From: Deltaproteobacteria bacterium
GTDB lineage: Bacteria; Myxococcota_A; Polyangia; Nannocystales; Nannocystaceae
Direction of reading: 5' to 3'
Assembly: GCA_947492135.1 (NCBI GenBank)
Contig: CANLQR010000011.1
Location: 1 to 37,020, forward strand
Length of the DNA stretch: 37,020 bases
Under the pieces are notes generated by a model. It was not told the DNA's origin. It did not search any database and saw only the letters and a program-made list of their open reading frames with translations. The position numbers were made by a program, and so were the translations under genes. This document shows, in pieces, positions 1-37,020 of this stretch (positions are counted from its first letter, which is position 1; the number at the start of each line of letters is the position of its first letter).

Positions 1-1
1 G

Positions 2-1369
2 TACCGGCTGGCGCATCGCGCCGAGCAGGCCGGGGCGATGGTCACCTCGCGGCTCCCGATGACCGTCAACGTGGTGTTCTGGCAGCCGGACGATGGCGCA
101 GGGTGTCGGACCCGCGCGGCGGCGTGGCGAGAGGTCGACGTCACGGCGCTGCGGGCCGACGACGGGCCGTTGGCAGCCCAACACCTGACACTCGCGCAGC
201 TCAAGTCGATCGAGATCGATGTCCAGACCGAGCGCTGGCCGTCGACGATCCGGCCCGATCTCGCGGGACATGCAGGCTACGTGTTGCGGGTGTTCGCCCG
301 CGACGAACAACGCGGCGCCATGGTTCCGCAACCGCTCGAGAACACGCCGGACGTCGGGCGTATGGAGCGCGATGCGGCTGGCCGCGACGCATTGCTGGCG
401 TGGCTGCGCACCCCGGCTGCTCTCGCTGCGCTCGACCAGGGCGTGCTCGTGACGCCGACGGAGTTCCTCGCCACGCAGGCCGAGTCGGTGACGCCGCGCG
501 GCCTGGCCCGGCTGGCCAACCGGCCGTGGTCGTCGATCTACACCGCCGCGGCATTTTCCGATCTCGATCTCTCGACGTACTCGACGATCGCGAGCCCGGC
601 AGCGGTGGTTCGACGGCTCGATGGACTGACTTGCAACGGTTGCCACCAGAGCCGAAGCGTCGCCGGATTCCATCTGCTGGGCGATGAACTCGACGATCCC
701 GATCGTGTCGACGCGCTGGCCATAGGCACGTCGCCGCATCTCGAGGCCGAGCTGATCCGGCGGGCTGCCTACGTCACGGCCGTCGCCGATGGTTCGCCGC
801 CCCAGGAGCACCGGCCGCCCGCTGACGTCGCGGTGGCGCCCGGTGGCTATGGCAGCCACTGTGGGCTCGGTGATCCCGGCTTTGCGTGGATGGGTTGCAC
901 GGCACCCTTGGCGTGCGCGCAGCTCGACGATGAGCATGTGGGTGTGTGCCTGCCCGTGGAGCACGGTGCCGGAGCTCCGTGTGAGGTCGGCTTGCTCACC
1001 TCGCACCGGCAGTCGCGTCGCGATCGCGTGCGAACGGCGACCTCGCAGTCGTGCGCCCGCGATGGGGTGTGCGACGACAATCGGGTCGGATTTCCCGGGG
1101 GCATGTGCGTGGTGGCGTGCGCGGACGTCGGTGCCGACGAGGGCTGCGGCGGGATTCCGCGGCTGACGGCGTTCAACGATTGCCTCTCGACGGGGAGGCC
1201 GTTCGCCGACTGTGTGCGCGTCAGCGCCCGTCCTGCGGGCATGCGCGCGTGCGATGCGAGGCGAGCGTGTCGCGACGACTATATCTGTGCGCGCACGGAG
1301 GCTGCCCAGGGCGTGTGTCTGCCGCCATACTTTCTCTACCAGTTGCGGGTCGACGGACACCCCGGCTGA
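2..1369 (+). CDS. Exported Cys-rich protein with one CxxCH motif (5' end outside window)
   Basis: The frame is open to the left edge, so the true start and any signal peptide lie outside the window; the first internal ATG is at 38. Counting from that ATG, a CNGCH motif sits at about residues 199-203 inside the phrase CNGCHQSRSVAGFHLLG. CxxCH is the covalent haem-attachment signature of c-type cytochromes, but I see no further cytochrome fold, so haem binding is only a possibility. The last 170 residues hold 16 cysteines in short CxxxC-like spacings, as in secreted disulfide-rich domains. The even count and the acidic, Gly-rich surroundings support export. Enzymatic function is not recognised. 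The gene faces the kinase at 1408 tail-to-tail with a 38-base gap. Confidence 0.8.
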   Translation, partial: YRLAHRAEQAGAMVTSRLPMTVNVVFWQPDDGAGCRTRAAAWREVDVTALRADDGPLAAQHLTLAQLKSIEIDVQTERWPSTIRPDLAGHAGYVLRVFARDEQRGAMVPQPLENTPDVGRMERDAAGRDALLAWLRTPAALAALDQGVLVTPTEFLATQAESVTPRGLARLANRPWSSIYTAAAFSDLDLSTYSTIASPAAVVRRLDGLTCNGCHQSRSVAGFHLLGDELDDPDRVDALAIGTSPHLEAELIRRAAYVTAVADGSPPQEHRPPADVAVAPGGYGSHCGLGDPGFAWMGCTAPLACAQLDDEHVGVCLPVEHGAGAPCEVGLLTSHRQSRRDRVRTATSQSCARDGVCDDNRVGFPGGMCVVACADVGADEGCGGIPRLTAFNDCLSTGRPFADCVRVSARPAGMRACDARRACRDDYICARTEAAQGVCLPPYFLYQLRVDGHPG

Positions 1370-1407
1370 CCGGATCACACTGCTGGCAAGGTCGCCGACG
1401 GCTCGTA

Positions 1408-4086
1408 CTATGGCTTCGCCAAGGGCTGCGGTCGGGTGGCTTGGGCGAGCAGCGACTCGATCTCGGTTCGCCGCCGTGGTGGCCCCGGCCGGGCATCGAC
1501 GATTCGCAGCGCAGCGTCGAGGGCGGCACGGGCTCGCTCGTGCGCGCCCCGGAGCAAGAAGACTCGGGCCATCCCCACCAGCGTGCTGGCGGTCTCGGGG
1601 TGATTCACGCCGAGACTGGCATCGCGCAGCTCGCCGGCCTGGGCGAAGCGTTCGAGCGCGGCGTCGTAGTGCCCCTGCTCGCGCTCGAGCCCGCCGAGTT
1701 GATCCAGCGCGTAGGCCAGCGACGGATGGCGAGGGCCGAGCGTGGCGCGGCCGATCTCGAGCGCACGCTCGAGCTGATGCCGGGCGTCATCGAACCGGCG
1801 GTCGAGTCGTGCCGACCAGCCGCGGTTGGTCGCGATCGTCGCGAGCAGCGCGGTGCGCTGGCCTTGGCTCGCCGCGAGGGTGAGCGACTCGGCGCGGACC
1901 AGCAGCGTTTCAGCGCCTGCCGAGTCGCCGTCGTCGAGGTGGATCAGTGCGAGGTTGTTGAGCACCGCCGCCACGTCGGGATGGCGATCGCCCCGCATCG
2001 CTTCGACGAGCGCGAGCACGCGGGTCCAGGTCGAGTGGGCGTCTCGATCGTGGCCCAGTGCCCGCTGGGCCGCACCCAGAGCCATCCACGCTGCACGCCG
2101 ATCGAGGTCCGACAATCCCGCGGTTGGCAGCGCCGCGAGCCTGCGCTGGGCTTGTTCGGCATCTCCGCGAGCGAGGGCCACCCGTGCCCGGACGATCTCT
2201 GCACGCTGCACGACGTCGGCTCGCACCTGGGCATCGGTCATGCGATCGACGAACGCATCGAAGTAGGCGAGGTGCAGCACCGCCTCGGCGACCCGCTCGT
2301 CGAGCAACGCCGCGTCCGCCTGATCGAGTACCAAGTAGACCACGGCATCATCGTGGCCGTCGGCCACCGCGAGCCTGACGGCCTCGAGACACAGCAGCTC
2401 GGCGGCCGAATGGTTGCCCGCGTCGAGCTCGAGATCGGCGAGCACCGACAGCGCTCGCGCGTGGACCCCGGGTAGCTGGTGTTGCTCGGCCAGTTCGACC
2501 GCGCGTTGGGCCGGCTCGCGGGCGTCACTGCGACCCAGGAGACGTCGGGTCAGCGATCGTTCGACCAGTTCGACCGCAAGGACCCAGGCTTGGTCCTGTG
2601 CGACGCTCGAGCGACTCGATCGCACCGCGAGACGATTGGTCAGCTTCGCCAGGGTCTCGACGTCGTCGCACGGCGCGAGCTCGGGCAACCGGGCCTCGAC
2701 GGCTTCGGGCTCGAGCGCCTCGGGCTGGGTGCTCGAGGCGTCGAAGCCCTGGCCGATCTCGTCGGTCAGTCCCATGAATCGACCCGCGACGCGATCGAGG
2801 CAGGCCATGCGCAGCCGCAGTGTGTCGTCCGACTGCTCGCCGCGCACGCGTGACGCCTCGCAGACCTCGCGGCGCTTGGTGGTATAGGCATCGGCGTAGC
2901 GATCGAGTGCTGCCACCACCGTCTCGCCGCGCCCAGCACCCAGCCCCACGCGCACCGACTCGCGCTGTTCATCGGTCCACAGCGTGGCGGGGTCGTCGGC
3001 TTGTTCACAGGGGTGGGGTGCGACGGCCAGCGCCGCGCGAAAACCCACGGTCAGCGCGAGTGCAGCGGCCGCCACTCCACCAGCGACGAGCCACCGGCGC
3101 CTGCGGGCATGCAGCACGCGGCCCAGTCCCGCGAGCAACACTTCCATCGAGGGATGGCGGGCGGCAGGATCAGGATCGAGACCTCGCCGCACCAGCTCGA
3201 TGAGCCCGCGTGGCAGCCCCGGGCGTGGAGAAGACAGCTCGAGGTTGCCGGCATGCACCGCGATCGACAGCGCCCCGAAGCTGCTGCCAACGAAGGGGCG
3301 GCGACCGAACAGCCCTTCGAACAGCGCGACGCAGAACCCAAATTGATCGGCTGCCGGTCCGATCTCCAGCCCATCGAACTGTTCGGGGGACATGTACGCG
3401 GGCGTACCCGCGACTGCAGGCGTCGCGCTGCCCCCGGACCCGCGGGGGTCGCTTTCTCCTGGGCATGTCGTGGAGGTTGGTCGGTGCCGAACCTCGCGCG
3501 AATAGGCCAGGCCAAAGTCCGCGATCCGTGGTCGCCCCGTGGCATCGGGTTTGCGCGCGTCGATCTCGACCAAGACGTTGTCGGGCTTGAAGTCGCGATG
3601 CACGAGGCCCACCGCGTGGGCCGCCGCGAGACCACGACCCACCTCGAGGAACATCGCGACCACCTCGGTCCACGGCCGTATCACGCCGCGCAACCAGCTC
3701 CGCAGCGTGCCGCCCTCGACGAACTCCATCGCGAGGAACACACGTCCTTGGTAGACGCCCACGTCGTAGATCGTCACCACGTTGGGATGGTTGAGCGTGG
3801 CGGCGGCGCGAGCTTCTTGCTCGAGGCGGTGTCGCCCGTCGTCGCGGTTTCCCACGCGCGCGTCGTCGACGAGCTTGATCGCGACCTTGCGGTCGAGTTG
3901 CGGATCCCATGCCGCGAACACGACACCCATGCCACCGCGGCCGACCTGTTCGATCAGCGCGTAGCGTCCGATGCGAACCGGCGCAGGGGTCGGAGCGCCG
4001 GACACCTCGTCGTCATCGAAGGTGTCGATCACGACCATCGGCGGTGGCACGTCCAGCGTCGTCGGAAGTCGGGGGTATGACGCCAT
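1408..4086 (-). CDS. Membrane Ser/Thr protein kinase with C-terminal TPR array
   Basis: A Hanks-type kinase phosphorylating Ser/Thr, with the catalytic domain in the cytoplasm. Numbered from the ATG at 4086, the glycine loop GRGGMG is at 49-54, the AIK lysine at about 71, HRDFKPDN at 163-170, DFG at 190-192 and the SPE motif at 233-235, so all catalytic residues are present. A single hydrophobic helix at about 332-356 follows an Arg-rich stretch. The remaining ~530 residues are helical and end in TPRs of the kinesin-light-chain type (HP..A..L..L repeats). By topology the TPR part would lie outside the membrane as a sensor or docking domain. A GTG at 4104 in the same frame directly follows the upstream stop; I prefer ATG 4086, which has GGGGTG just upstream. 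Probably co-transcribed with the lipoprotein gene at 4105-4578. Confidence 0.93.
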   Translation of the reverse strand: MASYPRLPTTLDVPPPMVVIDTFDDDEVSGAPTPAPVRIGRYALIEQVGRGGMGVVFAAWDPQLDRKVAIKLVDDARVGNRDDGRHRLEQEARAAATLNHPNVVTIYDVGVYQGRVFLAMEFVEGGTLRSWLRGVIRPWTEVVAMFLEVGRGLAAAHAVGLVHRDFKPDNVLVEIDARKPDATGRPRIADFGLAYSREVRHRPTSTTCPGESDPRGSGGSATPAVAGTPAYMSPEQFDGLEIGPAADQFGFCVALFEGLFGRRPFVGSSFGALSIAVHAGNLELSSPRPGLPRGLIELVRRGLDPDPAARHPSMEVLLAGLGRVLHARRRRWLVAGGVAAAALALTVGFRAALAVAPHPCEQADDPATLWTDEQRESVRVGLGAGRGETVVAALDRYADAYTTKRREVCEASRVRGEQSDDTLRLRMACLDRVAGRFMGLTDEIGQGFDASSTQPEALEPEAVEARLPELAPCDDVETLAKLTNRLAVRSSRSSVAQDQAWVLAVELVERSLTRRLLGRSDAREPAQRAVELAEQHQLPGVHARALSVLADLELDAGNHSAAELLCLEAVRLAVADGHDDAVVYLVLDQADAALLDERVAEAVLHLAYFDAFVDRMTDAQVRADVVQRAEIVRARVALARGDAEQAQRRLAALPTAGLSDLDRRAAWMALGAAQRALGHDRDAHSTWTRVLALVEAMRGDRHPDVAAVLNNLALIHLDDGDSAGAETLLVRAESLTLAASQGQRTALLATIATNRGWSARLDRRFDDARHQLERALEIGRATLGPRHPSLAYALDQLGGLEREQGHYDAALERFAQAGELRDASLGVNHPETASTLVGMARVFLLRGAHERARAALDAALRIVDARPGPPRRRTEIESLLAQATRPQPLAKP

Positions 4087-4104
4087 GACACCCCAAAAGC
4101 GCAC

Positions 4105-4578
4105 CTACTCACATGCGCACAGCATGCTCGAGGAGGCCTCGACCTCGACCGACCACGCGATCGCCTCCGCGTCGCATTCGCCGATGGCAGTGACCCTGCC
4201 GACCCGGCCGCGTGCCTCGTCGACGCGAGCGTTGCCGCTCCACGCGAGATCGAGCGAGGCGCAGCCCTCGTCACACTCGCGCCCGCCGGCGCGGTCCTGC
4301 CACTCGCCCAACACCCCGGCGCCAAGATCCCGCGCGATGCGGGAGTCCAGCTCCGAGATCCATTGCTCGGTCGGCTCGGACTTATAGGGATCCGGGCCCC
4401 ACGGCGGCTCGCAGCCCTTCCAGGTGAACGAGTGGTCAGTATTGGCGGTCTTGAACTGCGCCGTCTGGCCCTCGCGTAGCTCGACCTGGGGCTCGGGCTC
4501 GGGTGCGTCGCAACCAAGTGTGGCCAGGAGCAAGCCTGCGACCAGGCGTGGGAGGAAACTGAAGGTGGAATGAGCCAT
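4105..4578 (-). CDS. Small lipoprotein of unknown function
   Basis: 157 residues. The N-terminus MAHSTFSFLPRLVAGLLLAT continues into LGC, a signal peptide with lipobox and lipidated Cys at residue 23. An acidic Pro/Glu linker (DAPEPEPQVE) follows, then a compact domain with several cysteines, including CEPPW, ECDEGC and a terminal LCACE. I do not recognise the fold. The start at 4578 is supported by GAGGA nine bases upstream; the frame stays open further upstream but that part lacks a signal peptide. The stop abuts the kinase gene downstream, so the lipoprotein and the kinase probably share an mRNA. An extracytoplasmic partner or ligand-presenting role for that kinase is an inference from position only. 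Confidence 0.82.
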   Translation of the reverse strand: MAHSTFSFLPRLVAGLLLATLGCDAPEPEPQVELREGQTAQFKTANTDHSFTWKGCEPPWGPDPYKSEPTEQWISELDSRIARDLGAGVLGEWQDRAGGRECDEGCASLDLAWSGNARVDEARGRVGRVTAIGECDAEAIAWSVEVEASSSMLCACE

Positions 4579-4670
4579 GTTTCGTGATCCTCGGGGTGCG
4601 CGGATTCGTGGTCCAAAGGCGGTCTCCGGAACCTCCGGCTTGCCCTGGCCAGCCCGACGGACGGGCGGTC

Positions 4671-4692
4671 TTTGGTTTGTGACAGACAAAAG
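4671..4692. promoter_or_regulatory. AT-rich dyad in the divergent intergenic region
   Basis: TTTGT (4676-4680) and ACAAA (4686-4690) form an inverted repeat around GACAG, flanked by further partial symmetry. It is an AT-rich island in GC-rich DNA, between the divergently read lipoprotein-kinase unit and the second kinase. It could be an operator or part of a promoter for either side. I cannot assign a factor. Confidence 0.25.
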
Positions 4693-4817
4693 GATCGTTC
4701 CCCGAGCCCCGGCCAATACCCACATCGGGGACCTGGACCCTCATCCATCGAGGTCGACCCCGGATTTGTCGCCGATCCTGCGAACGGATCGCAGCCAAGG
4801 CGACACCATCACCCGAC

Positions 4818-7632
4818 ATGCCCCATCGACCCTTCGAGGCCCGGCTTGCGCCCGAGCCAACGGCACCGACCAGCGAGGAGCTGGGTTCACGGCCGCCGGC
4901 TGCAGACGTCGTCGACCGGGATCGCGCCAAGGCCCTCGTTCAGGCCCGCCTGCTGGGCGAAGCCAACGTCGCGCCCACCACCGTCGGACGCTTCGCGGTG
5001 CTCGAGTGTTTCGCGCACGGCGGCATGGGCCTGTTGTACGCGGCCTATGATTCCGAGCTCGACCGCAGGGTCGCGCTCAAGGTCCTGCGCCCCGAGTACA
5101 GCGACGCGGCGGTACGCCGTCGCATCGTCCGCGAGGCCCCAGGCGATGGCGAAGCTGAACCATCCCAACGTCGCGCAGATCTACGAGGTCGGCGAGCAAG
5201 ATGGCCGGACCTTCATCGCCATGGAGTTCATTCGCGGCGATACCTTGAGCCGCTGGCGCCAGCGCCGGCAGCCGAGCTGGCGCGAGGTCCTGGCCGTGTA
5301 TCATCAGGCGGGGCTCGGCCTCGCGGCCGCCCATGCGGTCGGATTGGTGCACCGCGACTTCAAGCCGGACAACGCGATGATTGGCGACGATGGCCGGGTC
5401 CGCGTGCTCGACTTCGGCTTGGCGCGCGCGGAGGAACACGAGCCGACCGCTCCGGAGGAGCGTGTCGATCATCGCTTGGCACCAAGCGATGACGCATTGC
5501 GCACTCCACTGACCCGTGAAGGCTCGGTGATGGGCACGCCGGCGTACATGGCCCCCGAGCAGCACCTCGGCGAAACGGTCGACGCCAAGGCCGACCAGTT
5601 CAGCTTCTGTGTGGCGTTGTGGGAAGCGCTCTACTCTGGGCGACCGTACTCCGGCACGACTCGGACCGAGCTTGCTGCCGCCGTCACGCGCGGCAAGCTC
5701 AACGAGCCGCCCCGGGATACGCGAGTACCCCCGTGGGTGCGAGCGGTCGTCGAGCGCGGGCTCGCAGTGCGTCCAGAGAGTCGATTTCATGGCATGCAGG
5801 CGCTGCTCACCGCGTTGGGTCGCGATCCCACCCAGGCCCGTCGGCGAGTCGGCGCGGCGATCGCTGCGGTCGCGGCGGTCGGTCTGGGACTCGGCGCGTG
5901 GGGCCTGCATCGACGGTCGCAGGTGGCGGCGTGCGCAGAACAGGGCGAGCAGCTCTCGTCCTCGTGGACCGAGGACGCGCGCGCGGAGGTACGCGACGCA
6001 TTGCTTGCGGTTGGCCCGCGCTACGCGGCCTCCACCGTCGAGCGCGTGCTGCCTCGACTCGACCAGTGGGCCGACCAGTGGTCACGCATTCGCGAGCAGA
6101 ACTGCCTGGCGTCGCGCGTCACCGGCACGCGCACGGTGGAGCTCGAACGACTCGCTGTCGAGTGCCTCGACGAGCAACGCGAGACGTTCGACAGCTTGGC
6201 GGGCATGCTCGTTGCCGCGGACGAGCAGGTCCTCGAGAGCGCGGCTGGATCGATCGCGGCGCTGGGCGATCCCGAGGACTGCGTCGACGAGGCGAAGCTA
6301 CGACGGCGCGTGACGGACGATGGTCCCGCCGCGCGAGCGGCGACCAACGCGTGGCGTCGGCGACTGGCGTCGGCGTCGGCGGTGCTTGCGGCGAGTCGAT
6401 CGACCCAAGGTGTGGCGCTGATCGAAGCTGTGATCGAGGAGACCTCGGCGCCCGAGTTTCAGGTCGTGCATGCCGAGGCCCTCGCCCTGGCGGCAGCCGC
6501 CTACGCCGAGGTGGGTGATTCCAAACGCAGCCTCGAGCGCGGCGAGCAGGCCACGTTGCTCGCGATGCGGCAGGGCTCCGACGAGCTCGCGTTCGACACC
6601 ATCATGCGCATCGCCGAAGTCCTGCGCGAGCCCGCAAACCGCGATCGGCGGCGTTGGTGGATGTCGCTGGCGCAGATGCTGGTCGACCGCCTCGATGCGC
6701 AACAGGACCTTCGTGGCGCCGAGTTGCTCGCCACGCTCGCACTGGGCACCTCGGACGGCCGCGAGAGGCTGGCTCTCCATGAGCGAGCGCTGGCGATCCT
6801 CGAGTCGCGGTTGGGCTCGGACCACCCCATGGTCGGAACGACCATCAGCGACATCGGCGCTGCGTTGGAGAGCGTCGGCGCGCATGCCGAGGCCGAGGTC
6901 CACCATGAGCGCGGGCTGGCGATTCGCGAGCACGCGTTGGGCCCCGACCATCCGCACGTCGGCAACAGCCTGATCAACGTCGCCCACTCGCATGCGTCGC
7001 GGGGCGAGAATGCACAGGCGATCGCCTTGACCGAGCGCGCGCTCGGCATCTGGGAGCTTGGGCTCGGGCCCGGGCACAGCAACGTAGCGCTCGCGCTTGG
7101 CAACCTGGCAGGGTATGCGATGGCGCAGGACGATCATGCGCGGGCCAGGCCACTGCTCGAGCGGGCGATCGCCGTGATCGAGGCAGGTCGCGGCTCCGAT
7201 AGCCCCTATCTGGTCCAACATCTGGTGAACCTCGGCACCATTCACCAGCGTCTGGGCGAGTATGAGACCAGCGCGGCGTTGTTCGACCGTGCGGTCAGGC
7301 TGGCCGAGGGGTGGGGTGGCCGGTATGGAGTGGACGTGGCTACCCCGCTAGTCGGCGCGAGTGAGATCGCCATGCTTCGGGGACAGCCGGTCAAGGCGAT
7401 CGGCCTGCTCGAGCGCGCCGTCCTGATCTTCGATCGCAGCCAGAGTGACCGGCCAAACCGTGCGGCGGCTGGCTTCGCGCTCGCGCGCGCGCTATGGGAC
7501 GGGCACGGCGAGCGCGGGCGCGCGCAACGTCTCGCCGAGCAGGCAGCGGCGCAGTATCGCGAGCTTCCGGGCGACTGGAGCTACTGGATCACCGAGATCG
7601 AGGGCTGGCTCGCCGGTCACTCGCAGCCGTGA
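4818..7632 (+). pseudogene. Ser/Thr protein kinase with TPR array, split by a 1-base frameshift
   Basis: A paralogue in architecture of the kinase at 1408-4086. From ATG 4818 the frame encodes the N-lobe (FAHGGMGLLY, then ALKVL with the catalytic Lys) and continues to VRREA-like sequence. At CCCC 5137-5140 homology jumps to another frame, which continues QAMAKLNHPNV, HRDFKPDN, DFG, MAPE, a membrane helix (about 5848-5910) and kinesin-light-chain TPRs to 7632. Deleting one C restores a continuous ~937-residue kinase. As read, translation from 4818 stops at 5492 and yields only an N-lobe plus junk. The long downstream part is intact and has normal codon use, so the lesion is recent, a sequencing or assembly error, or recoded. 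The first Gly of the glycine loop is Ala here, which many kinases tolerate. Confidence 0.85.
5137..5140 (+). other. Frameshift site: C run with one extra base
   Basis: The bases GAGGCCCCAGGCG contain four C. With three C, the codons read GAG GCC CAG GCG ATG GCG, matching the expected kinase helix C region (EAQAMAKLNHPNV). With four, the kinase frame is lost. A run this short is not a classical slippage hot spot. Confidence 0.8.
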
Positions 7633-7751
7633 GCGCCGCGTAACCGCGCCGGGTCCTGCGGCGTTCGATACGAAGGATGTGTCGTGCAGGCGATCCGCGG
7701 TGGCGAAACCGCCGTATCGGACACGCACCCCACACCGAAGCGACCGACACC

Positions 7752-8132
7752 GTGAGCCCCTCCGACCAATTCCTCGCCTCCGCCCTGTCCGTCGGCTCCC
7801 TCGTCGGCTCCGCGCGGATCTCGCTCAAGAGCGGAGGCCGCACCGGCGCGACCACGGTGACCGCCGTCGCCGACCGCCTGTTCATGGTCTCGCCGGCGGC
7901 GATCACGGTGGTGCCCGGGGCCTCCGGGGTGCTGAGCATCGACGTCGACGATGGCGGCGTGCGCGTCGATCAGCCTGTGGTGATCGTCGCCGTGGGCGAG
8001 CGCGGGATCGTGCTGCGGGCAATCGCCCAGCCACTGGTGTTGCGTCGTCGCGTCGTCCACGACCATTCGATCGCCGAGGCGCTCGGTGTCGAGCGGGCCA
8101 ACGGCCGGGCGCCGCACGTCGCAGCCGCCTAG
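7752..8132 (+). CDS. Small protein of unknown function
   Basis: 126 residues from GTG 7752. Codon third positions are strongly G/C from this codon on but not before it, which supports both the frame and the start. The sequence is rich in alternating Val/Ile strands (TVTAVADRLFMVSPAAITVV, then VDQPVVIVAVGERGIVLRAI), as in a small beta-barrel. A PilZ-like barrel was considered, but the RxxxR and DxSxxG signatures are absent. There is no signal peptide or membrane segment. It lies 119 bases after the split kinase and 147 bases before the glutathione S-transferase, in the same direction. No function can be given. Confidence 0.62.
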   Translation: MSPSDQFLASALSVGSLVGSARISLKSGGRTGATTVTAVADRLFMVSPAAITVVPGASGVLSIDVDDGGVRVDQPVVIVAVGERGIVLRAIAQPLVLRRRVVHDHSIAEALGVERANGRAPHVAAA

Positions 8133-8279
8133 CGGGTTCGTCATCGCCAGCGACGACCTGATCGCCGGGATCCACCCGACGGCGGCGAAAAATGTGGAGT
8201 TCCGATCTCGTGGCCTGCCGCGCGTGTCCTGGGCAGCCGTAGGCCGCACATACCCATCGACCCTGTGGTAGAGCGGGGC

Positions 8280-8945
8280 GTGATCACCGTCCATCATCTC
8301 GAACAGTCGCGCTCACACCGAGTGCTGTGGTTGCTGGAGGAACTCGAGCTGCCCTACGAGATGGTCCGCTATGCCCGCAATCGCAAGACCATGCTCGCCC
8401 CGCCCGAGTTGACGGCCATCCATCCGCTGGGCAAATCTCCGGTGATCACCGACGGCGACGTGACGGTCGCCGAGTCGGGGGCGATCCTCGAGTACGTGCT
8501 GGAACGCTACGGTGAAGGCCGGTTGGTGCCCGAGCTCGGCACGCCACAGCATCGGCGCTATCGCTACTTCATGCACTACGCGGAGGGATCGTTGATGACC
8601 CCGCTGCTGGTCAAGCTGCTGTGTACGCGGGTCAAGACCGCGCCGCTGCCGTTCTTCGTCAAGCCTATCGCCCGCCGGATTGCCGATGGCGTCGGCGAGA
8701 AATACGTCGAGCCCAACCTGCGCACTCACGTCGCGTTTCTCGAGGGCGAGCTCGCGAAGTCGACGTGGTTTGCGGGGGACGAGTTGACGGCCGCAGACGT
8801 GCAGATGAGCTATCCGGTCGAAGCCCTGGTCGCTCGCGTTCCGGAACACGCCGGGAGTGGACGGCTGCGTGCGTTGCTCGAGCGCATGCGCGCGCGTCCT
8901 GCCTACCAGCGTGCGCTCGCCAAGGGCGGGCCGGTCATCCCGTGA
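8280..8945 (+). CDS. Glutathione S-transferase family protein
   Basis: 221 residues with the two-domain cytosolic GST layout. The thioredoxin-like N-domain begins ITVHHLEQSRSHRVLWLLEE, where the Ser/Arg pair sits at the usual glutathione-activating position. It contains the cis-Pro segment GKSPVI (about residues 53-58) and the glutathione gamma-Glu-binding ESGAILEY (about 66-73). The all-helical C-domain carries FAGDELTAADVQMSYPVEAL, the conserved N-capping/hydrophobic-staple region with its Asp. The role is probably conjugation or peroxide reduction with glutathione in the cytoplasm; the substrate is unknown. A GTG at 8265 in frame would add five residues, but GTG 8280 aligns with the usual start of the family. 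Stands alone, transcribed with its neighbours. Confidence 0.9.
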   Translation: MITVHHLEQSRSHRVLWLLEELELPYEMVRYARNRKTMLAPPELTAIHPLGKSPVITDGDVTVAESGAILEYVLERYGEGRLVPELGTPQHRRYRYFMHYAEGSLMTPLLVKLLCTRVKTAPLPFFVKPIARRIADGVGEKYVEPNLRTHVAFLEGELAKSTWFAGDELTAADVQMSYPVEALVARVPEHAGSGRLRALLERMRARPAYQRALAKGGPVIP

Positions 8946-9047
8946 GCCGAAGCGGCACGACCGTCGACGAGGCGATGACCTCCGACGCGTGCAGTGACGC
9001 GGTGCCCGCCTAGTGCCTCGCGATTCGCGGGCGGTCGCGCTTCGGGC

Positions 9048-9053
9048 TAACCT
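9048..9053 (+). promoter_or_regulatory. Candidate -10 box of a leaderless transcript (MBOAT gene)
   Basis: TAACCT ends eight bases before the GTG start at 9062. No Shine-Dalgarno sequence is visible. The -35 region is not recognisable. Confidence 0.35.
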
Positions 9054-9061
9054 CGCCGGCG

Positions 9062-10489
9062 GTGCTGTTCCACACCATCGAGTTTGCGATCTTCCTCCCG
9101 ATCGTGTGGCTGGCGTACTGGGCCACCTTCCGCTCTCCTCGAGTCCGTACCTGCATCTTGCTGCTGGCGTCCTGGACGTTCTACGCCGCCTGGGACGTCC
9201 GTTTTCTGAGTCTGTTGGTCGGCAGCACCGCGCTCGACTACTTCTGCGGGGTCGCGCTGGGTTCTACCGACGATCCGGTGCGGCGCAGACGCCTCGCGGC
9301 GTTGTCCGTCGCGGGCAACCTCGGCCTGCTCGGGACGTTCAAGTACTACGATTTTTTCGCGTCGAGTTTCGCGGCCATGCTCGCGCGCGTGGGTCTCGAC
9401 GTCGCGCCGTGGACGCTCGAGGTGCTGTTGCCCGTCGGCATCTCCTTCTACACGTTCCAGACCCTCGGAACCACGCTCGACGTCTATCGGCGGCGGGTTC
9501 AGCCCGAGCCCGATCCGATCTTGTACGCGGCCTACGTCGCGTTCTTTCCTCAACTCGTCGCAGGTCCCATCGAGCGGGCCGAGCGACTCTTGCCGCAGCT
9601 GCGCTCGCCGAGACCGTTCGCTTGGCGCGACCAACTCGACGGACTGCTGATCTTCGCGGTGGGCCTGGCCCAGAAGGTCGTGATCGCCGATCGGCTCGCG
9701 CCGCTGGTGGATCAGACCTTCGCGGCCAGACCCGGCGAGCTGGTCGCAGCCGACGTGCTCATCGGTAGCTGGGCCTTCGCGTTCCAGATCTTCGGGGACT
9801 TCTCTGGCTACACCGATATGGCGATCGGCAGCGCGATGCTGTTCGGCGTGCGACTGACCGACAACTTCCGAGGGCCCTACCTCGCGGCGAATCCTCAGGA
9901 GTTCTGGCGGCGCTGGCACGTCAGCCTGTCGTCGTGGCTGCGCGATCATCTATACGTCCCGCTCGGGGGCGGACGGGGTTCGAAGTGGCTGACCGCGAGA
10001 AACCTCTTGCTGACGATGGTACTGGGTGGATTGTGGCACGGTGCCGCGTGGACGTTCGTGCTGTGGGGCGCCGCCCACGGCTTGTGGCTGCTGCTTCATC
10101 GGGCCCTCGTCGGGGTCCTCGCTCGGGTCGGGGGCATGGGGGCGGCCTGGCGTTGGCCGCTGCGGATCCTGGGTGTTGCAGTCACGTTTCAGCTGGTGTG
10201 CTTCACGTGGATCCTGTTTCGTGCCGAGGATCTCGCGGCGGCGTCGCTACAGTTTGGCGCGCTGGGCAACCCCGGGTTTGGGCCCGACCAGTGGGCCAAG
10301 TTGCAGTGGCTGTTCCGCTTCGCGTGGCTCGGGGTGGTGATTCAGGGCGTTCAATATCGCTGGCCCGAGCAGCTCCGCGGTGGCGCTGCCCGGGGTGTGC
10401 TGGTGGTGCTGGCCGTCTACGCGATTTCCCGCAGCTTGGCCGATGGAGCGTTCGCCGATGACCGACCGTTCATCTACTTCCAGTTCTGA
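9062..10489 (+). CDS. MBOAT family O-acyltransferase (AlgI-like)
   Basis: 475 residues, a multi-spanning membrane protein with about ten or more hydrophobic segments. Family marks include AGPIERAERL (from 167), FGDFSGYTDMAIG (about 244-256), WRRWHVSLSSWLRDHLYVPLG (around 283-301, with an invariant His) and the catalytic His 326 in LGGLWHGAAW. It ends in YFQF, like many AlgI/DltB/PatA relatives. Such enzymes pass acyl groups, usually acetyl, across the membrane to an exported polymer with the help of a periplasmic SGNH or AlgJ/X partner. The overlapping downstream gene fits that partner. The substrate may be an exopolysaccharide or peptidoglycan; no glycan-biosynthesis genes flank it, so the polymer cannot be named. 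The gene starts with GTG and appears leaderless. Confidence 0.93.
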   Translation: MLFHTIEFAIFLPIVWLAYWATFRSPRVRTCILLLASWTFYAAWDVRFLSLLVGSTALDYFCGVALGSTDDPVRRRRLAALSVAGNLGLLGTFKYYDFFASSFAAMLARVGLDVAPWTLEVLLPVGISFYTFQTLGTTLDVYRRRVQPEPDPILYAAYVAFFPQLVAGPIERAERLLPQLRSPRPFAWRDQLDGLLIFAVGLAQKVVIADRLAPLVDQTFAARPGELVAADVLIGSWAFAFQIFGDFSGYTDMAIGSAMLFGVRLTDNFRGPYLAANPQEFWRRWHVSLSSWLRDHLYVPLGGGRGSKWLTARNLLLTMVLGGLWHGAAWTFVLWGAAHGLWLLLHRALVGVLARVGGMGAAWRWPLRILGVAVTFQLVCFTWILFRAEDLAAASLQFGALGNPGFGPDQWAKLQWLFRFAWLGVVIQGVQYRWPEQLRGGAARGVLVVLAVYAISRSLADGAFADDRPFIYFQF

Positions 10490-11567
10490 TCCCAGTTCTG
10501 ATCCCAGTTCTGGTCGGGGGCCGCTGCTGACAGCCCTCGGACTGGCCGTGGCTCTGTTGGCGCTCGATCGTGCGACGCAGCTCGATCCTCCGTTCGAGGA
10601 GTTCGAGGAGTTCGGGGAGGATCTCCAGCCCTTCGCGCGCACCACCTATCACATCGATCCCGCGGTGGTGCCCGGTGTGTCCGGTGTGGCCCGGTTCTTT
10701 CGCAACGCCCAGGGCCTCCGTGGTCGCATCGTGTCGGGCGCTGCGGACGATGTGCTCTTGGTCGGAGGCAGCACGGTCGCCTGCACACTGCTCGACGAGG
10801 CGGACGCGCTCGGTGCCGCGATCGAGCACGCGGTGGTGCAGCCGCGACGGCTCGCGGCGCTTGGACGCGGAGGCTATCCGCTTGGGCGCCTGCTTCCACT
10901 GATCGACAAGGTCTTGTCGACGCCGACCCTCCGGCCCGGTGCCATCGTTGTGATGCTCGGCGCCAACGAGGTCGAGCTCCTCATGAATCACCTGCCGTGG
11001 ACTGATGGGCCCGCGTGGGATCCCGACGGCCCGTACGGGCCTGCGAGTTGGGCCACCACCTTTGCGGGTTGGTACCGCGCCAACGGCGACGGACGATTCC
11101 TCGTCCGACCGCGACAAGCCTACGCGACCGGGCCAAAACGAGACCAGCTCACGCCACCCCAGCGCCAGGTCGTCGAGACGGCGACAGCGGAGTTCACCGC
11201 GCAGCTCACCGCGGTGGTCCGCACCGCGGTCGATCGGGGCACGCGGGTGGTCCTCGTCACGCAGCCCATCGCCTTCGATGCGACGACCGGCGCCGCGAGC
11301 CCTGGTTGGGCACCATTTTTTCACGCGGAGCCGGGCCAGGGCGTGCTGCCCACGCCGCGACTGATGCATGAACTCGTCGAGCGGTTCAACGCGGCGACGC
11401 GTGCGGTCGCGGCGAGCGAAGGCGCCACGCTGGTCGACCTCGCACACACCCTGTCGTCGTGTGGCCCGTGCTTCTATGATCAATGGCACTTCACCGTGCT
11501 CGGGGCGAGTCGCGGTGGTGCTGCGATCGCGGGTGCACTCGACGACGACGACGGACCAGCGCGGTGA
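10458..11567 (+). CDS. SGNH-hydrolase-like acetylation partner of the MBOAT protein
   Basis: 369 residues. The N-terminus has a Ser/Asp/Pro stretch encoded by a tandem DNA repeat, then one hydrophobic anchor (about 21-37). The extracytoplasmic part shows the SGNH blocks: VLLVGGST with Ser 105 as nucleophile, VMLGANE with Asn 170, and FYDQWHF with Asp 341 and His 344 as the catalytic pair. The ATG at 10458 lies 32 bases inside the MBOAT gene, so the two are translated from one mRNA. By analogy with AlgI-AlgJ/AlgX and PatA-PatB it should receive the acyl group from the MBOAT protein and place it on the exported polymer. Alternatively it could be a deacetylase. A short dyad (11566-11581) begins at its stop codon. 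Confidence 0.85.
   Translation: MTDRSSTSSSDPSSDPSSGRGPLLTALGLAVALLALDRATQLDPPFEEFEEFGEDLQPFARTTYHIDPAVVPGVSGVARFFRNAQGLRGRIVSGAADDVLLVGGSTVACTLLDEADALGAAIEHAVVQPRRLAALGRGGYPLGRLLPLIDKVLSTPTLRPGAIVVMLGANEVELLMNHLPWTDGPAWDPDGPYGPASWATTFAGWYRANGDGRFLVRPRQAYATGPKRDQLTPPQRQVVETATAEFTAQLTAVVRTAVDRGTRVVLVTQPIAFDATTGAASPGWAPFFHAEPGQGVLPTPRLMHELVERFNAATRAVAASEGATLVDLAHTLSSCGPCFYDQWHFTVLGASRGGAAIAGALDDDDGPAR
10481..10513 (+). repeat. 12-base tandem repeat across a gene overlap
   Basis: CAGTTCTGATCC occurs twice in tandem (10481-10492, 10493-10504) with a third partial copy to 10513. The first copy contains the stop codon of the MBOAT gene. In the SGNH frame the unit encodes the SDPS repeat. Confidence 0.9.
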
Positions 11568-11640
11568 TCGCCGGGGCGATCGGCTGCAATGACTCAAGCG
11601 TTGCCGCGGGAGCTGCAGTTCGGGCCTCGCGAGGTCGGGC

Positions 11641-12522
11641 TCAACCCTTGACTCCGCCCGACGCGAGCCCCTCCACCAGATGCCGCTGGGCCACGTAGAA
11701 CAAGCCCATGACCGGCAGCGACACCACCAGCGCGCCGGCTGCAAAGGCCTCCCACCGCGCGTCGTATTCTCCGACGAAGCGCTGCAGCATCACCGGTAGG
11801 GTGAACATCTTGCTGTCGTCGAGCAGCGTGGCGGCGAGGATGAACTCGTTGTACGCGCTCATGAACGCGAAAAGCGAGGTCACCGCGATCGCGGGCCGTG
11901 CGATCGGCAACACGACCCGCACGAATGCGCCCAGGCGGGTGGCACCGTCGACCATCGCGGCCTCCTCGAGATCGACCGGGATCGCCTCGAACGCGGCGCG
12001 AAGCTGAAAGATCGCGAATGGGACCGCGGTGCTCGCGTAGCACAGCACCAGTCCGGTGCGAGTGTTGAGCAGGCCCGAGGCCTCGAGAATCAGATACAGG
12101 GGGATCGCACTCGCGACGGCAGGGAACATCTGGGTCGCGAGCAAGACGCCCATGCCGGTGCGCTTGCCGAGAAAGTTGAAGCGCGCGAGCGCGTAGGCGG
12201 TCGGGATCGCGATCAGTACCCCGACCAACGCGGTGGCCGTCGCGACCACCAACGAGTTGAGCAACTGGCGGCCAAAGATCCACACGGTCTCGCCGCCGTC
12301 GTCGGCGGTGGCGCCGACGACCTCCTGCAGATGTCGGAGGGTCGGCTCGCTGGGCCAGGGGATGACCCGGGGCTCCGGCGTCGCGCTGCCCGAGAACGCG
12401 AGCGAAGCGACCCACAGCACCGGATACAGGGCGAACGCGACCCCCAGCAGCAACACGGCGTGGATGGCGAACGCGCCGAGCCAGCCCTTGCGGCGGGGCG
12501 ACGGAGTTTCCTGCGGGCTCAT
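11641..12522 (-). CDS. malG: ABC sugar importer permease, MalG type
   Basis: 293 residues with six predicted membrane helices. The EAA loop EEAAMVDGATRLGAFVRVVL (about 186-205) is the coupling helix that contacts the ATPase and is typical of the MalG/carbohydrate-uptake-1 permeases. Residues such as NSLVVATATALVGVLIAIP and FMSAYNEFILAATLLDDS are characteristic of MalG relatives. The start overlaps the end of the fusion gene by four bases (ATGA), which implies translational coupling. With the fused permease and the ATPase it would form the importer for a sugar or oligosaccharide. The name is by family; maltose as substrate is not shown. Ends in convergence with the SGNH gene 73 bases away. Confidence 0.93.
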   Translation of the reverse strand: MSPQETPSPRRKGWLGAFAIHAVLLLGVAFALYPVLWVASLAFSGSATPEPRVIPWPSEPTLRHLQEVVGATADDGGETVWIFGRQLLNSLVVATATALVGVLIAIPTAYALARFNFLGKRTGMGVLLATQMFPAVASAIPLYLILEASGLLNTRTGLVLCYASTAVPFAIFQLRAAFEAIPVDLEEAAMVDGATRLGAFVRVVLPIARPAIAVTSLFAFMSAYNEFILAATLLDDSKMFTLPVMLQRFVGEYDARWEAFAAGALVVSLPVMGLFYVAQRHLVEGLASGGVKG

Positions 12523-14708
12523 ACCGCAGCCTTGGCCTTGGCCCGCGCACCAATGCGATCGAGCCCGCGGGTGATGCCGGACAGCAACACGAAGATGAGC
12601 ACCGCGTAGGCGGCCGCATAGCCGTACTGCGCATCGCGGGTGAAGGCCCAGCGGTACGCCTCCGACACCAGGATGTCGGTGGTGCCGTCAGGATCACCAC
12701 CCGATACCAGGAAGACCACGTTGAACATGTTGAACGTCCAGATCGCTCCGAGCATGATCGCGGGGATCAACGACGGGCCGATCATCGGCAGTGTGACGTA
12801 GAGAAAGCGCTGCCGTCGCGACGCACCATCGACCTCGGCGGCCTCGAGGACGTCCTTGGGCACCGACCCCAGCGCCGCCACCGTGACCACCATCATGAAC
12901 GGAAAGCCCAACCACGCGTTGGTGGCCACGTTCGCGGTGAACGCCGTGGAGAAGCGCGAAAACCACGAGATGGGCTCGATCGCGATGCCCAGCCAATCAC
13001 CCAGGGCCATCGTTGCTCCGGTGACTGCGCCGAATTGGCGGTGGAACATGCCCTTCCACGCCAATGCGGTCACGTAGTTCGGGACCGCCCAGGGGATGAT
13101 CAGCAGCACGCGGTACATCGCTCGCATGCGCAGCACCGGCCGTGCGAGCAAGAGGCCGAACACGAGCCCCAGGCCGACGTGCAACGCGACGTTGACGACC
13201 GTCCACACGACGGTGATGACCAGCGTGAGCCAGAACGACCCGCTCGCGAACAGCGGTCCCCCACGCGCGGTCAGGATGTCCACGAAGTTCGCAGAGCCTA
13301 CGTAGTGCACGTCTCCGGGCGGACCCGCGAACAGCGAGGTGGCGGCGCCGACCACCAGCGGCAGCACGACCAGAGCCCCGACGGCGACCACGGCATGGAC
13401 GAGCCACAGCCACGCCGGGATCGACCGACGCACCTGATCGCGAAACCCAGCGGTGCGCGCGCGCTGGCCCAACAGCACCGCGCCCATCAGCGCGAAGCCA
13501 CCGAGCGCGAGCAGCAGCAGGGTCGGTGAACGGGGAGCCGGCGGCGCACGCATCACCAGTGCGAAGCGATGCTCGGCCTCTGCAAGCGCCTCGGCGACCG
13601 GTGCGTCGCCGCGCAGGATCTTTCGCAGCGCCTTGTTGGCCGGTTCCCAGGTCGCTCGCATCGCCGTCGACGTCGACATCGGGACCGCCAAGCCGGCCTG
13701 CTCGAGGAACGCGCGGACGATCGGATCATCACTGGGTACATCGTTGCGCGCGGTCACGCCGCGCGCCCGCTCGGCTCGGCGTCGCGCAGCGGTGGCTGAG
13801 GCCAGCCAGCGCGCGAAGCGACGGACCTCGGGCTTGTCGGCGCCATTGGGCGACAGCATGGCCGACTCGACCGTCAGCAGCGGTTGCAATCGCGTGCCGG
13901 TGCGCGCGAGTACCGGGAGGGTCTCGACGTGGTAGCGCAGCGACGTCGGGAGATCCGCGGCAAGCCACGGTCCGCTCATGGCGAAGGCTGCTTTGCCGCT
14001 GCGGAACAGATTGGTGACGAGGGCACCGTCGGCTTCGCTGGGCACGGCCCCGCTCGCGAGCAACGACAGCACGACCTCGAGCGAGGCCTCGGCCTCGGGT
14101 CCCACCAGTCCGAAGCCGTCGTCGGGTGCGAGCATGCGGCCCCCGCAGGCGTGCAGTAGCGCTGCGTGGGCGTAGGCATTGTTGGCCTCGTAGGCCAGGG
14201 CCACCACCCCCGCAGGCAGCGCGCCTTGCAGCGCCGCGATGCCCTCGAGGTCGGCGGGCACGCGCTGGACGAGGTCGTCGTTGACGTACAGCGCCAGCGA
14301 CTTGAGTGACAACGGAACCGCGAGCGTCTGACCATCGATGGTCACCGCGGCCTCGGCCTCGGCAACGAAAACCCCGGGCTCGAACGCGTCGCCGACGGGC
14401 GCGACCAGCTCGCGACGTTGGTACTCGCCGAGCCGCTCGTGCGAGTCGACGAACACGTCGGGTCCCTCGCCGAACGGGATCGCGCTGCCGAGCTTCGACG
14501 ACAGCGCGTCGTAGGGCACCGCGAGCACCTCGACCGGGGTTCCGTCCCACGATGTGAGCAGCTCGGTGAGCACGGCTTCTTCTTCGCCGCGCCACGCGTG
14601 CCACAAGCGGATCCGTTCGGATGCCGCACCGGCATGAGCCCGACTCGGCAGCCACAGCGCCCACAGCAGGGGCGCAAGCCGCAGCACCCACCGCGCGAGG
14701 TTGCTCAT
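12519..14708 (-). CDS. Sugar-binding protein fused to MalF-type permease
   Basis: 729 residues. A signal peptide ends near AHA-GAA (about 24-29). Residues ~30-385 are an extracellular solute-binding protein of the MalE family (RLWHAWRGEEEAVL near the N-terminus, LFRSGKAAFAMSGPW at 234-248, NDVPSDDPIVRAFLEQAGLA later). A hydrophobic helix at 396-414 would bring the chain into the cytoplasm, followed by a basic stretch and the MalF-type membrane domain from ~432. The EAA loop LEAAEVDGASRRQRFLYVTL is at 621-640, and FNVVFLVSGGDPDGTTDILV resembles MalF. The extra helix solves the topology problem of joining an outside domain to a permease with a cytoplasmic N-terminus. Frame and codon use are continuous, so it is not a missed stop. 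It overlaps both neighbours by four bases. Confidence 0.93.
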   Translation of the reverse strand: MSNLARWVLRLAPLLWALWLPSRAHAGAASERIRLWHAWRGEEEAVLTELLTSWDGTPVEVLAVPYDALSSKLGSAIPFGEGPDVFVDSHERLGEYQRRELVAPVGDAFEPGVFVAEAEAAVTIDGQTLAVPLSLKSLALYVNDDLVQRVPADLEGIAALQGALPAGVVALAYEANNAYAHAALLHACGGRMLAPDDGFGLVGPEAEASLEVVLSLLASGAVPSEADGALVTNLFRSGKAAFAMSGPWLAADLPTSLRYHVETLPVLARTGTRLQPLLTVESAMLSPNGADKPEVRRFARWLASATAARRRAERARGVTARNDVPSDDPIVRAFLEQAGLAVPMSTSTAMRATWEPANKALRKILRGDAPVAEALAEAEHRFALVMRAPPAPRSPTLLLLALGGFALMGAVLLGQRARTAGFRDQVRRSIPAWLWLVHAVVAVGALVVLPLVVGAATSLFAGPPGDVHYVGSANFVDILTARGGPLFASGSFWLTLVITVVWTVVNVALHVGLGLVFGLLLARPVLRMRAMYRVLLIIPWAVPNYVTALAWKGMFHRQFGAVTGATMALGDWLGIAIEPISWFSRFSTAFTANVATNAWLGFPFMMVVTVAALGSVPKDVLEAAEVDGASRRQRFLYVTLPMIGPSLIPAIMLGAIWTFNMFNVVFLVSGGDPDGTTDILVSEAYRWAFTRDAQYGYAAAYAVLIFVLLSGITRGLDRIGARAKAKAAV

Positions 14709-15778
14709 CCCAGCGAGACCCCGAGCTCGGCGTCGAACAGGTGGAGCTCACCCACGGTCAGCTGCAAGCGCTCGCCCTTGCGCGGCCCCTGGTGGCCCTC
14801 GAAGGCGGCCACGAAGGGCATATCGCCGATGCGGCCGTGCACGTGGACGTGCGATCCGAGGGTCTCGACCAACTCGACGGGCAATACCAGTGAGCCCTCG
14901 GGCCCGCGCACGACGTCGTGGGGGCGAATACCGACGATGACCTGCGCGCCGCGCTGCAGCCGTTCGAATCCTGCACCCGGTGGGATCTCGATGCGCGCGC
15001 CGTCACCCAGCTCGACCGCGGCGCGCTCGCTGTTCTGGGCGATCCGGCCTTCGAGGAAATTCATCGCGGGGCTGCCGACGAAGCCCGCGACGAAACGATT
15101 GGCCGGTCGTCGGTACACGTCGATCGGCGGCGCGATCTGCTGGACCACGCCGCGGTCGAGCACCACGAGCACGTCTGCGAGCGTCATCGCCTCGACCTGA
15201 TCGTGGGTCACGTAGATCGAGGTCGCTCCGAGGTCGTCGTGGAGGCGGCGGATGTCGACCCTCACCTGATTGCGCAGGGCAGGGTCGAGGTTCGACAGCG
15301 GCTCGTCGAACATGAACACTGCCGGACGCCGCACGATGGCCCGACCCATCGCGACCCGCTGGCGCTGTCCACCCGAGAGCGCTCGCGGATGGCGATCGAG
15401 CAGCGCATCGATCTCGAGCAACTTGGCGACCTCGGCGACGCGCGCATCGATCACCTCACGCCGTTCTTTGCGCAACTCCAGGCCGAACGCGAGGTTCCGG
15501 CGCACGGTCATGTGGGGGTACAGCGCGTACGACTGGAACACCATCGCGACGTCGCGGTCGCGGGGCGCCAGGCGACTCACGTCGCGCCCGCCGAACTCGA
15601 TCGCGCCCTCGCTGACCTCCTCGAGCCCAGCGATGCAGCGCAGCAGCGTGGACTTTCCGCAGCCGCTCTTGCCGACCAGCACCACGAAGGAACGGTCGGG
15701 AAACGCTGCGTCGACGCCATCGAGGACGACGGTGTCGCCGAAGCGTTTGGTCACTGCGCGAAGACGAATATCGACCAT
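14705..15778 (-). CDS. malK: ABC sugar importer ATPase, MalK/UgpC type
   Basis: 357 residues. The nucleotide-binding domain has Walker A GKSGCGKST (36-44), the Q-loop Gln at 82, the signature LSGGQRQR (134-141), Walker B VFMFDEPLSNLD (154-165) and the switch His at about 192. A C-terminal OB-fold regulatory domain of the MalK/UgpC kind follows (NRFVAGFVGSPAMNFLEG, then VGIRPHDV), so the length is normal for the family. In the cytoplasm it would hydrolyse ATP to drive uptake through the fusion permease and MalG. It is the first of three genes linked by 4-base overlaps, 63 bases after the SnoaL-domain lipoprotein gene. No sugar regulator is seen near it. Confidence 0.95.
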   Translation of the reverse strand: MVDIRLRAVTKRFGDTVVLDGVDAAFPDRSFVVLVGKSGCGKSTLLRCIAGLEEVSEGAIEFGGRDVSRLAPRDRDVAMVFQSYALYPHMTVRRNLAFGLELRKERREVIDARVAEVAKLLEIDALLDRHPRALSGGQRQRVAMGRAIVRRPAVFMFDEPLSNLDPALRNQVRVDIRRLHDDLGATSIYVTHDQVEAMTLADVLVVLDRGVVQQIAPPIDVYRRPANRFVAGFVGSPAMNFLEGRIAQNSERAAVELGDGARIEIPPGAGFERLQRGAQVIVGIRPHDVVRGPEGSLVLPVELVETLGSHVHVHGRIGDMPFVAAFEGHQGPRKGERLQLTVGELHLFDAELGVSLG

Positions 15779-15841
15779 GCGCTGATCTAGATCCCGTCTT
15801 CGCCGTGAGCGTCGCGAGTCATTGGCGCTCTTGCTGCGGGA

Positions 15842-17080
15842 CTATGGACCGGCCGCCGGTGGCGCGGTGAACACACCGAGCTCGGCAAGCATCTCCAGGC
15901 CGTTGGTGTAGCCCCAGGACTCCGCGACCTTGCCACCATCGAGCCGTGCGACCTCGCCGAACGAGACCTCGACTGGCTTGCTCGTCGCCGCGAGTCCGCC
16001 CAGTGGCCCGGTGTGCGTGCCTTTTCCGAGCCCGTAGGTGACGACCCAGCCGTTACCGAACGAGGCCACATCCTTGACGGTGATCGCGAAGTCGGGGAAC
16101 GCGGCGTACAGGCCGTCGTGCAGCGCCTGGTGGCCGGCGGGCGCGTTGATCACAGCGCCAGTGCGGGCATCATGATGGACGAGCCCCGCCGCACACACTT
16201 TGGTCTCGCACAGCTTCTGACGGTTCTTGCCCGCGGTCACCAGGCCCTTGTAGAGCTTGATCGCGGCCGCGTCGTCCTCGCCGGTGATGACCTCCGGTGC
16301 GTCCGTGGGTACCGCGGGGATCGGCGATACGGTCTGGCCGGGGAGCTTGCCCATCTGCGCGAGCAGGCTCGCCTCGTCGTACACCACACGCACTTCCTTG
16401 GCCTTGCCCTCGTCGTCGTGCCAGATCCACACCAGCACGTCGGTGCCCAGGGGTTTCTCGGTGGGTGCGAGCCCGCGGAAGTTGCCCTTGTGGGTCCCCG
16501 TGAGCACCACCTGCATGATCACCAGCTTGCCGTGGTGAAAGATGCGGCGGGCATGGAGCTTCATGTCGGGGACGCCGATGAGCAGGTCTTCCCAGCGCGC
16601 CATCACGGCGGCCTTGCCGACCGAGGGCGGCTCGAGTGGAGAGCCAACCGCATCCCAGCGGATGTCCTTGGCAAAGTTCGAGACGATGGGGTCGATGTTG
16701 CCGGCCCGGAAGGCCTCGAGTCCTTGCACAAACCACTCCGGCGTTCCGGGCTTCGCGGTGACCTCGACGGACTTGGTGTCGCGCGACTTGGCAAACTCTT
16801 CGAGTGCCTTGGCGTTGGCTTCGTCGTCGGACTTGCCTCGGGGTTCGCGGTCGCTGGGATCCGCGGCAGGGGACTTGGCGTCGGCCTTGGCGTCGGACTT
16901 GGCGTCGGCTTTGGCGAGGTTGGCGTCCGCTTTCGCCACCTTCGCGTCACGCTTCGCAGCATCGGCGCCTGGCGCAGTCTTGGCAGGCGCCGCGTCCTTG
17001 TTGTCGCACGCGGGTACGAGCAAGCAGCTGGCCATGGCGAGGGCAAGAGTGACGAGCGAGGGCGACGAAATCTGGCGCAT
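15842..17080 (-). CDS. Lipoprotein with two SnoaL-like (NTF2-fold) domains
   Basis: 412 residues. The signal peptide ends in LVPAC, with lipid-bearing Cys 25. Residues ~30-100 are a low-complexity charged linker built of Asp-Ala-Lys units (ADAKSDAKADAK). Two SnoaL-like domains follow: ~112-240 (VLTGTHKGNFRGLAPTEKPL, then VLVWIWHDDEGKAKEVRVVY) and ~272-405 (AGHQALHDGLYAAFPDFAI, then FGEVARLDGGKVAESWGY). These motifs match the ester-cyclase branch of SnoaL, whose members either cyclise polyketides or only bind small ligands; catalytic function here is unproven. ATG 17080 is preceded by GGAGGTGA at ideal spacing, a very strong ribosome site for this window. The gene may be co-transcribed with the importer genes. 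Confidence 0.85.
   Translation of the reverse strand: MRQISSPSLVTLALAMASCLLVPACDNKDAAPAKTAPGADAAKRDAKVAKADANLAKADAKSDAKADAKSPAADPSDREPRGKSDDEANAKALEEFAKSRDTKSVEVTAKPGTPEWFVQGLEAFRAGNIDPIVSNFAKDIRWDAVGSPLEPPSVGKAAVMARWEDLLIGVPDMKLHARRIFHHGKLVIMQVVLTGTHKGNFRGLAPTEKPLGTDVLVWIWHDDEGKAKEVRVVYDEASLLAQMGKLPGQTVSPIPAVPTDAPEVITGEDDAAAIKLYKGLVTAGKNRQKLCETKVCAAGLVHHDARTGAVINAPAGHQALHDGLYAAFPDFAITVKDVASFGNGWVVTYGLGKGTHTGPLGGLAATSKPVEVSFGEVARLDGGKVAESWGYTNGLEMLAELGVFTAPPAAGP
16874..16921 (+). repeat. 12-base degenerate tandem repeat
   Basis: The unit CTTGGCGTCGGC or a one-base variant occurs at 16874, 16886 and 16898, with a decayed fourth copy. On the minus strand it encodes the Asp-Ala-Lys linker of the SnoaL lipoprotein. 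Confidence 0.8.
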
Positions 17081-17101
17081 GGTTCACCTCCAGGGCCCTG
17101 T

Positions 17102-17121
17102 CCGTGTAGCACGGTTTTTTT
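17102..17121 (+). terminator. Possible intrinsic terminator read on the plus strand
   Basis: CCGTG, loop TAG, CACGG and seven T in a row (17115-17121). The stem is only 5 bp, but the T run is conspicuous in GC-rich DNA. It lies between the start of the minus-strand lipoprotein gene and the plus-strand Uma2 gene, and no plus-strand gene precedes it. Confidence 0.3.
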
Positions 17122-17311
17122 GGGGTCGAGGCCATTGCCGGCCGCGTCCACCGGGTCGGACGCGTATGCGGTTTTGCGCCGCGCACCGCCGGGGCTTGCG
17201 AGGCTGCGGCCGTGCGGGTTGGTTGATCGCTTGCGGTCGTGCTCGATCGCTTCGAAGACGCTGCCAGTGCGACGGCTTGCGGACGCCCCGCGCAGCCGCC
17301 ATGCTCGTTCC

Positions 17312-17908
17312 ATGGTGTCTGCCGCCCAAGCCGCGCGCACTGCCGCGTGGTCCGACCTGCAGGCGATCTCGGAGGCTGAGCGCTTCCATGAGGTCATCGC
17401 CGGCGAGCTCGTCCGCAAGGCGATGCCCAGTGGCCCGCATGGCCGCGCCCAGTCGAGACTGGCATCACGCATCGGCGGTCCGTACGATCGGCGGCCAGGC
17501 GGACGGCTGCCCGGCGGCTGGTGGCTCGTCACGGAGGTCGAGGTCCAGCTCGAGACCCACGAGATCTATCGCCCCGATGTTGCTGGGTGGCGCCGCGAGC
17601 GACTCGCGGAGCTGCCGAGCAAAGCGCCGATGACCGTCAGGCCCGACTGGGTCTGCGAGGTGCTCTCGGAGTCGAACGCACGCAACGATCTGGTGAAGAA
17701 GATGCGCGGCTACCACCGGGCCGAGTTGCCCCACTACTGGGTGGTCGATCCGGACCTCGAGACGCTGACCGTGTATCGCTGGACCGCCGACGGGTTCCTG
17801 CTGGTGCTCGCCGCGGAACGCTCGGAGACCGTGCGACCGGAGCCGTTCGACGGGATCGAGCTCCTCGTCGGCGCGCTCTTTGGCGACGACGAAGACGAGA
17901 GTCCGTGA
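17312..17908 (+). CDS. Uma2 family nuclease-like protein (DUF820)
   Basis: 198 residues. It matches the Uma2/DUF820 pattern of the PD-(D/E)xK superfamily: an early segment ERFHEVIAGELVRKAMPSGPHG, then IYRPDVAGW with the metal-binding Asp, VCEVLSESNARNDLVKKM with Glu and Lys, and YHRAELPHYWVVDPDLETLT. Length and motif order are normal. Uma2 proteins occur in many copies in cyanobacteria and myxobacteria, often near mobile or defence genes, but their function is not established. ATG 17312 begins the recognisable domain; the frame stays open upstream but has no coding character there. It lies 88 bases before the Hsp70-like gene, and a functional link to it is not implied. Confidence 0.88.
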   Translation: MVSAAQAARTAAWSDLQAISEAERFHEVIAGELVRKAMPSGPHGRAQSRLASRIGGPYDRRPGGRLPGGWWLVTEVEVQLETHEIYRPDVAGWRRERLAELPSKAPMTVRPDWVCEVLSESNARNDLVKKMRGYHRAELPHYWVVDPDLETLTVYRWTADGFLLVLAAERSETVRPEPFDGIELLVGALFGDDEDESP

Positions 17909-17984
17909 GACCGGGAGGGCGCCCCCGCCTCGGCCGCGCGAACGTCCCGTCCGTATCTCGCCCATGCAGCCGCGCGAATCGAGG

Positions 17985-17990
17985 TAAGTT
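17985..17990 (+). promoter_or_regulatory. Candidate -10 box before the Hsp70-like gene
   Basis: TAAGTT ends six bases before ATG 17997. GAGGTAAG at the same place could instead act as a distant Shine-Dalgarno sequence (GAGG 12 bases or more from ATG). Confidence 0.35.
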
Positions 17991-17996
17991 CTACCA

Positions 17997-20459
17997 ATGA
18001 CTGGACGGCCCCTGTACGTCGGCATCGATCTCGGGACCACCAACTCGGCGGTCGCGGTCTTCGACGGCGAATCCACGCAGGTCGTGCGCAATGCCCAAGG
18101 CTCACCGTTGACGCCGTCGGTGGTCCGGATCGATGCCAAGGGCCGCGTGACAGTGGGCTCGGCGGCGCGACGATTCCTCGACCGCGACCCCGAGAACACG
18201 CGCAGTGAGTTCAAGCGCCTGATGGGCACCGAGCGCCCGCTGCCGTTTCGCGCCTCGGGTCGAGAACTCACCCCGCCCGAGCTCGCGGCAGAGATTCTCA
18301 AGGCGTTGCGTGGCGACGTCCGCGATCAGCTGGGCTCACTGCCGACCGCGGCCGTGATCTCGGTCCCTGCGCTGTTCGAACTCCCACAAAGTGCCGCCAC
18401 CGCCGAGGCGGCGCGGCTCGCCGGCTTCGACAAGGTCGAGCTGTTGCCCGAGCCGATCGCCTCCGCCCTCGCCGCCGGCTGGACCGCCGAGCACGGCGAC
18501 GGGCGGTGGTTGGTTTACGATCTCGGCGGCGGCACCTTCGATGTGTCGTTGCTGGAGACCGACGGCGGCTTTCTCCGCGTGGTCGGGCACGATGGCGACA
18601 ACTTCCTGGGCGGTCGCGACGTCGACTGGGCGATCGTCGACTGGGCGACCGCGATGATCGAACGCGAACACGGCGTGAAGATCCGCCGTGACAACCCCGA
18701 GCACGCGGCCGCGACCGCCCAGCTCAAGCACGCGGCGGAGGAGGCCAAGGTCGCCCTGAGCCGCGCGAACGAGGCCGTGCTCACCATGCCCGCGCCGCTC
18801 GAGATCGCGGGCCACGGCGCGTTCGATCCCGAACTCGTGCTGGGTCGAGCCACGCTGGAAGAGCTGCTCGCACCGCTGGTGGATCGATCGCTGGAGGTCT
18901 GTCGCCGCCTGCTCGCCGACCACCACACCGACCCCGGGCAGCTGGCGCGGATCGTGTTCGTCGGCGGACCCACCGTCACACCCTTGCTGCGCGCGCGCGT
19001 CGCCCAGGTGCTCGGTGCGCCGGTCGCCGACGGCCTCGATCCGATGACGCTGGTGGCCCAGGGCGCGGCGATCCATGCCGCGACGTCGGCGTTGGACGGT
19101 CGCGGCGCCGGGCCGCTGGTGCGTCGAGGGGCGCGTCTGTGGCTGCAGTTTCCGGCGGTGTGCACCGATCTCTCGCCCCACGTGGTGGGCCGCGTGGTCG
19201 AAGGTGGCAGTGGCCCGATGCCGGAGCGAATCCACCTGGTACGCGACGACGGCGGGTTCACCAGCGAAGTGACCACGCTCGACGCCGAGCATGCCTTCGT
19301 CGTCGCCGTCGAGCTGGTGTCGCGGCACGCGAACACCTTCACCATCGTCGCCCAAGATGCCGCCGGCGCGGTACTGGCGGTCGATCCGCCGACCGTCACC
19401 ATCGTGCAGGGGATGACGATCGGAGATCCACCGTTGTCACGCTCGATCGGCGTGGCTCTGGCCAGTGATCAGGTGCAGGTCTACTTCGAGCGCGGCACGC
19501 CATTGCCCGCGCGCCGTAGCTTCACGCATGTCACCGTCGAGAGCGTCGCGCGGGCCTCGGCGGACAGCGTTCTCAAGATTCCCATCGTTCAGGGCGAGCA
19601 CGATCGCGCGCATCTGTGCCGATTGGTCGGCACGCTCGAGATCCCGGGGCATGCGATCGCGCGGACTCTGCCCGCGGGATCCGACATCGAGCTGACCATC
19701 GAACTCGACCGGGGCGGCCGCATGTCGGCGCGGGCGTTGGTGCCGGCACTCGACCAGGTGTTCGAGCACGTCGCCCACCTGCTGGTGCCAGCGGCGGACA
19801 CCGAGGTGCTCGCGGCGAGTCTCGCAACGCTGCGCAAGCGGGTCGACGACCTCCGGGCCGACGCATTCCGTCGGGGCATGGCCCAGGTCCTCGGTACGCT
19901 CGAGCACGCCGAGCACGAGCTCGCCGAGGTCGCGCGCGACCTCGGCGCGGCGCTTGGTGGCAACGACGATGCCGGACAGCGGGCGCGGCGCAACTTGCTC
20001 GAGATCGACGCCGCCCTCGACGAGGTCGAGCAGAGCAAGCAATGGCCCGAACTCGAGCAGCGGGCAGTTCGTACGCTCACCTGGGCTGGCGGCCAGATCG
20101 CCTATCTGGGCACCGATCGCGAGCGTGCGCTGTTCGAGGACATCGCGCGTGCGATCGATGGCGCCCGCCAAGAGCGCAACGTCCGCGACCTTCAGCGCCA
20201 GCTTCGACTCGCCAATCAGCTCGGCGAGACCGCTTGGTATCGCGACCCCGATACCTGGCCGGCGCTGTTCGACGCTGCCAGCAGCCGCATCGACGCTGCG
20301 ACGGATCTGCCCAAGGCCCAGGCGCTGGTCCGCGAGGGCAGGGCGGCCAACGGACGCAATGACTACGCCGAGCTGCGACGGATCACCGAGAAACTGTGGA
20401 AGTTGCTTCCCCACGATCCATCCGCGCAGCGCCAGAGCTACGATTCCGGCGTGCGATGA
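17997..20459 (+). CDS. Divergent Hsp70 family chaperone
   Basis: 820 residues; DnaK has about 640. The ATPase domain is well kept: IDLGTTNS (10-17), YDLGGGTFDVS (174-184), EPIASALAAG (152-161) and VGGPTVTPLL (322-331, DnaK GGSTRxP). A segment at ~372-475 intervenes before a DnaK-like beta substrate-binding domain, recognisable by ERGTPLPARRSFTHV (498-512), IPIVQGEHDRA (528-538) and a LVGTLEIPG strand (543-551). From ~590 the protein is a long helical tail of ~230 residues, far beyond the DnaK lid, and lacks the EEVD-like end. ATP-driven binding of client proteins is expected in the cytoplasm. It is the first gene of a cluster and overlaps the J-like gene by four bases (ATGA). It is not the housekeeping DnaK, since grpE and dnaJ are absent. 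Confidence 0.92.
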   Translation: MTGRPLYVGIDLGTTNSAVAVFDGESTQVVRNAQGSPLTPSVVRIDAKGRVTVGSAARRFLDRDPENTRSEFKRLMGTERPLPFRASGRELTPPELAAEILKALRGDVRDQLGSLPTAAVISVPALFELPQSAATAEAARLAGFDKVELLPEPIASALAAGWTAEHGDGRWLVYDLGGGTFDVSLLETDGGFLRVVGHDGDNFLGGRDVDWAIVDWATAMIEREHGVKIRRDNPEHAAATAQLKHAAEEAKVALSRANEAVLTMPAPLEIAGHGAFDPELVLGRATLEELLAPLVDRSLEVCRRLLADHHTDPGQLARIVFVGGPTVTPLLRARVAQVLGAPVADGLDPMTLVAQGAAIHAATSALDGRGAGPLVRRGARLWLQFPAVCTDLSPHVVGRVVEGGSGPMPERIHLVRDDGGFTSEVTTLDAEHAFVVAVELVSRHANTFTIVAQDAAGAVLAVDPPTVTIVQGMTIGDPPLSRSIGVALASDQVQVYFERGTPLPARRSFTHVTVESVARASADSVLKIPIVQGEHDRAHLCRLVGTLEIPGHAIARTLPAGSDIELTIELDRGGRMSARALVPALDQVFEHVAHLLVPAADTEVLAASLATLRKRVDDLRADAFRRGMAQVLGTLEHAEHELAEVARDLGAALGGNDDAGQRARRNLLEIDAALDEVEQSKQWPELEQRAVRTLTWAGGQIAYLGTDRERALFEDIARAIDGARQERNVRDLQRQLRLANQLGETAWYRDPDTWPALFDAASSRIDAATDLPKAQALVREGRAANGRNDYAELRRITEKLWKLLPHDPSAQRQSYDSGVR

Positions 20460-20803
20460 ACGCTGTCGAGCGGTGGGCCGGTAATCCCTTCTTCGTGCTC
20501 GAGCTGGCGGTCACCGCCTCGCGAGCCGAGGTCGAGCGCGCCGGCCAAAAGTGGCTCGCGATGCTCGAACTCGGGCTGGCCCGCGCGGCGATCTACACCA
20601 CTCCGCTGGGTGTCCGCGCGCGAACACCCGAGCTCGTGCGTACCGCGATGGCCGAGCTGCGCGACCCCGAGCGACGTGCCGGGCACGAACCATGGTGCCT
20701 GCTCCAAGAGCCGGCTTCGGTGATCGATCCACCCGAGTCCACCGCCAGCGAGGGCGAGCCCGGCTTCGATGCGATGGGTCCGTTGCAGTGGAGTCGCCGA
20801 TGA
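20456..20803 (+). CDS. Small J-domain-like protein without HPD
   Basis: 115 residues. It begins NAVERWAGNPFFVLELAVTA and continues SRAEVERAGQKWLAML, which follows the helix I-II pattern of J domains (NPYxVLGL...AS.AEI..A). The end MAELRDPERRAGHEPW resembles the helix IV region (L.DP.RR..Y). The HPD tripeptide that triggers Hsp70 ATP hydrolysis is missing; the corresponding region reads GLARAAIYTTPLG. A J-like adaptor that binds but does not fully stimulate the adjacent Hsp70 is a reasonable inference. ATGA overlaps join it to the genes on both sides, suggesting fixed stoichiometry. The J-like label rests on weak similarity and synteny. Confidence 0.72.
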   Translation: MNAVERWAGNPFFVLELAVTASRAEVERAGQKWLAMLELGLARAAIYTTPLGVRARTPELVRTAMAELRDPERRAGHEPWCLLQEPASVIDPPESTASEGEPGFDAMGPLQWSRR

Positions 20804-22254
20804 TCGTGCGCGCGGTCGTGCTGACCCTCGGGTTGGGCTTCGCGTGGCTCGTGGGCGTCGCGAACCGCGAGGAAAGCCGACCGGGCTTCTTTGGGCTGGC
20901 GCAGTGGTTGGTGCTGTTCGGCCTGGCCGTGCTGGGCGGCTCGATGGTGCTGGACGGCGAGCTCGTGGGCCTGGCCGTCCTCACGGTGGTCGCAGGGTTG
21001 ACGTTCCCGTGGGCGGTCGCGCGCACCTGGCTGATCCCGCGGGGCCACTGGCGGTCGGCGTGGTTCCTGGTCCGCTCGAGCGCATGGACCTGGCACGACG
21101 ACAACCGTGGTGGTGCGCTCGTCGCCGCCGCCTGGGCGGCGGTGCGCGCAGGTGGACCGCCGGCTGCGCTGGCCTTCGTCGAGCGCCGCTGCGAGCGATC
21201 CGATTGTGGCGCCGCCCATCTGTTGGCCACCGGGCTCGTCGCCGCGGCGCGGGGCGACCTCGAAGCGGCCCGGCGCTGGATCGGGAGTCTGTGCGAGTTC
21301 ACGGGGAAAGCGTCCCCGCAGATGGCGCGACGCCTGGCGTTGCAGTGGATTGCCGCCGACGCTGCGACCCGAGGGGCGTGGTCGCAACTGGCCCAGCTCG
21401 ACGCCGATCGCGACGTCGATGCCGCCACCGCTGCGTTGATCGCGGTCGCCCGTCGGTTCGTCGGTGCGGCCCCGATTCCGACCGACGCCGAGCTCGAAAC
21501 CGCGTGGCGCAGTGTGCCGCAGCGGGCCCAGTTCCGAGCGCTGCTCGATCGCGCCCTGCAACACCAAGCCAGTCCAGCGGCGCCGAACTCCGTGGTGCGC
21601 GCGACCCCGGTCGTCGATCGGGATCCGCACCGAGCGGCGCTGGTGGCCCACGCGCACCTGCTGAGTCATCCCCGTCCCGATCGGGTCGAACTCGTGGCGG
21701 TCGCGCAGGCCTGGGATCGCGCGCTCGCGGATCAAGCGTTCACGCACCGCACCCAGCGTCGCGCGCTCGAGTTGGCCACGCGCGGCGACCCGATAGAGTC
21801 CCTGCGTGCGCGGCTCGACGCCGATCTGGTCGAGGTCGCTCGCACCGCTCGCATGGTACTGGGCGAGGATTCCGCGGTCGCGCGCGGCACCCTTGGCCGG
21901 GTGCGACGCACGCTCGGGCAGCGACTGCTCGACGAGCTCGAGGTCGTGGCCGATGCACTCAAGACCCGGGTCCGCACGCGGCGTGCTCTGGCGATCCACG
22001 AAGAATGGCGCGAGTACCTCACGCTGCGCGGCACCTACCAGAGCGCCGTAGCGATGACCGGGCCGGTGCTGCAGCGACTCGCGTTCCCGTGCGTCAACGA
22101 GTCGATCTGCGCACTCGCGGTGTGGCTATGGAACGACCGCAAGAACCGTGTTCACGCCCACCAGATGTTTCGTTGGTTGCTCAGCGAGGCGGAGAAATGC
22201 GAGGACGCCGAGGCCATCGCGCTGCACAGGCGCAACGTCGAATGCGGCCGCTGA
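20800..22254 (+). CDS. Membrane protein with large helical soluble domain
   Basis: 484 residues. The first ~75 residues hold three hydrophobic segments ([56 protein letters not shown]). The rest is soluble and helical, Ala/Arg/Leu-rich, with repeat-like pairs ([40 protein letters not shown]) that recall TPR or Sel1-type hairpins, though no clear family can be named. Cys residues at the soluble part ([16 protein letters not shown]) are few. The ATG at 20800 overlaps the stop of the J-like gene. Co-translation with the Hsp70 and J-like proteins suggests a membrane anchor or client-docking platform for them; this is inference. Confidence 0.75.
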
Positions 22255-22281
22255 ACAACGGCCAGAAAAAGGCGCTACCAT
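22252..22281 (+). promoter_or_regulatory. Candidate internal promoter before the SPFH pair
   Basis: TGAACA (22252-22257) and TACCAT (22276-22281) are separated by 18 bases, and the -10 box ends seven bases before ATG 22289. It overlaps the end of the preceding gene. Would give a leaderless SPFH transcript. Confidence 0.35.
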
Positions 22282-22288
22282 CCGCGCG

Positions 22289-23391
<1,103 letters not shown>

Positions 23392-23395
<4 letters not shown>

Positions 23396-24621
23396 GCAGT
23401 CCCATCCTACGCGTTGCTCGCGGCGTTGCCGTCACGTTGCTGTTGTTGTGGCTCATACCGCTGACCTGCACCACCACCATCGGTCCCGATCGCATCGGCG
23501 TACGCCAGAGCAATCTGTCCGGCGTCGGCGAGGCCGACCTCGAGCCGGGCTGGGCGCTGGCGGTTCCCGGCATTCACACCATCATCAGCCTGCCCAAGCG
23601 CTACGAGTATCTCGACTACACAGGTGACGCCGCTGGGCCGCAGCAGCCCCTGCAGATCCGCACCAAGGACAACAACATCGTCGTGCTCGACGTCTCGGTG
23701 CCGTATCGGATCCGCCCCACCGAGGCATGGTCGCTGGTCAAGACCGGCAACCACCAGCTCGACGCGAACAAGCGCCATCGATTCCAGCGGCTGGCCGAGG
23801 AGACCACCGTCAGCGTCCTGCGCGAGCGCCTGGCCGAGCTGACCTCGTCGGATTTCTATTCCACCGATCGTCGGCTTCAGGTGTCCGCAACGACCCTGCA
23901 GCAGCTCAACGAGAAGCTCGCCGAGCTGCACCTCGAGGCCTCTGCCGTGTTGATCCGCGCGGTTCAATTTCGTCCGGAGTACGAAAAGCAGCTGCAGCAG
24001 ATCCAGCTCAACGAGCAGAAAAAGCTGCTCGATGCGGCGGCGCAGACGGTCGCGAACGAGCAACAAAAGCTCGACAACTACACCCAGGGTACCAACGCCC
24101 TGGCCTCCGCCCGCGAGCAAAAGTGGATCGAGCGTCGCGCCAACCTCGAGCGTGCGTATCAGGTCGGCGTGATCCAGATCGGTGACGACACCAGCGCCGG
24201 TGGAGCCCGGGCCAAGCTCGCCGCGATGACCCCGGAGGTCCGGACCAAGCTGATCGAGGCCGCCACGGCCGATCTGCAGATGACCCCCGAGGAGGCCGCG
24301 AAGATCGACGATGCCTACCTGATGGGGGTTCAGAACGTCCAGGCCGAGACCCTGCAGTATGACCAGCGCATCCACGCCGAAGCCGACGGTGTGAGCGCGC
24401 GGCTCCAGGCCGAGGCGGACGCGATGGTGGCGAAGGTGCGCGGCGAATTCGATGCGAAGCGAAACGCCCTCCTCGCCACCGCAGCCGGGCGCGCGTTCGT
24501 GGCCTGGGAGGCGGCGCAGTACGTCAAGTTCGCACCCGAGCTGAACTTCGCCAGCGGCGACGGTGTACCCAGCGTGCTGCGGCTGCGCGAGTTCGCCCTG
24601 AAGTTCATGGGCGAGAAGTAG
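23392..24621 (+). CDS. SPFH/band-7 protein 2 (HflC-like partner)
   Basis: 409 residues. An N-terminal hydrophobic segment ([15 protein letters not shown], about 12-26) is followed by [20 protein letters not shown], the SPFH entry strand, and then [20 protein letters not shown]. The domain reaches ~205 ([16 protein letters not shown]). A coiled coil rich in Gln/Ala/Glu follows ([20 protein letters not shown]), then a helical end. The Cys at the end of the hydrophobic segment was considered as a lipobox (PLTC) but fits poorly. The two SPFH proteins are divergent in sequence, arguing for distinct roles in a joint complex. A strong hairpin follows the stop codon, marking the end of the transcription unit. 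Confidence 0.88.
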
Positions 24622-24629
24622 TGCTCGAG

Positions 24630-24650
24630 GGGGAGCGGCTTTCGCTCCCC
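24630..24650. terminator. GC-rich hairpin between convergent genes
   Basis: GGGGAGCG (24630-24637), loop GCTTT, CGCTCCCC (24643-24650): a perfect 8-bp stem eight bases after the SPFH 2 stop and 18 bases before the end of the opposite gene. No long T run follows on either strand (TTCGATTCGT on plus), so it may work bidirectionally with helper factors or as an mRNA end stabiliser. Confidence 0.65.
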
Positions 24651-24667
24651 TTCGATTCGTCGCGGCG

Positions 24668-27600
24668 CTAGCCCTCGGCCGCGCCGAGCGTGAGCTCGAA
24701 ACGCGTATGGAGGCTGCGGACCGGCGGCTTGACCGAGGTCGGTTCGTCGTCGAACGAGACCGAGGCGCGCATCGACGACAACCGCATCATCAGGGCGCCG
24801 ATCGGCGTGGTGCCAGCGATGGGCAGCTCCGGGAAGGCCGGCGTGATCTCGCTGCCGTGCAGCGGGTCGGTGACGCCTTCGGCGACCAGGGAATAGTCGG
24901 TGCGCCCCTCCGAGGTGACCGGGACCCCGCCGAAGTAGGCCAGGCTCAGTGCCCTGAACTTGGCGGCGTCGGTCGCGGTGCTCGGGTCGCCACGAACGAT
25001 GGCCTCGGCATACCGCCGGGCCGACGCCTGCCCGACCTGGGCCTGGCCCTGCAGCGCCCACAGCAAGGCAGTCCACGCCCCACCACCGCTGCGGACGTGA
25101 CCCTCGATCACGAACTGACTCGCGCCGCTGTCCGCCGCGGTCGGGCGGAGTTTTTCGTCGAGCAGCCGGTCGATCAGGGTCTCCAGCGTGCGCTGTTGCA
25201 GCGCAAACACGATCGCTCCGCCCGCCTGCGCGTAGTAGATCGCGATGGAGTCGGCGAACTTGCGCATGTCTTCGGGGGCGCTGCTGGCGATGCCGACGCG
25301 GACAATCGCAATCTCGCGGTGGGTCGCAAAGTTCTCCCACGTCACGTTGCCGGGTGCGACGTCGTTGACGAGCGCACGCAGTGCGGCGAGCGCGGCCACC
25401 AGGCCCGCGGTGCTGTTGATGTCAGCCGCAGCGAACACCGGCAACTTGCCCAGCGCCGCGGCGATGAGCGCGTCGTCTCCACCGCCGCGCAGCGCGTCGT
25501 CCAGCGGCACCTGCACCCGAGCGTCGAACACTGCCATGGATTCGCTCAGGCCGGCGCGGTCGAGCGTGCCGACCATCACCCACTCGCCCAGCCAGCCCAG
25601 GCCGAGGTCTGCCTTGCCGGAGAAGGACGTGGACAGGCGATCGAGGTCCCGCCGCAGTTCCGTGTCCTTGCCGACGCCCCAGACTGCCTGCAGGCCATCG
25701 TCGATCGCGGGGACAACGACGTGCTGGGCGCCCACGACCTGCTCGACGTCGCGATAGTTGGTACCCTCGATCAGCGGCAGCACGCGAACGTCGATCGAGG
25801 CGGCGTCGCCGTCGTCGTCGAGATCGATGCGCACGGCAATCGGGTCGATGAACTGCCGCCAGTAGTCCTGGTACTCGCGCGAGAAGTTCGCGTAGGCGTC
25901 GCGCTCGGCCGCGCTGACCTTGTCCACGTCTGGCAGATCGATGCGAGGGCGGAGCCCATCGGCGCGACCCCAGCTCGACCGCGCCGCGGCGCCGGGGGCG
26001 AACGCGATCGGCGTGCCGTCGCCATGGCGTAGCTCGGCCGCCGTGAGTACGTTGGCGGAGAGCATCTCGTCGGTCGAAGCCGGCGCGCGACCGTTGAGCC
26101 AGCCGTAGAGCAGCGCGGCGTGCCCGGGCGTCGAGAGATCGGCGAGTGCTTGCATGCGCCGGGCTTGCTGGATCTTCTGCTGCGGGCCGACCACCTGGGA
26201 GACGAAACGATCGCCGATGAATGCAAACGCGTCATGCTCGCCAGGATCACGCGCGAGCATGTAACGCAGGTCGGGCTCATCGGACAGCCGGGGCTTGGTG
26301 CCATCGATCGCATCGAGCACGCGCTTGCATGCGGCCTCACTGTTCGAGACCACCGCGAGGTTGCCGACCTGTGCGCGGTGCTGGCGGACCAGTCCCAGGG
26401 GGTCGACGTGAATCGCGATCACATGCCCGTTGTGAAGAACCTCGGTGCGGGTGACCCCATCGACTTTGGCCTGCCAGTCGGCCAGGTGGCGGGCAAGCTC
26501 GGTGTCGAAGATCGCCTGCGAGGCGACCTCGAAGATGAACGACACGTCGCTGCCGTCGCGGAGGTAGGGGTCGCTGCCCGTGATGGCCAACCGTGAGACC
26601 GCAGTGTGCCCCAGCGCCTTGGCCAGGCCGCTGCGACCCAACCCCAGCTCGCGCTGGTATCGCTCGGCGAGGTCGCGCACCAGCGGTCGCTCCTCCATCG
26701 CGTGGGCGACAGGCGTGATCCAGGTGCTGGCCTCATCCAGCACGCGCAGCATGTCGCGAATGTCCGAGAACCGCACGTACCAGAACTCGGCCGGGACCGC
26801 CGCGGCCAGCGGCTCGCCACTGATCGTCGTGGGCGTCGCTGCCGTCACCGTTAGCCCCGCGCGCATGGCCTCGAACGGATGGTCGGCCAGGGCCGGGGCC
26901 GCGAGTGTGGACAGGGCGATATCGCGGGGCCCATCGTTGCTCGTGATCCCGAGTCCCTTCTCGTACTGCAGGGCCTCCTGCAGCGAGGTCGCTGCAGTCG
27001 TCGTGTACATCAGCTGAGAAAGATCGGTCGTGGTCATGCGCGCGCGCGCGTCGGCCCTCGCGGGGCTCGAGGCAGCCGCTTTGCCGAGCAACGCCGCGTG
27101 AATGCGGCCGGCCGCAAAATGATGAAACGGCGTGGTCGGTGTGCTCGAGCCGTCGAGTAGCTGGGTCGACAGCGCCTCGGCGAACTGCCCGGCGAGCGCG
27201 GTGTCCTTGGTCGGCGTGCCGGTCGCAGTGAATGGCGCGGCGTACCACCGCTGGTTGCCGGCTTCGTAGCCGAGAAACCACAGCGTCCCGCTGAATGACG
27301 TCGAGAGCATCTTGCTGGGGGTCGGGCGACGCAACCAAACCCGAAGAACGTCGCCGTCGGTGCGCGTCACCACCAGGGCGTCGCTGCCGGCGTCGTCGAC
27401 CGCCGCCCGCATCAGCGTGCGCCCGTCGCCACGCGGCATCGCGAACTCCAGCGCGTAGTAGTCTTCGTCGCCGGCAAGGGTGCTGGTGATGGTTCCGGTG
27501 ACGGCGTCCATCGCCACGGGTCGCCAGACGCCGGCGCGAAGCTTCGCTGTCGGTCCGTCATCGCCGGTGGCCAACTGCGGGGACTGCGGTGACTGCGGGG

Positions 27601-27781
27601 CCCCCGGGATCTGCGAATCGCCCGCGGGCGCGGTCCCAGGGGGCAGTGCGGGCCCGGCGGGATTGGCTGGCGCAGGTGCGGCGGCCGGCTCGGCACATGC
27701 GAGCACGGCCAGCGCGAAGCACCCCGCGAGACTCGGTCGGGCAACCCTGCGGATGTTGGTCGACAGCATCCGAGCGAGCAT
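24668..27781 (-). CDS. Very large lipoprotein, possibly DUF3352-like
   Basis: 1037 residues. Signal peptide with LAVLAC (lipid-bearing Cys 29), then a ~55-residue Ala/Pro/Gly linker including PQSPQSPQ. The large domain contains AGNQRWYAAPF, FWYVRFSDIRDMLRVLDEAS, NLAVVSNSEAACKRVLDAID, and AFAFIGDRFVSQVVG. The last two resemble the pattern of DUF3352-type proteins (self-comparison of stored values, then a flexible strand), a family of unknown function; this match is by memory of the motif only. No catalytic site is evident. It would be an outer or inner membrane-anchored protein outside the cytoplasm. ATG 27781 and ATG 27769 are both possible starts; neither has a clear ribosome site. It converges on the SPFH cluster at a shared hairpin. 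Confidence 0.85.
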   Translation of the reverse strand: MLARMLSTNIRRVARPSLAGCFALAVLACAEPAAAPAPANPAGPALPPGTAPAGDSQIPGAPQSPQSPQLATGDDGPTAKLRAGVWRPVAMDAVTGTITSTLAGDEDYYALEFAMPRGDGRTLMRAAVDDAGSDALVVTRTDGDVLRVWLRRPTPSKMLSTSFSGTLWFLGYEAGNQRWYAAPFTATGTPTKDTALAGQFAEALSTQLLDGSSTPTTPFHHFAAGRIHAALLGKAAASSPARADARARMTTTDLSQLMYTTTAATSLQEALQYEKGLGITSNDGPRDIALSTLAAPALADHPFEAMRAGLTVTAATPTTISGEPLAAAVPAEFWYVRFSDIRDMLRVLDEASTWITPVAHAMEERPLVRDLAERYQRELGLGRSGLAKALGHTAVSRLAITGSDPYLRDGSDVSFIFEVASQAIFDTELARHLADWQAKVDGVTRTEVLHNGHVIAIHVDPLGLVRQHRAQVGNLAVVSNSEAACKRVLDAIDGTKPRLSDEPDLRYMLARDPGEHDAFAFIGDRFVSQVVGPQQKIQQARRMQALADLSTPGHAALLYGWLNGRAPASTDEMLSANVLTAAELRHGDGTPIAFAPGAAARSSWGRADGLRPRIDLPDVDKVSAAERDAYANFSREYQDYWRQFIDPIAVRIDLDDDGDAASIDVRVLPLIEGTNYRDVEQVVGAQHVVVPAIDDGLQAVWGVGKDTELRRDLDRLSTSFSGKADLGLGWLGEWVMVGTLDRAGLSESMAVFDARVQVPLDDALRGGGDDALIAAALGKLPVFAAADINSTAGLVAALAALRALVNDVAPGNVTWENFATHREIAIVRVGIASSAPEDMRKFADSIAIYYAQAGGAIVFALQQRTLETLIDRLLDEKLRPTAADSGASQFVIEGHVRSGGGAWTALLWALQGQAQVGQASARRYAEAIVRGDPSTATDAAKFRALSLAYFGGVPVTSEGRTDYSLVAEGVTDPLHGSEITPAFPELPIAGTTPIGALMMRLSSMRASVSFDDEPTSVKPPVRSLHTRFELTLGAAEG

Positions 27782-27881
27782 GCATCACAGCGCCGTTGTC
27801 GGCTCGTGAAACCGGTGTGAATGTTCTGCGCCGCTGCGCTCACTCGGTCGACCCGATGGCCTGGCACGTCACCGCGGCGCC

Positions 27882-27910
27882 TTGTGCGAGTAACCCTGAC
27901 GGTGTAACGT
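27882..27910 (+). promoter_or_regulatory. Candidate promoter of the acyl carrier protein gene
   Basis: TTGTGC (27882-27887), a 17-base spacer and TAACGT (27905-27910), which ends eight bases before ATG 27919. This is the best-formed sigma-70-like promoter seen in the window and would start a leaderless mRNA. Confidence 0.45.
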
Positions 27911-27918
27911 GCCCACCG

Positions 27919-28146
27919 ATGACGAAGGCCGAGTTCATCAGCGCACTGGCAGAGGTGCTCGAAACAGCACCCGAAAAGCTGACCACCAGCACCGACCTCA
28001 CCGGGTTCGAGTGTTGGGATTCCACAGCGGTGATCAACCTCTTGGTCGTGTTCGATGAACACGGCATCAAGATCGAAGAGGACAAGATCCGCGACTGCAA
28101 GACCGTGCAGGATCTGATGGATCTCACCGGCGGCAAGATCCAATAG
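27919..28146 (+). CDS. Acyl carrier protein
   Basis: 75 residues, the usual ACP size. Helix 2 begins at the phosphopantetheine site FECWDSTAVINLLVVFDEHG with Ser 35; the common DSL is DST here, with Trp just before, a variant seen in ACPs outside primary fatty acid synthesis. The protein is acidic and ends VQDLMDLTGGKI, like other ACPs. It would carry an acyl or substrate thioester for the ketoacyl synthase encoded 20 bases downstream. No phosphopantetheinyl transferase, ketoreductase or transferase gene is near, so the pathway cannot be named. Not the acpP of fatty acid synthesis, which normally sits with fabD/fabG/fabF. Confidence 0.9.
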   Translation: MTKAEFISALAEVLETAPEKLTTSTDLTGFECWDSTAVINLLVVFDEHGIKIEEDKIRDCKTVQDLMDLTGGKIQ

Positions 28147-28166
28147 CCGAGGCACTGAAACCCGCC

Positions 28167-29219
28167 ATGAGACTCGTCGGCGTGTCGGCCTGTGTGCCGA
28201 AGAACATCATCAAACCGGATCTCGCCTACGAGAAGTTCAAGCCCTTCGATGTCGACCGCATCGTCGGCAACACCGGAGTCCTGCAGAAGCGAGAGGCGTC
28301 GCCCGGCGTCACCGCGTCGGACCTGTGCATCGCCGCAGCAAAGCCGCTCATCGAGGCGCTGGGCTGGGATCCCAAGACGATCGATGCGGTCATCTTGGTG
28401 ACCATGCTCGGCGACCACTACCTGCCGTCGAGCGCTCACCGGGCCCATGAGCAGCTCGGGCTGCCCGACCGCTGCATGGTGTTCGACATGAACCTCGGCT
28501 GCTCGGGCTGGACCCACGGGATGCTCGTGATCCAGGGCTTGCTCGCGAGCGGCGGGATTCGCCGCGCCTTGCTGTTGTGCGGAGAGATGGTCACGGGCTT
28601 CATGAAGCCCTACGCCGCCGAACTCGAGCACCGCTCGGATCTGGCCAACACCCTGCTGATAGGCGATGCCGGGACCGCGACGGCGTTGACCAGCGAAGGC
28701 GAGACCTCCGTTCGCGCAGTGGACTTTGGTGCGGATGGCACCGGCTTTGGCCAGATCATCGTGCAGGCCGGTGGCTCGCGCTATCCGTGGACGCCGCAGA
28801 TGTTCGAGCGGCGCGAAGAGGAAGACGAGACCCGTCGCCCGATCGATCTGACGCTGCACGGGCCGCAAATCCTCGCGTTCGCGATGAAGCGGGTGCCGGG
28901 GTTGCTGCAAAGCCTGCTCGACAAGGCCGGCTGGACGCGGGACGACGTGGACGCGTACGTGTTCCACCAGGCCAACAAGTTCATGATCAATTTCTTGGCA
29001 AAGCGCGCCAAGGTGCCCGAGGCCAAGCTTCTGATGTCGATCGAGGAGTTTGGCAACACGTCGAGCGCCTCGATCCCGCTGACAATCGTGACCCGCGGCG
29101 GCGCACACCTCGAGCGCCCCACCAAGTGGGCGACGATGGGCTTCGGCGTGGGCCTTTCGTGGTCGGGGCTACTCCTCGAGACCGACAGGATCACGACGGT
29201 TCCGCTGGTCGAGATCTGA
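28167..29219 (+). CDS. 3-oxoacyl-ACP synthase III (FabH-like)
   Basis: 350 residues. The thiolase-fold enzyme has the full FabH triad: Cys 112 in DMNLGCSGWTHG, His 267 in VFHQANKFM and Asn 297 in EEFGNTSSASIPL. It would condense an acyl-CoA starter with malonyl-ACP, or transfer an acyl chain, in the cytoplasm. Compared with FabH the active-site cap region (IIVQAGGSRYPWTPQMFERR) differs, which suggests another starter substrate. The ACP gene just upstream is its natural partner. FabH-like enzymes paired with a private ACP make signalling quinolones, sugar-linked acyl chains or special lipids in other bacteria; which of these applies here is open. Confidence 0.92.
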   Translation: MRLVGVSACVPKNIIKPDLAYEKFKPFDVDRIVGNTGVLQKREASPGVTASDLCIAAAKPLIEALGWDPKTIDAVILVTMLGDHYLPSSAHRAHEQLGLPDRCMVFDMNLGCSGWTHGMLVIQGLLASGGIRRALLLCGEMVTGFMKPYAAELEHRSDLANTLLIGDAGTATALTSEGETSVRAVDFGADGTGFGQIIVQAGGSRYPWTPQMFERREEEDETRRPIDLTLHGPQILAFAMKRVPGLLQSLLDKAGWTRDDVDAYVFHQANKFMINFLAKRAKVPEAKLLMSIEEFGNTSSASIPLTIVTRGGAHLERPTKWATMGFGVGLSWSGLLLETDRITTVPLVEI

Positions 29220-29256
29220 CCGGCGAGTTTGTCCGGTAGACTGGGGCTGGTCTGCC

Positions 29257-29727
29257 ATGTCCGAGGTCCGGTTCACATCGTCACTGCCCGCGGAGCACAG
29301 AGACGACATCGAGCGGCTGCTGTTCTTCAACGGCAACCAGGCCAAGGTGGTCGGCAGCGTAGGGTTCGTCACCCAGCGTTATGGCGTCCCGCGGATCCGG
29401 GTCGTCGACGAGCGCGTGCGGATAGGGCTCGATCCGCACGAGCCACAGACCTTGTTCGCCGTCGAGTTAGAGGACGATGAGCCGCACCCGATCGGCGTGA
29501 TCATCTACGTCCGCGAGGACGACGCGTTGGTCGTGTTGTTCGTGGCCGTCGACGAGGCCTTCTCGAGCCAGGGCGAGCACGCCGGGGTGGGGCTGCTGCG
29601 CCTCATCATGGCCGAATTGCAGGGGGTGGCCCGCCGGGTTCGCGGCATCGGTACCGTCGCTGTCTACCTGGGTCGCACGACACCGACGCGAATCGCCGTG
29701 AAACGCGACGCCCCGACGTCGTTCTAG
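29257..29727 (+). CDS. Protein of unknown function
   Basis: 156 residues, no signal peptide or membrane segment. The sequence has alternating strands (HPIGVIIYVREDDALVVLFV) followed by DEAFSSQGEHAGVGLLRLIM and a helix, an order that faintly recalls the central strand and acyl-CoA-binding turn of GNAT acetyltransferases, but the Q/RxxGxG/A loop is not clear. I leave it unassigned. It follows the ketoacyl synthase gene by 37 bases in the same direction; a TAGACT box at 29237-29242 could begin its own transcript. The end converges with the lipoprotein gene at 29753. Confidence 0.7.
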   Translation: MSEVRFTSSLPAEHRDDIERLLFFNGNQAKVVGSVGFVTQRYGVPRIRVVDERVRIGLDPHEPQTLFAVELEDDEPHPIGVIIYVREDDALVVLFVAVDEAFSSQGEHAGVGLLRLIMAELQGVARRVRGIGTVAVYLGRTTPTRIAVKRDAPTSF

Positions 29728-29752
29728 CGGCTGCCGGATCGTCAGACCGAAT

Positions 29753-30484
29753 CTAGTCGGGCTCGACCGGCGCGATGACGACCACCACCGGATCATCTTC
29801 GAGGCTCGCGGCCTCGGCCGGAGCATAGCTCGCGGTGTTCCAGAGATCGGCACCGGTGGCGTCGATGCCACGGAAGGCCATCAGATCGGCGACCTCCATG
29901 GTCGCGCGCGTGCCCTCGGCGCACTCGGCCACGGCGCCGGTCGGGATCGGGCCAAAGAACACCGGCTTGGTGGCGAGGTCGGCGGTGATGTCGTAGGTGA
30001 TGGTCAACGTCCGCACGACGTCGAAACGCTGGGTGATCCACACGATGCTGCACTGCGCATGGTCGCCGAACAGTGGTGAGCACAGCAGCTCCTCCCAGCC
30101 CTCGCCGCCCATGGTCGAGTCGCCGAAGATCGCCCCACCGAGCGTGCCGGCCTGTTGCACCGTCGGGTTGTTTTCGTAGAAGGCCGCGAGGCACTCACCG
30201 TACGCCATCGACACGACCACGGTCACGGTGCGGTCGAGCACCGTTGGGTCCACCGCGTCGGCTGGCAACGAGAACAGAACCTTGATGTAGCCGTGGTCAT
30301 ATGGCCAATCGACAGGGACGCTGCCCGACGACTCTTCCGATCCAGCGCTACCGCTGCCGTCGGTGGTCGATGTGGCGGGCGCCGTCGTGCTCGAGTCGGC
30401 CGCGGGACTCGAGGAGTCCCCACAGCCGACTCCGAGCACGAATAGGGCACAGCACAGCGTCGTGAGCGGTGGGCGGAGACTCAT
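29753..30484 (-). CDS. Lipoprotein with Ser/Thr-rich linker
   Basis: 243 residues from ATG 30484. Signal peptide MSLRPPLTTLCCALFVLGVG ends at the lipid-bearing Cys 21 (LGVGC). A Ser/Thr/Gly/Ala linker spans ~22-55. The folded domain, with a few cysteines (YGECLAAF; ELLCSPLFGDHAQCSIVW; AECAEGT), is unrecognised. This three-part plan of lipid anchor, Ser/Thr linker and small Cys-bearing domain repeats in the gene at 31551. The frame is open upstream, but no signal peptide would result from earlier starts. TAGGAT (30496-30501) ends 11 bases before the start and may be a -10 box. Diverges from the coiled-coil gene at 30666. Confidence 0.8.
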   Translation of the reverse strand: MSLRPPLTTLCCALFVLGVGCGDSSSPAADSSTTAPATSTTDGSGSAGSEESSGSVPVDWPYDHGYIKVLFSLPADAVDPTVLDRTVTVVVSMAYGECLAAFYENNPTVQQAGTLGGAIFGDSTMGGEGWEELLCSPLFGDHAQCSIVWITQRFDVVRTLTITYDITADLATKPVFFGPIPTGAVAECAEGTRATMEVADLMAFRGIDATGADLWNTASYAPAEAASLEDDPVVVVIAPVEPD

Positions 30485-30665
30485 GGATGCATTGGATCCT
30501 ACGTCGGACGGCTGGCGTCGTGGAAGCACTCCGAGCCAAACCGCCCGGTGACCGAGCAAGCCCTGGCTTTGGCGTGATCGCGATGTCATGGGATCGACGC
30601 CCGCGGCGGCGCCGCGCGCAGCCGGGCGCGCGTGCGTGGAACGAAAGCCGGCCTCGCGCGTGAAC

Positions 30666-31490
30666 ATGAACATGACGTCGGAGAACTCGGGCCTTCTTGC
30701 GCTGGCAGAACTCAGGGCACTGGAGTCGACACGTTTGGGCCAGCTCGAGGCCCAACGGATCGAACGGGCGCATGCCCGGCAGGCCGAGGCCGAGCACGCT
30801 GCGCGCCGCGCCGCGGAGCTTGCCGAGCAGGCGGCACTTGCCCAAGCTGCGGGCTTTCAGCGGGCCCGGGAGCACCGAGCGCTGCAGGAACTCGACGAGC
30901 AGCGTCGGGTTGCCGAGGCCGCAGCGCAGGCCCGCATCGAGCAGCAGGCTCGGCTGCGCCAGGAGGCCCAACGACTGGAGCTCCAGATGCGCGCGGCCGA
31001 GCGAGCAGCGGCGCCGCGGTGGCCCTACGCAGTGGTTCCGGCTCTGGTCGCGATGCTCGCCCTGGCCGGGGGCATTGCCTGGCATGACACGAGTACGGCA
31101 GCTCGTCTCGAGCACGCGAACGCCGAGCAGCGCACGGCCTACGATCAGCAGATGGCCGAGGTCGCCAAGAAGCTCGATGTGTTGGCGGCTCGACAGCAGC
31201 GCCTCGAGGGCGAGCGCGTCGAGCTCGAGCGCAAACTGTCCGAGGCGGCGAGTGACGCCGAACGCACCGAGTTGCGAGCGCGCGTCGCCGAGATCGACCG
31301 TGAGCTCGCGCCCGGTGACGCGCCCGTGGCAGCGTCGGTCAAACCCAAGCCCGCGCGACCCAAGCAGCCCCGGCCTCACGCCGCAGTTGATAGCCAGCCG
31401 CGCGAACAACCCACCGAGACCGGCAAGGAGCCGGGTCGCAAGCCGATCGTGCTCGGCGATGGAAGCGATCCGCTCGACGGGTTGCGCTGA
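30666..31490 (+). CDS. Membrane protein with two coiled coils
   Basis: 274 residues. An N-terminal coiled coil (~12-115) of Ala/Glu/Arg/Gln is followed by a single membrane helix (PYAVVPALVAMLALAGGIAW, ~120-139), a second coiled coil (~142-215) and a Pro/Lys-rich tail (SVKPKPARPKQPRPHAAV). No signal peptide precedes the first coil, so it should be cytoplasmic with the second coil and tail outside. The Pro/Lys tail may span part of the periplasm, as in TonB-like or LysM-less wall-spanning proteins. It ends in GDGSDPLDGLR. I do not know the family. ATG codons at 30666 and 30672 are both possible; neither has a good ribosome site. Confidence 0.75.
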   Translation: MNMTSENSGLLALAELRALESTRLGQLEAQRIERAHARQAEAEHAARRAAELAEQAALAQAAGFQRAREHRALQELDEQRRVAEAAAQARIEQQARLRQEAQRLELQMRAAERAAAPRWPYAVVPALVAMLALAGGIAWHDTSTAARLEHANAEQRTAYDQQMAEVAKKLDVLAARQQRLEGERVELERKLSEAASDAERTELRARVAEIDRELAPGDAPVAASVKPKPARPKQPRPHAAVDSQPREQPTETGKEPGRKPIVLGDGSDPLDGLR

Positions 31491-31550
31491 ACGCCACGGC
31501 TCCTCGCGCACCGCCCAGTGCTGCGGTGCGGACCTTGCTCGCCGACTTCG

Positions 31551-32102
31551 TCAGGGGCACGTCACCATGCCGCACTGGGTGGAGCACTCGGCCTCGATGC
31601 ACGAGATCACGCCGTCGACCGTCGGGCAGGTCATCAGGTCGGTGCATGACATGCAGCAGGTGTCCACGCAGTCCTGCAGCAGCCCGCTGGCCGCGCAGGT
31701 CTCGGTGCAGGTGAGCGCGGGAATGCAGTTGAAGGCCATCGCGCAGCCGACGTAGCTGGACTCGCACGGCCCCGCCTTCGCGCAGGCCCAGCACGACGCG
31801 CAGTCGGGGGTGATGCTGCAGTCTGCGCCCGCGCTCGAATCGGCATCGGACTCCTCCATCCCGCTCTCCGAGATGGGGTTGAAGGTCCCCATCGAGGTGC
31901 CGCCACCGCTCGAGGTCGTCGAGGTGTCGCCGGCCGTCGCCGCCGCCGAGGTGCCCGAGGCCCCCGAGGAGCCGGCGCTGGTCTCGCAGTTGATACCAGT
32001 CGTGCACGTCGTCGCGCCCGCGGTCGTGCCGACCGGATCCGTGCCCGAGTCGGAATTGGAACCGCAGCCCCAAAACACCATTACAAGTGCGATGCGCCGC
32101 AT
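31551..32102 (-). CDS. Cys-rich lipoprotein with Ser/Gly/Thr linker
   Basis: 183 residues. The short signal MRRIALVMVFWGC ends at Cys 13; FWGC is an unusual lipobox, with Phe and Trp where Leu and Ala are expected. A Ser/Thr/Gly/Ala linker fills ~14-90, and the last ~90 residues hold about 18 cysteines in CxxC, CC and CxxxC patterns (CASCWACAKAGPC; CVDTCCMSCTDLMTC; CGMVTC). Such disulfide-rich domains are common in secreted myxobacterial proteins. No enzyme is recognised. TACGCT on the minus strand (32109-32114) ends six bases before ATG, suggesting a leaderless mRNA. It converges with the coiled-coil gene at 31490. Confidence 0.82.
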   Translation of the reverse strand: MRRIALVMVFWGCGSNSDSGTDPVGTTAGATTCTTGINCETSAGSSGASGTSAAATAGDTSTTSSGGGTSMGTFNPISESGMEESDADSSAGADCSITPDCASCWACAKAGPCESSYVGCAMAFNCIPALTCTETCAASGLLQDCVDTCCMSCTDLMTCPTVDGVISCIEAECSTQCGMVTCP

Positions 32103-32108
32103 GTGGAC

Positions 32109-32114
32109 AGCGTA
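32109..32114 (-). promoter_or_regulatory. Candidate -10 box before the Cys-rich lipoprotein gene
   Basis: TACGCT on the minus strand, six bases before the ATG at 32102. No recognisable -35 element. Confidence 0.3.
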
Positions 32115-32280
32115 TCACGGCGTGGTGCCGCGGCCGGCCAAGTCCGGGTATCGTGCCGGGCATGCCGACGGATCGATGGCAGGATGCCTCGTCTTGCGCG
32201 CCGCACTCGCGGACGCGCCCCAGGTTCTCGTGGCCTGGGTTCTCTCGCATTGACGCGCAGCCGCGCGCACCGAGGCCCAC

Positions 32281-33456
32281 GTGGCGGTAGCCTCGGCTTT
32301 CTCGCCGTTCCACCTCCGGGGTCTGACACTACGCAATCGAATCATCAAGGCCGCCACGTTCGAAGGCATGTGCGCCGACGGAATGCCGAGCGCTGCGCTG
32401 GTCGAGCACCATCGGCAGATCGCTCGTGGTGGCGCGGCGATGACCACGGTTGCGTACTGCTCCGTCGCGAGTGACGGTCGCAGCTATGACACGCAGCTGT
32501 GGATGCGCCCCGAGGCCGTTGCTGGCCTGCGCGAGCTCACCGCTGCGGTTCACTACGAGCGTGGCGCGGCCTCGATCCAGCTGGGGCACTGTGGCGACTT
32601 CGCCGACAAGGCGGTGATCAAAGGGACCCCGATCGGTGCGTCGCGGGTCTACAACCGCTATCGCGGCAGCTATCCGCGGGTCATGACCGAGGTCGATATC
32701 TCGCGGGTGATCGGCGACTTTGCCCGTGCGGCCGGACTCGCCGTCGAGGCGGGGTTCGATGCGATCGAATTGCAGTTCGGGCATGGCTACTTGATCAGCC
32801 AGTTTCTGTCGCCGTACACCAATCGTCGTGACGACAGGTGGGGTGGGTCGCTCGACAATCGTGCCCGGCTCGCGGTCGAGATCGCCCGCGTGGTCCGCTC
32901 GGTCGTGGGCGCCAAGGTTCCGGTGCTTGCAAAGATCAACCTGCTCGACGGGTTCAGGGGCGGGCTCCAGACCGCCGAGGCGATCGAGGTTGCGGTTCGC
33001 CTGCAGTCCGAGGGGATCGACGCCTTCGTGATGAGCGGCGGCTTCGTGAGCAAGAGCCCGCTGTTCATGCTGCGTGGAGAGGTTCCGGTCGTGCAGATGG
33101 CCGCCGCGCAAAAGACCATCATGCGCAAGATCGGCGTGTTCATGTTCTCGCGGCTGTTCGTGCAGGAGTATCCCTTTCAAGAGCTGTTCTTTCTCGACGA
33201 GGCCAGAGCGCTGCGCAAGAAGGTCAACATTCCATTGGTCCTGCTCGGCGGCATCAAGACCCGCCGGAACCTTCAGATCGCGATGGCCGAGGGTTTCGAG
33301 CTGGTCGGGATGGCGCGCGCCCTGATCCACGAGCCTGACCTGGTGAACAAGTTCGCCAGCCAGTCCAAGGACTCTTCGGACTGCGTCCCGTGCAACGAGT
33401 GCGTCGGAGCGATGGAGCGTGGCGGCGTCGAGTGCATGCGCCGTGAGGCGCGCTAG
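32281..33456 (+). CDS. Old Yellow Enzyme family NADH:flavin oxidoreductase
   Basis: 391 residues, a TIM-barrel FMN enzyme. Hallmarks are QLGHCGDFADK (100-110), GHGYLISQFLSPYTNRRDD (167-185) and RWGGSLDNRARLAVEIAR. The carbonyl-binding His of the HxxN/H pair (OYE1 His 191) is Gln 165 here (IELQFGHGYL); the second position is His 168. A C-terminal cluster DCVPCNECVG ends with a fourth Cys (CxxCxxCx10C), recalling the iron-sulfur loop of 2,4-dienoyl-CoA reductase, but with changed spacing. It may therefore reduce an unusual substrate or act on another flavin reaction. GTG 32281 is preceded by GAGG at a good distance. It ends tail-to-tail with the methyltransferase gene, sharing CTAG. Confidence 0.9.
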   Translation: MAVASAFSPFHLRGLTLRNRIIKAATFEGMCADGMPSAALVEHHRQIARGGAAMTTVAYCSVASDGRSYDTQLWMRPEAVAGLRELTAAVHYERGAASIQLGHCGDFADKAVIKGTPIGASRVYNRYRGSYPRVMTEVDISRVIGDFARAAGLAVEAGFDAIELQFGHGYLISQFLSPYTNRRDDRWGGSLDNRARLAVEIARVVRSVVGAKVPVLAKINLLDGFRGGLQTAEAIEVAVRLQSEGIDAFVMSGGFVSKSPLFMLRGEVPVVQMAAAQKTIMRKIGVFMFSRLFVQEYPFQELFFLDEARALRKKVNIPLVLLGGIKTRRNLQIAMAEGFELVGMARALIHEPDLVNKFASQSKDSSDCVPCNECVGAMERGGVECMRREAR

Positions 33457-34181
33457 CGCAGCCGGAACTGCAGCACGTACTGGTAGGGCAACAGCTCGTG
33501 GTCCGCACCCGCGAGCACGAAACCCGCTCGCTCCAGCTCGGCGGTGAGGGCGGCCGCCGCGAGTCGATGGGCCTTGGGGGGGCCCGGCGCGTCGTCAGGT
33601 GCGTCGGGTTTGAAGTCGACGATGACGATCCGACCGTTGGCGGCGAGCTGACTGCGGATCCGCCCGAAGAACGCCACGCGATCGCCGATGTGGTGCGCAA
33701 CGTTGCAGAGCAACACCAGGTTCGCGGGCTCGGGCAGGGCAGGGTCGTCCGCCTTGCCTTGTACGGCGACGAGGTTGGCGATGCCGTCACGACGCGCTCG
33801 TTCGCCAAGGTAGCGGACCATGTCGGGTTCGACATCGGAGGCGAAGACCTTGCCATCGGGCACCGCCTTGGCGAGGCGAACCGCGAAGTAGCCGGTTCCG
33901 GCACCCACGTCGGCCACGACATCGCTCGGTGAGAGTCCGAGCGACGCCGTCACCGCGTCGGGCTTCTGCCAGGCGTCCCGCGAGGGGTCGTCGAAGCGCT
34001 TCGCCCAGGTCTCGGCGTCCTCGAAACGATGATGCATCTGATGCATCTGATGCATCTGATGCGTGTTGTCGCTGTGGCCGTCGTGGGCAGCGCCGGGTGG
34101 AGTCGAACCGGGCACGGCACCGTGATCCTTGCACGCCATCGCAACAAGCCCTAGCACAACAAGAGCGACTCTCGTGCCCAT
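33453..34181 (-). CDS. Lipoprotein SAM-dependent methyltransferase with HQM repeat
   Basis: 242 residues. A signal peptide with LVAMAC (lipid-bearing Cys 17) is followed by a linker and HQMHQMHQMHH (41-51), then a class I methyltransferase domain. Motif I VADVGAGTGYFAVRLAK (89-105) and the acidic residue of motif II (ASDVEPDM, near 114-121) are present, and NLVLLCNVAHHIGD follows. The HQM repeat can bind metal such as Cu(I). SAM is not known to be available outside the cytoplasm, so either export fails or SAM is supplied or replaced. The gene lies seven bases after the last permease gene of the ABC operon. Lipoprotein methyltransferase-like proteins exist in other genomes; their substrates are unknown. 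Confidence 0.85.
   Translation of the reverse strand: MGTRVALVVLGLVAMACKDHGAVPGSTPPGAAHDGHSDNTHQMHQMHQMHHRFEDAETWAKRFDDPSRDAWQKPDAVTASLGLSPSDVVADVGAGTGYFAVRLAKAVPDGKVFASDVEPDMVRYLGERARRDGIANLVAVQGKADDPALPEPANLVLLCNVAHHIGDRVAFFGRIRSQLAANGRIVIVDFKPDAPDDAPGPPKAHRLAAAALTAELERAGFVLAGADHELLPYQYVLQFRLR
34031..34066 (+). repeat. 9-base tandem repeat encoding His-Gln-Met units
   Basis: GATGCATCT occurs three times exactly (34031, 34040, 34049), with a decayed fourth copy. Read on the minus strand it encodes the HQM repeat of the methyltransferase. The 9-base period keeps frame if copy number changes. Confidence 0.9.
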
Positions 34182-34188
34182 CAGCCCA

Positions 34189-35358
34189 TCAGCCTTTCAT
34201 CGCTTCGATAGGGGGCGTACGCGCGGCCCGAACGGCAGGCAGAAATCCCCCGATCACACCCATCACTCCGCCAAAGACGATCGACTTGACGAGGATCTCC
34301 GGCGTCGCATGAAACTCGAAGACGATCTCCGAGAAGGTGGTGAAGTTGAGCATCGAGAACTTGACCATGCCCATACCCAGCGACGCGACGGTGCCCACGG
34401 CCGCCCCGAGCAAGGACAGCATCACCGACTCCAGCAAGAACGACACCAGGATCGCGCTGCGTGAGAACCCGATCGCTCGCAGAACGCCGATCTCGCGGCG
34501 TCGATGCGCGACCGAACCATACATCGTGATCGTGGCCCCGATCATGGCGCCGATCGAGAAGAAAACCGCGACCAGTGTGCCCATCGCGGTGATGAAGAGC
34601 GAGGTGTTCTCGGATTGGCGTCGGTAGAAGTCGGGCTCGGTCACGGCCTCGAGCCCGAGCTGCTTGTCGAGTTCGACCGCGGCCTCGAAACCCTCGAAGA
34701 GCGCCGCTGACTCGAGCTTGACCCTGACCGACGACACCACGCCTTCGCGCCCGAACGCCTGCCGGATGTAGTCGACGTCGCCCCAAACCTCGGACTCGAA
34801 CGATGAGCCCGCGGACTCGAACACGCCCACGACCTTTACCGCTCGGTTCTTGCGCAGTTCGATGGAGTTCCCCATCTCGAGGCCCTTGAAACGACCGACG
34901 ATCCGCGTACCCACCACCACCTCATTGGTGCCGGTCGCGGCCATCTTGCCCTCGGTGATCTTCACCTCGGGTCGGAATGCGATGATCTGATCGAGCGGGA
35001 CTCCGCGCAGGGTGACGTTGCTCTTGCCCTTGCCGTTGGTCAGCTCCTGAAAGAGCACCACCACGCTCTCGCCGATGACGGCCGGAAGGCCGTCCTTTCC
35101 CGCCTTCACGCCGGGGGCGACCTTGATCAACCCCATGGCCTTGTCCTCGATCGAGCTGGGCATCTCGGAGTCCGAGCCCTTGCGCAGCACGATCGCGGTG
35201 TCGTCGTGTCCGGACAGATCCAGCGTGCGCGCGAGGCCCTCGTTGAGCATGAGCGCCGCGGCCAACACGAATACGACCAGGCCGACGCCGAGCGCAGCGG
35301 CGATGGTCGTGGTGCGGCGCACCAGCAGATTACGAACGTTGTAGCGAATCGGGACCAT
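34189..35358 (-). CDS. ABC transporter permease, FtsX/MacB-like
   Basis: 389 residues with the MacB/FtsX plan: TM1 (TTTIAAALGVGLVVFVLAAA, ~16-35), a large extracytoplasmic domain (~40-250), and three more helices from ~255 to 375 (SLFITAMGTLVAVFFSIGAM; ILVSFLLESVMLSLLGAA; LVKSIVFGGVMGVIGGFLP). VAHRRREIGVLRAIGFSR is the conserved cytoplasmic loop that couples to the ATPase. These transporters do not import; they extract or move lipoproteins, peptides or antibiotics by mechanotransmission. A ribosome site AAGGA lies about eight bases before ATG 35358. Pairs with the second permease. Confidence 0.93.
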   Translation of the reverse strand: MVPIRYNVRNLLVRRTTTIAAALGVGLVVFVLAAALMLNEGLARTLDLSGHDDTAIVLRKGSDSEMPSSIEDKAMGLIKVAPGVKAGKDGLPAVIGESVVVLFQELTNGKGKSNVTLRGVPLDQIIAFRPEVKITEGKMAATGTNEVVVGTRIVGRFKGLEMGNSIELRKNRAVKVVGVFESAGSSFESEVWGDVDYIRQAFGREGVVSSVRVKLESAALFEGFEAAVELDKQLGLEAVTEPDFYRRQSENTSLFITAMGTLVAVFFSIGAMIGATITMYGSVAHRRREIGVLRAIGFSRSAILVSFLLESVMLSLLGAAVGTVASLGMGMVKFSMLNFTTFSEIVFEFHATPEILVKSIVFGGVMGVIGGFLPAVRAARTPPIEAMKG

Positions 35359-35376
35359 GGTCGGGGTTCCTTGCCG

Positions 35377-36555
35377 CTAGCCGAGACGACGCAGGGCGTC
35401 GATCACGTCTAGCTTGCTCGCGCTGTAGGCGGGGATGACAGAAGCGAGGCCCGCCAGCAGTGCAGCGAGCGCCAGGGCGACCAAGGCGACGCCCGTCGGG
35501 ATCGAGAAGTAGGGGAAATACGCGCCCATGTTCTCCTCGAGCCACCGGCCCATGCCCTGCTCGACGATCGGATACGAGATGAGCAGGCCGAGCCCGCCGC
35601 CGATCAGGCCGATGGTGATGCCTTCACCCAGCACGAAGGTCGCGATGTGCTTGGGCCGGAAGCCCAGGGCCAACAACACCCCATACTCGCGGGTTCGCTC
35701 GCGGACGCCCATCGCGATCGTGTTGCCGAGGATCAGCATCATGATGCCCAGGATCACCAGCGACACGAAGTCGAGCGCCGACAGGATGGCCGACGCGCCG
35801 CCCAGGAACTCCATGTTCAGGGCCCGCTCGCTCATCGTCCGGGTCTGGATGTCCTGGTCGTCGAACTTGGCGTCGATGGCTGCCGATATCTCGCCGCCCC
35901 GCGAGGCCGAGTCGATCGTCGAGGCGACCCACCCGATGTGGTCTTTGCGGCTGTCGGGCAGCGTGTCGTTGATGTAGTCCCAGCGCAGGACAAACTGCGC
36001 CCGATCCACCGACTTCTTGGTGGCGACGTAGATCCCCTCGATCTTGAACTTCCAGTCGCCGGGGTAGATCGTGCCCACCAGCGTGACATCGTCGCCAACC
36101 TTCCAGTCGAACTGCTTGGCCAGCGCCTCACCCACGATCGCGCCCTGACGATTTTCCTTCCACCGCTGGAGATCGGCCGCGGGCACGGACATCTCGGGAT
36201 AGACGTCGAAGTAGGTGTCCTTGTCGACAGCGAGGTTCGCGAAGAACTCCGTCTCACGGGTTGGGTGCTTGGCGCCGAACCAGTTGATGTAGGTCGAGGC
36301 TTTGACCCCGTCGATCTTTCCCCGTTGCCCATTGAACTCGTCGAAGTAGCGCTTGGGCAGCGGCATCACGAAGGTGACGCGGTTGATCGTGGATAGGCGG
36401 TCCTGCGCGGCATTCTCGACGCCAGCTTCCCAGGCCGAGAGGGTGGTTCGGATCATCACGAACGAGAGGATCGCGATCGCGGTGCCGACCACTGTCAGAA
36501 TCGTTCGCAGCCAGTTGTGGCCGATGTTCTTGACCGACAGCGAGGTGAGCGTCAT
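35377..36555 (-). CDS. ABC transporter permease, FtsX/MacB-like
   Basis: 392 residues and the same topology as the neighbouring permease: TM1 ([20 protein letters not shown], ~16-35), an extracytoplasmic domain (~45-250) with [20 protein letters not shown] and [20 protein letters not shown], then three helices. [20 protein letters not shown] is the ATPase-coupling loop (~277-296). The two permeases differ in their outer domains, so a heterodimer as in LolCE is likely. The gene overlaps the ATPase gene by four bases and is 18 bases before the second permease. A substrate cannot be deduced; the lipoprotein methyltransferase gene that follows could be a client or helper. Confidence 0.93.
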
Positions 36556-37020
36556 AGCAGCCTGCCCTTGTCCAGCTTGCGCACGATGCTGGCCCGTTCG
36601 GCGGCGGCGGGATCGTGGGTGACCATGAGGATCGTCTTGTCGAACTCGCGGTTGAGTCGCTCGAGCAAGGTGAGCACGTCGTCGGCGCTCTTGCGATCGA
36701 GCTCGCCAGTGGGCTCATCGGCGACGATGATCTTGGGGTCGTGCACGATCGCGCGAGCGATGCCGACACGCTGTTCCTGGCCACCGGAGAGCTGCTGCGG
36801 GCGGTGGTGCATCCGGTCCTCGAGTCCGACCACGCGCAGGGCGATCTGCGCCCGCTTCTTGCGCTCGCCCGAGGGCAGCCCGGTCAGCAGCAGCGGTAGC
36901 TCGACGTTTTCGAGCGCGGTGAGTACGGGGATCAAGTTGAAGTGCTGGAACACGAAGCCGATGGTCTGCGAGCGCCACTTCGCCAGCGCAGCGTCACCCA
37001 TCGCGCTGACCTCGGTGCCT
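36552..37020 (-). CDS. ABC transporter ATPase, LolD/MacB type (N-terminus outside window)
   Basis: The visible 156 residues are the C-terminal two-thirds; Walker A lies beyond the right edge. Visible parts are the Q-loop [20 protein letters not shown], the signature [14 protein letters not shown], Walker [13 protein letters not shown] and the switch His in [15 protein letters not shown] in place of GNLD and the phrase [17 protein letters not shown] are typical of the MacB/LolD group. The frame is open to the edge ([16 protein letters not shown]), so an ATG near 37001 is internal. It would drive the two permeases encoded directly downstream, overlapping the first by four bases. It is the first visible gene of a four-gene minus-strand unit. 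Confidence 0.93.

What the first reader, a model, noticed from the sequence alone, without database searches (positions are those of the whole stretch)
17997..24621. Hsp70 / J-like / membrane protein / two SPFH proteins: candidate undescribed membrane chaperone system
Five consecutive plus-strand genes are packed with three ATGA overlaps and one 34-base gap, and end at a strong hairpin. The set pairs an extended Hsp70 with a J-like protein lacking HPD, an anchored helical protein and two SPFH scaffold proteins. Known SPFH partners are proteases (HflKC-FtsH) or NfeD, neither of which is present. Inference: the membrane protein and SPFH ring recruit the Hsp70 to a membrane site for folding, unfolding or sorting of envelope proteins.
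Basis: partly seen in the sequence, partly recalled or inferred. Interest (0 to 1): 0.8.

Follow-up and report, generated by a model that had tools for sequence, protein, structure and literature searches.

The report
Rewired membrane-linked Hsp70 gene trio
Three of the five genes form a widespread myxobacterial chaperone trio (an Hsp70, a J-like partner and a membrane-anchored helical protein) in which the standard Hsp70/J-protein contact is missing on both sides, while the two membrane-scaffold (SPFH) genes beside them are a separate unit that is adjacent in only two related genomes.

Summary
The genes are as described: five packed plus-strand ORFs (17997-24621), three ATGA overlaps, one 34-base gap, a hairpin after the last. 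The five-gene system does not hold. Hsp70/J-like/membrane protein (MP) is a conserved trio across Myxococcota, in order in 42 of 60 named-genome loci fetched. An SPFH gene follows MP in 1 of 50 resolved loci, a same-genus genome with the window's arrangement. Elsewhere in the order the SPFH pair lies apart, and genomes without the trio have it too. Where Hsp70 stands alone, J and MP still sit together elsewhere in that genome (3 checked). One distant Hsp70 is followed by a flotillin instead of J-MP.

The trio is unusual. The Hsp70 keeps its ATPase residues (53/53), but residues that receive the J-domain HPD motif in DnaK are replaced (R167 to E 53/53, Q378 lost 53/53, linker leucines to Ser/Thr), and a ~100-residue all-beta domain separates ATPase and peptide-binding domains. 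The J-like partner has a J-type profile but no HPD (0/42). Ordinary Hsp70s of the same genome keep these residues. Best reading: a membrane-tethered Hsp70 module not using the canonical HPD trigger. Function is inferred, not shown.

The parts
17997..20459 (+). Hsp70 of a distinct family: ATPase domain (res 1-363), inserted all-beta domain (res ~366-475), substrate-binding beta domain (res ~484-592), long helical C-terminal region (res 602-817) ending in SGVR
   Evidence: Pfam HSP70 1.5e-81; AlphaFold2 mean pLDDT 85.8; 53-member alignment
19128..19436 (+). Inserted all-beta domain between ATPase and substrate-binding domains, used as family marker (model A5)
   Evidence: Found in 25 of 379 Myxococcota genomes sampled; no Pfam match over cut-off, no convincing PDB match; strands
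20456..20803 (+). J-like protein without HPD; YTTPLG at the HPD position
   Evidence: Profile-profile match to J domains with shuffled controls; 0 of 42 homologues have HPD
20800..22254 (+). Membrane protein (MP): N-terminal hydrophobic helices, then an all-helical domain of about 20 helices
   Evidence: AlphaFold2 mean pLDDT 92.2; no PDB match at E<=0.001; hydropathy of 38 homologues
22289..23395 (+). SPFH1; first gene of the separate SPFH pair
   Evidence: Pfam Band_7 9.9e-17; pair found apart from the trio
23392..24621 (+). SPFH2; second gene of the separate SPFH pair
   Evidence: Pfam Band_7 1.7e-23; in 23 of 29 genomes of the order
24626..24654 (+). Stem-loop between convergent genes, probable terminator without a T run
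   Evidence: Fold -31.6 kcal/mol, z -3.88; not listed by the T-run terminator scan

Best explanation
Two units stand side by side. Unit 1 is a three-gene module of Myxococcota: an Hsp70 with an intact ATPase, an HPD-less J-like protein and a membrane-anchored helical protein. Most likely MP anchors the J-like protein at the inner membrane and the two position the Hsp70 there, so that its substrate-binding domain acts on membrane or emerging proteins. Because the HPD motif, its acceptor residues and the hydrophobic linker are all altered, ATP hydrolysis is probably not triggered by the standard HPD-Arg-linker contact but by another surface, possibly involving the inserted beta domain or the J-MP pair. 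Unit 2 is a two-gene SPFH pair that came to lie downstream of unit 1 in one lineage. Shown: gene content, order, co-occurrence, residue changes. Predicted: folds and membrane anchor. Inferred: the J-MP-Hsp70 complex, its membrane site, the trigger and the clients.
For: Trio in order in 42 of 60 named-genome loci (Nannocystis, Enhygromyxa, Sorangium, Minicystis, Archangium, Kofleriaceae and a few other MAGs) and in most of 20 further loci, often with 4-base overlaps. SPFH within two genes of MP in 1 of 50 resolved loci. Where Hsp70 has no adjacent J-MP, J-MP sits together elsewhere in 3 genomes checked. Changes relative to E. coli DnaK: R167->E 53/53, N170->Q 49/53, Q378->Y/F/H/A 53/53, L391->S/T/C 53/53, D148->L/V/I 53/53, D481->G/A/S 53/53, with K70, P143, E171, T199 kept 53/53. 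Same-genome ordinary Hsp70s keep the canonical residues (some with N at 481 or E at 326). Contacts of HPD with L391, P419, R167 and Q378 are described in PMC8215388. MP has N-terminal hydrophobic segments and a helical body.
Against: Membrane insertion of MP and its topology are predictions. D393 is matched by a conserved Asp (51/53), so a degenerate linker may remain, and P419, which touches the HPD proline, is kept. J-MP pairs exist in genomes where this Hsp70 was not detected (G001) or without it nearby, so J-MP may have another role.
Confidence: 0.6

Rival explanations
1. One reading: all five proteins form one membrane chaperone system, with the SPFH ring as platform for the Hsp70.
For: Co-directional packing with a 34-base gap, kept (36 bases) in G026. 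An independent Hsp70 of the family (L172) is followed by a flotillin (Pfam Band_7 6.2e-28, Flot 9.5e-9) with a small possibly NfeD-like protein between.
Against: SPFH beside the trio only in one genus; separate in G027, G028 and about 15 other genomes. SPFH present without J-MP in G003, G006, G007. MP and SPFH2 occurrence not associated in the order (Fisher p 0.57); Hsp70-SPFH2 p 0.01, but relatedness is not corrected.
Confidence: 0.12
2. The Hsp70 works as an ordinary chaperone with one of the cell's HPD-containing DnaJ proteins; J-like and MP only tether or regulate it.
For: Seven matches to the DnaJ family in the same genome; ATPase catalytic residues and P419 intact.
Against: R167 and Q378, which bind the HPD aspartate, are replaced in 53 of 53, while same-genome Hsp70s keep them.
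Confidence: 0.18
3. The trio is a sensor or signalling device rather than a folding machine: ATP-state changes in the Hsp70 report on bound peptides to MP.
For: The inter-domain clamp residues are lost while ATPase residues are kept. Myxococcus xanthus non-canonical Hsp70s tested do not replace E. coli dnaK in growth tests (PMC8265645), though none is known to be of this family.
Against: The substrate-binding beta domain is retained and conserved; no signalling gene is a constant neighbour.
Confidence: 0.1

Closest known systems
HscC with DjlB/DjlC of E. coli (PMC8215388)
   Same: Specialised Hsp70 encoded near J proteins that are membrane-anchored; suggested to act at the plasma membrane.
   Different: DjlC stimulates HscC ATPase; here the J-like protein has no HPD, the anchor is a separate protein, and the Hsp70 carries an inserted beta domain.
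DnaK-DnaJ
   Same: ATPase domain (38-47% identity to same-genome Hsp70s over the ATPase domain or parts of it) and substrate-binding beta domain.
   Different: Lacks R167, Q378, D148, D481 and the VLLLD linker leucines; longer helical C-terminal region.
Tim16/Pam16 type J-like proteins (lead from own knowledge)
   Same: J fold without HPD, working beside a membrane machine.
   Different: No HPD-bearing partner J protein is encoded in the trio; relationship by descent not tested.
HflK/HflC with FtsH; SPFH with NfeD (PMC2636767)
   Same: Two SPFH genes in tandem, as HflK/HflC.
   Different: SPFH1/2 score far below the NCBIfam HflK cut-off (13.1 and 13.9 bits against 159.4); no NfeD or FtsH gene recognised beside them.
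Non-PRK00290 Hsp70s of myxobacteria (PMC8265645)
   Same: That survey reports extra non-canonical (cl35085 but not PRK00290) Hsp70s in all myxobacteria it examined.
   Different: The parts read do not describe an inserted domain, a J-like partner or a membrane protein; supplements not read.

Membership tests
Hsp70 superfamily | Actin-like ATPase domain with catalytic residues | tested here: met
   Pfam HSP70 1.5e-81; K70, P143, E171, T199 equivalents 53/53
Hsp70 superfamily | Substrate-binding beta domain | tested here: met
   phmmer of this part to DnaK chains E 0.01 (weak); alignment to E. coli DnaK and AF2 strands 484-592
Canonical DnaK | HPD-acceptor residues and hydrophobic interdomain linker | tested here: not met
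   R167, Q378 replaced 53/53; linker leucines mostly S/T; same-genome Hsp70s keep them
Canonical DnaK / HscA | Score over curated NCBIfam cut-off | tested here: not met
   288.3 bits against 822.55 (dnaK); 249.2 against 620 (HscA)
HscC | Family-specific deletions and DjlB/DjlC-type partner | tested here: inconclusive
   No HscC model among NCBIfam hits; no direct comparison with HscC was made
J-domain proteins | J-domain homology (helices I-III in register) | tested here: met
   hhalign probability 74.7 against shuffled maximum 17.9; structure not modelled
J-domain proteins | HPD motif | tested here: not met
   0 of 42
J-domain proteins | Stimulates Hsp70 ATPase | not testable with these tools
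   Biochemical assay needed
SPFH superfamily | Band_7 domain | tested here: met
   9.9e-17 and 1.7e-23
HflK/HflC | Score over family cut-off | tested here: not met
   Best 13.1 and 13.9 bits against 159.4
SPFH-NfeD operon | NfeD gene adjacent | tested here: inconclusive
   None recognised next to the pair in the loci read, but only by inspection; neighbours were not all domain-scanned

The most novel reading that the evidence does not exclude
An Hsp70 machine that has dispensed with the HPD-Arg-linker trigger on both sides and is driven instead by a non-catalytic J fold plus a membrane-anchored helical scaffold, with an inserted beta domain lying where the linker normally connects the two working domains.
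Probability: 0.4. Interest if true: 0.82.

Novelty: new variant of a known kind. Interest (0 to 1): 0.62.

Why it matters
The HPD contact is treated as the common trigger of Hsp70 cycles. A widespread family in which both sides of that contact are lost together, with the ATPase residues intact, would test how an Hsp70 can be controlled without it, and gives myxobacteria a membrane-linked chaperone to study. It is also a concrete case of a tidy five-gene operon that comparison splits into two units.

Tried and rejected
Defence system: no PADLOC match for any of the five proteins. SPFH pair as HflK/HflC: below cut-off. MP as a known fold: no PDB match at E<=0.001, TM scores about 0.2. Insert as a known domain: no Pfam match over cut-off and no convincing PDB match; I first took it for Ig-like by eye, which is not tested. 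HPD-less J as a chance match: shuffled, reversed and unrelated controls score lower. Separate histories of trio and SPFH by tree topology: SPFH data reject the alternatives (AU p 0.001 and 0.0005), but the trio data do not reject the SPFH topology (AU p 0.235), so a conflict is not shown. C-terminal SGVR as a docking tag tied to linkage: it is kept where J-MP is not adjacent, so no conclusion.

Full report
Observation. The five ORFs, three ATGA overlaps, 34-base gap and terminal hairpin are all in the sequence. Pfam recognises the Hsp70 and both SPFH proteins and nothing in the other two. The window is the whole of contig C11 of a 7.97 Mb genome. Its closest match among the named loci is a deltaproteobacterial MAG, Ga0077550, followed by Nannocystaceae.

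Two units, not one. Neighbourhoods of the homologues were read with a simple codon-based gene caller of my own plus BLAST or HMM labels. Hsp70-J-MP recurs in this order across Nannocystis, Enhygromyxa, Sorangium, Minicystis, Archangium, Kofleriaceae and other MAGs. The 60 loci came from a pattern search built on the Hsp70 itself, so they sample this family and are not a census. The SPFH pair is in 23 of 29 genomes of the order by the SPFH2 search, usually far from the trio; in G016, G017 and G020, where both lie on one contig, they are about 0.9-1.0 Mb apart. In G028 the SPFH pair sits on another contig with a different gene upstream of it, and the trio itself is split. Of 50 MP loci with a resolved downstream gene, one has SPFH downstream, and that is G026/L133. 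The pair also occurs in G003, G006 and G007, where J and MP were not found.

Co-occurrence. In the order, Hsp70 and J-like go together (19 of 19 Hsp70 genomes have J-like; Fisher p 0.0004), J and MP likewise (p 0.0003); MP and SPFH2 do not (p 0.57). These p-values ignore relatedness, and the Hsp70 set was compiled by hand. When Hsp70 has no adjacent J-MP, J-MP sits elsewhere in G399, G400 and G401 (in G399 the gene caller missed the J gene that the profile search found just before MP). G398 (L172) gave only a fragment at a contig end.

The Hsp70. AlphaFold2 gives an ATPase domain, an all-beta segment at about residues 379-471, a substrate-binding beta domain and a long helical end (mean pLDDT 85.8). 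Foldseek finds DnaK and relatives. Against E. coli DnaK, the ATPase residues are invariant, while residues of the J-domain contact and of the inter-domain clamp are replaced. Four same-genome Hsp70s checked as controls, plus one partial, keep them. The contacts used as yardstick are those summarised in PMC8215388. A linker-like stretch may persist just after the ATPase domain (a conserved Asp matches D393), but its leucines are mostly Ser or Thr. Placement of the linker residues depends on the alignment, since an insertion lies there; R167, Q378 and D481 lie in well-aligned stretches.

The J-like protein and MP. J-like matches J domains in register with controls; the HPD position reads Y-x-[ST]-P-x-G. 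MP has N-terminal hydrophobic helices and an all-helical body with no PDB match at E<=0.001. A second J-MP pair lies divergently beside a KAS III-type gene in nine loci, including the window's own genome, without this Hsp70 nearby (only the own-genome neighbour was checked with Pfam).

Histories within the genus. SPFH proteins of G028 are much closer to the window's (87-89%) than those of G027 (72-76%), while Hsp70 and MP show the reverse (G027 75 and 54%, G028 68 and 45%), and RpoB agrees with the trio (93.0 against 90.6%). Tree tests do not make this a proven conflict.

A caution on the SPFH link. L172 has this Hsp70 followed by a flotillin. It is one case in about 80 loci, of another SPFH subfamily, and without J-MP. 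The gene between them looks NfeD-like to me, but Pfam found nothing in it.

What is not known. No interaction, localisation or activity was measured. The mechanism is inference from residues, predicted folds and gene order. The paper library is open-access only, so an earlier description of this trio cannot be excluded.

Noticed in passing
L085:16770-18616 (own genome, G000:C40): Second J-like/MP pair without Hsp70, divergent from a KAS III gene; the same arrangement in eight other loci (L081, L082, L084, L086, L087, L088, L104, L105; in L088 only MP was called).
   Followed up: partly
L072:9160-11008, L074:9261-11351: J-MP pairs without this Hsp70 adjacent, beside a gene whose start resembles an acyl-CoA dehydrogenase (not domain-checked).
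   Followed up: no
L172:9343-11561: Hsp70 of this family followed by a small possibly NfeD-like protein (no Pfam hit) and a flotillin.
   Followed up: partly
17312-17908 (+): ORF of 198 aa just upstream of the Hsp70, Uma2-like by eye; not domain-checked.
   Followed up: no
24668-27781 (-): 1037-aa protein with no Pfam match, convergent with SPFH2; a related end lies beside SPFH in G028 (L115:7190-7435), so it may be the older neighbour of the SPFH pair.
   Followed up: partly
1408-4038 (-) and 5146-7632 (+): Two proteins with protein-kinase and TPR domains, near each other.
   Followed up: partly
Hsp70 C-terminus, about 20445-20456: Conserved SG[VL]R tail in most of the family, kept also where J-MP is not adjacent.
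   Followed up: partly
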